Assembly (NCBI GenBank): GCA_003116975.1
Contig: BGKB01000196.1
Coordinates: 1 to 64,000 of the forward strand
Reading direction: 5' to 3'
DNA length: 64,000 bases
Origin: Aurantiochytrium sp. KH105
Lineage: Eukaryota; Sar; Bigyra; Thraustochytrida; Thraustochytriidae
Under the pieces are notes generated by a model that was not told where the DNA came from, searched no databases, and saw nothing but the letters and a program-made list of their open reading frames with translations. Of the stretch, positions 1-64,000 are shown piece after piece. The position numbers and the translations under genes were made by a program. Positions within the stretch are counted from its first letter, which is position 1, and every line of letters starts with the position of its first letter.

Positions 1-275
1 AACTCCGTGTTAAAAAGCACCCCACAATGAAGTCCATATGGACGCACAACGCCCTGAGAATGTCCATCTCGAGTTGGAACGAAAGGGGATGGGCAGAGGC
101 GGAGGGGAGGCAGGCGGCCAGAGAGGAGGAGGAGTATACTCACTTTGTCTCTTCTCTTCCCTTTTTGTCGTAAGGGTCCGTAATGAACGAACAAAAGACA
201 AAGATTGCATAGAGTCTTTAAATAGACCGAAAGGAACTACAAAAGGAGAGGCGTGCGCGCGCGTGCTTCGGTTAG
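1..275. other. Window edge, no supported gene
   Basis: Both strands have only short frames of skewed composition here. It probably holds the 3' flank of the minus-strand gene that ends near 276. No recognisable RNA or protein family was seen. Confidence 0.4.
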
Positions 276-994
276 TCAAGCGGTTGTGGTAGTCGCAGTC
301 TCAGTTGCATTTGCGAGCTGAGCTTGCTCGCGAAGGTCACCGAGTTCGTCCACGAGACGCGAGTAAATGGCCGCACCAACATCGCAATGTCTTGCGGCGC
401 ACATGTCCAAAAGCTCGCACATCGCATCGGATGCTTCAGCGAAACGCGCCCATTCAGAAGCTGTTGGCAAAGCGCGAAGCCGACCAAGGGCGCGCAAATG
501 GAGCCGCTCGATCTCGTCGGTGCACCCACTGTTACCTGAAGAGACCGATGTGAAAAAGACGTCTGTCTTACGAAGAAAGGTGTTAGGGACAAGCAAGCCT
601 TGTGCCATCGTTCTCATGGTCAACGACGTGAAGATGAAAGGTATCGATGCGAGACGAAGAGACCGCAAAAAGAAGTGCCTCGAGTTCAGCACGGTTGGGA
701 ACAAGAGCAGCTTCGATCTTCAAGACGCGTAAGTCGAGCACTTGGCAAAGGCGCAGGATTTCTTTCCCCGCCAAAACATGTCTGCCTTCAATCCGGAGAG
801 TGATTACATCCCCAGCTGCTGAGGTCCATGCCTCAGCGAGTGCTTGTTCGGACGCGATCAATGTGTTGCCTCTGCCTTCGGCAAGATCAACGACGAGACA
901 CAAGTCAGCAGCTTGACCAACCTTTTCTTCTTCCTCTTCCTCTTCCTTTTCGATCTGCACTTGCACCTCTCCTCCCTCTTCGGTGCAGCTGTCG

Positions 995-1032
<38 letters not shown>

Positions 1033-1119
1033 CTCGACAGCTGCGAGACCGCGAGGCGACATTCGAAATTCGTTCATGCGCTCAGTCAACCAGGGAGGAG
1101 ACATCTTCGGTCCCATCAT
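276..1119 (-). CDS. Acidic protein of unknown function, probably with one small intron
   Basis: I do not recognise this protein. The 5' part reads from ATG at 1119 and carries a run of 11 Asp (GTC repeat near 997-1029) and a Glu-rich stretch. A globular-looking part rich in Leu, Val and Ala follows. That frame closes at 583. A second frame continues to 276 with helix-like composition (CTDEIERLHLRALGRL, then an Ala/Thr tail). The change of frame between about 650 and 540 suggests a short intron. On the minus strand this interval contains a CTAAC branch-like site and pyrimidine-rich AG acceptors, but no donor matches GTRAGT, so the junctions are unresolved. The alternative is a single-exon gene ending at 583. 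The neighbouring glycerol kinase is on the same strand, about 0.5 kb upstream. Confidence 0.4.
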
Positions 1120-1645
1120 TGATCCGTACTACGTGCGAACAGGATCGCGTACTACGCCTACCGTCGGAAGAGGTTCTTCATGAATGCAACGCTGACCAGG
1201 GAGATGATGGTTTAGATTATCCCGAAAGCAAAGGGAAAAATGGCTTTCAGGTGTATGATGAGTGTTTGGTAAAAAGGTTTTGTTTGTTTTTACAACTCCA
1301 GGGGCTCGCAGGGGGCTCTCAACTCAGTGGAAAATCGAGGCTCGTGGCAGACCCCAAAACATTGTCACAAAGAACGCAAAGTAAGCGCAGGAAACAGACA
1401 GCTTGACGCGATGTTCACCCGGTCGGCAACAGCGCGCAAGCTCGCGCGGGGGTCCATAATGACTGAAAATAGTTACGCGATAATGATGAGAATAAGAAAG
1501 CGTGTGTGGATAAATGAAAAAGAGAGACCGGCGAGCAGAGACGTCAGTCTTTAGGCAAAACCAGTAGCTCTGCTGATATTGATGATGTTGCTGCTGGCGG
1601 GGCCGCGAACGAAGACAAGAGACAGAAACAGTTCGCAGACAGCAC
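1120..1645. other. Intergenic between the acidic gene and glycerol kinase
   Basis: About 0.5 kb of mixed sequence between two minus-strand genes. It should hold the glycerol kinase 3' UTR and the promoter of the acidic gene. No convincing coding frame or RNA was seen. Confidence 0.4.
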
Positions 1646-3298
1646 TTAGTTCTGCTGGAAGTCGTCATCGATCCAGCCGTAGGTGCGCTGGATGGCCTTA
1701 GACCAGCCGAGCATGTTGCGCTCGCGCTGCTCCTTCTCGAGCTTGGGCTCCCAGGACTTCTCGACAGCCCAGCGCTCCTGGAGCTTCTCGAGGTTGGGCC
1801 AGACACCGACGGCAAGACCAGCGGCGTAGGCGGCACCGAGGGCGGTGGTCTCGGCGACCTTGGGGCGGACGACGGGGGTGTCGAGCATATTGGCCTGGAA
1901 CTGCATGAGGGTGTCGTTCTCGACCATGCCACCATCGACACGGAGGCTCTTGAGCTTGACCTTGGAGTCCTTCTCCATGGCCTCGAACATGTCGCAAGAC
2001 TGGTAGGAGACGGACTCGAGGGTGGCGCGGGCAAGGTGGCCCTTGTTAGTGAAGCGGGTCATGCCGACAATGACACCACGGGCGTCATCACGCCAGTACG
2101 GGGCGTAGAGGCCGGAGAAGGCAGGCACGAAGTAGATGCCGCCCGAGTTGGGGACAGAGTTGGCGAGCTCCTCCACCTCGGGGGCGTTCTTGATGAGGCC
2201 AAGGTTGTCGCGGAGCCACTGGACCAGAGCGCCACCAATGGCGACAGAGCCCTCGAGGGCGTAGATGGGCTTCTCGCCGGCAATCTGGTAGCCGACGGTG
2301 GTGAGGAGGCCGTGGGTGCTGAGGACGGGCTTCTCGCCGGTGTTGAGGAGAAGGAAGCAGCCAGTGCCGTAGGTGTTCTTGGCATCACCAGGGCGGAAGC
2401 AGGTCTGGCCGAAGAGAGCGGCCTGCTGGTCACCGAGGACACCAGAGACGGGGACGCCCTCGAGGCACTTGGGCTCGACGACATCGAACATCTTGCCGGA
2501 GGAGGGCTTGATGTCGGGGAGGATGCTGCGGGGGAGCTCGAAGAGCTCGAGGAGCTCGTCGTCCCACTGGAGGGTCTTGATGTCCATGAGGAGGGTGCGG
2601 CTGGCGTTGGTGACATCAGTGAGGTGCTCCTTCTGGCCAGAGAGGTTCCAGAGCAGCCAGGTGTCGATGGTACCGAAGAGAGCATCACCGTTCTTGACGG
2701 CCTCGGCGACGGTCTCGACGTTGTTGATGAGCCACTTGAGCTTGGTGCCGGCAAAGTAGGGCACAATGGGGAGACCAGTCTTCTCCTGGAGGGTGTCGCG
2801 GCCGCCGACCTTGGCGGAGAGCTTGTCGCAGAAGGTCTGCGAGCGCATGTCCATCCAGACAATGGCGTTGTGGAGGGGCTTGCCGGTGGACTTGGACCAG
2901 ACGACGGTGGTCTCACGCTGGTTGGTGATGCCGACGGCGGAGAGGTCAGAGCCCTTGAGGCTGGCCTTTTCGAGGGCCTCCTCGATCACGCGGACGGTCT
3001 TCTCCCAGATCTCCATGGGGTCGTGCTCGACCCAGCCCTCCTTGGGCATGATCTGCTCGTGCTCGTGCTGAGCGTCAGCAACGATCTCGCCATCCTCGTT
3101 GAAGATGATGAAGCGGGTGCTGGTGGTACCCTGGTCGATGCTGCCGACGTACTTGGACATCTTGCTCGTCTGCTGTTGCTGTTGCTGCTGCTGCTGCTGC
3201 TTCTCGGGCTCGGTGCTGCTCGTGGGCGGCGCGGGTTGGGGTTCTGCCTTCGAGCTTGTTGCGGGTTTGCCTCCGCCGATGCAGCCCAGGCAGCCCAT
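1646..3298 (-). CDS. GK: Glycerol kinase with an N-terminal dual-acylation signature
   Basis: This FGGY-family kinase phosphorylates glycerol to sn-glycerol 3-phosphate with ATP, which feeds glycerolipid synthesis. It has 550 residues. The catalytic core starts at Met47 (nt 3160, MSKYVGSIDQGTTSTR) and is about 504 residues, close to bacterial GlpK. Family motifs are easy to see: ITNQRETTVVW, WMDMRSQ, GDQQAALFGQ, NTYGTGCFLLLNTG, the FGGY-like GALVQWLRDNLG and LRVDGGMVENDTLMQFQA. The odd part is residues 1-46. It starts MGCLGCIGGG, fitting N-myristoylation at Gly2 plus palmitoylation at Cys3 and Cys6, then a Pro/Ser linker and ten Gln (CTG repeat). The first ATG would give a membrane-tethered form and Met47 a soluble one. 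Which start is used is inference. The identity of the enzyme is firm. Confidence 0.95.
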   Translation of the reverse strand: MGCLGCIGGGKPATSSKAEPQPAPPTSSTEPEKQQQQQQQQQQTSKMSKYVGSIDQGTTSTRFIIFNEDGEIVADAQHEHEQIMPKEGWVEHDPMEIWEKTVRVIEEALEKASLKGSDLSAVGITNQRETTVVWSKSTGKPLHNAIVWMDMRSQTFCDKLSAKVGGRDTLQEKTGLPIVPYFAGTKLKWLINNVETVAEAVKNGDALFGTIDTWLLWNLSGQKEHLTDVTNASRTLLMDIKTLQWDDELLELFELPRSILPDIKPSSGKMFDVVEPKCLEGVPVSGVLGDQQAALFGQTCFRPGDAKNTYGTGCFLLLNTGEKPVLSTHGLLTTVGYQIAGEKPIYALEGSVAIGGALVQWLRDNLGLIKNAPEVEELANSVPNSGGIYFVPAFSGLYAPYWRDDARGVIVGMTRFTNKGHLARATLESVSYQSCDMFEAMEKDSKVKLKSLRVDGGMVENDTLMQFQANMLDTPVVRPKVAETTALGAAYAAGLAVGVWPNLEKLQERWAVEKSWEPKLEKEQRERNMLGWSKAIQRTYGWIDDDFQQN

Positions 3299-3301
3299 GC
3301 T

Positions 3302-3305
3302 TTTT

Positions 3306-3345
<40 letters not shown>
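3302..3345. repeat. (CTTT)n microsatellite
   Basis: About ten tandem CTTT units lie immediately upstream of the first ATG of glycerol kinase, inside its likely 5' UTR or promoter. Confidence 0.9.
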
Positions 3346-3347
<2 letters not shown>

Positions 3348-6300
3348 TTCCTCGCAAGATAGATAGCTGAGCAAGCTGAGCTAGCTAGCTAGCTGCCGGC
3401 CGCGCTGATCTTCTCCGATCCGATCCGATCCGATCCGATCTGTTCTGCTCGGCTGCTCTCCTTTCCGCTTTGCTGCGCGCTCGCGGGCCCGCGCCGCGGC
3501 CGCCCTCCCCTCTGCCGCGCTCCGCCGCGCGGCACCGCATCACCGGCCGCGCACTCTGCAGTGCTCGTCCACTTATCTTTCTCTCTCCGTCGGTCCATCC
3601 GTCGATCCGGCGGTCGATGGATCGATGATCGACCGCGTGCGCCCCCTTCCCCTGCTTCTGCCTCGCCGCCAGTGGCGCGCGCGGCGCCTGTCCCCTCTGC
3701 GCGCGCCCTCCCCCCGTTCTTCCTGCATCCGGAGAGGGGGGAGGAAAAAAGAAAGAAAGAAAAAAGAAAGAAAGAAGGGATGGAAAGGAAAGGAAAGGCA
3801 AGGGAAAAAGGGAAAGCGGGTTTCTCTGGCGCGCCTTTTTTGCGCCCCTCTCCCCCAGAGGCGGGCAGGCCGGGCGACGCGACGCGGCGCACGAGGCCGC
3901 GGCGCAGCGCGTCAGCCGCGGGGAGGAAGCGCCGCGAGGGAAGAAGGCGCGCGGAGGCAGGCGGGCGGCGCGCGGGCGGGCGGGCACGCTCGCACGCTCG
4001 CACGCTCGCACGCGCGGCGAGGCGACGGACGGGCTGGGTGGGTGCGGAGTTTGAATCTCTCCTTGGCAGGCAGGCAGGCAGGCAAGCAGGCAGATGGTTT
4101 GAAAAAGCGATGGTTTGAAAAGCCGTGGTTTGAAAAGAAAAGCGATTCAAATCGAGGGCCTCCTTGGAACGAGCGCGAGAACGGGCCCTCATTCATTTCA
4201 ATTCAATTCATTTCATTTCGTTCCTTCATCCACGATTCAACCCTCGCTATCTTCGCTCGCGGCGGCGCGGCGCGGCGCGGCGAGGCGCATCAGCGCGCGA
4301 GGCGGAGACGCGCGGCTGCTTGCTTGCTCGCTGCTGCCTGCTGCAGCTGCTGCCTGCCGAGGAGAACGGAGGCCCGTGCCGCGCGTACGCGAGGGCTGGG
4401 CCAGCACAAACGCGCGGTGCGAGACCGACGGCGAGTGCACGCACGGCGCTCCAGTGCAGGCCTGCACGCGTGCATGCGTGCCGCCAGGGCACCGGAGCAG
4501 AGAACAGGACAGCGCAAGGCAATGGTGGAGAGCGCCCGCCAGCGGTGAGTGAGGTCGCCTTCAGGCGAGTGGCCCTTGCCTGGTGGATGGACGGATGGAT
4601 GGATTCAAATCTTGGGCCTCTCTCTCTCTCACTCTCTGTGGGCGCCCTTTCTCTCTGTTGCGTGACTTTCATAAATAACTCACTCACTGTCAATGCATCG
4701 CAAGGCAACGCAAGTCTACTCGCGTCAGCCCGAGGCTTCGGCCGCTCCCTTCCGACGCGCCTTCGTTGTCCTTTCCCGGCCCGTCCGCGGCAGCAGCAGC
4801 CGTGCCGACATGCCGAAGCAGGCCAGGGAACAGCAAGCCAAAAAAGATCAAGCAAGAATCCGTCCTTCGAGAGGCTCGCGGGTTGTATCTTCTCCTCCAT
4901 CTCCAGCTGCAGCTCCTTCCAGGTCCTTTTGCAAGAAGTGCCTTTCTCGCGTGTCTGCCTTCCTTCTTTCCTTTCTTCCTTCCATTCATTCATTGTTTTC
5001 CGCCATGTGCAGCCGTGCTTGCAAAGCTGCCTGCACTGCTCAGCACTGCACTGCACTGCACTGCACTGCAATGCAGCGCCGCGAGCGAGCGAGCGTCGGC
5101 ATCGGCGTCTCGCTGTCGGCCGCGCCATCACGACCTGGCCTGGCTTGGCATGTGCTTGCTTGGACTGGGCCAGAACGGGCCGCTCTCCGTCGACCGCAGA
5201 AAGGGGTGAATAGGACTGAGCAGCCCGCGACGACGCCCAGCCGGTGCAAGGACGCTCGCGACGGAGCCAAAGTGCCGCGGCACATGAACAAAAAAGATGT
5301 CAAAAACCATCGCCGCGCGCCTCGTCGCCCCCCAAACAGGAACCTGCTCTGCCACAGCCCGGGTCGGCCGGCAGCGGCCAGCCAGTTTGTCCGGCCGCGC
5401 AGGGCGCCTGTAGCAGCCACACCACCAGCAGCAGGCTGATCTTGCAAGCAAGCATGCAAAGAGTCAGGTAAGAGAGCTGCGACGTTGCTGGCTGTGGCTG
5501 GCTCACTGTCGGTCAGGCACCATGGCTGGCTGGCAACCACAAATCCTCCCCGCACGCAGGGTCTGCGTCGCCGCCCTCCGCGGTGATGCGCCCAACACTC
5601 CCAGCGCCAGCTTTCTTCCTGCTCGCTTCTTCGCTTCGCGGCCAGCCCAAGCTTCTTTCTTTCTTTCGTTCTTTTCTTTCATTCTGGCCGCCTGGCTGCG
5701 CAGGCTGCAGCTGGCTGGCTGATCTGATGCGACGGCCGCGTCGTCTCCGCCTGTGCTGCCGTCAAGCGCGCTCGCGCGTCTTCTGTGCTGCCGCGGGCAT
5801 CGGACGACGACAGGAAGGAGCTCGTGCGGCGGGGCCGGATCACCCTCGCCCGGTGGCATACGGCGCACACTCTCCCTGGAACAAAATTGAAGCGCTCGCA
5901 ACGAATGAATGCACCTCACTGCCCCCGTGCGGGCTGCAGCCAGCTGTGCTGCCTGCACTGATTGCGAGCGCGCGTGCGGACTGCACTGAGACACTGACTG
6001 CGGCGACGGGCCGTGCCGAGACGCGGCTCGGCAGCGGCTCACCGGCGACGCGGCAGCGGCTAGGCTTGGTTCGCTTCGCTTCGCCTGCTCGGCGGCGGCG
6101 GTGGTGGTGAATGGGCTGGCACGAGGCGGCTGAAAGATAGATAGATCGAGCATCGGCCATGCCGACTTCCTCTTGTCTCTTGTCTCTCCTCCGTGCCGCA
6201 GCCGCTGCCGCGCGAAACTTGCTCGCGCGGACGGACGGAAGAGCTTGGGCGCGCACATCTGCATGTGTTGCGCGGAAATGCCTTTCGGACCGCTTGGGCT

Positions 6301-7458
6301 CGTCACGGCCGGGCTTTGGAACCGGGCGTATGCAGTGACGGGCCCTCCTTGGAAGTCCGGCACGGACGAAAAGGCACGGCCACTGGTAGAAAGCGAGTTG
6401 CAGTCCCGGCCTCTTTTTGTTGCTGCTCAGCTCGGTCTCTCTGACAATGAAGCCGCGAAACTTGGAAGACCTGGCTTAGGCTCAACCTGTGATAGGCAAA
6501 GGCTCAAGCAAGCTCGCACGCTTTTCGATTCAGGCCATCCATGCATGCACAGCAGTGAGCTAGCTAGCTGTTGAGGCCTCGGCGCTACGGCTCAGAACCC
6601 TCGCGAGGAAAGAAAAACCTCGCCTGTGAGTCGCAGGATGAGGAAGGACGACCTGACGATGAAACTCGCGGTGCGGCGCGTCCTGGTAGTGTGCGTTCGT
6701 CTAGTATGGCTGTGGCAGTTTGTGGCTGTGGCCGGCAGCTTACAATCACTTCTTCTCTGTGCCGCTGCTTTCAGTGTTGTGCCACGTATGCCACTCTTCC
6801 AGAAGTAAAATGAGCTCGTTGGAGCAACAACTCCGGGCGAAATCAGAATCTCCTTACCGGGACACCAGCACGGAAGGCCCTGCAAGCAGCTGCAGCAATT
6901 TGCGCACGTATGCCACGCCGACGACGACGTATTCGCATTCGCATTCCCATTCGCATTCGCAGACGCAGGCAAATTCAGGGCGAGCAAAAATGCGAAAATC
7001 AGCTGGCTACCTGCAGCTGCAGCTAGCGCTTGGCAGCAAGCTGATTTGACTTGACGACTCTCCTTGTTTCCTTATTTCCTTTGTTTTTCAGATCCAAAGA
7101 TCGCCTCTCCCTCTTTCCCTCTCCCCCCCCCCCCCTCTACGGACTGTCCTGCGCGTGCTGCACGTGACTTGCAAATTGTTCACTTGCACGGGTCCAGAAT
7201 ATGCAGTGACGCGTGCCTTTCCCGTCGCGTCGCTCGCTCGCTCGCTCGCTCGCTCGCTTGCTCGCTGAGCGGTCTGCGAACAACCAAGTGAGAAATGATT
7301 GAACATCTCCTCTGACCAAACGACGGCGGATGCGATTCTTGCCAGGATGTTTAAGTGTGCCAGGCCAAGCCAGTCCGGACGGGCCGGGCCAGGCAAGATG
7401 TGAACCGACCTCTGAAGTCAGCCTTCCAGAAGGAATAGCCTTTGGGCCTGGAGTTGGC

Positions 7459-7510
7459 CTTCTTCTTCTTCTTCTTCTTCTTCTTCTTCTTCTTCTTCTT
7501 CTTCTTCTTC
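7459..7510. repeat. (CTT)n microsatellite
   Basis: About 17 uninterrupted CTT units in the gap upstream of sphingosine kinase. Confidence 0.9.
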
Positions 7511-8640
7511 GTCTTGCCCTTCACTTCGTTTGTACTTACAAGTCTTGCTGTAAACCAGTCAACAGAAACGCGGGGCACCAATTTTGTCAAGGTACTTGTT
7601 CGCATGAGTTGTAAGTCATTTCTTGTCGACACCAGGCAAGTCATAGCTCGGGCTCAACTTTCATTTGTCTCATGAAATCTTGGTGTTTTGGACTTGTTCT
7701 TGCCCTATACATTCATTGTAAATTGATGCATGTATAGTAGCGTTCTTTCCCAACAAGCTGCAGACCTCTCCAGTCCTACGTGGGCCCTACTGTATTGATA
7801 CTAGGTGAACTTTGAACTTGGTGAGCTTTTTCTTGCCCTATTCTGGCCTTATTTATGAGACGTAGAATGAGTGGCAGAGACATGATAAAAGAATAAGGCC
7901 CTTCCGCCAGCATCTTTGACGACCTTGACGCTTTCGGGGAAATAGAGACCAGGCCTCGGACAATAAAGTCCTTCAAAGGGAACACAAGTTCTTGGCAAAA
8001 TAAATAAAGTTCTTCAAAGGGAATTCATGTTCTAGGCAAAGCATAGTTGGTCTGTCGCTCTTTCCAACTTTCGGTTTGCATTTACAGTCAAGGTGATTCG
8101 AGAAACGGCAACTCTCTTATTCAAAGAAGAGGAGGACTTTTCATCGCAGATTGACCAGAGTCGGACTGTCAGTGGAACAGAATCGTTCGCAGGCACACCA
8201 GTACTGTAGCAAAGTTTTTCTTTTCAACGCGTTCCTTTGCCTAGCAAAAACAGAGCTTTTCGCGCCGACGGCTACAACATCAAGTTTCAGATTTGTCTCG
8301 TTGTTGCTATTATTGTCTCAATGATGTCGCTGTCGCTCCCTCCTGAGACGCAGGAGCATTCGTGTCTCCATTTTATAATCCACACGCATGAGCTCGATCT
8401 AGGTACCCAAAGGCCCAACAGAAGAATTTAGGGTCCCTTGCGATGGTCCTCATGTAGTATCTTTTGTTGAGCTTCTCGCAATTCCACTTGCAGATACGTG
8501 CGGCCCCAGCTCGCGCGCGCGCGCGCCGGGCCGTCGTGCGCAAGGCCTTGGCGCCGAAAGGCGGTTCAAGCAGCCGAGCCCGCTGCTCACTCCCGCGCGC
8601 AGCTGTCGTCGGCAGGCAACGTAACAGCAAGACAGCAAGG

Positions 8641-10419
8641 ATGGCCTCACGGCAACATGGCGCCGAGCAAGAGCCTCTTCTACAAAACGTGGCCGGCAGC
8701 AGTCTCGGCAACAACAATGGCAGCGGGCAACACGGCTACATGCAAAACGATCTTGAATTTCTGCTCGAGTCAGGCCCATCTGATCTACGATGCAGGGGCG
8801 TGGACGGGCCCGTTACCGTAACTCTTTCAGAGGACGTTTTGCAAGTCGTTGACACCTCGTCAGGCCACGTTGCCCGCGAGGTCTGGCTTCAGGACATCAC
8901 GGCCGTCTACCTGCGCCCCAGGGGCGACTCAACATGGGAGTCTCTTTCGCGGCGCAACTCGAACTCAAGCTACGGCAGTACTCTCGCACACGATGACGAA
9001 GATGCCGAAATTGTCATTGTATCCTTTCCCCTTTGCGCAGAGCACGGGGCGTGCAGCAAAGCCATATGGTGCTGCCTCTGCTGCTACTGCTGCTCCTGCT
9101 GCTGCCACACGGCGCGAAAACGTCTGTCATGCTGCTGTTCCTCATCGGACGCCAATAACGGAAACATGTCCTCATCGACATCCATAATGTCGTCAAGTTC
9201 CCAAGTTCATGCTTCGTCGTCGCCCTGCTGCGGACCTCGTCTTGTACGCGACGAGATGGAAGAGATTGTCTTGAGTGCAGATACGCCAGACCTCGTGCAT
9301 CATTGGGAATATGCCATCGTTGCGGCGGTCTCCGGTAAGAACTCGCCCGATGTATGCATCAGCAAATCCAAGCGAATGTTGGTTATTATTTCACCGCAGA
9401 GCGGCCAAGGCCGTGCTGGAGAAATCTTTGCAAGCCAGGTCAAGCCCATCTTTGAGGCGTCCCGGATCTCCTGCGAGGTTGTAGAAACCAAGGGCCCGAT
9501 GGACGCCATGCATATTGTCTTGCATCATCAGGACAGGCTGCATGAACTCGACGGAATTATTGTCGTCGGTGGCGATGGCATCATCTTTGAGGCCATGCAG
9601 GGCTTGAAAAGAATCGCTGGCTCTGGACGAATCCATGTCCCAGTTGGGGCAATTCCAGCTGGTTCTGGAAATGGAATTGCGGCATCACTACACCATGCTG
9701 TCAACGAACCTATCAACGATCCCATCTCTGCGGCGATTGGAATCGCGCGTGGACGCGTGCAGGCCCTCGATATGTGGAAGGTCGACATGCTGCACAAGGA
9801 CGGCCACGTTCTCGAGCCATGCTTTGCCAGCCTCTCCATTGCATGGGCCTTTGTTTCTGACACTGACATTGAATCCGAGCCTCTTCGCGCGCTCGGAGGC
9901 GCGCGCTTCACCGTCCAGGCCGTCATCAATCTTTTTCGCTTACGCAAATACTCGAGCACCTTTTCCTACTTGCCGTTTGACGCGACGCAAGACGCTCAGA
10001 CGAGCGAGGATCTTGACGGAGAAGGTCTGGCGGTCGACGCACCCGCGCCAGTGACATGGACATCCGTGTCGGGAAAGTTTTTGCTCTTGTGGGCACTCAA
10101 CGTGACGCATCCGAGCTCGACATCAAACCTCGTTCCCGAGGCTGCGCCAGACAGCGGCTGCATTGAAATTGTTCTGGTACGAGACATTAGCCGCGTCGAC
10201 TTTGTGCGCGGACTGCTCGCTCTCGATACAGGCGAGCAGTTTGACGTCCCTGGATGGGAGCGCATTCGCGCTAGCGCCTTTCGAATCGAGGCATTAGCGC
10301 CGGAAACCTGCGTTCCAGGCAAGCTCGTTGTGGACGGCGAGCTACTCAGCGAACCTTTGCAGCGAGTTCAGGTGCAAGCCACACGTGCTCAGTCTGATTT
10401 TTTTTCGTACCTCAAGTGA
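8641..10419 (+). CDS. Sphingosine (long-chain base) kinase
   Basis: This kinase phosphorylates sphingoid bases to their 1-phosphates. It has 592 residues from ATG 8641 (context AAGGATGGCC). The frame is open back to 8464, but that extension is Arg/Ala-rich and unlikely to be coding. An N-terminal PH-like region (about residues 30-230) is followed by a DAGK-type catalytic domain. This carries KRMLVIISPQSGQGRAGEIF, the nucleotide loop VVGGDGIIFEAMQG (about 307-320) and PAGSGNG (about 340-346). The sphingosine-kinase block ISDxDxESE...LGxARFT...YLPF appears as FVSDTDIESEPLRALGGARF, including the Asp that binds the substrate amine in human SPHK1. The odd part is a cysteine cluster at residues 144-155 (nine Cys in twelve, nt 9070-9105) with three more at 164-166, looped into the PH-like part. 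A di-leucine motif (EPLL) lies near the N-terminus. The gene converges on a PAP2 phosphatase. Confidence 0.92.
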   Translation: MASRQHGAEQEPLLQNVAGSSLGNNNGSGQHGYMQNDLEFLLESGPSDLRCRGVDGPVTVTLSEDVLQVVDTSSGHVAREVWLQDITAVYLRPRGDSTWESLSRRNSNSSYGSTLAHDDEDAEIVIVSFPLCAEHGACSKAIWCCLCCYCCSCCCHTARKRLSCCCSSSDANNGNMSSSTSIMSSSSQVHASSSPCCGPRLVRDEMEEIVLSADTPDLVHHWEYAIVAAVSGKNSPDVCISKSKRMLVIISPQSGQGRAGEIFASQVKPIFEASRISCEVVETKGPMDAMHIVLHHQDRLHELDGIIVVGGDGIIFEAMQGLKRIAGSGRIHVPVGAIPAGSGNGIAASLHHAVNEPINDPISAAIGIARGRVQALDMWKVDMLHKDGHVLEPCFASLSIAWAFVSDTDIESEPLRALGGARFTVQAVINLFRLRKYSSTFSYLPFDATQDAQTSEDLDGEGLAVDAPAPVTWTSVSGKFLLLWALNVTHPSSTSNLVPEAAPDSGCIEIVLVRDISRVDFVRGLLALDTGEQFDVPGWERIRASAFRIEALAPETCVPGKLVVDGELLSEPLQRVQVQATRAQSDFFSYLK

Positions 10420-10796
10420 ATAAGAATATTCTCATAATGATATCCCTCGCCTTGATGTTCTTCTCTTCTCGACAACCAAATATGATACTGGAGCGCGGTG
10501 CCAATCTGCGAGAGCGCGATCGCCAGTGCGCATGCCAACACGGCAGCCTAGGGCACTAAACCTTTCGTCTTGGTCTCGTGAGCTGCAACGTGAAGAGTCC
10601 ACTCAATCTTGCGACGATGAGGTGTTTGAAGCAGCCAACAGGAAGTCAGACGATTAGAATGCAAAGTTGCAAGTGCAGGCCATTGTAGAGTATGAGGCGA
10701 GAGAAATAGATTTATAATTTTCTTTATAATATCGAAAGAGACACGTCTTCAAGATTGACAAGACGACGACAGTAAAATCGGGCTATGCCGGAAAGT
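10420..10796. other. Short convergent intergenic region
   Basis: Shared 3' flank of sphingosine kinase (+) and the PAP2 phosphatase (-). It is AT-richer than its surroundings, with AATAA-like and TTTATAAT stretches near 10430 and 10710-10730 that would suit 3'-end formation on both strands. Confidence 0.5.
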
Positions 10797-12197
10797 CTAG
10801 ACCTGCGAGACGGCCTGATTGAGCGTTCCATAGTCCTTTTTACTGGCATCGGGCCCACCTGCTGCTTGTGACGAAGACGACGAGTCTCCGGTGAGCGTGC
10901 CGTTGTCTTCGATTTCATCAAAGGTTTTCGCGCCAATGTTACCCTCCTGGTCTTGAGACTGGTTCGCAAATCCACCATTCGTGCTCTGAGAGTCACTGCG
11001 CCGGGCTCCGTTCTTGGACGCCAAAGACCCCGTGGCAACCTCGTTCACGCGGCTCTCCGCGTTGAACATGGGAAGCGGAAGCCAGCCCTCCTGCGGCCAA
11101 GGCTGCTGAAGTGCTCGGTCCCGGCAGCACAAATGGCCCAGGACATTCCAGCACGACTGCTTCGGCCTGCGCAGCGGCTCGCCTCCAAGAAAGATGGACT
11201 GAAAGTACATGGGGTACACAAAGAGCATGGGCACCATACCAACGAGAAGACCAGCGATGCAGTCGGAAATGTGGTGCTTGTTGTTCGAGATGCGCGTTTC
11301 AACCACGTAGAGCACTGCAAAGATGAAGGCGCTCATGAAGGCGAAGGCAGGAAGCAACATGCGCTGCTGCACATTACGGCCATACACTTGCAGCTTGCCA
11401 GCCAGGTACAGCCAGTTGAACATGAAGACGCCCGAAATATTAATAACGTGACCGCTAGGGAAGCTCGTGAAACCCTGGTCAATCGTGTACGGAGAGTACT
11501 TGCCAACGCTTTGCAAACCCTGACACTCTGCCTGTTCCACCGTAATCAGGCGTCCCCAGAGCGCGCCGCATCGTTCCCAGAGAGGCTCCGAGGTGGCAGT
11601 GCAATTAAGAATCGTCCCCGGCGCGTAGCGCGGATCGACGAATCCGCATTGCACCGGGCAGCACGAGGCGTCGGGGCAGAGGTCCGGGTCAATGTAGTTA
11701 TCAATCGAAGTGCAGGTCCAGGTGACATCCCGCAGACAGGCGGGCGCGCAGCGCGCTACAATGTCGGGTCGGGGCCGGCTCACAGCTTCTTTGAGGGTAA
11801 AGTACGTGAAGTTGGAGATCATAAGCGCCGTGGCCAAGGTGCAAAAGATACTGTGTGCGTCCTCGAGCCAGTCCATTCCTCTGCGCAAGAAGAAGACGGC
11901 ATACATGAAGGCGCTCGGCACGACGCACATGATGAGAATCTCCTCAACAGTGAGCTGATCGTCGTAGAGTGGTCTTTGCACCTCGGGGTCTGCCATGTCA
12001 AAGACATTGAGCGTGTGCACGTTGAAGACAACCAGGGGCGACACCAGCATGTACAAGAGCACGATCAGGGCCACATAGTCGTAGAGAAATGAGGTTGTCC
12101 ACCATCCAAACGGACGGGTCACCTTGCCTGTTTTGTCGTCATAGCCTTCGTTCGAGACGCAGTCTAGCTTGCTGGCGGCTTTACGGATTCCCTCCAT
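10797..12197 (-). CDS. PAP2-family lipid phosphate phosphatase with a Cys-rich loop
   Basis: An integral membrane phosphatase of 466 residues that should dephosphorylate phosphatidate, diacylglycerol pyrophosphate or sphingoid-base 1-phosphate. All three PAP2 motifs are present: K136-x6-R143-P144 (KEAVSRPRPD), P247-S-G-H250 (FPSGH), and T301-R-x5-H308-x3-D312, with Thr where Ser is usual. About six hydrophobic segments flank them. The stretch between the RP and PSGH motifs is about 100 residues, against roughly 12-54 in the textbook motif. It contains ten cysteines (residues 150-225) and an NCT sequon, consistent with a disulfide-bonded non-cytosolic loop. The C-tail is hydrophilic, Ser-rich and ends near a YGTL motif. 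The exact substrate cannot be read from sequence. The convergent sphingosine kinase makes one plausible substrate. Confidence 0.88.
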   Translation of the reverse strand: MEGIRKAASKLDCVSNEGYDDKTGKVTRPFGWWTTSFLYDYVALIVLLYMLVSPLVVFNVHTLNVFDMADPEVQRPLYDDQLTVEEILIMCVVPSAFMYAVFFLRRGMDWLEDAHSIFCTLATALMISNFTYFTLKEAVSRPRPDIVARCAPACLRDVTWTCTSIDNYIDPDLCPDASCCPVQCGFVDPRYAPGTILNCTATSEPLWERCGALWGRLITVEQAECQGLQSVGKYSPYTIDQGFTSFPSGHVINISGVFMFNWLYLAGKLQVYGRNVQQRMLLPAFAFMSAFIFAVLYVVETRISNNKHHISDCIAGLLVGMVPMLFVYPMYFQSIFLGGEPLRRPKQSCWNVLGHLCCRDRALQQPWPQEGWLPLPMFNAESRVNEVATGSLASKNGARRSDSQSTNGGFANQSQDQEGNIGAKTFDEIEDNGTLTGDSSSSSQAAGGPDASKKDYGTLNQAVSQV

Positions 12198-12344
12198 GTT
12201 GGCTTCTTCTGCTTTCCCACCGCTCGCCGCTGCTCGCGTCGGCTCTAGACCCGTGCGCGAGGGCCGGCCGCGATCGGCCGCTCTTGGGTGGTCCGAGAAG
12301 AGATTCGATGGAGAAAGGACGCAGGGGGGTTGTCGTCCGCGGCG

Positions 12345-12376
<32 letters not shown>

Positions 12377-14271
12377 TGTGCTCGGAGCGAAGCGAGAGCG
12401 TCAGCGGCGCGCGACGCGCGTGTCTCTACCTAGTCTCGCCGCGAGAGCTCTCGCTGCCCCTCGCGTGGCTTCAGGCTTGGCTCGGCCTCGAGGAGTTCTT
12501 CGTTGCGGCGCGGACCTCTTCGAGATGGCGGGTCCCTCACTCGACCCCGACGCGGTCTCGTCTCGTCTCGACTCGTCTCGACTCCCTTTCGCCGCGCGCG
12601 CAGGTTGGCCCCGGAGCTCGCGTTGTATCGTCTGCTGCGCTCTGCCGGGCTCTGCGCAGGCCGCGGGTTGGGTCTGGTCTGCGCGGCTGGGTCCGCGGCC
12701 TTGGACTGCGAACGAGAGGTTGTCGAAGTGGACTCACACTTGACTTCTCGCGCCCCGACTCTCGCTCCAGCGCAGGCTCGCGCGGCCTCGCGTCGACCTC
12801 GGCCTGCCTCGTCTGCCCCGACCTCCTCTGCGAGATGCACGTGCGTCGGCTCCGCCTCGAGCTCGCGGCTGCAGGTCTGCTTGGCCTTCGGGTAAGTTGT
12901 TCGGGTTGGTCGTCGGGCTCGGCTTGGTTTTGCTTTTTGCCTCAGGCTGTTTGGTTTTACATAGACCAGACGAGACGAGGAATCAATCAATACCACGGAC
13001 GAGATTCTCGTCACCACCCTCGCTGCCGCGAGGACCCGCGGGAGGACGGAGTCCTGGCCGCCGCGCAGAAGCCCCGCTCAGAGCATACCAGACAAGTCCA
13101 GTCAGGTCTCGAGCACGATGGGCCGAGGTGCCGTGGCTTGCCCGGCTCGTGTCGCCTGCGGTGCCTGGCTGAGCCAGCGAAGGAGGAAGCGCTCGCCTCT
13201 CGCGGCGCGGACAGAGCGCTTTCTCTCGCCGCGGTACAACTAGAGACAATTGTCCCGAGCTCCCGAGCCGAGCCCTGACGTGCGAGAGAGAAGCGGCCTC
13301 CGCCACCGGCACGGTCAATCGATCAATCAGTCAATCAAGCAAGCAACCAAGCGAGCAAGCAAGCAATCCATCGACATCCCGATATCCATCACAATCCGCA
13401 GCTCGCAGTTACAGTGGCAGTTGGTTGCTTGCTTGCTTGCAAAAAGCTGGGTTTCCTTTTCTGCCTGCGACTGCGACTTGTTGCACGCAATGCAAGCGGC
13501 AGCGGCGCAGCTCAGCTCCGTCGAAAGAGCCGCCGAAATTCGTGATGGGACGCCTCGGCCAGTCGAAGCGCAGGCGCCGAGTCCGTGCGCTGAGCCGAGC
13601 CGGAGGGCTACAGCCACCGCCTCCTTGCTTCTTCCTGGCCTTGACTTGATCGATGCCAAGCATCCAGGGGGGGCGAGCTCTTCATGGCGCTGTCGTGGCA
13701 GGTTTAGCTACAGCGACCAACTCACTCCTCAACGCAAGGCGACACGAGGCGCTGTCGCTGTCGCGAGGCGACACGGAAGTGGCGCCAAATTAGCTAGCGC
13801 CCGGGTCGCTCGCGAGACCCGTGGGCACAGGCAGCCGCGGCCAGGAGAGGAAAGTATCGAGCGCTTCGGCAGGCGAGGAAGCGAGCGAGCGAGCCAGAGC
13901 GAGCGAGCAAGCCAGAGCGAACGAGCGAACGATCGAACGACAGAGTGAATCACAGGATGGAGGGAGGGAGGACGATGAGGAGGTTACGAGTAGCGTTATG
14001 CAAACTACGAGAAACGGCGAAATTTAGCGCGCAAAGAAGAAGAAGAGATGCACTTTTTTGCGCAAACTGCAGGGAGGATCTCGGAAGGCGCAGGCTCACT
14101 GTCAACAACGCACAGCGCGTGCGAGACCGGAGACCGTTCCCCCGCCGGTATACACTACATATACCTTTGCAACGTGTGCAGAAGCTCTATCATCAACCCG
14201 CCGTGCACAGCCGATCTTTTTTCTTTTCTTGCTCATGGGCAATGTCCGGCTGGGCGGTTCTCCTGGCCAGA
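12198..14271. other. GC-rich gap, no supported gene
   Basis: About 2 kb between the PAP2 start and the NHL-gene 3' end. It holds TGCC tandem units (12346-12375), CTCGT/GACTC-type short repeats (12560-12590), AAGC/CAAT-type repeats (13320-13370) and GAGC-type repeats (13875-13935). A GTAAGT at 12891 and a pyrimidine-rich TAG near 12963 could bound an intron of an unrecognised transcript. The frames here look like composition artefacts. Confidence 0.4.
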
Positions 14272-15972
14272 TCATCGCATGGGACGAAAAAATGGGTGGT
14301 GCGCCGCAATGACATCGGACGCCGAGGTCGGAGACACCGCGGGTCCCGGAGGATGGGGACGCTGGCGTGGTGGGAGGTAGTGCAAACGCGTTGAGGAAGG
14401 CGATGTCGAAGACGATAACGACGCAGGCGGCGATGGGGAAGAAGAGCTTGTTGCCCGCTGCCCACGTTGCTCTTGTGAGTTCTCCTTGCTTGCATTTGTT
14501 GCCGCAAGGTCAGCGCCAATCTTGGCGGTAGGTCGACCGCCATCCAAGCTCGCGCGCACGGTGAGCACCGCGCCACGCACGGCACAATGCAGAGCCCCGT
14601 TCCGTCCGACGGAGACCATGGCGCTCGCTGTGAAATCCTGACGTACAGTTCTTGAGGTCCCGCTGACCACGTCAATTTGACGTAATCCACTTGCGTCTGC
14701 TACGAGCAGGCTGCGACTCTCATTGTGCCACACCATTGCAGTCGGCGAGCTCAGACCGCCACAGACGGTGGATACGCGCTCGCTGCGTAGACAAATGCAG
14801 CGGACGCGGCCGCCCCCGCGCTCCAAGACGTAGATCTTGTGCGACCCGGCGAGACTCAAAACTTGGCAGGGTGCTTCAAAGGCCGCCTGAGACAACGGCC
14901 CATCGCGGTGCCCAGTGTCCATGCGCCCGCTCGACGCGTCGCGGCGCCCGCCCACGAGCGTCACGACTTGACCTTGTTCCACATCGATGAAGCGAATCGC
15001 GTGGTTTCCTTCGTCCGCGACCAAGACGTTCTTGCCATCGGGCGCCAAACCAAGCCCAGAGGGTTTGTTAAAGTGCGCAGTACCGAGCGGCCCGTCGCGA
15101 AGACCGCGTTTTTCTGCGCCTGCCCATGCACAAACACGCACGGCGCCGCCCTCGCGAATCTCCACCCGACGTAAACAATGCGCGCGGGAATCGCTCACAA
15201 AAAACATGGCCGTGTTGCCATGTGCTGCACCCCGTGCGGCATCGGACGCTGAACATAGTCCTGCAAATTCGTGTCCGGGTTTGGCCGTCTCCAACACTAC
15301 AGTCTTGCCACCTCGCGCTTGCCCCGAGGACGCGAGGGCCACCAATACGAGACCAACACGACAAGCGACGGCCACAGCGCCTCCGCAGTGCAAAAGGGCA
15401 CGCACGCCCGGAAGGTCCTCTTGCGTTTGTACAGTCACGTCTTTGTGAAGATAAATTCTCGGTGCACGTCCTCGCGGGGATCTCGACGCTGTCGACGAAG
15501 ATGACGTCGAGCTTGGTGAACGCCCTGGCAATGAAGAACGTGATGGTGTTATGTTTGAGCGTGGCCGAGGCTGTCGATTGCCTCGCGCTACGGGGGTCCT
15601 CGCGTCGTTCTTTGGTGTTGACCCAGAACGCGCCTGGACCTGTAGATCGCCTCGCGCTGCTGGCGTTCTTGCGCTTTTGCGTCTTGTTGGGACGCTCTCA
15701 TTTGGTCGCGACCGCGAGCTTGACGTAGAAGAACCAACAGTCTCTCCTTGTAGCTTGCGTGGCTCGATCCCGTTGTTTTCTCGCCCGTAGCACGCCTGCT
15801 GCCGTTGTTGCGGCTTCTGCTTCTGCTGCAGGGGCCTCTGTTCGTCCTCGTTCGCGCGCAGGGTCTCGAGCTCCTGCATCTTGGCCTGGAGGAGTCCCAT
15901 CGTGTGCTCCAGTTCGCCGAGCACTTTGCGCCTGTCGCGCGGCGCGAGGGGGCGGCGGCCCGTCTGCTCCAT
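14272..15972 (-). CDS. NHL-repeat beta-propeller protein with a disordered basic N-terminus
   Basis: A 566-residue protein. Residues about 10-45 could form a coiled coil (GELEHTMGLLQAKMQELETL). Residues 60-180 are basic, Ser/Arg/Pro-rich and contain an imperfect internal repeat of the form ARTPxARG. The rest resembles an NHL propeller. The clearest blade reads DGPLGTAHFNKPSGLGLAPD, followed by a VADEGNHAIRFID strand and VVTLVGG. A second blade starts DGPLSQAAFEAPCQVLSLAG, and further blades are weaker. NHL propellers usually bind proteins or RNA, and no catalytic residues can be assigned. The C-terminus is a Ser/Pro-rich tail. The nearest upstream gene on the same strand is the PDK-type kinase, with a duplicated spacer between them. 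Confidence 0.7.
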   Translation of the reverse strand: MEQTGRRPLAPRDRRKVLGELEHTMGLLQAKMQELETLRANEDEQRPLQQKQKPQQRQQACYGRENNGIEPRKLQGETVGSSTSSSRSRPNESVPTRRKSARTPAARGDLQVQARSGSTPKNDARTPVARGNRQPRPRSNITPSRSSLPGRSPSSTSSSSTASRSPRGRAPRIYLHKDVTVQTQEDLPGVRALLHCGGAVAVACRVGLVLVALASSGQARGGKTVVLETAKPGHEFAGLCSASDAARGAAHGNTAMFFVSDSRAHCLRRVEIREGGAVRVCAWAGAEKRGLRDGPLGTAHFNKPSGLGLAPDGKNVLVADEGNHAIRFIDVEQGQVVTLVGGRRDASSGRMDTGHRDGPLSQAAFEAPCQVLSLAGSHKIYVLERGGGRVRCICLRSERVSTVCGGLSSPTAMVWHNESRSLLVADASGLRQIDVVSGTSRTVRQDFTASAMVSVGRNGALHCAVRGAVLTVRASLDGGRPTAKIGADLAATNASKENSQEQRGQRATSSSSPSPPASLSSSTSPSSTRLHYLPPRQRPHPPGPAVSPTSASDVIAAHHPFFRPMR

Positions 15973-16469
15973 CGTTGCGCGCGGGCGTACGACGCGCTGG
16001 TGGGTCGCGCTCCTTCTCGCTGCGCCTTTTGAAAATGTTGAACCTGCGCGCGCTCACGTGCAAGACAAGCCGTTGCACCTACCTCCCAGTCAGTCGACTG
16101 GCCTTCACATCCTGGTCCTGGAAAAAGGGTCGGGATGCCTTGGGGCTTGCACGGACTGAAAGATTTGTTGCAAGAAAGCTTGACCCTTGGGAGCACAGCA
16201 TAGTTGTCGTTGTTGTTGTAGTTGTGCAGAATGACTGGCAGTCACATCCTGGACCTGTAAAAAGGGCGGGATGCCGTGGGCTTGCACGGACTGAAAAATC
16301 GTAGCAAGAAAGCTTGACCCGTGGGAGCATAGCGTAGCATAGCATAGTTGCTGTTGTTGTAGCTGTGCAGAACTCAAATGAGGAGAATAGAAAAGGATAC
16401 GAAGAGGGCAAAGAATAGGAATAGGCGGTGAATTACATCTCATCAATCAAATAGGGTCGGCCACCTTAC
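15973..16469. other. Spacer with a tandem duplication
   Basis: Between the start of the NHL gene and the end of the kinase gene, both on the minus strand. Most of it is an imperfect two-copy direct repeat (16096-16374, listed separately). Confidence 0.7.
16096..16374. repeat. Two-copy imperfect tandem repeat, unit about 137 bp
   Basis: Copy 1 starts at 16096 and copy 2 at 16233. Both share blocks such as CACATCCTG, GGGATGCC, CTTGCACGGACTGAAA, CAAGAAAGCTTGACCC and a GTTGTTGTAG...TGTGCAGAA tail. The copies differ by substitutions and small indels, so the duplication is not very recent. Confidence 0.85.
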
Positions 16470-17873
16470 CTACTCCGGCAAGGTCTCGACGGCAGCGGAC
16501 TCGAGGCGGTTAATGTAAATGTAAGCATCCGTGCCCCAGCCCTCCGTGGACATGATCTTGAGGTCGCCGCCAAAGTAGCGCGCAAAGACTCGGGAAATGG
16601 GCAGACCGTAGCCCATGCCCACAAAATTGGACCGGAAGGTGATGGGTTCCTCGTCCTCATCGACCGTGGCCGAAGCGTCGATGTTGGCTTCGTCACTATC
16701 CACCGGAGCTTCATTTGCCTCTTCCGAGCTTCGAACGTCCTCGTCCGGAATGGTCGTGTATTCGTAACTCCAAATTTTGGCCATCTCGCTACGTGGAATG
16801 CCGCCGCCCTCATCCGAAACCTTGATCACCACATCCTCGCGGCCGCCCGAGATGGCCACCAACACTGGAGGCAGCCCGTCCGGACCAAGATGGTGATCTG
16901 CGCTCAGACGCAGACGCTTGCGGCGTGCGGCGCCTGCTGCTCCACGATGCTGTTCAATCACTGCGCGCACCGAGTTCTTGAGCAGCTCGAAAAGCATGTG
17001 GTGCAAGTGCGATTCCACATAGGTGAACTTGAAGTCGAGGTGACCCTTGACCTGGATCTCAGGACAGACGCCAAATCGCTGCAGGCAGAGCGCGCGCGTA
17101 TTCTCGGCTGCCTCGCGCGCGACCTCGGCGACGCAAAGTCCGCGCTTGATCTTGGACCGCCCAGCGATGCCACACTGCTGGCCAATGAGCATGCGCACCG
17201 AAAGACGCGCAGTGAAGAGATCATCGAGTTGAGCGTCGAGCATCTTGATCGTGGACGCCGACACCGGAGGCGGGCCGCGCTTGAACTGGCGCAAACCGCG
17301 CGCGATCGAGGGCAAGGTCGCGGCGTCACGCATGTAAAATTCCTGACACAGGTGGTTAAAGTTCTTCTCGCGCTCCTCCGTGTTGGGAGCCGGCATGGCC
17401 GCGAGGTCCTGGAAAAATGTGTAGTACAGCATCGTCACACGCTGCACAGGCTTGGTCTCGAGCAGTTTGGGCGGCAGCTCTGACATTTCGTTGAAGCGCT
17501 TCGCCACACGGACGAGCAGCTCATTCTGCAAGGCCGACGCCAGCTTTTGTCGCTGCTTTGAGTTGCTCAGGAGCAGCATTTGCTGGATTGTCACGGGTGT
17601 GATCTGCTGCTTCGCGTAGTGCTCCAGCGAGTAGTCCCGGCTGCCGCGCCGGATCAGAGAGGTCTTGGCACCCGAGATGGAGAGCGTCCGTGCGCCCGCC
17701 ATCTCGACGCGCGCCCCAGGCTCTGCGCGCCGCTCCAGGGGGAGGCCGACGGGCGCCATGCCCGCGCCCAGCGCACGCGCGCTGCACGCAGCGGCGCTGC
17801 CGCGCACGGCTCGCCTCCGCACGACCCCGCCCAACCGCATCCTGCAAGTTGGCTTCGCTCGCCGTCGATGCAA
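16470..17873 (-). CDS. Mitochondrial pyruvate / branched-chain dehydrogenase kinase
   Basis: A GHKL-fold protein kinase of 467 residues that should phosphorylate and inactivate a mitochondrial 2-oxoacid dehydrogenase E1. The first 60 or so residues are Arg/Ala-rich and acid-poor, like a mitochondrial presequence. The N-terminal helical domain includes ITPVTIQQMLLLSNS and ARLSVRMLIGQQ. The ATP-binding N-box reads ELLKNSVRAVIEQH, the G1 box DEGGGIP, and the G2 and C-terminal block GMGYGLPISRVFARYFGGDL, then GWGTDAYIYINRL. An acidic insert of about 40 residues sits in the ATP lid, before GMGYG. The C-terminal block is closer to PDK, while the N-terminal domain is reminiscent of BCKDK, so the substrate is left open. 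The family assignment is firm. Confidence 0.9.
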   Translation of the reverse strand: MHRRRAKPTCRMRLGGVVRRRAVRGSAAACSARALGAGMAPVGLPLERRAEPGARVEMAGARTLSISGAKTSLIRRGSRDYSLEHYAKQQITPVTIQQMLLLSNSKQRQKLASALQNELLVRVAKRFNEMSELPPKLLETKPVQRVTMLYYTFFQDLAAMPAPNTEEREKNFNHLCQEFYMRDAATLPSIARGLRQFKRGPPPVSASTIKMLDAQLDDLFTARLSVRMLIGQQCGIAGRSKIKRGLCVAEVAREAAENTRALCLQRFGVCPEIQVKGHLDFKFTYVESHLHHMLFELLKNSVRAVIEQHRGAAGAARRKRLRLSADHHLGPDGLPPVLVAISGGREDVVIKVSDEGGGIPRSEMAKIWSYEYTTIPDEDVRSSEEANEAPVDSDEANIDASATVDEDEEPITFRSNFVGMGYGLPISRVFARYFGGDLKIMSTEGWGTDAYIYINRLESAAVETLPE

Positions 17874-18491
17874 TGATGTTGCTTTGCCTTTCTCCCTCTC
17901 TCCCTCTCTCTCTTGCTGTGCGCTTAACTAACTCCTAACAAGGCCTAGGCCGCCCCGGCCGCCCCTACTTACTACCCACTTTGGTTTTCTTTCATTTTTT
18001 CTTGGACTTCTTTTCGAGCTGTCGGCTGCGGCCGCTCTGCGCTCGGCTTGGAGACTACGAGTTCTTGCCTGTCGCAAAAAACTTTTGCATCTTGGCCGAC
18101 GGGTAGGCGCAGCGGATACGTGCCATGCGGAAACAACGAGGTTCATTTTCCCCTTTTTGGTGTGTTTTAGAATTTATGCTGCAATGCATCGCGCCACGAA
18201 CGTTCCTTCCTTGGCATAGGCCTAGTGATGATTTCTGCCGAAAAGGGGAAGATTTTGGCTTGCAGCAATCAGGTTTGGTGAGCCCGCCATAAATTGTTGC
18301 AGCTAGGGAGATGATTTGACGAAAGTTTCGATCACGGCGACCTCCAAAACAGCTCAAAAGAAGAAGAGGACATTCACAAAAGACCTCAATAAGAGCAAGG
18401 TGAAGTGAGGGAAAAAAGGACGGAATGCTTCAATTCATCATCATCATAGTTGTGTGTTTTTGTTTGTGTTTGTGTTTGAGAAATTCTAAGT
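17874..18491. other. Intergenic, no gene seen
   Basis: Upstream of the kinase gene and downstream of the FAM13-like gene, both on the minus strand. Includes CTCTCT-type pyrimidine tracts around 17895-17920 that would lie in the kinase 5' UTR. No convincing frame. Confidence 0.4.
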
Positions 18492-20720
18492 CTAGCCGCG
18501 GGCAAGCGGGGAGTTCTGCACGAAACGCGGAGATCGTGATGGAGATGCCGTTTGACCAACCTGAAGTGAAGCCAGCGTCTCCTTGAGCTCCTTGTAACGG
18601 CGATACTCGCGTTCGAGTCCTTTGATATCTGCGGCGCATCGAATTTTGCGCTTGTTATCAATCTCAAACTTGCGCTCAAATTCGCGAAGTTGCGTTTGAA
18701 GCGCCCGTTTCTCACCCAATAAGGTCTCGATCGAACGCGGCTGGCCTCCTCGCTGCGGACCGCCGTCATGACTATGAGCGTCCATGGAACCCTCGGATCC
18801 AGACCGGCTTCGCAAGCTGCTTGCCTCACTGAATTTGTCATCACCATTGCCCATTCCGAGCTCGTTGATGCGTCGTTTCAACGCGTTGTACTCTTCATAC
18901 AGATGCCGAATAGGCTCCTTATCGAGACGAACTGGTTTTCGTCCATGTACACGAAAAAAGTCCTCATCAAAGCGTTTCAATCTGGCTTTGAGAGCGCGTT
19001 TGTCGCCTTCAAGGCGAGCGCGCAGTGCTCCCGGTGTCACGGTTTCGCGTTCCTCCGCGTCTCGTTCTTCGTCATCGTCTGCACTCCTGCCAGAACCTTC
19101 GCTTTTCGCACGGCCCCGTACCCCATTTCGTGCATTGCGCTCTTCGATGCTTTCGTTGGCATGATTGCGCTGCTTCTCTTCATCTTGGTTGCGATTGTTG
19201 CCCCGACCGCTCGATGCGGGCTCTACTGTCGGTGTGGTTGACTCTACAAAAGAAGCGGCTGATGTCGCGGCAGAGGCCGCAGCTGCTTTTTCAAAGGCTC
19301 GCTCCAAACGGCCTTCCACCAACTTTTGACTCGAGTTTTTCGATGTCATGCGCTGGTTCGCATGCTCAAGGCGACCCTCAGACGCAGACTTGGAGATAAT
19401 AGGATCTGGAAGGCGTGATGGCACGCTCTCGGCGCGGTCAAGTGCGTCCGGGTCACGCCGCGAAGGGCCATTTTCAGTGACGCCTTGCTCGCTCTGAGGC
19501 TGCGACATGGCGAGATGGGCAGCCTTGCCCGAGTTCCGTTTCTTTAGCTCAAACGTCGATTCAGGAGAGCCGAGCTTGACGATCGACTTTGAAGCCAAAG
19601 GAACAGGACTCGCCATCGAGGCTGCTGGCACTCTGACGAAGCGCATCCACGAGGTCTCGCCGAGACAGAGCCTATGGACCGTTTCGTCGATGAGCTTGTT
19701 CGCCTGCTCCAAGTTGATGTGCGAGCTCTCGTCGCGCACTGAGATGGCCAGCTTTGGCTGCTCCGGGGCCGGAAAAATCTTTTCGTCGACGGTGACAATG
19801 CTAAGAGGACGGCGCGAAGCAGCCTGAGCCTCAGTGGCAACAGCTTCGAGCGTCTTACTTACACTTCCTTTGCGCTCGCCGCGAGACCCAGTCGAGGGCG
19901 ACAAGGAGCCTGCCGGTCCTGCAGCAGCCTTGCGCTTGTTCTGCTGCAAACCGGGCGACGATGTCAGCAAAGGTGCGGGACTTTCGGTACTTGTTTTCAG
20001 AGTGTCAGCTTTTGCCGGGTCCAGAGGCGCCTCGTCTGAAGTCCACGCATCATCGAGATCATCAAGGTGGTCAAGCAAAGCGCTCATAATGTGTCTGGCG
20101 AGGCCCAACTCGCGGCGATGGCGGATCGACATAAAGGTCGTGTCTCTTGGTTTGGCCAAGATAGGGCCTACAGATGACATGGCCTCGAGAGACGTAAGCT
20201 TTGGGGCCTTTTGCATCGCGACTGCGACAAAATGCAAAACGCGATGCAGATTGTGTCGATTGTCTACCGCCAGGCGCATGACGAGATCGCGGAGGTCTGC
20301 CAATGTAAGCGCTTCACGCACAGCATCGGCGTAGGCATCCGTATATGCATCTTCGAGGTCTTCCAACGGCTCGAGGTCGAGAGCGAGAACCGTCATGCGT
20401 TGGAAGACGTCGAACGGGAACAGAGGCAGCTGTCGGCGTCGGAGATGCAGCCACAGCACTCCTGCGGCGAATGCAGGTTCGAGGACGCGCGGCAAGCCGC
20501 GCGTCGCGTCGTTTTTGCCTTCATCGGCATTCCTATCGTCGCGGGAATACAGCAGGTCAGACAAGAGCTCCGCGACCTCGGTGACGGGGACCTGCGGCGC
20601 CAAAAGGTCGGATGCGGGCGCCTTGGCCGGCATCTCGATCCGCGCAAGACATGCCTCCACCACAAAGCTGGTCTCTGCCTCCACGGCGGCAGCGTCCACC
20701 CTGAAGGGCGACCGCGCCAT
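18492..20720 (-). CDS. FAM13-like protein with a degenerate RhoGAP region
   Basis: A 742-residue protein. Its N-terminal 200 residues have the outline of a RhoGAP domain. FVVEACLARIE matches the first helix, VLWLHLRRRQLPLFPFDVFQ matches the LkxyLReLPePLiP block, and DNRHNLHRVLHFVAVAMQKA with SVGPILAKP matches the final NrxTLxxLxxFL...FgPxLl block. The usual arginine-finger segment (GIFRxSG) is not there, so GAP activity is doubtful. A long Ser/Pro/Glu-rich middle follows. The C-terminal third has two copies of the FAM13 signature, GDKRALKARLKRFDEDFFRV...YEEYNALKRRI and GEKRALQTQLREFERKF...REYRRYKELKETL. This combination is that of animal FAM13A/B, whose biology is poorly defined. The Arg finger could instead be encoded by an unseen upstream exon. 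Confidence 0.65.
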   Translation of the reverse strand: MARSPFRVDAAAVEAETSFVVEACLARIEMPAKAPASDLLAPQVPVTEVAELLSDLLYSRDDRNADEGKNDATRGLPRVLEPAFAAGVLWLHLRRRQLPLFPFDVFQRMTVLALDLEPLEDLEDAYTDAYADAVREALTLADLRDLVMRLAVDNRHNLHRVLHFVAVAMQKAPKLTSLEAMSSVGPILAKPRDTTFMSIRHRRELGLARHIMSALLDHLDDLDDAWTSDEAPLDPAKADTLKTSTESPAPLLTSSPGLQQNKRKAAAGPAGSLSPSTGSRGERKGSVSKTLEAVATEAQAASRRPLSIVTVDEKIFPAPEQPKLAISVRDESSHINLEQANKLIDETVHRLCLGETSWMRFVRVPAASMASPVPLASKSIVKLGSPESTFELKKRNSGKAAHLAMSQPQSEQGVTENGPSRRDPDALDRAESVPSRLPDPIISKSASEGRLEHANQRMTSKNSSQKLVEGRLERAFEKAAAASAATSAASFVESTTPTVEPASSGRGNNRNQDEEKQRNHANESIEERNARNGVRGRAKSEGSGRSADDDEERDAEERETVTPGALRARLEGDKRALKARLKRFDEDFFRVHGRKPVRLDKEPIRHLYEEYNALKRRINELGMGNGDDKFSEASSLRSRSGSEGSMDAHSHDGGPQRGGQPRSIETLLGEKRALQTQLREFERKFEIDNKRKIRCAADIKGLEREYRRYKELKETLASLQVGQTASPSRSPRFVQNSPLARG

Positions 20721-22213
20721 CTTGCCCGCCCTGACCGGCCGGCCGGCTGCCTTGCTAGGCTCTGGCCTCGCCTTGGCTCGCCTGGGACGCGCGACTCGAC
20801 GGGACGCTTTTTTTTTTGCGAGCTGCGCTTGCCCCGCTTCTCTCGCGCCGCTCGGGGCTGGCGCCGCCGCGCGCTCTGCTCTGCTCTGCTCTGCGCAGCG
20901 CAGCGCAGCGCAGCGCGGCGGGGCGCGGCGCAGCGGGGTCGGCGGACTCGGCGCCTCGCCGCGCCTCGCGCGACCAGGCCGCGCGACGGATCCCTGAATG
21001 AATGAACGAATGCGCCTCCTCGCCGCCGATCCGGTAACAGCAACCGCCGCCGCCGCGCCGCCGCCTTCGCCCGCGCCCGCGCGCGCGCCCGCCCGCGCCG
21101 CCGCGCGTCGCCCGCGCCCGCGCCGCCTTCGCCCGCGCTGCCTGCCGTTCGGGCGGACGTGCGAGGGTGGATTGTTTGCTCTGGCGAAGAAGAAGAAGAA
21201 GAAGAAACTCGGAGAAGGCGAGCCCGGCCGCTGCTAGTGTAGGCGTGTTATTGTTGGTGCAGGACCTGCTCCAGGTCTCGGTCTCGGTCTCGCTCGTGCT
21301 GCTGCCGACGGCGGTGATGACCACGGAGACGGAGACGACTGCAGTGCTGCGCCGGGACCGTGCCGCGCGACGATGTTCGGCCGGGTCTGGTCGGGATGGA
21401 GACGCGCTCAGATGGGCTGCAGGCATGCGGGAGCCCGACAGAGGCAGAAAGAAGCCGCGCGCTCTCGGTTTCTTTCTTTTGCGGTGACAGTGAGTGAGTG
21501 ATTGACTGATTGCTCGACTTGATTGACCTCGCTCGCTCGCGGGGAATGGAAATGCCTGGCTGCTGCTTGCTCTGCATGTGCCAACCGACCGACCCGCCTG
21601 CCCGCCGCAGCGCCGAAGCGAAGCGACCTGTGTGAGAAACAAGCAACCAGGAATTTTGTTAGGCCGCGCGTGCTGGACCAGGCAAGCCTATGGAGGGCGA
21701 GACGAGAGCCCCGTCGAGACGAGTCCGTCCACACCTGGGCAGCCAGGCAGGCACGCAGGCAATCCAAGCAGCCAACAAGAAGGCGGGCGGAGGCGTCCCA
21801 GGTCGGAAACTGGTGCCAAAAAGAGACCGCGATCGCGGCCGCGTCGCCTCGCACAACGGCTCCTTTTTTCTTTTTTTCTCGTTTCCGATATGATGCTGGC
21901 CGATGTGAGGTTCGGATTCTTGAATAGCCTGTGTCATTGTCATTGGCTGCCTGCCTGTTCTGGCCCATGTATCTATCTATCTGCAAGAGTTTGCCGAGTG
22001 CATATGTGCTTGTGAGTGTGTGCCAAAACTGACGGCGAGCTAGGGGGCCAAGGATGTATGGGGTGCGCGATGCAACGACCAACCAGCACGTTGCATGCAG
22101 TTGAAGGCAAGGCAGTGTAATCAGCAAGAACCCAACGCGTCCCGAGCTTGCAATTGCTCACGATACGACTGCCGAGACGGGCCGTGGAGATTGGGACGAA
22201 GAAACAGGAGAGC
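20721..22213. other. Divergent intergenic region
   Basis: About 1.5 kb between FAM13-like (-) and the palmitoyltransferase (+). The first 450 bp are extremely GC-rich, with GCAGC and CGCCCG runs. A GAA-type tract lies at 21187-21208 and a CTAT run at 21968-21982. The last 300 bp are more balanced. It should contain both promoters. No coding frame is supported. Confidence 0.45.
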
Positions 22214-23518
22214 ATGATGGAGGATCGGCACGACACCGCCGCCGCAAAGGCGCCGACGCCAAGCACAGCATCGCGGCTGGTGTTTCCGAAAATGTATGGT
22301 CTCAAGATCAACACAAACATTGACGAACTCGACAAGGAGCAGCACGAACATCAAGAGCCTATCGCTCTCACATCCATGCCTGAGCGAGCATTGGCAGCGC
22401 GCAAGTACTATCGCGCAGCTTACCTCGTCATCATTGCAGCGCTCTGCGCAGCAGTTCTCACGACGCCTCGGATTTTCTTACGCGATGCCAATGGAGATTT
22501 GCAAGGAGATGATCTCGCGATGCTCATCCTCTTGGTCCTGCTGGCATTGGGAAGCTTTATGGCTGTCCAGGGGTCAAATCCGGGCTTTATCGGCCTTGAC
22601 CACATGCGTGGCAGTCACATTGGAGCTGACGGCGAGCGCGCCAACACGCTGGCGCCCAATGAGTTTGTCACAAGCGTCACCGAGTTGCACTCTGTAGCTC
22701 TCTCTGCGCGCGAAGCAAGCCCAGACCAGATCTTGCTGGGTAGTCCTTCACGCTCTGTCAACGATGACGACGACGATGACACGGACAGTGAAGCGTCTGA
22801 GGGCTTTGTGCTTGATGTGGAACCCGACGAAGCGCTCGACGAGTCCCTCGGACACGTGCAGCGTTCTCGTGTGCCAATGCGCGCCAAGTTCTGCCGCAAC
22901 TCGCAACGGTATGTCGCAACCTATGATCACTATTGTGGCGTCCTTGGCACTTGCATTGGCGAAAAGAACCACTGCCGCTTCTGGTGGTTCCTTTTGACGC
23001 ACACGCTTGGTCTAGCGTACATGACTCGAGTCGTGCAGAGCGGCTTTCAGGACACCAAGGCTGAGGTGGGAACGTGGCTAGACCACAACACGCATGCACT
23101 TTTGGTTTTTCTCGTGGTGGTGATCCTGCTTTGTGCTGTGGGCAGTCTTTTGCTGTTTCACACATTTTTGGCCTGTGCCGCAATGACCTCGTACGAGTTC
23201 TTGCGCGCTGACAAAATCTCTTATCTTGAAGGAACGCGCGACTTTGATCTTCCATTTAGTCGTGGACTTCGGACAAACTTGCATCGTTTTTGCATTCTTG
23301 ACGGTATCAAGCTTTTTTGCGTTGCACATGAGGAGTGGCGACCTCGCCAGTGGGCTCGAGCTCTGTAAGTTATATGTGAAACCCATGCGTCAGCAAACAA
23401 AGGAACACGAATTCTCTAACGAGTTGATTTACTCAACAACACGCGCTGTAGCATTGATCGCGATTCCGAGGACGTATGGAACAACCTTTGGGAAAATCGG
23501 TACTGGTCGTGCTGCTAA
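22214..23518 (+). CDS. DHHC-family protein S-acyltransferase with a DHYC active site, two exons
   Basis: Palmitoyltransferase of 405 residues (ATG 22214; the frame is open from 22148). Exon 1 is 22214-23364 and exon 2 is 23452-23518. The donor GTAAGT, a CTAAC branch site and a TAG acceptor are all present. The spliced frame replaces an immediate stop with an extra C-terminus ending NRYWSCC. Four hydrophobic spans frame a cysteine-rich loop that reads FCRNSQRYVATYDHYCG, then GTCIGEKNHCRFWW. The active site is DHYC, as in yeast Akr1, rather than DHHC. Two cysteines normally preceding it as zinc ligands (the CxxCxxC part) are Ser and Tyr here. The flanking wording resembles plant PAT10 (from memory). 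The TTxE-like motif is MTSYEFLR. An acidic loop (six Asp) precedes the catalytic loop. Confidence 0.85.
23365..23451 (+). other. Spliceosomal intron (87 nt) in the palmitoyltransferase gene
   Basis: It starts GTAAGTTATA, has TCTCTAACGA as a branch site about 35 nt before the end, and ends CGCTGTAG. Splicing joins CT to C to make a Leu codon and opens a further 21 codons, with the dense aromatic and Cys content typical of coding sequence. Confidence 0.8.
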
Positions 23519-23775
23519 ATCTTGTGCAAAAGCAAATAAGACGTCAAGTCTCGTACACGAAGTGATTGCACGAGACTTGTGATGCACTCGGTGCTGCACA
23601 AGTACTTTTTCTTCAAAGGAAATATGGAAGTATGCCAATGTAACAAAGAAAATGACTCTTCGTTGTAGTTCAGTTTATCGTTTGTGGACACCGGCAAGAA
23701 AAGTCCTCTTCTTTGCAGCAGCTGCGTTTTGCAGTGTATCCTATGGAATCTCTGCTACCTTTACCTTTCATTACT

Positions 23776-26700
23776 TTATCTTGCTTTCTCAAGCTTGACG
23801 CGACGTGCTGCGTCCAATACGCAGTCGGGCAAGCCAGCTAATTGCGCGACGTGCAGTCCGTAAGAGTTAGAGGCAAGACCTGCGGTAGCTTGATACAAAA
23901 AGACGAGCTTGTGATCATCCGTTTCATGATAGGCCATGTGCATCGCTGCGAGGACGCTTCGAGGGAATTCCTCCAACAGGGCGCCCAATTGCGTATAATG
24001 CGTGATGAAAAGACAAGGAGAATGCATGGTCTGGCAGACGTATCGAAGTGAAGCCACGGCAATGGCCGCGCCATCAAAGGTTGAGGTTCCGCGTCCGAGT
24101 TCATCCAAGATGCAGAGTGTGCGTGGGGTCGCATGGTTGAAAATGGAGGCGGCCTGTCGCATCTCAACCATAAAGGTGCTCATGCCCTGCATGGGGTCCT
24201 CGCGGACGCCCATGCGCACACGAATCGCATCAAAGACACCAATGCGGCACGTCTCTGCGGGAACATGAGCTCCAATCTGCGCGAGGACCACGCAAACTGC
24301 CGCTGTGCGAGTAAAGCTTGATTTGCCTCCCATGTTTGGACCCGTGACCAAGATGACACGCGCCATGTCAATCGTGTCATCCGGCGCATCCCCAAGAGAA
24401 ATATCGTTGGGGACACAACTATCAGAAGCAGCGGCGGCCGAGTCAAGAAGTGGATGCCGCGCTCGCAGAGCATGGATAAAAGCCCCGCCGTTGGGCCCAG
24501 CTTCCTCGACCACAGGGCACACAAAGCCTGGGAGTTGAGCCACTTTGGACAGGCCATGAAAAGCATCAATGTGCGCAATAGCGCGCGCCAAACCCCGGAG
24601 ACGAGCACGATGTTGATCTGCAAAGTCCTCGAGGAGTTGGCGCCAGGTTGCCTTGGCTGCAGCAGCCAATTCCTCGCGTCGACGTGCCAATTGGTCGAGC
24701 AAGTCTTCGACGCGAGGTGTTGTATACCGCGAGACACGCTGCGTTGAGGAGACTTCGTTCCAGTCACGAGGGACAGCCTCGGCCTTGGGAAGCTCAATGA
24801 GATATTCAAGACATGCTGAAATGCCCGTTCGAAGAGTCCGATATTGCAAGGCAGGGCGTTTGAGAACCTCGCGAGCGCGGACGAGCTCTTGGCGAAATCC
24901 CTGGTCAAGACTGTCAATTTCTGCTTTGATCTCAAAGATGCGCGGATACGCAGCCCTGTCCTCGAACATTTCCCCAATCGTGTTCGACTCGCAACTCTTG
25001 CGGTTCAGGCCGCGCAAAAGTGTACTGAGGGCATCGCGTAAGCGACCTGCCTCGGCATCGCGCAAAATTTGCATTAGCAAAGGGTTTTCGACATCACCGT
25101 CCAAGGCGGCGACGGTTTTAGCGAGTTCCCGGGCATGATCTACGAGGCGAAGGAACGTAGATGGGTTGCAGCGCGCGTGGACAACCTGCTCGAGCCCTCG
25201 CTCAAGATCGAAGCGTTTCAGTTGACGGAGTGCTGACATGAGTGAGTTGAATTTGTTGCTTGAGTGGGAAAGTGTTGCCACCGCACTTTGTCGCGCGCGG
25301 ATCTCTTGCACGTTTGCCAGGGGCTGCATGACCCACTGTTTGAGGAGCCGCGATCCCATTGGGGTAAGCGCGTGGCGCGTCACAAAGTACGTGAGCGAAT
25401 ACTTTGGTCCAGCCTTGCCAGGAACGATTTCAAGATCGTGCAACGCGCTGGGATCAAGTTGCATGCGAGCTTGCTCTCGAGCGGGCCCTGCGAGAGAAGG
25501 AGCGATATCTTGTAGCACTCGCTGAAGCTTGAAGGGCTCCAAGTATCGACTTAGAGATGCCAATGCTGATTGCGCGACGGGATCCAGCGCCTTGGCCTTG
25601 GCGAGCATGACCTCGTTGCTTCCATAAAGTTTATTGAGTTCCGCGTCGACATCAAGATTGGCAAAGCCGACACGGTCAATGCGCCGTCTGCGGAGCGCAG
25701 GCTGCGCCTTGCGCAAAATTGCTTCTTCTGTGGCACGAGACATTGCAGGTCCCGCCAAAACATACTCGTACGCGTCAAAACGTTCGAGCAGCTCGCAAAG
25801 TCGGGTCCGCGCGCTATCATCCAGGAATGAGTCGCAGACAAGAGTACCACTTTGGACGTCAACCGCAAAGACACCAAGCGTTACCTTGGCGGCCTCAGGA
25901 AGAGGTTCGCCGAGAGCCCAGCCTTGTTCCAAGTCTAAAACCGGGGCCTTGGCGTCAGCGTCTAGTTCCCAGACGGCAATGATAAATCGTTCTTCTGCCT
26001 CGTCTTCTGCAAAATCATCAACCGTAAGTTGACTTGTCGTGTCTACGGAAGTTTGTGTATCCTCGTTGCCGAGTACATCTTGATCTTCGTCCTCGTTTTC
26101 CGTAGGCGGTTCTGATTTTTGCGCCGAAGAGGATGCGCGTTTTCGGATCCATCCTCCACGAAACAAACTCGTTCTAGCTGCACCAGCGTCTGATTTTGCT
26201 GAAGCTGCTGCTGCCGCTGCGGGCTGCGGGTCTACGTCAAGCATTGCATCAGGGAGCAGCGTGGCGCGCGAATACAATGCGGTGAGCTCGCGCGTGAAGA
26301 TTTTGCTCTTGGTGGCGGACTGCTTTTTCAGCGCAGCGGTCTCGGTTTGTGTGACGATACCCACGAGATGACCTGCTTCGACGAGTCGACGAACGTGAAC
26401 GTGAAGACGATGTACAGGGAAAGACGCTGTCAGAAATGCGCGTTTAGGAAAGACTGCAATGCTGAGCACTTGGGCAGCGATCTTTGCATCGTTGTCGAAA
26501 AGTCTGTATTTGTAGCCGCACTCTACGCACAGCAGGACATCGGGGTACTCGTCTTTGAGATCTTTCCATTGCTTCTCGAGTGGGGTAAGTTTGACAGTCT
26601 TGGGATCCGCATTGGTGTCATCATCGTTGTCTTCATCGTCATCAACATCATCGCCAGAGTCGCCCTCGAGAGCGTCAATGGCGGCGAGACGCTCTGCCAA

Positions 26701-27150
26701 AGTTGTGGCCTGGTCTGCGTCTGCTTTACGAATCTGGGGTGGGCGATCCGCGAGCTGACGTGTGGGCGTACGAGAGGAACCCCCTTTGGCTTCGACGGTG
26801 TCCGGTTCGGACTCTGAGTCTGAAACAAGAGAAAGGACTTGTTTATCCTTTTCTCGAGGCTTCACCGTCCCTGGCTCCTGTTTCAGGTTTGTACCCTGGT
26901 CCTTTTTTAGATTTGTATCTTGATCCTTTTTGAGATTTGGCAATTTCGTCGAGGCCGATTTATTGGGGACGATCGCGGTCTTGGATGGTTCCTTGATGCC
27001 TCCAAAGTACTTGGACAGAACTTGCTGTCCTCTTCCGACTTTTGGAGCAGGGCGCTTCTTGGAGTTGGGAGTCTGAGCGTTACTAGAGAGCGCTCGTTTT
27101 TTCCCAGTTCGCTTCTCTGTGCCGGTCTCGTCGTCATTGTCCGAGGACAT
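23776..27150 (-). CDS. MSH3: DNA mismatch repair protein MSH3
   Basis: Pairs with MSH2 as MutS-beta to recognise insertion/deletion loops in the nucleus. It has 1124 residues. The N-terminus is basic and carries a PCNA-binding PIP box, Q42-Q-V-L-S-K-Y-F49, then an imperfect Lys/Asp/Thr repeat (NLKKDQDTNLKKDQGT). The mismatch-binding domain starts TPLEKQWKDLKDEYPDVLLC and contains ECGYKYRLF, the Lys-Tyr region that separates MSH3 from MSH6 (MSH6 uses FxE). VHVRRLVEAGHLVGIVTQTE follows. The ATPase has Walker A GPNMGGKSSFTR, Walker B ILDELGRGTSTFDG and the STFMVEM switch. The C-terminus ends soon after the ATPase (LPDCVLDAARRVKLEKAR). The length is close to human MSH3 (about 1130). No introns are needed. 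Confidence 0.94.
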   Translation of the reverse strand: MSSDNDDETGTEKRTGKKRALSSNAQTPNSKKRPAPKVGRGQQVLSKYFGGIKEPSKTAIVPNKSASTKLPNLKKDQDTNLKKDQGTNLKQEPGTVKPREKDKQVLSLVSDSESEPDTVEAKGGSSRTPTRQLADRPPQIRKADADQATTLAERLAAIDALEGDSGDDVDDDEDNDDDTNADPKTVKLTPLEKQWKDLKDEYPDVLLCVECGYKYRLFDNDAKIAAQVLSIAVFPKRAFLTASFPVHRLHVHVRRLVEAGHLVGIVTQTETAALKKQSATKSKIFTRELTALYSRATLLPDAMLDVDPQPAAAAAASAKSDAGAARTSLFRGGWIRKRASSSAQKSEPPTENEDEDQDVLGNEDTQTSVDTTSQLTVDDFAEDEAEERFIIAVWELDADAKAPVLDLEQGWALGEPLPEAAKVTLGVFAVDVQSGTLVCDSFLDDSARTRLCELLERFDAYEYVLAGPAMSRATEEAILRKAQPALRRRRIDRVGFANLDVDAELNKLYGSNEVMLAKAKALDPVAQSALASLSRYLEPFKLQRVLQDIAPSLAGPAREQARMQLDPSALHDLEIVPGKAGPKYSLTYFVTRHALTPMGSRLLKQWVMQPLANVQEIRARQSAVATLSHSSNKFNSLMSALRQLKRFDLERGLEQVVHARCNPSTFLRLVDHARELAKTVAALDGDVENPLLMQILRDAEAGRLRDALSTLLRGLNRKSCESNTIGEMFEDRAAYPRIFEIKAEIDSLDQGFRQELVRAREVLKRPALQYRTLRTGISACLEYLIELPKAEAVPRDWNEVSSTQRVSRYTTPRVEDLLDQLARRREELAAAAKATWRQLLEDFADQHRARLRGLARAIAHIDAFHGLSKVAQLPGFVCPVVEEAGPNGGAFIHALRARHPLLDSAAAASDSCVPNDISLGDAPDDTIDMARVILVTGPNMGGKSSFTRTAAVCVVLAQIGAHVPAETCRIGVFDAIRVRMGVREDPMQGMSTFMVEMRQAASIFNHATPRTLCILDELGRGTSTFDGAAIAVASLRYVCQTMHSPCLFITHYTQLGALLEEFPRSVLAAMHMAYHETDDHKLVFLYQATAGLASNSYGLHVAQLAGLPDCVLDAARRVKLEKAR

Positions 27151-28291
27151 GATGCACGCAAGCCAAAAAGTCTAACCACCTCGAGAGAGTTTTTTCACGA
27201 CTCGCACGTGGTGCCTTCTTTCCGCCAGACTTTGAGAAAAAGATCCCAGCAAGCTTTTTCCGTTTCTGCCCCAGTCCTCTATTCTCCTCCCGCGTCCTCT
27301 CCTGTCCTCGCCTCGTCTGCGTCAGCGCTCTCCGCTCTCGAGCGCGCCCTAGACCATCGCCGCGCGCTGCTTTCTGCTCTGTGTGCCGCCGGGCGGCCGC
27401 CCTTCCTTCCAGCCGTTCCCATCCTCCCAAAGCTTCCAGCCCTCCCAGCCCTCCCAGCCCTTCCAGCCCTGCCAGCCCCGCGGCCAGACAAACCCAACCC
27501 AACCCTAACCTGCGCAGCTGCACCCAGCAGTGCGTCTGCGGCTGGCTGCGCGCGAGGGCGGTGCGCGGGCGGCAAGTGGGCTATGGCGGGGCGGCAAGTG
27601 CGGTAAGCGCGGCGGCAAGTGCGGTAAGCGCGGGGCAAGTGCGTTATAGCGGCCTGCCGGGGAAATAGCAGGAGTGGGTGAATGAATGAAGAATAGACTC
27701 CAATCGATCGACCACGGTACGTGCGCGCGAGCGCGCGCGCGCGCGAGGCCGCCCGAGGAGGCGCGGCGCGGGACGCGGGCGCGGCGCGGGAGGCGCCGCG
27801 CGGGAGAGGCCGGCCGCGGCGAGGCGGAGAAAAGAGGCGGAGCAAGGTCGCCCTTGGATGGATGGGATGAAATGATGGAGGCTCGCTCTGTGCCCGCGAG
27901 ACAGTGACAACCCGCGAGCGCGGCGCGCAGAGCTCGCGCAGGGCGAGCGGGGGGCTGTGTGCGCGGAGGCGCAGGAGCAGGGCTGAGGCTGGGGGAAGGA
28001 GCTTTGGATAGCGCCAAGCGCGGAGAGCTCTGCTCGAGGTTCTGGAGGGGAGGCCTGGGCAAGCCATATCGTAAATCGCGGATGATCTTATCTGATCTGG
28101 TCTGGTGTGATCTGAGCTGGTTGACTAACAATTGCTCTTGCGCTTGCCTTTGTGTCTCTGGTTCTTGAAAATTCACGTGGTGTTTGTGAATGTATGTGGA
28201 CTCGCTTCTATTCTTTCCTAACGACTTTGAACGCAACAGGCAGCAGAACAGATTCGCAGCGGTGTAACCCGTTCCAAAGCAATCCAGCAAG
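27151..28291. other. Divergent intergenic region
   Basis: About 1.1 kb between MSH3 (-) and ATP synthase d (+). It contains GCGCGC and CCGG-rich stretches, short tandem GGCAAGTGCGG-type repeats (27575-27645) and TCTGATCTGGTCTGG-type repeats (28085-28115). The sequence AACGCAACAG just before the ATP synthase ATG could be a 5' UTR splice acceptor. No gene is supported. Confidence 0.45.
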
Positions 28292-28801
28292 ATGCTTAGC
28301 CGCACGGGCACTGTGGGCCGGCAGTTTGCCGCTCGCAGCTTCGACTTTGCCGCCATGGCCAAGAAGCTGCAGACCCCTTCGGCGCGCGCCGAGCTCGCGC
28401 AGCTCCGCTCGCTCTTTGAGGACTACAAGAAGCAGGCCGTGGCAGCTAGCAAGCCCGTGGAGCCTATTGACTGGGCCTACTACAAGAAGAACCTCACCGT
28501 CAACGCTAAGCTTGTTGAAGAGATCGAGAAGGAGTACAACGCCGTCTCGTTCCCCGCCTACGAGGACAAGATGAAGAGCGAGATCGAGTCGACCCTCAAC
28601 AAGGTCGCCGAGGACGCTGCCTCCGAGATGGAGAAGTCAAAGGCCCGCCTTTCGGAGCTCGAGGAGACGCTCTCCAAGCTTGAGGCCAACCTGATCACCG
28701 AGGACACCACCATCGATGAGGTCTTCAAGGCCAACCCGGCCACCGCCAAGGAGATCCAGGAGGAGATCGCGAAGGAGGAGTACTTTAAGGACGCCAAGTA
28801 G
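28292..28801 (+). CDS. ATP5PD: Mitochondrial ATP synthase subunit d
   Basis: A 169-residue peripheral-stalk subunit of F1Fo ATP synthase on the matrix side of the inner membrane. The N-terminus (MLSRTGTVGRQFAARSFDFA) is basic and lacks acids before FDFA, so it may serve for import. The family hallmark IDWAYYKKNL is clear (human IDWAYYKANV), followed by a long amphipathic helical region (VEEIEKEYNA, then EMEKSKARLSELEETLSKLE) and a TIDEVFKANP segment matching the TIEDLNEAFP stretch of the human protein. Codon use is strongly biased to C- or G-ending codons, as in highly expressed genes. The AT-richer, pyrimidine-rich 3' flank looks like a UTR. Confidence 0.9.
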   Translation: MLSRTGTVGRQFAARSFDFAAMAKKLQTPSARAELAQLRSLFEDYKKQAVAASKPVEPIDWAYYKKNLTVNAKLVEEIEKEYNAVSFPAYEDKMKSEIESTLNKVAEDAASEMEKSKARLSELEETLSKLEANLITEDTTIDEVFKANPATAKEIQEEIAKEEYFKDAK

Positions 28802-29223
28802 ACAATCAACAACCCTGAATTTTCTTTTTCTCTTTAGCAAGCAATTCCCGACGTTTCGTTTGTGCCTCTTTGTGTGCATGTGTAACGGGCTTCTTTCACG
28901 TGCATCATTTCCTTTTCTCTTCTCTTCTCTTCTCTTTTTTTGAAAATTGGTTTTTATGAGCTTCGGAAGAGTGTTGTGGTGGTAGGTATTCTGCACAACT
29001 TGAATCATGTTTGTTGTTACAATCTTTCCGAACCGTAGGACAGATGCTGAAAGTAGAGGTTAAAGTTTACAATTCTTCATATTTTATCGTTGCGAGCCGA
29101 GATTACAATGGCAGCTTGATTGCTTTGGAAACTGATTTCGTGTTTGTTCATCGATACTGTTGCTCCCGATCATGACAGCAAGTGAATCGCTTTGCAATGT
29201 AGGTATTGCAAGTAGGCTCCTTT
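28802..29223. other. Convergent intergenic region
   Basis: Shared 3' flank of ATP synthase d (+) and the HAUS3-like gene (-). Holds a CTTTT/TTCTC tract (28905-28940) and AT-rich sequence. No gene seen. Confidence 0.5.
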
Positions 29224-30744
29224 TTACTGAGACAACAACTGATTTGCGATCCATGCGTCGCGATCAGGCGGCATTGGTGCAGCGTGAAGTGCGGCAAGAC
29301 GTTGGCGTACCTGCACGGCATCCATTTGCACCTTTCCGCTTTCGCGATCAATGTCGACAAGGCGAGCTGCCAGCGCATCTGCCAATTTGGCAATGTTACC
29401 TTCGTGTGCACAAAGCTGTTGCGTTTCGCGTTCGACGCGCTCGAGCATGTTGGACAATTCTGCAGGAAGCTCGACGTCCATCTTTCGAGGAGCAGACCCT
29501 GGTGTAGGCTTGTGTGCAACTTGCGCTCGAGGAGCGCGTCGATGCAGCTTTTTCACCGAAGCCGGCACATCATCCGTCTCGAGGGCGCGCGTGAGCTGGA
29601 GAGCCGTCTGCAGAGCGCTTGCCTTTTGGCCAAGGTGTTTGCGTTCGGCGTCAAGACCTCGTTGCAGACAATGCAAGGAGTCATTCAAAGCCTCGAGGAC
29701 GCGGGAACATGCCTTTGTGCCTGAAACACAAGCATTGATGGTCTCAGGATTCTTGGAACGGGCGCCGACCTGTGCGTCTGCTGTAGCTTTTCCAAGCAGC
29801 ATGGACACGCCACGAATCTGCGCGAGAACCTTGGCAAGGGCCTCTGGCGAGGCCTCTTGCGGGTCTAGGGTGTTGGACGGAGCAGACGCCGCGGCCACAG
29901 CAAGTTGGGCGCGCAGAGATGCAATTTCAATATGCTCCAAAGTCTCTGCATATTTGGCCTTTGCAAAGGTTGTCGCAAAGGTGCGTTTGGCCTCGACATT
30001 ATCGTCACCGCCCGAAGCCTGGCGTGAAAGATCCACGGCACGCGCAGCGACGGATGTAGCAAGGACGCCGGGATCTAAGACGTCGCGAAGCTCGGGACGC
30101 CGTTGTGCTTGGTTTAGGGCCTGCCAGAGATGCGAACCATGCTCGGCGCCTCGCAGGTCTTGCAAGGCAGCGCGAGACTGTCGAGCCAGATCTTTGAGGG
30201 CATCGTTGATGGCACAATTTGATGCTTCAAGTTGACTGGCTGCTTGCGCGCGCCGCTGGCGTGCAAGTGAGGCGCGTTCATCCGCCACAGCCCTGAGGCG
30301 TCTTTTCTCGGCGAGAAGGCCCTCGATGACCTTTTTCCGTTTGCGCAGGCGCGCGAGCTCGGATGCCGTCGTTTGTTGCCTTTTGTTGATGTGTTGCGAC
30401 GCGTTTGGCTGACTGTCTTGATTGTGGAGACTTGCGAGGGCGAGGTCGAGCTCTCGGCCGGACAATAGCTGGACCCCGTCGTCGCGTGCCCGACGTAACG
30501 CCTTGCGTTCTTGCAGCGTGAGACTCCTAACCAGGGAATGTTCAGGCCCGAGTGCGTGGCAAATCCAGTGCACGAAGCCAGCCACTGGCCGCTGCGCGTT
30601 GTCTGTCCAAAAGCTCAGGTCGGCGGCCTCGAGGTCGGGCATGCCCTGGTCTTGTCCATGGTCGTCGCTGCCGGTAACGCCAGGGCGCAGCCCTAGCGCG
30701 CGCAGCTTGGCGACGAGCGTCTCTGCTGACACCGCCGCGCTCAT
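29224..30744 (-). CDS. Coiled-coil protein, possible augmin (HAUS3-like) subunit
   Basis: 506 residues from ATG 30744. The frame is open to 31119, but that extension would overlap the next gene and looks non-coding. The N-terminal 100 residues resemble the HAUS3 head: SFWTDNAQRPVAGFVHWICH, then SLTLQERKALRRARDDGVQL and SGRELDLALASL. These match the DLDWLFe...FLxWlC...Ls..El..f..L...G.iL.g..Ld.AL.sL pattern I recall for HAUS3. The remainder is almost all helical, Ala/Leu/Gln/Arg-rich, with repeated heptad-like stretches (SELARLRKRKKVIEGLLAEK; LPAELSNMLERVERETQQL). HAUS3 is part of augmin, which recruits gamma-tubulin to spindle microtubules. The assignment rests on a short pattern, and any coiled-coil scaffold is an alternative. 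Confidence 0.5.
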   Translation of the reverse strand: MSAAVSAETLVAKLRALGLRPGVTGSDDHGQDQGMPDLEAADLSFWTDNAQRPVAGFVHWICHALGPEHSLVRSLTLQERKALRRARDDGVQLLSGRELDLALASLHNQDSQPNASQHINKRQQTTASELARLRKRKKVIEGLLAEKRRLRAVADERASLARQRRAQAASQLEASNCAINDALKDLARQSRAALQDLRGAEHGSHLWQALNQAQRRPELRDVLDPGVLATSVAARAVDLSRQASGGDDNVEAKRTFATTFAKAKYAETLEHIEIASLRAQLAVAAASAPSNTLDPQEASPEALAKVLAQIRGVSMLLGKATADAQVGARSKNPETINACVSGTKACSRVLEALNDSLHCLQRGLDAERKHLGQKASALQTALQLTRALETDDVPASVKKLHRRAPRAQVAHKPTPGSAPRKMDVELPAELSNMLERVERETQQLCAHEGNIAKLADALAARLVDIDRESGKVQMDAVQVRQRLAALHAAPMPPDRDAWIANQLLSQ

Positions 30745-31052
30745 CGTGCGTGCGTCCCGTGTTAGGCACGCTAGGTACGCAGCGCCAAGGGCGCGTGGTT
30801 TATAGTTCAACTCGTTCGCTTTTGCTTTTGCAGGGAGGGTCGGCGGCGACGGTTTTTGGAGTGAGGTCAAGTTCCATCGTCCTCTCGCGCCAAAAGGGGG
30901 AACGAAGTATTCAAGCACTGAGAGTGACAAGACCGACGCCCGAGGCGCGCAGGCGGCGGGGCAACAAGATGATGATGAAATCTCAAGAAAACAGGCGGCG
31001 ACAATCGATAATGAACGAGTTTGGTGCAACGGGAATTGGGGGTCTTGCGCGG
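30745..31052. other. Short intergenic region
   Basis: Between two minus-strand genes, about 0.3 kb. Promoter and 5' UTR of the HAUS3-like gene should be here, together with the 3' UTR of the PUR gene. No extra gene seen. Confidence 0.5.
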
Positions 31053-32636
31053 TCATGAGGAAGGCGCAAAGTCCGGCGCCGTGAATTCCTCGAGAACCTG
31101 ACGCAGAGCGGCAAGGCAAACATCCGGAAAGGCTACCGAGGTGCGACGAGTCTGCGTGGATTCTGTGATGCGGAGAAAGCGACCATGGGGGCCGCTCATG
31201 AGGTCGAGAAAGAAGAGCTTGCGGTTGCGAGACTTGAAGGATCGACCGATGAGGGTCTGTGGTTTGCGGGCGTTGCTGGCCTGGTTGTCGCCGTCAGCTC
31301 GCGAAGACGAAGAGGCGTGTGTGGCCATCATTGTCTCCAAGGAGGAAACCTGAGGATCGGTGTCGCCGTCTTCGATGGCAGCAATGAGATCGATGAGCGG
31401 CGGCAAAAGGTCGTGCGGCAGCATGACGGTCTCCCTGCGGAACTTTTGCTTTTTCAGTTGAGCGATTTTCAGCGTGCGACCGTAGTCGTTCTCCAAGAGG
31501 TCCACGAAGAAGCGGCGGAAGTCGACTTGAATGCTGCGCGAGGCGATCACTGTCTTGCGCGCATTGCCGGTGTTCCCTGTTGAGGCGTCAGCGCCACCCT
31601 TGGCGCCGGGAAGCTGGCTTGATGAAGAGGCTCCGGCCGCAGCGTCAGCCTTGCTACTGGATCGTGCACCGTGCTTGTGCTTGCCTTGGCGCTCCTCGCC
31701 GGTGCCCTCCACGGGCTCCCGCGCGGGCGACGCGGCGTTGCTTGCGGCCGGAGATGCAGCCGACGGCGTGGGGGAAGACGACGGCACCGACGAAGCCGAG
31801 GCCGAGACGGAAGGAGAGGGTGACGATGGGGCGGCGGTAGTTGCAGCAGTTGCACCAGGAGGAGCTTTGGTCTTGGTTACCGAGGCTGCAGAGCCCGCGA
31901 CCGTGACCACCGCGGGCGCATCGCCAAAGTCTGGGACGTTGTCGACGAGTTCGTCAAAGATGCGCTTGGTTTGGAGCCAGGCGGCCTCGGGCAGAACGAC
32001 GACGGATCTCCCTCGGGATGCCTGGGACTCGGCAATTTTGATGAAGCGGCCGCGCTGCTTGTTGTGAATAATGTCGATGTAATACTTTTTGGAGCCCACG
32101 TCCTCGTATCGCGTGGCCATGACGCCGCGGGCATCTTCTGTCGCCTGGACGTCGTCAAAGTTGCCCTGGATCGCGGCCTGCAAGAGAGAGCGGAGGGTGC
32201 GAAAGACGCGTGGGGTGACGAGCACGGTGATTCGCATCCGGTTGGCGCTAACTTCTGTGAGCTTGAGGTACTTGCCTCGGTTGTTCTCGCGCACGTCAAA
32301 GAAGTACTGCCGCTGGTTCACCAGCAGCCGCTTGGCCCAGAGGTCATCTCGCCGCGAGTATTGCTGCTCTTGGCCCTGTTCCTGCTGTTGCTGCTGCTGC
32401 TGCTGCTGCTCTTCCTCTGCGTCCTCCTCTCCTTGCGTCTGCTGCGTCGTCTCCTCGGCGGCCTGCGCCTCCGCGTCGAGGTGGCTGGCCCTGGCGTCCC
32501 CCGCGTCGCCGCCCGCGCTCTTGGGCGCCTCGGCCTCGCTCTCGGGCGCCTTTTCCGCGCGCGAAGCACCCGCGCTCGGCGCCCGCGCGGCCTCGCCCTT
32601 GGCCGCGCGCTGCTGCTCCTCCTCGCCGCTGGCCAT
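31053..32636 (-). CDS. PUR-family single-stranded nucleic acid-binding protein with four PUR repeats
   Basis: 527 residues from ATG 32636 (MASGEEEQQRA). An in-frame ATG at 32705 would add 23 residues. An acidic, Gln-rich N-tail (poly-Q from CTG) precedes four PUR repeats. Each has the pattern of aromatic beta strands and a GR/GKxLKI turn followed by a helix: QYFFDVRENNRGKYLKLTEV (about 108-127), KYYIDIIHNKQRGRFIKIAE (about 180-199), RFFVDLLENDYGRTLKIAQL (about 360-379) and KLFFLDLMSGPHGRFLRITE (about 475-494). Repeats II and III are separated by about 110 residues of Ser/Pro/Ala-rich linker. Animal PUR-alpha has three repeats, where I and II pair within a chain and III dimerises. Four would allow two complete PUR modules in one chain. 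Likely role is binding purine-rich ssDNA or RNA. Confidence 0.85.
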   Translation of the reverse strand: MASGEEEQQRAAKGEAARAPSAGASRAEKAPESEAEAPKSAGGDAGDARASHLDAEAQAAEETTQQTQGEEDAEEEQQQQQQQQQEQGQEQQYSRRDDLWAKRLLVNQRQYFFDVRENNRGKYLKLTEVSANRMRITVLVTPRVFRTLRSLLQAAIQGNFDDVQATEDARGVMATRYEDVGSKKYYIDIIHNKQRGRFIKIAESQASRGRSVVVLPEAAWLQTKRIFDELVDNVPDFGDAPAVVTVAGSAASVTKTKAPPGATAATTAAPSSPSPSVSASASSVPSSSPTPSAASPAASNAASPAREPVEGTGEERQGKHKHGARSSSKADAAAGASSSSQLPGAKGGADASTGNTGNARKTVIASRSIQVDFRRFFVDLLENDYGRTLKIAQLKKQKFRRETVMLPHDLLPPLIDLIAAIEDGDTDPQVSSLETMMATHASSSSRADGDNQASNARKPQTLIGRSFKSRNRKLFFLDLMSGPHGRFLRITESTQTRRTSVAFPDVCLAALRQVLEEFTAPDFAPSS

Positions 32637-35600
32637 GGCGGCGGCGGCGGCGGCTTCGCGCGCAGGCGTCGTTGGTTTGAATCCGGCAGTGGCCGAATCG
32701 AGCACGGATGCCCAATTCTATTCCAGCAGCCCGAGGCTCGCAAAGCAAGGCGGGACGCGCGGCTGCGCGCTCCCCTCCCCCGCTGCCCCGCGCCTGCCTG
32801 CGCGCGCGCTCTGCCCGCTCGCCGCGGCGCCAGGCCTCGCCTGCCTGCGCTCTGCTCCGCCCTGCGCCGCGCCTCGCAGCCGCCACGATGCCGCCTGCCT
32901 GCCGCCCGCGCCGAAGGAAGCGAGGCGAAGCGAGCGCGAAGCGAGTCTGCCTGCAGCCGCTGCGCCGCGCGGCCTGCGCCGCGAGGGAGGGAGGAGGGAG
33001 GGCGGGGAGAGCCCGTCGCGGGCCCGCGCGCGGCCGCCCGCTTGGGCTGGGCAGGCACGCTGGCTGGGGCCCCACTTGGTGTTTTTTTTCCCCACCTATG
33101 TTGTTGCGGCTGATGGTTAAGGATGGATGTGCATGCATGTATGTATGTATGTATGAGCGGGTGGATCAATGGAGAACGCACGCACGCACGCACGCGCGCG
33201 CGATGATGGATGCGGTGTTGGTTGCGGCAGACGGAGGACGTGAGGCGAGGTTGTGGATGGACGGACGCGAGGCAAGCTTGTGCGTGGTGGAGCTCGTTCT
33301 CCGGGGCCGGGCGCCGCTGGCGGAGAATGAATCAAGGCGTGCATCATCGATGGATCGGATAGGTCAACGCACAGCTTATTACTTTTTACTAGGTTGGATC
33401 GTTTGTTCTCCGTCGCGAGGTTTGGCTCATACCGCAAGTGAGGACTGACGGACTCGCTGTCAAGTTTTTCGACCTTGCGTCTAGCCGACGTCTTGCTCTG
33501 ATCTGTCTGTGGCTGACCCGACCCGAAGACCTCGCACTCGCGCCATTTGATCATGTTTGCGGTAGGACACGAAGCTGACCCAGCATGGCGGCGACTGCGT
33601 CCAGAAGCAGTCTGCCTTCCAATGCTGGCCGCAAACGGGAACTCTAGCGCGCGCCCCGCGAGTGCGAGGTTCCGGTACTCTTTGCTGCGCGAGATTTGAG
33701 TGCCACTGCGCTTCTCGTAGAATAAGGACTGCCAGCACCACTTGCTGCCGATACTCGCTTTTGCGGGGGTCACACGACCTTATCGGGTCTGCCGTGTCGC
33801 ACACCTTGCAGGACGTTTCGTCTGTGTATAGGTATAGTATAGTATACTCGCACACCACGGAGGAGCAAGTATGGCAAGTGGCTCTGGCCTGCAGCTCGTC
33901 CAGCAAGCAAAGTGAGAAGCCCGCACGCATGCAGTTTGTTGTGGTGGCTCCGGTGCTGTAGCAGTTCTAAGCAAGAGGAGGACGGGGGCCTGCAGCATCT
34001 TTTTTTTTTGAATTTCGCGGCTGCGCCGCCTCGCATTCACAGCTTGCTGTCTTGCCACCGCCCTGTCCCAGCGTCTGGCTGCTGCGATTTGTTGCATCGA
34101 AATTCCGCTTTCTGAGGCAACTCCGTGCCTCGAAGACCTCCCCTTTTTAGCCCTCCGTCTCCTCGACCATCATGAACATGATCGGCGAACATGCTGGTCC
34201 AACCGACCGACAAGCCTCTGTCGACTGTAGCCGTAGCTGTAGCGCAGCTAGTTGCACTGATGAAAGTGACTGACTGCCACGACCGCGATGCACGCACGCT
34301 CTGCACTGCATTGGCAAAGAGATCGAGGTTTTGCCCCGCGTCCACGCGAGCCCTCCACCCCGCGTGACGCGTAGTACGCACACCACCGGAAACCGGTCCC
34401 GCTGAATCGCACGGGCCCCTCACATCGCCACTGGGACTGCCGTCGCACCGTGTCCCCTCCTAGAATTGCCCACAGTCTACTCTACCCCTACCGCAGCGCG
34501 GTACCTCGCACTCTCAGAGGACCCGCGACGCAGGCGTCCCCCTCCTCCTTCTCCTTTGAAAAAACCTCACTGTCAGAATGCGCTGCTTCGTGCGAGCTTG
34601 ACTATACTTATCCATCCAACCAAGCAACCGCGCCTCCCGCTTGCGTTCTCCACGCGCGCAAAGCGCAAGCGTATCCATGCACGCCACACGCGCAAAGCGC
34701 CGTGCTGCGCCGGCCGAGCCGGTCCGGACCGGTCCCTACTACTTACTACCTGCAGCAGCACTGTCGCGGCGCGGCGGCGCGATGCGGAATGCGCGGGCTC
34801 CGAGACCCAATCCTTCCCTCCCGGCGCCGGCGTCCTCGCGCGAGTTCGCGCCGTGAAGAAGATGCGAAGCGAGAGCGCTCTCGCGGCGCTATCTTTGCTC
34901 GCAGTCGCCCGCGAGGCTGCGCCTGCGAGGCGCACACGGCATCAGCGCGCGCAACGACGGAGCCGCGGCGTGGCAAGACGCAAGCGGCAGCAGAGCAGCG
35001 CAGAGCAGAGCAGAGCCGAGCAGCAGCCGGGCGCGAGCGAGCATCATGTACAGATAGATCGTGGGCGCGGCTCTCGGGGCGGATGCGATGGGCCGGAAGG
35101 GATCGGATCGGGTCGGGCGGGTCGGGATGGAATCTAAAATCTACGATGGGGTGGCATGGGACGGGCCGGGATGGATTGGAATGGAATGGGAAGGCTGCGC
35201 AAGCAAGGATACCGTCACATGAGGGAGCGAGAATCCGCGGTTGCGGGGTTGTTTGTTTATACTACGCAGGTCAATGGTCGGTGGGTTCATTTTCCCGGCA
35301 ACTGGCTGGCCAGTGTTGTTTATGCAAGTTGTGTTTGTTTGTACTAGTTTATTTTATTTCCCGCTTGTGTGCCGCAACTGGCTGTTTGGCTGGTGGCTGC
35401 CCAGAGGAGGCTGTTTATGTGGACTTGCGCCGGGGCGCCGCAAGTGGATCTCCGAGATTTGGTCGACTTGCGCGGGGACGCGTTGGAGCTCTTCCTAACT
35501 AACAGTATATAAAAGCGTGCGTGAGGGTCGGGATTTGAAAATTCAAATCATCACGAATTTGGGGCGCGGACGCTGAATTCGAAACAAACGCGGGCGAGGC

Positions 35601-36268
35601 CGCCGCCCGTCCACTGCCAGACAGACAGACAGACAGACAGACAGACTCGCTTGGCCGCGCCGCTCGGCCGCGCCCCGACGCCCCGCCCGCCCGCCCGCCC
35701 GCGCCGCGCCCCGCCGCCCGCCGCCGCCGCCGCGAGGCCCGCGCCCGCCCGCGCCGCCGCCGCCGCGTCGGCAGCACGCGCCGGGCGCCCGCGAAAAGGA
35801 GGGCTAGCTAGCTAGCTAGCGCTAGGGCATCCATTAGCTGGGCGTGGATTCGCGCAGCGTTGATAGAGCAGCAGAGGCGGTCGTGCGTCGGCCTCGCTGC
35901 AGAAGCGGAGCCCTCCTCGCCGCGCGCGCCGCCGAGGGAGCCCCGCGCCAGCGCACGCGGGACCGGGACGGGCCCGCCTGGCTGCGCACGCTCGCGCGCT
36001 CTTCGAAGGCCAGCTCGCTCCTTCGCGCGTTCGACGCGGCGGCAAAGCCGACGCCGCAGGGCGAGCGAGGCCCAGCCCAAGCTTTTCTTTCGTTCGTTCG
36101 CTCACGCAGCCAAGGCGACCCGGCCCGGCCCGGCTCAGCCCTGTACGGCTCAGCCTGGGCCCGACTGGCCCGGAGACCTCGCGCCGCGTTGAGCTGATCC
36201 GTGCGGGAGATTTTGGACGAGCGCGCTCGCGCTGAGCGCGAGCTGTGCGTCATCCAAGAAGAACAACA
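32637..36268. other. Divergent gap between the PUR gene and the RGS-kinase gene
   Basis: About 3.6 kb. The first 500 bp are very GC-rich. Simple repeats include ATGT (33136-33155), GCAC (33178-33197), CAGA (35617-35646) and GCTA (35803-35825). The centre (33350-34450) has balanced composition but no frame with recognisable content. A TATATAAAA lies at 35506 and may be the kinase promoter. From 35640 to 35780 the sequence is CGCC-rich. I see no gene. Confidence 0.45.
35506..35514 (+). promoter_or_regulatory. TATA-box candidate
   Basis: TATATAAAA in a GC-rich context, facing the RGS-kinase gene. If used, it implies a 5' UTR of about 0.7 kb or a 5' UTR intron. Position and match are seen; use as a promoter is inference. 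Confidence 0.4.
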
Positions 36269-39148
36269 ATGGGCTGCACCTCGAGCAAGCACGCGACGAC
36301 CAGGAAGAACAACGACATCATCAAGGACCCGTCCGTGCACTACAAGGACGATGCGGCCATCTCGCAGAGGAGTAAACGGCGCTCCGAGAGCGAAGACAGC
36401 GCCGACGACAAGTGGCGCAACGAACCGCAGCGCGCTCTCGATCAATTCGTCAAGGACGACGACGATGACGGATACTTTAGCGGAGACGGGTCCATGTTCG
36501 ACTACTTTCAGGACAACCTCTACGTGGAACTGCGCATGATGCTGGACGAACCGCTTGGGCGCTCGCACCTGATGGCCCACGTGGAGCACTACTTTCCCGA
36601 GCACATGGACCTCGTGCGGCTCTGGCTCCTCCTGCACCAGTACAACCATCTCAAGCACGATGACCCAGAAAGGTATACGAGCGCCAAGAACATTTACCGT
36701 CACTACTTTATGATCTCGCACTCTGCAAAGCAAAAGGCCGATGACTACAGGCGCAAATACATTGACCGCACCAACAGCGACGACGACGACGACCTCGACG
36801 GCGAAGAGGGACTCGCGGACGATGCACCGGAACAGGGTCGCAAGCTGTCTCCCTCGCTGGACATCACCTCGGACGACCCAGATCTCTCGGACGAACTGCG
36901 CAAGCATGTGCTCGAGTGTGAAAAGCTCATGGTTCCTCGCATTTGCTGGAACTTTTCGTCGCGTCTCATCTCCCTGCTCGTGCAAATGCGTCCCACCGTG
37001 GAGCAAAGCTTGTACGAGGCCATGCGAAAGTTCGACGGCCCGGAACAAGATCTTGGGGAGAATCGAAGCAAGTCGCCGCCGCGAAGGCGTAACCGTTCTT
37101 CTTCGATTGGGCTCAGCACCTTTGTGGACCTCAGCCCGGCTGCTCTCGAGGCCTCTTCGCGGATGCACAAGCTGGCGTCCCACGCGTCGTCCAGCAGCGT
37201 CCTCAACAACAATAACAACGAGGTCTCTGCTCTTTCCCCGGCCGCCGTCTCGGTGCCCACGGTCGATGGTTCCGATACTGGCAACAATAACAGCGCGACC
37301 ACGGGCGTGCACGAAGATAACATTATTGCCCTCACTCGCGAGTCTTCGAACTCGCTCACGAGTGCGCACGCCATGCACACGGGCGGGGGCAGCAGCGCGC
37401 GGAGACTCTCGACGTCTTCTGCTGATGATGTGCCGCCGCGACTGCTCTTTATTGATTTGCAGCACGAGGCCTTTAAGGAAATGAAACCCTTGTACCAGCA
37501 CTTCAAGGAGACGGAGAGCGACTACGAACTATACAAGAAAAACAAACGCGTCCGGTACAACCATGTCGAGGTCGATGACTTCGACTACCTGGATCTCTTG
37601 GGCAAGGGCGGTTTTGGCCACGTCGTGCACGTGAAGAAGCGCTCGACCGGCGTGCATCTGGCCATGAAGGTCCAGGCCAAGGATACGCTCGTGGAGACTT
37701 GGGGCGGCAAAATGCAGCACGTAGAGATTGAGCGCGATGTCTTGGTGGCACACCGCTCGTTCCCCTTTATTGTCAGCCTGCGCTACGCCTTTCAAAACGA
37801 AAAGTACGCCTTTCTCTGCCTCGATCTCGCCGAGCAAGGGTCTCTGCGCAACCTCCTCGAGGACGTGCCTGGCTTTCAGCTCGAGCCGCCACAAGTCCGT
37901 CTGTACATTGCCGAGATTGTTCTCGCACTCGAGGCTTTGCACGAGCACGAGATTCTCTACCGCGATCTCAAGCCAGAAAACGTCTTGCTTCGGGCCGACG
38001 GCCACATTATGCTCGCTGACATGGGACTCGCTGGATTCTACTATCAGGACAAGTACACGGCACTGGGCGAGGCTGGCGCCGAGCCTGTGGCTCGTACCGT
38101 CAACGAGAACGAAGAGGAGGCCGTTCTCGATGAGGAGGAAAACATTAAAATCCCAGAAACTGGCGAGTCATCGAGCGGCGACGAGAACATGGCCGAGGCC
38201 AAAGCGACCTCCGCGGGCAACCTCATTTCTGCAGGTCTCAGTGGGTCCCGCGACAGTGGCGATGATCCCGCCGAGACTGCAGAAGGCGAAGGAGACGAGG
38301 ACTCGGATGCCAACACAACATCCTCGACGCCCTCTCGCCAGGAGTCTGCCACCACGAACCACCCGGGCACGTACCGCCGTATGAAGACGATCAAGTCGCA
38401 CGACACGGACTGCGGCACACCCTTGTACAGGCCGCCCGAGATGATTCGGCACGAGCATTATGGCGAGGGTGTGGACTGGTTTATGATGGGCGTGCTCACG
38501 TACGAGTGCATTTGCGGCCGTCTTCCTTTTGAGCCTGCACAAGACAAGATTTCCGACTCGGGCTATGTCGATATCGAGACGGACGAGCAAGAGCTGAAAC
38601 TGCTCAGGCGCAAACTTCGCATTCCCACCCACCTTGACGACCACACGCAGTCGCTCTTGTTGGGTCTGTTGGATCTTGACCAAACGACTCGTCTTGGAGT
38701 GGGTCCTCCCGAACAGAACCGTGACCTCGCGAGCCTCAAGGCGCACCCCTTCTTTGTTCCTCTTGCGGGTCCGCTCGCCACCGAGTGTGATTGGGACAAG
38801 GTTTTGCACAAAAAGTACAAGCCCGTCTACATGCCAGACGTCAAGCCTCTTGACGAGAAACGCAAGTACCCGAACTTTGAGGCCCTCGTGAAGCACTGGA
38901 AGAAGAATGCCAAGCAGGAGGCGCGCAAGTTCGCCAAGCGCAAGAACAAAAACCCGGACTTTGACATTCCCGTGCTCACAGAGGGCAAGAAGCTCGACCC
39001 CAAGCTGGAGCGCTACTTTGACAACTGGGACTACATTGACCCAACCTCTATCGCTGAGGAGAAGCTCGCGTCGCGGACCAGCTCCATGCGCGCCCGCGAA
39101 AAGAACAATCGCAACTCGCTGCCGCACCCCTTCAAGTCCAGGCGCTAA
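36269..39148 (+). CDS. RGS domain plus AGC protein kinase (GRK-like), N-terminally acylated
   Basis: 959 residues from ATG 36269; an in-frame ATG at 36245 is less likely. The start MGCTSSKH is a strong N-myristoylation signal with a palmitoylatable Cys3. An RGS-like region (about residues 70-260, split by an acidic loop) includes ELRMMLDEPLGRSHLMAHVE and TSAKNIYRHYFMIS. The kinase domain begins near residue 435: LGKGGFGHV loop, LAMKV lysine, YRDLKPEN, then DMG in place of DFG, and GTPLYRPPEM with VDWFMMGVLTYEC. GRKs also replace DFG, with DLG, and carry an RGS domain, so a GRK-like role at G-protein receptors is likely. The oddity is an activation-loop insert of about 120 acidic, Ser/Thr-rich residues (38035-38395). 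The C-tail has an AGC-like YFDNWDYIDP motif. Confidence 0.85.
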   Translation: MGCTSSKHATTRKNNDIIKDPSVHYKDDAAISQRSKRRSESEDSADDKWRNEPQRALDQFVKDDDDDGYFSGDGSMFDYFQDNLYVELRMMLDEPLGRSHLMAHVEHYFPEHMDLVRLWLLLHQYNHLKHDDPERYTSAKNIYRHYFMISHSAKQKADDYRRKYIDRTNSDDDDDLDGEEGLADDAPEQGRKLSPSLDITSDDPDLSDELRKHVLECEKLMVPRICWNFSSRLISLLVQMRPTVEQSLYEAMRKFDGPEQDLGENRSKSPPRRRNRSSSIGLSTFVDLSPAALEASSRMHKLASHASSSSVLNNNNNEVSALSPAAVSVPTVDGSDTGNNNSATTGVHEDNIIALTRESSNSLTSAHAMHTGGGSSARRLSTSSADDVPPRLLFIDLQHEAFKEMKPLYQHFKETESDYELYKKNKRVRYNHVEVDDFDYLDLLGKGGFGHVVHVKKRSTGVHLAMKVQAKDTLVETWGGKMQHVEIERDVLVAHRSFPFIVSLRYAFQNEKYAFLCLDLAEQGSLRNLLEDVPGFQLEPPQVRLYIAEIVLALEALHEHEILYRDLKPENVLLRADGHIMLADMGLAGFYYQDKYTALGEAGAEPVARTVNENEEEAVLDEEENIKIPETGESSSGDENMAEAKATSAGNLISAGLSGSRDSGDDPAETAEGEGDEDSDANTTSSTPSRQESATTNHPGTYRRMKTIKSHDTDCGTPLYRPPEMIRHEHYGEGVDWFMMGVLTYECICGRLPFEPAQDKISDSGYVDIETDEQELKLLRRKLRIPTHLDDHTQSLLLGLLDLDQTTRLGVGPPEQNRDLASLKAHPFFVPLAGPLATECDWDKVLHKKYKPVYMPDVKPLDEKRKYPNFEALVKHWKKNAKQEARKFAKRKNKNPDFDIPVLTEGKKLDPKLERYFDNWDYIDPTSIAEEKLASRTSSMRAREKNNRNSLPHPFKSRR

Positions 39149-40256
39149 AAGGCGATGTGCCGACCGCCCCCTGCTCGCACTCACCCACCCACCCGCCCGC
39201 CTCTCCCTACCTACCTACCCAGACGCTGCCTCGCGCAGGGCCCAAGCCGCCAGCCGACGCTCGTTTCTTCCATGGCCCTCCGCGGCCAACGCGCGCCTCT
39301 TGCGGCCGGCGAGGAGGTCTCTCTCGCCCCCGCTCGAGACGACGCCAAGCCGAGGGTTTTCCGGTCCGTCCTTTGCGTTTCGGGTGCGGCAGACTCGAGC
39401 ATCGTCGCGGGGTGGGGCTGACCGAGAGAGAGGGAGAGAGAGACAAAGAGGGAGGGGAGACTGCAAGCAAATGCGAAAGGCATCCCGACGCGGCGTGCAG
39501 AGCGGAGACCAGCCACGCACAGGCCGCGCACGTCCGCCGACGGGCAGTTTGCCGCGTCGTTCGGTGTCTGCCGCTGCGGGCGTCGTCGTCGTCGTCGTGG
39601 TGGACGCGTGGCCCAGAGGAGGAAGGAAGAGAAGGCGCGCGCGTGCGTTTGGGACACATGGACGCCGCGATGGCGGGACCACGACTTGGCAACCCACGCC
39701 TGCGCGCCTTGCGGACGCAGCCGTGGCAGGCGCCGCAACTCGCGCGGGCGCCAGGCGCTGCGCCGTGCGTGCAGTCGTCGCTGTCCCCGTCGCCGATGCC
39801 GTTGTGTGCCGTCAATCGTGTGTCGCACGGACGGAACGACTTTGCAGACCTCGAGTACTTTGTCTACCTGGGCGGCCGCTTTGGAACAAAGCCTTGCCCA
39901 TCTCTGTTGTGAAACTAGACGCATAGCTTTCGTATTTCCAAATCAAAGTCATTTGCTTTTATAGCGAGTGAGCGAGGAGAACGAACGAGAGAGGATCGAT
40001 CATATACACAGCATCATCATTCGTGAAGTGCTCCCTCGTCACCCGGTTTCGCGGAGCAGCACCTACAAAAGTAAATTATTGTTTGCCGATCCGCACCATT
40101 GCTGTGGATAGAATTTTCTTTCTCCTTTTGCTTGTTTCTTTCAAATTCCGATTATGTCGGTGTATAGTTTGTCAAGTTCTTTGGTCTTGGAGCAAGAAAA
40201 TCCTACCTCCAGGACAGAATCGCTGAAATCCACAACTTAAAAAAAAAATACGATCG
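39149..40256. other. Convergent intergenic region
   Basis: About 1.1 kb between the RGS-kinase (+) and ARL-Tudor (-) genes. Contains CACC and CTAC repeats just after the kinase stop, a CGT run (39576-39598), then AT-rich sequence from about 39900 to 40256 that suits 3' UTRs. Competing frames at 39157-39926 overlap in several phases and are not credible. Confidence 0.5.
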
Positions 40257-41801
40257 TTATTCTTTCTCTAACAAACGGATCCACCAGGCTTGCGCAGCTG
40301 TTTCCTTGTCACCATCATCATAGGCCACCTGGTATGTGAGACCATCCTCGTTGATAGCACTAATAGTTCCCGTAAAGAAGCGCCCTGATCCCTTATAAGA
40401 CACTTCGACGCGGGATCCCGGTGTGATGATGCGGCCGTTCACCGGAAGCATGTTGTATGGCTCAACGTGCTCCTCAACGTCTCCATCATCGTAGGCGACT
40501 TGGTATGTGCCATCCGGATGCATCCACTTTACCTTGCCCGGAAACCAGCGGTCCTTGTCGTAAAAGTTGGCATAGACTTGTTGACCCAAGGCAAAGGAGG
40601 CGTTGCGGTATCTCTTGCGCAGCTTCTTCCTGCGCTTGCGTTCCTTCTTTTCCTTTTTCCTGCGCTTGCGTTCTTCCGGGTCCTCATTGTCAGCTTGCAC
40701 GGACATTGCGCCAGGTGAGCTCGGCGAGGTTGGCGACCCAAGCTGCTGGCCAGGGATGACCTGCATTTGGGGCGCTGACTGCTGCGTCTGCATTTGCTGC
40801 ATGGACTGCTGCATTGGCTTGGCTTGCGGATCTTGTGCTCGAGGTTTGGGGACCTCCTGCTGCTGCTGTGCGACAAGCTCGAGTCGCGACGGGGCCCGTT
40901 CCTGTGCAGTCATATTTTGCTCTTCGCGCAGACTGTCGACGCACGAGTCGCAAAATGGTCTCCAACCTGTAAGGCCCGATCGTTGCGTTGCCTCGTTGGA
41001 GCAAGGCACGCGCTCATTGCCCTGAACAAGCTTGTTTTGGCAAAGGACCACCGAAGGCGCTGGCTTGGCAGCCGCGTTGAGGGGCGCCACGGTGGCGCTA
41101 CTTTTGGAGCCTTGCGGATTGCCATTCTTTTCGTTTTTGCGCCGCTGACGTTTCTTCTCCGCAACAGACTTTTTGTTTGCCAATTCTTCGGACTTCCACC
41201 TCTTTTGAAGCACCTTGAGAGAGATAGAAACGACGTCATCGAGAGCTTTCCACTTGGGGAGAACCTCTGCTGCAAGCCAACGAATACCGTCCATGAGCCG
41301 GGGATCAACCCTGTCGGCGTTGCATGCCTTGGCTCCGATGCAAGGAATAATGCGCCAATTGCTGGCACCGAGCGTCGTCTCGTCGACAAGTCTGAGCATT
41401 TTCTCAATTTCGCTGACGGGTGCTGCGCATGTATCTTCCTTGTTGGCGAAAATTAAAACTGGCTTGCCGGCCAGGGTATCAGCGTTGAGAAAGGCAGCGA
41501 ACTCATCGCGGACTTCGATCATTCGGCGTACATTGCTCGTGTCAATAACAAAGATCACTGCGTGTGATCGCTTGAGGCGATCAACCCAGGCTTTGCGGAA
41601 TGATTCGCTACCACCCAGATCAAACAATTTCAGGTCCAGGGCCGCGGTTGCCACGATGCGCGGCTGATTGACGCCGACCGTTGGCACAACTTTGCGGTCT
41701 TCTCTGCCAGAGAGAGCATTGACGATTGTTGATTTACCCGCGCCGTCGAGACCGATCACCGCGACTTGGCCCTCAAGGGCCTTGCTGTTCGAGCCGCCCA
41801 T
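40257..41801 (-). CDS. ARL13-like GTPase fused to two Tudor-like modules
   Basis: 514 residues. It starts MGGSNSKA, an N-myristoylation-type signal. The ARF/ARL G-domain (about 10-190) shows the P-loop GLDGAGKST (17-25), switch II FDLGGSESFR (60-69), the guanine motif NKED and a GAK motif. The ARF catalytic Gln after DxGG is Ser65, and ARL13B also lacks it. A basic linker follows, then a small Cys region (LCQNKLVQGNERVPC...FCDSC) that could bind zinc, Gln-rich sequence and a Lys/Arg cluster (about 375-400). The end is two Tudor/Agenet-like barrels: FALGQQVYANFYDKDRWFPG with YQVAYDDGDVEEHV, and GSRVEVSYKGSGRFFTGTIS with YQVAYDDGD again. ARL13 acts in cilia, while Tudor-like modules bind methylated Arg or Lys. 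I do not know a characterised protein with this combination. Confidence 0.8.
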   Translation of the reverse strand: MGGSNSKALEGQVAVIGLDGAGKSTIVNALSGREDRKVVPTVGVNQPRIVATAALDLKLFDLGGSESFRKAWVDRLKRSHAVIFVIDTSNVRRMIEVRDEFAAFLNADTLAGKPVLIFANKEDTCAAPVSEIEKMLRLVDETTLGASNWRIIPCIGAKACNADRVDPRLMDGIRWLAAEVLPKWKALDDVVSISLKVLQKRWKSEELANKKSVAEKKRQRRKNEKNGNPQGSKSSATVAPLNAAAKPAPSVVLCQNKLVQGNERVPCSNEATQRSGLTGWRPFCDSCVDSLREEQNMTAQERAPSRLELVAQQQQEVPKPRAQDPQAKPMQQSMQQMQTQQSAPQMQVIPGQQLGSPTSPSSPGAMSVQADNEDPEERKRRKKEKKERKRRKKLRKRYRNASFALGQQVYANFYDKDRWFPGKVKWMHPDGTYQVAYDDGDVEEHVEPYNMLPVNGRIITPGSRVEVSYKGSGRFFTGTISAINEDGLTYQVAYDDGDKETAAQAWWIRLLEKE

Positions 41802-42750
41802 CGCGCCTGCACGTCAGCCAGCGGCAGCCACTGCGACGCGTCGCTGTCTTGCGTGCGCGCGGACGGACGAACAGACGAATGGCCGACCGCACGTCGACGT
41901 GCCGGTCAGTTCTTGATATGCTCCTCTGTTCACGAATGCCGAAACCCGTGCACGAACGGTCTGCACTCGTGCTCCTCAACGCACAGGTGTGCACTCGTCC
42001 TTTAGTTACGAAGCAAGGCTTGCAACAGCAAGGTCTCGCACGACGAAGACGATGCACGCGCTGGCTGAGAGCGCTTTGAGGGGGGTACAATACAACTATT
42101 TCACCCTTTGAAGGGAGATTATCGGTGATGGTACTATTTAACCACCGCGAAGGAATTCCATTCATGCCCCCTCATCAACGGATAGCTTTTTGTCGAAGAA
42201 TGAGAAAACTCGAAAGACCTACTTTTGCATCTTTGGCATGCTGCGGGTGTCAATGTAGACGATGTGACGAGTCAGACATGGAATAAGGACTGGGCTTGCT
42301 TTAGATGAAGTCCCGTGACGCGAGGAGTGCTTTCATCTCAGAGTTTGATACGGTAAAAAAATAGAAAGAAAGCAGTGAGGCCAGCCCTCTGACCTTTCAT
42401 TCATCGCGTTTTCCTGCCTCGGTGTGAGGCTTTCACGCGCTTTGGGGAATGTATCTTGCTTTGCTTTGAGTTTGTGGGCGAGCAGCTGGGTGGGCGGGCG
42501 GGCGGGCGGGCGGGCGGGCGATCGTTCGTTTCGAGAGCGCTTTTTTCTGGATTGACCCAAATAAGAGCGCCTGTGTCGAACTTTTTGCCAAAAATAAATT
42601 TGCCTTGCCAGACCCGGCGGGCGCGGAAGCGAGGCACTGCGTGGAAGCGAGGCGCGACAGATCCTTGCTGCTGGAGCAAAGCACACCTCTACGGAGGGTT
42701 GTCTTGGGCGTGCTGGTGCAGTGGAGCGCAAGAAAAGAGAAGGGGAAAAG
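41802..42750. other. Divergent intergenic region
   Basis: About 0.95 kb between ARL-Tudor (-) and the two-exon gene (+). Contains a GGGC run at 42490-42520 and otherwise balanced sequence. Both promoters are expected here. No gene seen. Confidence 0.5.
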
Positions 42751-43892
42751 ATGGCCGATGTTCGGGCTCATGTGGCGCAGGTGGAGCGCGCCTTGGAGCT
42801 TGCGCGCGAGCCTGCGCTCGAGGAATGGAGCGTACGCACGGCGGAGCGCGCGCTAGCATGGGCTCGATGCGTCGAGGACGACGCTGAACGCGAAGGTCTC
42901 GCCGTGGTAAAGGCGGCTCTCCGGGACGTGACCCTTGGCAAACGCAAGCGCGGCCAAGTGCCCGTGCGTGCCGACAAGAACAACGACCCTGCGTGGGTCT
43001 TGCACGCCCGCAAGACGCTCCTTGTGACCATGGCGGAGTCCGCGTATCTAAGCCCCAAGTTGCAACGTTGGGTAAAGGAACAAGCAAATGGTTTGGCGTC
43101 CTCGACTTCAGCCGAGGTGGCCAAGGCCTTGGAGCGGTGCGCCACTGCACGCGAGCAGCTCGAGAGCCTCGGATCGGGACGCGACGATGCTCTACATCGG
43201 GTGGAGGGATCCATTTTGCTCGATGAGCTCGTCGGCAGCGCAGCGTTTCGCATTGCTTGGAATGAGCTGGAGGACTCGACAAGCTTGCAAAAGCTTGCGT
43301 TTGCGGCGCAAGAGAGCTTTTTTCGCGCAGAGAACTTTGCAAAGGAATCGCATCAAGGCAATGCAGAGGCGCAACGCAAGAATGAAGATGCGCAAACATG
43401 GCTTCTCGAGCGTTTACGAAAAGGCGTCGCGACGCTTTGGAAGGCAACGCGGCGCGAGGTAGTCCTCGATCTCGCCAAGCGGGACTTTGCTCTTGCTGCT
43501 GGTTTATTATCACATATCATTATTCAGGCACAGGTGTCGTATTCGGTCATGGGTACTATTGATGCGGTTTCTGCAGGATTTCGGCAATTTTGTGAGACGG
43601 CTCCCTGGATGCGCATTTTGTGTGAAGACGCACTCCAATCGTCGACAGCAACGTTTGCGCTTTCGTTGCGACAGGTCATCTCTCGACCGTGAGTCTTGCA
43701 TGCATCTCGGCTAATCCGCGTTCGTCTCGGCTAACGCAATATGAAACACTCAGCGAAATGCCGGCGAACGAGCAAAGCAGCCAGCATGACGAAGCGTGCT
43801 CTCCAACAACGAAAACGTTTGTTATCTCAACGAGAGTGACTGATCATCATGGAAAACGATATCTAGCCCACAGTTTGCGCAAGGAATCATGA
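42751..43892 (+). CDS. Helical protein of unknown function, two exons
   Basis: I do not recognise the family. Exon 1 is 42751-43688 and exon 2 is 43754-43892, giving 358 residues. The start is taken at ATG 42751 (MADVRAHVAQVERALELARE); the in-frame ATG at 42721 adds ten Lys/Arg/Glu-rich residues. Without splicing the frame would stop at the donor GTGAGT. Splicing across 43689-43753 joins CC to C (Pro) and continues for 45 codons to a TGA. The protein is mostly amphipathic helix, Ala/Leu/Glu/Arg-rich, with a basic GKRKRG patch near residue 73 that could act as a nuclear signal and one hydrophobic stretch (AAGLLSHIIIQAQVSYSVMG). No transmembrane or catalytic motif can be assigned. Confidence 0.65.
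43689..43753 (+). other. Spliceosomal intron (65 nt)
   Basis: It starts GTGAGTCTTG, has CGGCTAACGC as a branch site about 23 nt before the end, and ends AAACACTCAG. The same donor, branch and acceptor style is seen in the palmitoyltransferase gene. Confidence 0.75.
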
Positions 43893-44009
43893 GTAGCTCG
43901 TTTAGCCACAAGAGGACTGACTGGTGATTCGAGTCTCTCATGATGACTCGAGTCTCTGACAAAAGTAAAACAGCTCTGTGCACTCCACGCCACACAGAAA
44001 AACACCGAT

Positions 44010-44515
44010 AATGGCTCTTGGGGCGATTGATGCGCATGAAGTAAACTCAAGCGTTGGCAAGAGCACCACTCGCAGCGTTTGAGGTCCCATTGTCAGTTTG
44101 ATTTGATTCATGAATGGCTCTTGGGGCGATTGATGCGCAAGAAGTAAACTCAAGCGTTGGCAAGAGCACCACTCGTAGCGTTTGAGGTTCCATTGTCAGT
44201 TTGATTTGATTCATGAATGGCTCTTGGGGCAATTAATGCGCAAGAAGTAAACTCAAGCGTTGGCAAGAGCACCACTCGTACCGTTTGAGGTCCCATTGTC
44301 AGTTTGATTTGATTCATGAATGGTTCTTGGGGCGATCGATGCGCATAAAGCAAACTCAAGCGTTGGCAAGAGCATTACTCGTAGCGTTTGAGGTCCCATT
44401 GTCGGTTTGGTTTGATCCATGAATGGCTCTTGGGGCGATTGATGCGCATGAAGCAAACTCAAGCATTGGCAAGAGCACCACTCGTAGCGTTTGAGGTCCC
44501 ATTGTCAGTTTGATT
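44010..44515. repeat. 103-bp minisatellite, five copies, overlapping a gene 3' end
   Basis: Units begin at 44010, 44113, 44216, 44319 and 44422, an exact 103-bp period. Each runs from AATGGCTCTTGGGGCGAT to GTCAGTTTGATTTGATTCATG. Copies differ by only a few substitutions. The last unit changes to unique sequence at about 44513 and contains the terminal 18 or so codons and stop of the transporter gene. Because 103 is not a multiple of three, each copy sits in a new frame relative to the last. Confidence 0.95.
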
Positions 44516-45868
44516 CAAGGTCGCGTCGACGTCGTCGTCAGTATCTGTTTGCGAGGGCTTTGCCGAAACCGCAAAGAAACCAACAGTAACGAGGAGGCCT
44601 CCAAGTACCGTGAGCGGAGCCGGCATGTGGCTCATGAGGACAATGTCGAGCGCAGCAGAAAGTGGCATGGTGAGCGACAAGCCAACCGTGGTGACGGTTG
44701 GTGACGTGAGCAGCACTGCGCGGGCCCAAAGGTAGTCAGAGACGACGTTATCGAGTAGACCCTGAAGAAGAATAAAGGCGAAAATCCCGGGCGTGAGGCC
44801 TGCAAGAGATTCGTAGCCTGTCGTGTGCAGAATGATGACGACGGGCGTGAGAAGCACAATGTTGGCCACACCAACTACGCCAAAGACGAGCGCCATGTCG
44901 ACACTCTCGTCACCGTTGGGAAAGTGGTAGCCAATGACGAGCGTATAGCACGCATAAAAGAATGCCGACAGCAAGCTTGCGAGGTCGCCCCAAAAGGTCT
45001 CCTTTGCAGCAGATGCGTCCTGGTCACCGGAGTCAGCAAGGCCGACGAGAACGGAGCCAAAGACGCAGGTAGCGACGCCAATTGCGTGCATGATTGTGGG
45101 GCGCTCCACTCGAAAAAGCGCGCCGAGCACAAGCGTGAAGACCGCCGAAGTGCTGCTGAGAATTGTGCTGCTGGTGACGCTCGTGTATTGCAGACTCGCA
45201 TTGTATGTCAAAATGGCCAGAAACCAGAATCCACTCATGGAGAGCGCACCACGAACTGTTTCGCGGAGACTTGCTTTTTTACGGTCCCAGCGCGCGTCGC
45301 CGCGAGCCGCGAGCCTGTCGTTTTCAAGAATGCGGCCGAGACTTCCCGTGGCCCATGACACGGGCAAGAGTACAACAAAGAGCGCCGTGCCAAGGTATGT
45401 GAGAAAGAAGGGCGCTGCGAGTTGACCCTCGATAAACTGAACCATGAAGCTGCTAATAACCCAGATGACCACCACTACGAGAAGTAGAGCGAACCCGCGT
45501 CGCCATTTTTGCTTGCTATTTTCCTTTGGTCCTGCGTGTGTGTTGTCTTGAAACTCATTGTGGTCGCTTTGCTCTTGGTTTTCAAGCAAACTCTCTGCAA
45601 CATCGGTCTGGTGTTCTGCCTGGTGGTCATGCGTGTTGGACGCAAACATGATGCTTGCCGGGTTGTCGTCTTCAATGTCGACGCTATTATTGTTGATTTG
45701 TTGGTGGTTTGCGCCAACACTTGCAGCAGTGTTGTTGGGAGGAGCAGCTGACGCCGCGCTGGAGATCACTCTTGAGTTTCTTGCGGTGGTTAATGTCTCT
45801 CGGCGCCGGGGCGACGCCTGGGCGAGCCTTGTGTGTGGTTGGCTGCGCTGCCGCGCTTGTTCGGGCAT
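44459..45868 (-). CDS. Drug/metabolite transporter superfamily protein, SLC35F5-like
   Basis: 469 residues from ATG 45868 (MPEQARQRSQPH). The frame is open to 46090, but the extra part looks like 5' flank. A hydrophilic, Asn/Gln-rich N-tail of about 145 residues precedes about ten hydrophobic spans. The EamA/DMT hallmark sits in ASLQYTSVTSSTILSSTSAV, the wording of SLC35F5 and yeast Thi74-type members, followed by FTLVLGALF and IGVATCVFGSVLVGLAD. A second EamA half includes LLQGLLDNVVSDYLWARAVL and SPTVTTVGLSLTMPLSAALD. The substrate is not predictable; membership of the solute/nucleotide-sugar carrier fold is. The C-terminal tail NQTDNGTSNATSGALANA is encoded by a tandem repeat and contains three adjacent N-x-T sequons. 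The gene is divergent from dihydropteridine reductase. Confidence 0.85.
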   Translation of the reverse strand: MPEQARQRSQPHTRLAQASPRRRETLTTARNSRVISSAASAAPPNNTAASVGANHQQINNNSVDIEDDNPASIMFASNTHDHQAEHQTDVAESLLENQEQSDHNEFQDNTHAGPKENSKQKWRRGFALLLVVVVIWVISSFMVQFIEGQLAAPFFLTYLGTALFVVLLPVSWATGSLGRILENDRLAARGDARWDRKKASLRETVRGALSMSGFWFLAILTYNASLQYTSVTSSTILSSTSAVFTLVLGALFRVERPTIMHAIGVATCVFGSVLVGLADSGDQDASAAKETFWGDLASLLSAFFYACYTLVIGYHFPNGDESVDMALVFGVVGVANIVLLTPVVIILHTTGYESLAGLTPGIFAFILLQGLLDNVVSDYLWARAVLLTSPTVTTVGLSLTMPLSAALDIVLMSHMPAPLTVLGGLLVTVGFFAVSAKPSQTDTDDDVDATLNQTDNGTSNATSGALANA

Positions 45869-46519
45869 GGACCGGCTGTGCGGCCAGCCAACCTTGTCCC
45901 GTCTGTTTGTCAGTCTGTTTGTCTGCCACGTGGGTGGGGCCGAGTGAAATGACAGGGCCACCGACGCTCGCGTCAGTCCAGGAGACTCGTATCCCCCGAA
46001 GCGAGAATGGCGCGCTGGCGAAGACGCCTGTGCTGCTGGTCGATCCGTTCGCGGTTCCGAGTTGGTTCTGCATTTGTTCTTTGTGAACATGCCAAGAAGG
46101 AGATGAGATTGATGAGACTTATGAAGATTGGGATCGGCAGAACTCTAATCGCGCACAGGACGGGACGAGAGTGGTACGTGGTTTGTGCGGCGTGCGAGCG
46201 CAGAGGCAAGAACTGGCAGAGGGTGCTGATGAGGAGGGCTGCCGCCGCGTTTGCCATCTTTACCGGATACGACAGCGTGGTACGCGACGTCACGCGATAG
46301 ACGCGGAAGGGCGGGCCAAGTTCGTCCCAAGTTGTCGAGATGATTTTGGCCAAGAAGGCGTGCCTTTTGGGCGACTACAGCGCAGAAGCGAAACGATTTG
46401 ACGTTCGAAGACTAACACATTCACCACCAAGACGACTCTTAGAGAAAACTTGTTTGGAGGACGCAAAGGTAGCTGGCTGCAAAGCAACGGCATCTTGTGA
46501 ATTGTCAGTGAAAAAGAGA
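45869..46519. other. Divergent promoter region
   Basis: About 0.65 kb between the SLC35F5-like gene (-) and dihydropteridine reductase (+). In-frame extensions of both genes reach into it (to 46090 and 46340), but their composition is not protein-like. A shared bidirectional promoter is likely. Confidence 0.5.
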
Positions 46520-47218
46520 ATGCACAGGGTCCTCGTGGTTGGTGGCGCAGGCGCGTTGGGAAGCGCCGTGGCGCGACGCTTTGCAAGCGCAGGAAACTGG
46601 GAAGTAGCAAGCTTGGATAGAATTGCGTCCAAGGTCGATGTAAAGGTAGACCTGGGAGCCAAGAGTGCCATGCAAACCGCATCGTGGGAAGAGCGCCTGC
46701 GTACTGCCCACGATGAGATTGATCAATGGGCTGGAGGCGATGGCTTGCAAGCTGTTGTGCACGTTGCTGGCGGATTTGCCATGGGTGGATTTGAGGATGG
46801 CGTCGGTCCAGTCGAGTCCATGTGGGAGATGAATGTGCAGTCTGCTTTTACGGCTGCAGCACTTGCCGCGACGCATCTAGGTTCTCCGGGACTGTTGGTT
46901 TTGACGGGGGCCCAGGCTGCTCGCAAGGCGGGAGGTACTGGATTTGCCGTGGGCTATGGCATGAGCAAGGCAGCAACGCATCAGCTCGCGACGGATTTTG
47001 CCAACGAATATTGCGCCATGTCGCAGCGCAGCTGCAAGTGCATTCTCCCCGGGACAATTGACACACCAGCAAACCGCGAGGCGATGCCGGATGCGGACCA
47101 CGCCACTTGGACGAGCCCCGATGTGATTGCCGATCGCATCTTTGGCTGGGCGCAGCCGAGTTCGTTTGACGCGAGCAAGCCGCAAGATATTCAGCACGAT
47201 CTCTTTGTTGAGGTGTAA
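46520..47218 (+). CDS. QDPR: Dihydropteridine reductase
   Basis: A short-chain dehydrogenase of 232 residues that regenerates tetrahydrobiopterin from quinonoid dihydrobiopterin with NAD(P)H, supporting pterin-dependent hydroxylases. ATG 46520 (MHRVLVVGGAGALGSAVARR) is chosen because it places the Rossmann glycine motif at the same distance from the start as in the family; the frame is open to 46340. Other hallmarks are WEVASLD, VVHVAGGFAMGGF, the catalytic YxxxK as YGMSKAATHQL, and the family-specific ILPGTIDTPANREAMPDAD (human VLPVTLDTPMNRKSMPEAD), followed by W. It is slightly shorter than human QDPR (244). Confidence 0.93.
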   Translation: MHRVLVVGGAGALGSAVARRFASAGNWEVASLDRIASKVDVKVDLGAKSAMQTASWEERLRTAHDEIDQWAGGDGLQAVVHVAGGFAMGGFEDGVGPVESMWEMNVQSAFTAAALAATHLGSPGLLVLTGAQAARKAGGTGFAVGYGMSKAATHQLATDFANEYCAMSQRSCKCILPGTIDTPANREAMPDADHATWTSPDVIADRIFGWAQPSSFDASKPQDIQHDLFVEV

Positions 47219-47354
47219 CAGCGAGAGTGCTGTTGTCGTGGCGTAGTTCTAGGAAACTTTTGATGCGGAAAGGAGTATTATTATCTTGGTCATCAAAAGG
47301 ATGCCAGCAAGTTTTGGACGCTGGCAATCTCTTGCTCAAGTTGTCGAGTCACTC

Positions 47355-47480
47355 TCAACTTGCCGCTCTCTATTGTGCTCGGATTGCTTGGGCTCAAATT
47401 GCTTGGGCTCAAGTTGCCACTCTCTCTTGTGCTCAAGTTGCTTGTGCTCAAATTGTTTGTGCTCAAGTTGCCACTCTCTT
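47355..47480. repeat. 54-bp minisatellite, about 2.3 copies
   Basis: Units start at 47355, 47409 and 47463, an exact 54-bp period. Each contains internal 15-bp subrepeats of the form GCTTGTGCTCAAATT. It lies about 140 bp downstream of the dihydropteridine reductase stop. Confidence 0.85.
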
Positions 47481-48140
47481 ATTCACGTCGCGTCGAAGAG
47501 CTCGCACAACAAGGCTCGAAAGGGATGGACAGGAAGCGTGTCGCCGTTCGTGGACGGATGCGCGAGTAAGACTTTTTCTGACGCTGTTTGTTAATAGAGA
47601 GCAACAAACATCTTATCCGACTTTTTGCTCTGCACAAATGCCAAGTCAAGAGCGGCTCAACCGGATTACTTGAAGGTCTAAAAGGGGATGAGGCCGTGAG
47701 TTCCAAAGCTTTTCCTTGCAGTTGTCTCAAGTGGGGCAGACAACCACTGTTCAATGGGCACAATCTGTTTGTTTCAAGACCAAGCACATTTTCCTTCACA
47801 TGGCGTGAGCGTGATCTTGTGCGTGGGTATAGACAGACGGCAGAGACACTTTTTTTTGGGAGGGGGGGGCTGCAATGCCCCGTGGTGTGTTTGTACGGAA
47901 GTGATATTTGCAAAACGCGACGCGTTCGCTAATGGATTGGAGGTAGCTACTCTGCCGCCTCCTGGAGAAAACGACGCAGTGCTTGATTAAAGGCTCTGTC
48001 AAACTATGAAATGCGTCCCAAGGACATTTCATCGATGTTGCGCGATTCGATTCAGCTGGATCCTAGACCTGGCCTCTGGCACCTTGACGAAGTTTCAGCG
48101 ATGGCTCTTTCAAGCGGTCCAAGAGCGAGTTGAGTACTCG

Positions 48141-48425
48141 ATGGTTCTGCGTACGTCCTTTTGCGTCGCCAGCGCGCGATCCGTCGGTCTCGCTGCAGCT
48201 GCAGCTGCCCACACCGTTCGCGCTGTCGTCAGCAGCAGACCTTCGCAAACGCACCATGCCTCGCCCCCAGAGCCATGCCAGCGGCGGCGCGGCCTGCCCC
48301 TCAACTCCTTCGACGAGCAGATGCAGAGCGCGGCACAGATCTGCCTGGCCTCGGGCAAGCGCGTCGAGAGAGATCCGAACGCGAAGCGACCGACCGGGGC
48401 GTTTTCACTGCTTGGCCAAACCCGG
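48141..48425 (+). CDS. Weak candidate exon with a presequence-like start
   Basis: From ATG 48141 the translation begins MVLRTSFCVASARSVGLAAA, which looks like a mitochondrial targeting peptide. It continues through SFDEQMQSAAQICLASGKRV, which is less skewed than the surrounding frames. The frame stays open to 49103, but composition turns repetitive after about 48425. No family is recognised. It may be a first exon or chance. Confidence 0.15.
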
Positions 48426-51400
48426 GGAGCCGGGTTTCGTCCCCTTTTCTCCATTCTGTTCTTTATTCGGTCGACCGTCGTGTCGCTCGCTGTCGCTGGC
48501 TGCCTCGCTGGCCGACAGTCGCCGTCGGCGGTACCTTCCGCGCCGCCATGCAGCAGCGCAGCTGCGACCAACTCACCGGCCGCGCGGCCACAGTCTCGGG
48601 CGCTCGAAGCGAGCCCGCGCGCGCTTTCGGATCGCATCGCGGCGGCGGCGGCGGTTCCAAGGCTCGCCCTGTGCCGGACCGGTTGCCACTTCGGCCCAGA
48701 TCCAGATCCGAGTGACCTCTCTAGACACTTGGCGAGAGTGCGTTGTGAGGGTGAGTTGACCAGAGCGGGAAAAAAAAAAAGAAAAAAAGGGGGAATACCC
48801 CCCCCCCTCCCTGCGCGTCGCTTCGCCTCGAGCCCGCGCGGGTCGACGGCTCGCGCTCCCAGGGCTCCTGCCGCTTTGTTTTCCTTTGCATTGCTTTGCG
48901 GTGCTTGCTGTTGCGTTGCGTTGCTCTTTTTTGCTCCGCTCCGCTCCGCCGGCTTTCGCTTCGCTGGCAGCAAAATGGTTGAAGGTGAGGGGAGGCGGGC
49001 GATCGACCGACCGGTCGATGCCACCCGCAGCGGCCCCCGCAGCCTCCGCAGCCGCCGCAGCGGGCCGGCCGCGGCCTGCAGCTGCAACTGGCAGTGGAGC
49101 TGACGCAAAGCCCGGGACGGGTGCGCGGCGTCGCGGCCGCGACTCGCCATATGCCGCGCGTGTGTGGGGGGCGCCCTCTGCCTCGGGCGCGCGCAGTGAC
49201 GCTAGCTTGCAGCTTCGGCGGCGGCGGGCGGCAGCTTCCTGGAGACGATGACGACAACGGTATCTTGGGCCCGCTCTGCGGGGGAGGGGCGGGCCCGAAG
49301 GCGTGGTGTCACGCCTCGCTGCGGATTTCACGCGGAGGCTCAATCCAACCTCGAACAGTCGGCGGCGCCGCGCGGTTCGCCCGCCTGCAGCTCTGCTGGC
49401 TGCCGCGCCGAGGGTTCTTTACGGGCGGCTGAAACCAGGGCTCGCGATGTTTCGCTTTGCGGCTCTTTAATCTTCCTTGTTGGTCGGTTGCTGGCCTTTT
49501 TGTGCAATGGCGGCCTGTGCTGTTGCCTCTGTCTCTGTTTCGGTCGTCAGCGCTGGCTGGAGCTGATCGTGAGCAGCTGTTCTAACGTCCGTTTTTCCAT
49601 TCGACGCTATCGCCGCCGCCGCCGCCGCCGCCGCCGCGCCGAGTTCCCCCAGGAAGCCCGTCGTCGACCGCGCCGGCGACGCGACGCGCAGCTGCTGCAA
49701 GCTCGGGCGCAGCGGTGAAGCGCGGCCCGTTTTTCCCTTTTCTGTCAGCTCGTGCCTGCCACCATGGCCACAGCGCAAGGCGAATCGTGGGTGTGCACGG
49801 GCAAGGTCTGGACGTTAGAAAAGTAGTATGTGTGCAACGCGCGACTGAGATCCGAGTGTCTGGCCATACGTTTACAGTATACGTCTCGCCGGGCTCGCCT
49901 CAAGTCGGTTATTCGGACCGGTCGAAGTGAATTTGGCCAACGTGAAGTGTGAATAGACCCGGCGAGCGCGTGCGACAAGGCCGCGGCTCCGTTCGCGAGG
50001 CATGGCGACGCCAGAGGGCCAGCCAGCCAGCCAGCCAGCCATGCGAGGCAAGGCGAGCCTGGACGCGACGCGGACCTCGCCCTGCCGCCCGCTTCTGCGT
50101 CGCAGATCAAGCAAGCAAGCAAGCGAGCGAGCTAGCATGCCTGCCTGCCAGCCACGGACGGGGCTCGCGACCGGCCCGCGCCCAGACGGAGCCGGAGCCG
50201 GAGCCGGAGCCAAGCGTGATGTGAATGTCCTGGCGCTCGATCGATCGCTCGCTCGATCACTGTCAATCAATTTCAATCACAGTCAGTCAATCGGCAGCGA
50301 AAGACGAGTTGATTGGTGAAAGAATTCAATTTACCGGTCCGGGCTGCTGGCGTCAGCGGCGCCAGATGGACCCGGCGGACTTGCTTGGGTGGACTCGGCG
50401 GCGGCCGGAGCTCGGAAATTTCATTGTTCTCCTCGTTTCTCCGCTGTTCGCGATACGAATCGAATCGAATCGAATCGACGCATTTGCTGCTAGTATACTT
50501 ATACCGCAACCGGCTTTTGCTGCTGTTGTAGTGGAGTATAATAAGCCCTTGGCGGCACTGGCAGTGCCAGTGGTGACAGTCAGGCAGGTGCAATTGAAAC
50601 CGCGGGTAGTTTCGAGTGGCGGTTTGTTTGTTTGTTTGTTTGTTTGTTTGTTTGTATGTATACAATGTGGCGCAACCTGCCGGGGCCGGGCTGGCGAGAG
50701 ATGAAGCGTCGCGGCAGGCCCAGAAGCCGCCAGCCGGCTTGGCGGATCTCGCTGGAGCGAGGCGTTTTTGCATGAATTTGCTGCACCGTGTGTGGATGTG
50801 TCGCAGCAGGCAGGTTTGAAAGTCACTCCGGTCCACCTGGCTGATCATGGACCTGCTTGTTCTTGATCACAGGCGGCGCAGATGTGCATGCAAGATAGAT
50901 ACTACACACGTGCTTCTTTGGCGGTGGATGATTGGATGATTGGATGACCGATCGATCGATCGACCCTGCCATGATGCCCTCCCTCGTGGAGTATCTTGTG
51001 CGATGATGAGCTTCGTGGAGGCATCGTCCGGGCCGCGCAAGTCGAAGAGCAGCTGCAGCAGCTGCAGCAGCGTCGACGGAAACGGATGCGAGCTGCGGAT
51101 TCAGAACCACGCCTCGTTCTTGGCTTCTTCTGCACCCCGTCTCCCCATTTCTCTCGCGTTCTCCCCTGCTCTTTCCTCGCCGCTCTCGCACCCGCACCAC
51201 CTGCCAGCCGCAGCCGCAGCCGCAGCCGCAGAGACCGGCGCGCGCCCGCTTCGACGCATCTGCGCGGGGCCGATCCTCGTCAGAGCGGAGCAGCTGCAGC
51301 AGCTATGGCTACAGGCAGGCAGGCAGGGGCGCGCAAGAACGCTGCGGCGGAGCGCCGTCTCGCATCGCCATACCTACCTCCCACGAAGAAATGCAGGAAG

Positions 51401-53055
51401 CGATGAGGGAAGAGCACGCCAGGAGCGGAGCGGAGCGGAGCAGAGCGGAGCAGCGCGGCCGCGTTCGTTCGTTCACGGCGCGCAGGATGCGGCTGCGCGA
51501 GCTGAGAAGGGATGGAGGGGAGGGCGAGGCGAGGCAGGGAAGAAGAGGGAGGGAAGGGAATGAACGACGGGAAGGAGGGGCGGGAAGGGAGGGAAAGTCT
51601 GGACAGAGAGAGGAAGAAGGAGGAAGGAAAATCTTGGACCGAACTCGAAATTTGAACCCGAGTGACCCGGATTCCGCATCCGTCGCCCCGCAGCCGGCGG
51701 CCGGGACACACTGAGAGAGATAGACAAACAGACAAGAGAGGAGGGACAGTGACGGACGCGCCTCGCTCCCTCGCTCCCTCGCGCTGTGCCGCACAGCGCA
51801 GAGCAGCGCAGCGCCGTGCAGCGCAGTGCCTCCCCGAACTGAGCTGCGACGCAGGTAGCAGCAGCGAGCGGCCCGCCACGCCGTCCCGGGCTGCCTCGCG
51901 CCGCTCCGGCGAGCCGGCCTCGGCTCCCCCCCGGCTGGGCTTCTCACGGAAAGAAAAAAAAAAAGAAAAAAAGAAGAAGCACCCAAATTTTCTTTCTTTC
52001 CTTTTTTTCTTTTTGTTTTCTGGCTGTCCGCGTGTTTGTTTCACATCCGCACCGGCGGGAGGGCGGCGACGCGGCGACGCGGCGCGGGAGGAGGCCGCGC
52101 GCCCAGGGTGCCCTCCCCGCCCCCGCCGGCGCCGGCAGCTCGCGACTCCGCGGGGGCAGGAAGGCCGGCCGCGGGAAGATACCGCTGTTTCGTTCCGATT
52201 TCCCCGCCTGCCTGCCCGACAGCCCGCCGATCCACCGCCCGCCGGCGCCGCGTCGCCCGCGCGCGAGCGAGCCAAGCCAGGCCTGGGCCGCGCGAGCTAG
52301 CTATAGCTAGCTAGAATAAGCCTGGCATCGCGAAGACCGCCACCGCCGCGCGGCAGATAGCGCACGTGGATGGAGCGTGTGGGGGGTGTGTGTGTGGCTG
52401 TGGCGGAGGAGGAGAGCGGCGGGTTTTTTTCCTAGCTCGAGGGCGAGCCCCGGGTCCTGCGAAGGCATGTCCGGCAGGCGAGGGAGCGGCAGCTCGTGCC
52501 GGCCACTCGGCGTCGGAGGGCGGGGCGGGCTGGGCTGGGCTGGGCTGGGCTGGAATTGGTTTGGCGCGGGTGCGGGCGAGTCTGAATCGGCGGCGGCGGG
52601 CGAGCGCGCTTTGGATTATTTATTTCAAATTGCTTCAGAGCGGTTTTCACGACCTCGGGCGCGCCTCGAGCGATCGCATGGACGCTTGCTGATGCACGCA
52701 CGGGTGGAGGAGGGAGGGAGGGAGGGAGCCGTGGACGCACCCGTGCGTGCCGCAGGACCAGGAAGGCGCGGCGCAGCAGGGCGGCGCATGGTTCTTTCCT
52801 TCTTTCCTTCTTTCTTTTCTTTCTCTCTGAACGAGAGGCGCAGGCAGCCAGGAAGAAAGAAGAAGTAAAAAGTAATGCGCGCCAGACGCACAGAGAGAGG
52901 GAGGAGGGGGGGGGGGGCAGTGGGGGAGAAGGCGCGGCGGAGCGAGCCAAGAACAAGCGCATCCTTTTTTTGCGGCCTCCCACCTCGGTACGCAGACCCG
53001 AATCGAGCCAGCCGCCCTGAGAGCGCGAGCGGGCGTCCCCTCTTCCCCGCGCCCT

Positions 53056-53086
<31 letters not shown>

Positions 53087-53952
53087 GAAGCGAGGCGAGG
53101 CGAGGCGAGGCACCCCGCGAGCCGAGCGGAGCGGAGTGGCTGCAGGCAGGGAGAGAGAGACAGACAGACAGACCCGCAGCGCATCGGACTGGAGGCAATC
53201 GTCCTCGTCGCGGCGGAAAACTCGGTTCAAACGACGAATTAGGCAAGCAGGCGAGCGCCGTCTCCGTCTCCGTCTCCATCTGTATCTTGGCCGTCGTCGT
53301 CGCCGCCCTCATCCTCGCGAGATCGCGGCGTACGCTGCTGCGTGCCGCCTGCTTCGAACCCTCGAACTCGTTCAAAACGCGCGCGCTGAAAGGCCGCCAA
53401 AGCCAAAGCCAAGCCAAGCCAAGCCAAGGCAAACTACGCCAAGCCGCACCCGAACCCGGCCTCCTCGCCGCCAGGCTGACAGACAGACTGACAGACAGAC
53501 AGAAAGACAGACGGCGCAGGGCGACCGCCGGCGCCGCCGCGAGCCTCACGTGAGACCTGGAACGACGGTCCGCCAGTCATACCGATCCGGGCCCTCCAGG
53601 GACAGACAGCGCCGCGAGAGCGGCCTCCTGGTCTGGTCTAGCTGCTGCTTGCTGGCTCGCGCCGGACCGCCGCCGTCCCCAGAGAGAGAGAGAGCGAGCG
53701 AGCGAGAGAAAGGAGAGCGGCGTGACGTGGGCTGACGCAAGTTCGACCTCCCGGTCCTCCGTGTGTCCCAGGCGGGCCCGGAGAGCCAAAGCCGGAACTG
53801 CCTGGCGGGAAGCCCAGGCCCCCCGCCCGGTCCACGCACGCGCCTGACATTCATTCATTCATTCATTCCTGCATTCGCACGCGAGCACGCTGCGTTGCCA
53901 CGCGAGCAAGGGGAGAAAAGGTGGACCGAGCGAGCGAGAACGAGAGAGCAGC

Positions 53953-55575
53953 ATGCCCTCGGCCAAGAAACTCACGTGGTCCAACGAGGAGGACGTCGTC
54001 CTTAAGCGCGTGCTGGCGCAGGCCGGCGTGCAGCGACTGAGCAACGGCGCCATCGTCCTCAACGGCAGCTGGGGAGACGTCGCCACGCACCTGCCCGGAC
54101 GCAGCGCCAAGCAGTGCCGCGAGCGATGGCGCTTCAACCTCTGCCCCGATATTAACAAGTCCGAGTGGTCCTGCGAAGAGGACGCCACACTCATCGAGAA
54201 CCAGCTCAAAGTCGGCAACCAGTGGGCCCTCATCGCAAGACAACTCGATGGACGCACAGAAAACAGCGTCAAGATCCGCTTCAAGTCCATCCTTCGCGCG
54301 AGCCGCCGCGTTTGGACTGCCAAGGACGACGCCGACCTCATGGCGCTCCACAAACTCATGGGATCCAAGTGGAGCATCATTGCCGAGCGCATGCCCAACC
54401 GCACACGGAACGGCGTCAAGACTCGCTTCCTCGTACTCCGGAATGGCGTCTCCGAGCGCCCACTTCTCCCGGGAGCCGCCGAGCAGCTCTTTCGTACCGC
54501 AAGATATGCTGACCTGGTGGAACGATTCATCGAGTCTGCCGGCGTGCGCAAGCTCGTGCCCTCGTCTGCCACGCAAAGCCAGCCGCAAGCCAACACGTCC
54601 ACATCTGTGTCCGCAACGACCCCACTGTCCCCACAGACGCACGCCTTGCAACAGCAGCACCACAACCAGATTCACCACCAGCACGCGGGCCAGATGCGCA
54701 CGCTGCGCCCATCGCATTCGGACATGGCAAGTCCACAGACCGTCCCGCTCCCAGACATGCTCGCGCCCGAAACGCGTCACCCCTCGTTCGCCTCGGAAGA
54801 ATTCGCCGAGGACGAGCGCCAGACCCACGGCGCCATGGGCAAGCTGAGTCGCTCGTCCTCGAAGCGATCCGCTCCCTGGATGGACGCCGAGGCAATGGCG
54901 GCCTCGAGCCGGAACATTCCTGGATCCACACTCTCGAGCCCGGACCTCGGCCCTCTCAGCATTGGCGCTCTTCATCCTACAAAACGCTCACGATCCGCGT
55001 ACCCCGAAGGTGCAGATGAGTCTCTCCTCGATATCCTCGCACCCCATGCCAACCGCGAGTGGCGTCTTCAGCGCCAGGCTCAGCAGCAACAACAACAACA
55101 ACAATACCATCACTATGCACCGCAGCAGCAACAGCAGCCACACGCATACCGACAAACCTTTCACAACTTCAAGTCGCACAGCGCCGCAGCCGAGCCCCTC
55201 GATGCTGCAGACTCGATCGAAAATCGCGCGCCCCCTCCGCCGGCATCATCGTCGTTAGCATCCTCAGCGACGCAATTTAATAACCCCCACAACAGACACC
55301 AAGACTTTGAACGCCACACATCGCTAGCGTCGTCTTCGTCATCAATGTCCCGCGACGACTTTTTGCAGTCGCAGCCCGTGCAAAACGGCGCCGCGACGTC
55401 TGCGTCGAACCCGGGCGGACTTTCTTCGTCAACACTGCAGCTGGCGCTGGCCTTGGCCAACTCGGACGCCCTCTTGCCACTCTCTGCCGCTGCGCTCTTT
55501 GTCCAAGAACAGCGCAACCAGCATCATCGTCATGGTGACGACCAGCGCGTGCGCTCCCTTCTCAAATTGTACTAA
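53953..55575 (+). CDS. Three-repeat Myb DNA-binding protein
   Basis: 540 residues, presumably a nuclear transcription factor. R1 (about 7-63) starts KLTWSNEEDVVLKRVLAQAG and ends AKQCRERWRFNL, with about ten extra residues between helix 1 and helix 2. R2 (about 68-115) starts SEWSCEEDATLIENQLKVGN and ends NSVKIRFKSIL. R3 (about 118-166) starts RRVWTAKDDADLMALHKLMG and ends NGVKTRFLVL. The third tryptophan of R2 and R3 is replaced by Phe (IRFKS, TRFLV), which differs from animal c-Myb. The remaining 370 residues are low complexity: Gln/His runs (CAA and CAG mixed), Ser runs and a PPPP patch, typical of a transactivation region. Targets are unknown; 3R-Mybs commonly control cell-cycle genes. 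Confidence 0.88.
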   Translation: MPSAKKLTWSNEEDVVLKRVLAQAGVQRLSNGAIVLNGSWGDVATHLPGRSAKQCRERWRFNLCPDINKSEWSCEEDATLIENQLKVGNQWALIARQLDGRTENSVKIRFKSILRASRRVWTAKDDADLMALHKLMGSKWSIIAERMPNRTRNGVKTRFLVLRNGVSERPLLPGAAEQLFRTARYADLVERFIESAGVRKLVPSSATQSQPQANTSTSVSATTPLSPQTHALQQQHHNQIHHQHAGQMRTLRPSHSDMASPQTVPLPDMLAPETRHPSFASEEFAEDERQTHGAMGKLSRSSSKRSAPWMDAEAMAASSRNIPGSTLSSPDLGPLSIGALHPTKRSRSAYPEGADESLLDILAPHANREWRLQRQAQQQQQQQQYHHYAPQQQQQPHAYRQTFHNFKSHSAAAEPLDAADSIENRAPPPPASSSLASSATQFNNPHNRHQDFERHTSLASSSSSMSRDDFLQSQPVQNGAATSASNPGGLSSSTLQLALALANSDALLPLSAAALFVQEQRNQHHRHGDDQRVRSLLKLY

Positions 55576-57762
55576 TTCCATTCCCTCCTGCTCGTGCCAG
55601 CGAGCACGTTTTTGACCCGGCCGCTGATGTTTCCTATTTATCCTCGTGATTTATTCTTCTCTTTTTATAAATACTCTCTCTGGCTTGTGCGATCTCATTG
55701 CTGCTCATGGAAAGTACTCATGCGCGAAACAGGTCAGCCCTTTCAAAATGAGAAGAGACGCGCGAGTGAAATTCCAGAAATTACCCTTTTGCATTCTGTC
55801 GCAGTCTCCGTGCTTTTCAGCCATCGCTTGCCTTGAGAAACTTTGGTGTGCCGCTCCTCTTGACCTTTTCCCGGGTTCCAAAATTGACAGGTCTAAAGTT
55901 CTTCAGGATTACCATCAGCCCAAAACGGTCTCGAAGCGGCCATCTTTTGAAGCAGGCGCTGCACTCGCCTCACAGCCCCTTCGATCCGACATCGTCTTGA
56001 CAAACGATACTTGGGAACCTGTCGAATTGATCGACTGTGACATGGGCACAAAGTGTCTATTGAATGAATGAATGCTGTCTCCGCGCGCCGATCGGCAAGG
56101 CTGCATCGATTTGATGCACAGAAATCCTTCAGCAATGCGAACTTGCTTTCGTGGCCTTGAAATTTAGAGTGAGAACCAGAAGCGCTATCAGCTCCCACTC
56201 ATTAGACCTAACTATGGGCGAATGCAAGATTGAAATGTGTGCAACAATAGCAGTACCCAGCCAGATGAAATGAGGATACTTGCCCGTCGCGGCATAACCT
56301 TGTTAGAATCAAGAGCATCATCAGATGTGACCACGACCAATTCCAGTCAATTTGTGTCGTGCAGGTACGGTTCGAGGAACGCTTTCATAGCCTCTTGCAA
56401 CCTTCTGTAGCCCCGCCGACCGATTGGAGCCATATAATTGGCGTCACGAACGAGGCTCTCCAAGGGTGCACCGAGGAAACGAAAATTTAAAGTTGATCTC
56501 CGGCCATCTGTGCTTCATTCAGCGACACAATCTATTCTTCACAGCACAGCGCCAATGTGTCTCACCAATCGATATCATCGGGGTCCCACATAATGCCTTG
56601 AAATCACCACACCTCGCCCATCATTTCTATGGTTCGACCACCTTTCTGAAGGCGAAAGGTGGCGCGATCGTCGCAAAATTTGCGAAAACCTCCTCGCGAA
56701 AGCTTGGCGTGAGCCATACGAGGACAGGCACCAGCGCTAAGAAGCGCTTAGAAGCGCTTAAGAGCTCTGATTGGCTCTGCGGGTTTCTGATTGGCTCTGC
56801 GGGTTTCTGATGTGCTCGAAATAGCGCAATGAGGTGCTCGTTCACTCGAAAATTGACACCGCGAACGCGCCTCAGCGTGTCCGCTTCTAGACGTGAGTTC
56901 GTGTCCGTCACCCCGGCCCCTTTCCTCTGCGCGCACACCACGTAGCCGCGGCTACGCGTTGGCAAGGTGCTGGTCGGGCCAGAGCCTGAAGAGTTCTACC
57001 ATCTAGACCATTTTTGTTGTTTTTGTCGTGCAGAACCGTTGAATGCAACACAGGCCGCGGAGCCCGGGGCCGCGGAGCCCGGGGCTGCGGGGCCCGGGCG
57101 GGCCATGGACACGACGGACACGGTCCGAGCTGTCAAATTGGACAGAAGCATTGAATCCAGAACCTTCAGCGAGCAGTTGCGCGCGGAGGTGGTTTGTAAG
57201 TTTCATATGTCACGATTGCCTTGCTTCAGTAAATTACTCTCGAAACAAGTCGTTCACAGTCGTTGAATGTGACACAGGTCCGCGCTGACAAGTTGGATAC
57301 AGGCATGACAATCCAGAACTTGATCTCGCGCGCGGAGGTGGGCTTAAGTCAACTTCTCGAAGATTTTACGCGTGGCGTAGTTTCGTCGAAGGTAAAAAAG
57401 TTGGCTCATTCTCTACACCACTGACCAAAGTCAACGTCCAATCACCGCTGACCAAGTCCTTCAGAGTCGTTGAGCTGCCCTGGTACTATCAATGAGACAA
57501 AAGCGACGGACAAAAGCATGGAATTTAAAAATTCAGCTCGAGCGCAGAGGGAGGTGAATTTTGTTCAACTCCCTCGTAGGTCATTGATGCCAAAGTTGGA
57601 TAACTTCGATGGATCCATTCCGTTCAATCACCGCTGACCAAGTTGTTCGGAGTCGTTGAATGTGAGATACGCGGCGGCGACGAGCTAGACAAAGGCATGG
57701 CAATCCAGAACTTCAACTCGCGCGCGAAGGTGAGGTTTTGCTAGCAAGCACACGCGAAGGCC
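55576..57762. other. Gap between Myb and the GREB1-like locus
   Basis: About 2.2 kb with nearly balanced base composition, unlike the other gaps. Contains a duplicated GATTGGCTCTGCGGGTTTCT (56769-56808), AGAAGCGCTTA direct repeats next to it, a CCCGGGGCCGCGGAG-type patch (57055-57100) and a series of degenerate repeats (57030-57745, listed separately). No gene is supported. Confidence 0.45.
57030..57745. repeat. Four degenerate direct repeats, spacing about 185-225 bp
   Basis: Each copy opens with a CGTTGAATGTGACACAGG-like block (GTTGA at 57038, 57262, 57469 and 57655). An AGTTGGAYACAGGCATGACAATCCAGAAC-like block follows, and most end in CTCGCGCGCGGAGGTG. Copies 3 and 4 are preceded by CAATCACCGCTGACCAAGT. 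Divergence is high, so the array is old. Confidence 0.7.
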
Positions 57763-57927
57763 ATGAGCGAAGACGCGGGCTCCCAGGAGGGCGGCTCCAA
57801 CCAACCTCTTGTGCTCGTTCTCAACGCGAGCCCGGCGACGAGCTTCGAAGAAGAGATCGAAAATAGACCGGAGGCCTTAAAGGCGCTTCGGGACGAGGTC
57901 GATGTCGAGGCGCTCTCGCAGCTTTAA
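57763..57927 (+). CDS. Upstream 54-codon segment, likely the detached N-terminus of the next frame
   Basis: Starts ATG 57763 (MSEDAGSQEGGSNQPLVLVL) and stops at TAA 57925, in the same frame as the 2024-codon frame that begins at the next codon. The acidic, hydrophilic composition is like that of the following segment, so the two read as one protein interrupted by a stop. No intron with acceptable signals and phase removes the TAA. Alternatives are an upstream ORF, a nonsense allele or a base error in the assembly. Confidence 0.45.
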   Translation: MSEDAGSQEGGSNQPLVLVLNASPATSFEEEIENRPEALKALRDEVDVEALSQL

Positions 57928-60900
57928 CGGGTCTGGTGGATTCCGGGCAGAGAGGAAGGCGATTCAACGGAAATCGGGCTGGACGATGTCACTGGTCTGA
58001 AGAAAAAGTACCCGAAAGAAGAAGTGGAGGGCCTCGAGCTTTTTGCGCTTTGCCTTAGCACCTTGCTGGACGATCATGATTCTAAGTTGCTGGAAGATGA
58101 AGCTGATCATCAAAGAGCTCGGATCAATGTATCTTCCAAGAGCAAATGTGTCGCAAACATGCTCAGGGACCTTGCAGCAGAGTCACTCTCAGCACAAAGT
58201 CGCGATTTCTTACACCCGCTCAAGATGGCAAGACATGCTCCTCATTTCATCGAATTTAACGACTCTGATGATCTCCAAAGTCAACTGCAGGAGAAACTTT
58301 CACAAACAGATGCGCCCGAAACTCGCATTGTACTTTTACGCGATGCGGACAGCGCTGCTACCCAGAGTGTTCTGCTCGTGTTCACGTCCGAAACAGCTAA
58401 GAAGGTTCGTGAGCTTCTCGAATCAGAGGACATTGCTGAAGAAGCTGACGACGAGACGATAGGTGACGAGGACGAGGCAGCTGACCGGCCTGTACAAATC
58501 ATCTTTGTTGTGGACAGCTCAAATGAAGAGGTGAATGGCCAAGAAGGAACCATCGAGCTCATTAGACCACGCTTCGAGACCGATCTGATACAGCGTCGGG
58601 ATGATGCGAAGAAGCTGCTCACGCTCGAGAGAGCGTGGGAACAAGTGAAACGCGAGATCGAGAGCTTTGGACTGCTTCTTAAGCAAGACTTTCGTGAGCT
58701 TGTGAAGGAGGACCATGTAAAGATGGAGCTTGACGAAAAGAAAGAAAAGAAGCTTGACGACGATGAAGAAAAACCTTCTATGATGTATGTGAAGCTAGAA
58801 GTTAAGAAAGGGGCCTTTCAGGAGCAGAGCGCGCTTCGTCAGCAGATCGGCACGCCACAGCCTGATGTTGCGCATCCTGAGCAACGCGAGGTCGCCGAAG
58901 AGGTCTTTCGCAAAGCCGAGCAGGTCCTCTTTGGTCAAGTAGACGCAGACTGGACGTCCAAGTTCAACAGCGTCTCCTTCGTGGTGCTTACACCAAACTT
59001 CAACTCCCTGCAGTCCCAGACTGCAGACAGAGTCACACGCGCAAAGCTCGAGGGCGGACGCGTGCTCAAGCACACCAAGGTACCGCATGCGGCCATGAAT
59101 GCGCACCGAGAGTGGATGGAAGAGGAGGCCAAGAACCCAAAGACTCTCTTTGTCATCATCGCTGACGAGTGTCACTTTGCGCCGACGAAAGATGGCGCAC
59201 ACGACAGGCTTCTTAACAATTCAAAGCTGAGTGGTGAGAATGTACTGCGTCTTCTCGTCTCTGCAACGCCGCAGAACGTACTTTCTAAGACTTCACGAGT
59301 TACCGACGACAACATCGTTCGCTGGTTCAAGCCCGCCTCGATGTACCGCAGCATGGATTACTATGTCGAGACGGCGACGTGGGCGGTGCCAAGTTACGTA
59401 CAGCCGCTGAGACTCGCTGTCAAAGGGAAAAATTATGATGTCGACCCGCGTGTGTTCACGCATGAAGATTGTGAATACCGGTATCCGATGCACGAATACA
59501 AAGCATTCTGCAGTGTCTTCAATCGCAGGGTGGGTGAGGTGCTAGGCATGAGTATGGGGAAAGAGATCATTTCGGTTCAACGTGGTGAGGAGAACTTGTT
59601 GCTGGTCGTTCATTGTGATGTTGACTTCGACTTTAACGAGAACTTCGATGATAATGGTCTTCTTTACTGGCTCGGCTTTGAGGACGATCGCGAACGCATG
59701 AATGCAGCACGTCAGGCTGCAATTAGAGATGGACGAAGACAGTACTACAGAGTAGGCGCATCGGGTATCCCACTCTTTTGCGATACAGCCGAAAACAACG
59801 AGGTCGTGGACTGTCTTCCACGTCGACGTCAGCGTGTACTCAAAGATGAGGCCTTTGATATCGTACGTGGACTCGCAAATAGATCGTTCGGCAAGCGAGG
59901 CGCACCCAAGCGTAAGCAAGAGACGATCAAGGTAGCCAAGTCGACTCCTCTCTACGATGGTCACATCATCATGGCAGACTACCTTCTTTCGCTCACATAT
60001 CTTGCGGTGTATCGGGTTGACCATGGCAATCTCTGGAAAAGAGACTTGCGCCGCAAAGATATTTTTGCACCACTGGAGGAAGATGATGTCAGGCGACTTG
60101 CGCTTGACGATGAGAAGCTCAAGACCTTTGCTCTTCACCTTGGCTTTGCAGATCAAGTATGGCCAGGTGTTGGCCACGAAACAGACAAAGAAGTGGGGCG
60201 TTTCGAGATTGCTGATGGCGTTGAGAAAGCTTCCGTTCAACACCTTCTCAAGGTTCTTCTCGAGGCGACCGTGAGATCGGCATGGTCTGAATTGAGCAAC
60301 CTGGACGAGGCCGCATGGCAGCACCTCACGAGACGGCTCAACGAAGAATGGGTCGCAAGAGCAACGAGTCTTGCAACAGCAGAAATTCATGATACGCCTG
60401 AGCATTGGCGATTCGCTTGGCAGTATGTCATCTCTGAGAAGCTGGAACGCAACCGCGAAGATCGCACGGAATCGCAAGGCAACACGTCTCAGGCGTGGTA
60501 CAACGAGACCGATCGTCTCTTGCACGACCTGCTAGACGTTGATCCCAAGTACAGAACAGGACGTATGGCTGTCATTCGCGTCTACGAAACGGACGAGAAC
60601 CTCTCGATACAGGACTGTCTCCGCAGCGCACTGAAAAAGCTAGGGCTCACTTGTGACGAGCACGGCGGCCTTCTTAGCGTCGTTGCAGATGTTGGTGGCA
60701 GCGATGGAAAGAAGCGAACGTCTGAGGACAAGGTTGCAGACGTTGGTGGCAGCGATGGAAAGAAGAAGCGAATGTCTGAGGACAAGGTCGCAGACGTTGG
60801 TGGCAGCGATGGAAAGAAGAAGCGAACGGCTGAGAACAAGGTTGCAGACGTTGGTGGCAACGACGGAAAGAAGAAGCGAACGTCTGAAGGCCAGGAGGTG

Positions 60901-63900
60901 CGAAAGGCTGCTCGACGCGCGACAAGTCTTTTCACCCAGCTCGAGCCATGGACACTAACACGCGACCTGCGGCATCCTTCCAAACAAAAGGAGGCGGAAG
61001 CTGAGCGCGAGACCATTATTGACCGCGTGAACAAGTCTTTTGCCGAAGCGCAGGCTCAGGAGGCTGAGGCACGGAAACATCTCGAAGAAGCATCTCGTCC
61101 TTCATCTTCTAAAGCTGTCCAGAAAACAGCCAAGTACGAGGACCTGGAGAACTTGCCCACGATCGTGATTCTGTGCGAGAAGGGGCGCATGGGTGACACC
61201 TTTCCGCATTCGTTTCGCTTTCTAGACATCCGTCTGCGCTCATCGAAGACGTACTCGACGTTTGTGCAAGAGTTCGGTCGCGTCTGCCGCTATCCAGGTC
61301 TTGACTCCAGCACTGCAGTAACCTTTGAGGTCTCTGAGGAAGGAGGCTGGGCGGCGCTTGAGCAACAGCTCGATGACTTTTTCAACGATCCTGAAGTGAG
61401 AAGGTATTTTGCCAAAGGCGGGAGCTATGCCGTTATGGACCCGGGCCAGGAGGTGCGTTTTCACGCCGACTCGGAGATGCAGCTCACTTCCGGGTTCCGT
61501 ACGGCCTTGGGGAATGTCGATGATGGACGGGCGCGATTCGGCACGTGGACAGTGAAGCGCTACGTGCATGTGCTCCCGACGGTGCTGATGAACGCAGAGA
61601 GATACAACGCGCAGCTGCAAAAGGCAATCGAGCACAAGTATCGTGATGCGGAAGGACGCCAGCGCATTGATCAGTGCATTCCTGGTCCACTTGATCTGTA
61701 CTTGTCTTCTGGGCCGAGACGCGCTGCCGCAGAATCGTGCCCTCGATTCGATACCATCAAAGGAGAGCAAGTCATCATCAATCCGATGCATGACATTGAT
61801 TCTTACCGATCAAGAAGTGCACAAACGAGTCGGCAAGCTACTCACTACGACAGCGGGCACAGTGATGGTGACGATCCACGTCGTCTCTTGCTCATGGCGC
61901 AGTGCCAGCAGGGCAAGACCGGGACATACCTTCATTTCCTGCGTTTGCTCAAGGAGCGCGTGGAGCTTGTGATTCCCACACCTCCTGATGCACTTCCGTT
62001 GGTTCCGCGAGCGGAGTGGACTTTGCCGCACTGGAGAAAACTCATTGTCAGCGCTCAAGCACCACTTAGCAAGTTCTACAATAGGCTTCAGACGAGCCAA
62101 TATGACACGAGCATTATGCAGCAGCGCACGCTTGTACTCATGCTTGCAAGTGAGAATGAATCCAACTGGCAAAAAACATACCCCGACTACTTGCTTCACG
62201 AAGATGGTGAAGCTGTCCAGTGCAAGGCTGGCAAAGTCAAAGTTGAAAAGCTTAGCCAGAAGCTTGCTCAAGAGCATGCTGCTCCTTTTAATGGTTCTCA
62301 GTGTACGAATGCTCAACTCGCATTTGACTGTGTCAACTTTGACGGTCGGTTTTCTTCTGCCGAAGGAGATGCTCTCGCGAAGTCGTTTCTGGAAAGTAAA
62401 CACAACACGGCTCAGCTTCGCGACATTTTGGACAAGCATGCACCAAAAAAAGGCACATCGATGGGACATCGGGTACGCCTTGCACGTCAGCACGTTCAAC
62501 GTCAGCTTTGGGATGCCGGGTGTCGACACGGGAACATGAATCAGCTTGAAACCGGTGGGGCTGATAAGCTTACGCAGTCGATGAAAGCAGCGAATGCGTA
62601 TGAGAGCGTCGCTGCTCGGTCTATTTCCCCAGAGTTCGACGGCAAGTATCATCGCAAGCAGTACGTTGTCAAAGATGTCAAGCTTGTAGGCGAGGGTGTT
62701 TGTTTGTCTGCACCCTATGCTGGCTTTCACGACCTCAACCTCAAAGCGGATGCTTGCAACGTACAAATCAATGTCGGAAAGCGCAAGCTTCTTAACGTGA
62801 GACTGCCCGCGAAAGAGCATAACATGGGCACTGTAGACAAGGCCACGACCGTTCGTTGGGTGTTCGTGCCCTCGTACAATCGTGCCGGCGTCGCGCTCGT
62901 GGATTACGAAAAGGCGATCCCTGGAGACGACAGCGGTAGGCCGACCGTCGTCTGTATCGTGGTCCGAAGTGGCAAGCAATTCGATGACTACGTAGCGGCG
63001 TATGGATCCGCTCATATTATTCTCAGTCTTCCGGAATCGATGGCGTCCAAGTCTTCGGAAGGATCTCGTGTCTATGCAGATCGAGGTGGCATCGGATATG
63101 CTCGGCTGTTCATCCAGCTCGCAGCACATCAGCTCGGCCTTCCCTGGGTCTGGATCCTCGATGACAATGTCGATGTGTGCTATGAGCGCAAGCTTGAGGA
63201 GAAGGTCCCAGCGGATGCTCTAAGCGCCCGCCCAGATGCGTGCACGTTCTCAACGGTTATGACAGGCGTCGAGAGAATTGTGCACAACGAGGATGAAAAA
63301 CTCACCGAAGCGCACCAGCAGAAACGCATGGAGAAGTGGGAGCACGAGAAGCCGATGCTTCTTCGGGGAAGTCCAGCTCCTAAAGCGAGCAGTGAAAATG
63401 CACGTACCAAAAAGGAGCTGACAGGAGGTTCAGATCAGTACGGACTGATTGGGATCCGTCGTGACCCACGAGCCTGCCCAACAGAGTCCAAGGATCCGTT
63501 CATGGTCACGTATTCGGTATACTCGTTCATCTTCTTGAATGTCACGAGCACTGTCAACGCTGGGGTCTTTTTCCCGGTCAAGACCTTCGGCGAGGACGTA
63601 GAGTTCAATCACCTGGTAGATGAGGCTGGCTTGGTCTGCCTCAAGGTGAATCGCTTCTTTCATCACAAAAAGAACCTCAAGCTGAGTGCGAAGGAGAAGA
63701 GGGAGCACACTGGCAACGATGTGTCCCGGCAGGAATTTGCGAACCTTACGGAGGCGCTGGATCATTTCGGCGATATAAATGGTGGTATAAGGTCATCGTC
63801 TCTCTTGTCGAAGACGATGCCAACATTTTTCGAGCCAGACAAGCTATGGGCTGAGAAGTTTTGGGAGCGAATTTCTGGCGGAGCTGATGCAAGGCCCTCA

Positions 63901-64000
63901 AATGCCCTGCTCACGATCTTCTTGGAGGCTTCCTCAAACGATGCATACAACCTTATTTTGTTGCGGAGAGATGAACAGTTGTCGAAGCTGCTGCTTGTAG
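57928..64000 (+). CDS. Giant GREB1/TAGT-like protein: circularly permuted SF2 helicase plus glycosyltransferase-like domain (3' end outside window)
   Basis: Open for 2024 codons to the window edge with no stop; the first internal ATG is 58159. Motifs in order: Ia-like VVLTPNFNSLQSQ (58981), II ADECH (59161), III SATP (59260), V-like EKGRMGDTFP (61177), VI QEFGRVCRYPG (61267) and only then Walker A AQCQQGKTGTYL (61897). This is an SF2 helicase circularly permuted between motifs I and Ia. Four 54-bp repeats with GKKKR patches lie at 60682-60894. The C-terminal part (62850 onward) looks like a GT-A-type glycosyltransferase: VRWVFVPSYNRAG, LGLPWVWILDDNVD and TFGEDVEFNHLVDEAG. A permuted SF2 helicase followed by a TAGT-type glycosyltransferase is the layout described for GREB1. 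Helicase motifs are seen; the GREB1/TAGT link is inference. Codon use is more AT-tolerant than in neighbouring genes. Confidence 0.7.
60682..60894 (+). repeat. Four in-frame coding repeats, unit 54 bp (first 51 bp)
   Basis: Units start at 60682, 60733, 60787 and 60841. Each encodes VADVGGSDGKKKRTSEDK with small changes; the first lacks one Lys codon. Each has a Gly-Lys-Lys-(Lys)-Arg patch that resembles a simple nuclear localisation signal. The array sits in the spacer between helicase motifs III and V. Confidence 0.95.

What the first reader, a model, noticed from the sequence alone, without database searches (positions are those of the whole stretch)
57928..64000. A 2024-codon open frame encoding a circularly permuted SF2 helicase with a glycosyltransferase-like domain
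The largest frame in the window has no stop before the edge, so searches that require a stop would miss it. Helicase motifs appear as Ia, II (ADECH), III (SATP), V, VI (QEFGRVCRY) and then Walker A (AQCQQGKTGTYL). Motif I after motif VI defines a circular permutation. A GT-A-like region with WILDDNVD and GEDVEFNHL follows. GREB1 of animals and TET/JBP-associated glycosyltransferases (TAGT) are described with this architecture. TAGT enzymes are proposed to glycosylate oxidised pyrimidines in DNA, and GREB1 has been reported to glycosylate the oestrogen receptor. Presence in a protist that appears to be a thraustochytrid would suggest an older origin and perhaps a DNA- or chromatin-modifying role.
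Basis: partly seen in the sequence, partly recalled or inferred. Interest (0 to 1): 0.92.

Follow-up and report, generated by a model that had tools for sequence, protein, structure and literature searches.

The report
Tandem GREB1-like helicase–glycosyltransferase family in thraustochytrid
The window holds a damaged copy of a giant gene joining a rearranged helicase motor to a sugar-transferring enzyme, related to the animal protein GREB1; the same genome carries other, longer copies, so the activity of this poorly understood family could be tested in a single-celled organism.

Summary
Frame 57928-64386 (stop 64387-64389, beyond the window) matches Pfam cpSF2-GREB1 (E 4e-110) and TAGT (E 1.6e-10).

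Corrections and additions. (1) The window copy is damaged at both ends: in-frame TAA at 57925-57927, and a C-terminus replaced by a dispersed repeat; the core is intact. (2) It is one of 12 copies on six contigs (about six genes per haplotype, three loci, two of them arrays), with both catalytic modules under purifying selection. (3) Relatives are three Hondaea GREB1-like proteins and a large coral-type set. (4) No TET/JBP match was found, without a positive control. (5) One array encloses a Roc-COR-TIR gene, possibly by chance.

Best reading: an ATP-driven, nucleic-acid-engaging glycosyltransferase family; acceptor unproven. Orthology to GREB1 not shown.

The parts
57763..57924 (+). N-terminal start of the gene (54 codons, MSEDAGSQEGG...) now cut off by a stop
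   Evidence: DNA alignment to the C15 haplotype; translation
57925..57927 (+). in-frame TAA; CTA (Leu) in the other haplotype
57928..64000 (+). open frame of the cpSF2-TAGT protein, 2024 codons in the window, 2153 in all (to 64386)
58867..61971 (+). circularly permuted SF2 module (Pfam cpSF2-GREB1)
59161..59175 (+). motif II ADECH
59260..59271 (+). motif III SATP
61183..61206 (+). motif V GRMGDTFP
   Evidence: motif name recalled
61267..61293 (+). motif VI QEFGRVCRY
61897..61923 (+). Walker A (motif I) AQCQQGKTG, C-terminal to motif VI
   Evidence: permutation test
62860..63273 (+). TAGT glycosyltransferase domain as matched by Pfam (profile 3-122 of 205)
63085..63105 (+). GGIGYAR, GT-A-like motif before the DD motif
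   Evidence: role recalled
63151..63174 (+). WILDDNVD, DD motif of the GT
63589..63609 (+). GEDVEFN, ED motif (putative catalytic base)
   Evidence: role inferred from GT-A enzymes (recalled)

Best explanation
A GREB1-like cpSF2-TAGT protein: a circularly permuted SF2 ATPase fused to a GT-A-like glycosyltransferase, flanked by a family-specific N-terminal region and a variable C-terminal region. Most likely the ATPase engages nucleic acid (chromatin or foreign DNA/RNA) and uses ATP to bring the GT to its acceptor, where the DD(N) motif holds a metal-nucleotide-sugar and the ED residue activates the acceptor hydroxyl. Shown: architecture, permuted topology at sequence level, conserved catalytic residues, purifying selection, multigene arrangement. 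Inferred: ATPase activity, sugar transfer, nuclear location. Acceptor not determined: I put a hydroxylated DNA base at about 0.45 and a protein hydroxyl (as reported for GREB1) at about 0.35. The window copy itself lost its normal N-terminus to a nonsense codon and its C-terminus to a dispersed repeat; if translated at all from an ATG of the open frame it would start at 58159 or later, with the core intact.
For: Pfam cpSF2-GREB1 E 4.2e-110 and TAGT E 1.6e-10. De-permutation test: ResIII 16.7 to 34.1 bits, replicated in two other own-genome copies (11.9 to 29.6; 15.2 to 35.6) and a coral-type protein (19.0 to 31.7); on the window copy two hand-scrambled inserts, five unrelated segments and Walker A in the wrong place gave 15.9-20.5 bits, under the 22.5 cut-off. 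Catalytic motifs nearly invariant in 12 copies. dN/dS over the six allele pairs 0.04-0.40 in the two RecA parts and 0.09-0.32 in the TAGT part; in the three pairs of locus C alone 0.04-0.23 and 0.09-0.29. phrog_842 matches the GT at E 8.9e-9. Twelve copies at three locus pairs.
Against: No structure model could be made. No solved relative of the core by sequence. RecA2, native or spliced, did not match Helicase_C. Walker A put in the wrong place still raised ResIII a little (20.5 against 16.7 bits), and the coral-type protein already matched ResIII 42-163 in native order. One gene has DDCH in motif II and another EN for ED, in both alleles, so not every paralog need be active. No direct evidence for any acceptor. 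No Tet_JBP match, which weakens the DNA-base route. tblastn of the GT part found no phage relative.
Confidence: 0.62

Rival explanations
1. Protein glycosyltransferase: the cpSF2 part is a binding platform and the GT adds a sugar such as GlcNAc to transcription or chromatin proteins, as reported for animal GREB1 and the oestrogen receptor.
For: GREB1 is cited as an O-GlcNAc glycosyltransferase, there as a cytoplasmic function (passage in PMC10446492; the primary paper is not held). No TET/JBP partner found.
Against: The PHROG match of the GT is a phage DNA glucosyltransferase family; ATPase motifs are intact, which a mere platform would not need.
Confidence: 0.3
2. DNA-base glycosyltransferase in a J-like pathway: it glycosylates hydroxymethyl-pyrimidines made by an oxygenase of this genome.
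For: TAGT and phrog_842 matches; TAGTs were proposed to act on substrates such as 5-hydroxymethyluracil (passage in PMC4111573).
Against: No Tet_JBP or DB_JBP1 match, while AlkB-type oxygenases are found with the same search (11 matches, 9 over the cut-off). Neither null had a positive control, so absence is not proven. Only 3 DNA methylase matches.
Confidence: 0.25
3. Innate-defence or self/non-self receptor-like family: the motor senses foreign nucleic acid, the GT disables or marks it, and the variable C-terminal part gives specificity.
For: Arrays here and several paralogs per contig in a coral-type set, many with ankyrin ends; C-terminal region with higher dN/dS (0.40-0.72 in the five allele pairs other than the window's) and C-termini that align in several registers in four of six genes; a Roc-COR-TIR gene inside one array.
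Against: The genome has at least 150 TIR_2 and 124 COR-A matches, so I estimate the adjacency at about 0.09-0.18 by chance. No dN/dS above 1 in any segment of the pairs tested. Self-comparison of the C-termini showed no internal repeat at its threshold. No functional data.
Confidence: 0.17
4. Cargo of a mobile element or endogenous virus rather than a host gene.
For: Multi-copy; the window copy ends in a dispersed repeat.
Against: The loci are colinear between two haplotypes, flanking or intergenic DNA mostly 88-97% identical; Myb genes lie on both sides of locus A; no relative in viral contigs in three pattern scans. The repeat has no match at the other 11 copies.
Confidence: 0.04

Closest known systems
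GREB1-like proteins of Hondaea fermentalgiana (P0001-P0003)
   Same: Same cpSF2 and TAGT order in P0001 and P0002, 76-81% identity over 63-100% of the query. P0003 shares the DDCH form of motif II with one own gene (by eye).
   Different: P0001 repeats part of the helicase after a cut-short GT (by eye) and misses the strict ED pattern; P0003 misses the GT motifs
Coral-type cpSF2-TAGT proteins (P0004 and relatives)
   Same: Same permuted motif order by strict patterns in 90 of 120; several paralogs on one contig
   Different: About 20-30% identity to the window; C-terminal ankyrin repeats in many
Animal GREB1/GREB1L
   Same: The two core domains, by Pfam family name and by the review PMC6163654 (passages)
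   Different: That review says the GREB1 helicase has no catalytic activity; here the ATPase motifs are intact. No other GREB1-specific Pfam family matched. Not compared residue by residue: no GREB1 sequence was retrieved
Phage beta-glucosyl-HMC-alpha-glucosyltransferase family (phrog_842) and TET/JBP-associated glycosyltransferases
   Same: GT region matches over 128 residues
   Different: Profile 7-110 of 270 only, and tblastn finds no phage relative; no TET/JBP found in this genome

Membership tests
Pfam cpSF2-GREB1 | profile match above the curated cut-off, near full length | tested here: met
   369.9 bits against 26.2, profile 2-709 of 716
Circularly permuted SF2 helicase | motif I lies C-terminal to motif VI and completes RecA1 | tested here: met
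   sequence level only: ResIII match rises above cut-off and covers 6-163 (3 proteins) or 21-163 (1) of 164 when the segment is moved, 4 of 4 proteins
Circularly permuted SF2 helicase | three-dimensional fold | not testable with these tools
   structure prediction switched off
TAGT glycosyltransferase | profile match above the curated cut-off | tested here: met
   41.7 bits against 27.5, but profile 3-122 of 205 only
TAGT glycosyltransferase | DD and ED active-site residues | tested here: met
   DD in 12 of 12, ED in 10 of 12 copies; roles recalled
TET/JBP-coupled DNA glycosylation pathway | a TET/JBP dioxygenase in the genome | tested here: inconclusive
   no match, but no positive control rang; AlkB-type oxygenases are found by the same method
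GREB1 ortholog | GREB1-specific flanking domains (that Pfam holds such families is recalled) | tested here: inconclusive
   no such family in the window frame at E up to 1 nor in two N-terminal and five C-terminal stretches of other copies at E up to 0.5
GREB1 ortholog | closer to vertebrate GREB1 than to other family members in a tree | not tested
   no GREB1 sequence retrieved
GREB1 ortholog | glycosylation of a steroid receptor or other protein | not testable with these tools
   needs biochemistry

The most novel reading that the evidence does not exclude
cpSF2-TAGT proteins are a eukaryotic innate-defence system: a nucleic-acid-driven ATPase that finds foreign or mobile DNA/RNA and marks or disables it by glycosylation, with fast-changing C-terminal parts for recognition, expanded independently in thraustochytrids and reef corals; animal GREB1 would be a domesticated member with a dead motor.
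Probability: 0.13. Interest if true: 0.88.

Novelty: new variant of a known kind. Interest (0 to 1): 0.56.

Why it matters
What GREB1-type glycosyltransferases act on is unsettled: DNA bases were predicted, a protein target was reported. A microbial multigene family with both active sites conserved and no visible TET/JBP partner offers a direct test of DNA against protein as acceptor, and suggests that the animal protein may descend from an ATP-driven enzyme. The parallel expansion in a coral-type set, with ankyrin repeats at the C-terminus, raises the question of a recognition or defence role.

Tried and rejected
Considered and set aside: (a) chance open frame: excluded by Pfam, 12 copies and purifying selection. 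(b) Mobile-element or viral cargo: colinear haplotypes, no viral-contig relative in three pattern scans; these scans use two short peptide patterns each and could miss distant relatives. (c) Prokaryotic source: two pattern scans of GTDB genomes found none, with the same limit; TAGT alone does ring in one control genome, Bacteroides ihuae, not followed. (d) Significance of the Roc-COR-TIR neighbour: my estimate gives 0.09-0.18 by chance. (e) Positive selection: no segment above 1. (f) Helicase_C match for RecA2: none. (g) PDB relatives: none, or weak matches, mostly ankyrin, from C-terminal columns of the coral rows. (h) Phage tblastn: none. (i) PADLOC gave one weak match (HEC-01A, E 2.3e-4, residues 63-114), not pursued. 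(j) NCBIfam: none. (k) Literature: GREB1 with stramenopile, thraustochytrid, coral, cnidarian, and 'GREB1-like' with TIR and expansion gave 0, 0, 4, 2 and 0 papers, none on this by title and abstract start (listings only). Other searches gave the papers cited, of which I saw passages only.

Full report
Observation. The open frame runs from 57928 to 64386 with TGA at 64387-64389, 389 bases beyond the window edge; 2153 codons. Pfam gives cpSF2-GREB1 at E 4.2e-110 over nearly the whole profile and TAGT at E 1.6e-10 over its first 60%.

Permutation test. In native order the region from motif Ia to motif III matches the ordinary SF2 profile ResIII only at its end (positions 117-163 of 164, 16.7 bits, under the 22.5 cut-off). 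With the Walker A segment, which lies about 900 residues further on, set before motif Ia, the match covers 6-163 of 164 at 34.1 bits, E 3.3e-8. The same move raised a second copy from 11.9 to 29.6 (profile 21-163) and a coral-type protein from 19.0 (already 42-163) to 31.7 (6-163), and a third copy from 15.2 to 35.6 (6-163): 4 of 4 tried. Controls on the window copy: two hand-scrambled inserts 16.8 and 17.7; five other segments of the same protein 15.9-16.8; Walker A put at the end 20.5. None of the eight passed the cut-off. RecA2 did not match Helicase_C, so that half rests on motifs V and VI and on the Pfam family.

The glycosyltransferase. Besides TAGT, the region matches phrog_842, beta-glucosyl-HMC-alpha-glucosyltransferase, at E 8.9e-9 (coral-type P0004 at 0.0014). 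The order G-ARLF / hydrophobic-DDN / ED resembles GT-A enzymes (recalled). tblastn against phage records found nothing.

The family in this genome. The assembly has 76.0 Mb in 367 contigs; the window is C196:1-64000. cpSF2-GREB1 has 12 matches above cut-off, all in long frames without stops (2153-3028 codons), and TAGT has 12 matches above cut-off, one in each of the same 12 frames. They fall on six contigs in three pairs: C196/C15 one gene each, C69/C138 two each, C96/C182 three each. Pair members are colinear, with flanking or intergenic DNA mostly 88-97% identical and one short stretch at 86% (little true flank was fetched for the C96/C182 pair), so I read them as two diverged haplotypes with about six genes per set. 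Protein identity is 92-95% within pairs of the C96/C182 locus, 86-88% for C69/C138 and 77% for C196/C15; 43-52% between the C96/C182 locus and the others, and 44-46% among its own paralogs.

Tree. In a tree of 24 sequences (12 own, 3 Hondaea, 9 of the 120 listed coral-type proteins; helicase part only, and four coral rows not trimmed at the start) the three gene pairs of C96/C182 join by allele (two at 100/100, one at 81/61), and one C69/C138 pair does (99/100). The C196/C15 pair is unresolved, and of the other C69/C138 pair the C69 copy joins Hondaea P0002 (98/99). That could reflect gene conversion, hybrid origin or shared old variants; I did not separate these.

Selection. Across six allele pairs, whole-gene dN/dS is 0.32-0.47; RecA1 0.11-0.40, RecA2 0.04-0.37, TAGT 0.09-0.32, linker 0.26-0.76; C-terminus 0.40-0.72 in five pairs, and 0.24 but near saturation in the window pair, whose C-termini differ. 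Both catalytic modules are constrained. One gene reads DDCH in motif II and another EN for ED, each in both alleles, so paralogs may differ in activity; Hondaea P0003 also reads DDCH (by eye).

The window copy is damaged. In its haplotype partner C15 the frame starts upstream; here the homologous ATG (57763) is followed after 54 codons by TAA (57925-57927) where C15 reads CTA. At the other end, beyond the window, DNA matched to C15 ends at C196:64037 and the protein likeness by eye at about 64150. The rest of the frame belongs to a dispersed repeat: the 96-residue tail query has 76 matches in the genome (one is itself; several are two modules of one frame), the best others 51-58% identical, many in 326-codon frames. 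DNA of one such element matches C196:64173-64599 at 77-81%, and a remnant like the C15 C-terminus lies at about C196:66198-66374 (61 residues, 46%). The core from motif Ia to the ED motif is intact. I cannot exclude an assembly error at the TAA.

Flanking regions. Counted from the frame start, 384-534 residues precede the core (315 left in the window frame). Among six representative genes they are 30-70% identical and, in the two scanned, match no Pfam family above its cut-off. C-termini of four of the six align to each other in several registers, which I read as divergent internal repeats; direct self-comparison found none at its threshold. Of five C-terminal stretches scanned, one has a match just above a curated cut-off (Med10, 24.6 against 23.3 bits, E 2.5e-5), which I do not trust without more evidence.

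Relatives elsewhere. Searching 5.8 billion proteins with the window frame gave three hits among the 7991 candidates scored, all named GREB1-like protein of Hondaea fermentalgiana, a thraustochytrid. A six-copy profile added P0004 and P0005. From P0004, 162 proteins reached E 1e-3, of which 120 were listed, P0004 itself included. Where a source gives a species it is Oculina, Stylophora, Porites, Montipora or Acropora, all reef corals (recalled); most rows are unnamed, so 'coral-type' is inferred for them. Several seem to share a contig, judged by its length (for example four Oculina proteins). Among the 120, strict patterns find Walker A in 120, SAT in 119, ED in 119, motif V in 117, motif II in 116, DD in 104, GGxGYAR in 99, motif VI in 98, and the order II, VI, Walker A, GT in 90; some misses are conservative variants. 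Vertebrate GREB1 did not appear; the search works by shared words, so this is not absence. No relative in viral contigs or GTDB genomes by pattern scans.

Pathway context. Tet_JBP and DB_JBP1 gave no match; neither search had a positive control. The same method finds 11 AlkB-type matches, 9 over the cut-off, and three DNA methylase matches. A Roc-COR-TIR gene lies between the two genes of the C138 array, with its counterpart in C69. But the genome has at least 150 TIR_2 matches (150 of 258 candidates scored) and 124 COR-A matches, 116 over the cut-off; I estimate 0.09-0.18 for such a neighbour by chance.

Known and new. The two-domain core is a known Pfam architecture, and Hondaea proteins already carry the name GREB1-like. 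The proposal that TAGTs modify bases such as 5-hydroxymethyluracil, and the GREB1 link, are described in PMC4111573 and PMC6163654 (passages only); two primary papers I asked for were not held. Not found in the library by my searches: the multigene family with constrained, intact ATPase motifs in a thraustochytrid and its parallel in corals. By contrast the review states that the GREB1 helicase has no catalytic activity.

Verdict. Real, correctly recognised, and part of a more interesting family than the single frame. Its substrate is undetermined. I rate it a new variant of a known kind.

Noticed in passing
G000 C138:103273-106050 (L018:3273-6050, - strand) and C69:188840-191614: A Roc-COR-TIR gene lies between two cpSF2-TAGT genes (domains for C138; TIR and COR-A matches in the C69 frame).
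   Followed up: partly
whole genome G000: Very large TIR and Roc-COR repertoire: at least 150 TIR_2 and 124 COR-A matches, many in frames of the same length and place; one lies about 21 kb beyond the window gene (C196:85679-86995).
   Followed up: no
C196:64173-64599 (beyond the window) and L038:468-1400: Dispersed element with an 80-residue module, twice in many 326-codon frames; 75 matches besides the window copy; not scanned for a family.
   Followed up: partly
window 53953-55575 and C196:76728-79778: Two Myb genes, three Myb stretches each, lie on either side of the locus.
   Followed up: no
proteins P0004-P0124: Large coral-type cpSF2-TAGT family, many with ankyrin ends and several paralogs per contig.
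   Followed up: partly
C96:256188-264347 / C182:33841-41736 and C69:177671-186334 / C138:108591-116858: Paralogs with changed catalytic residues in both alleles: EN for ED in the GT, and DDCH for DECH in motif II.
   Followed up: partly
C69:173116-176676 (- strand, 1187 codons): A long frame next to the array whose end (DQKVTKRK) looks like the C-terminus of the C15 copy (DRKVTGRK); it has no QQGKTG motif, so it may be a partial copy (by eye).
   Followed up: no
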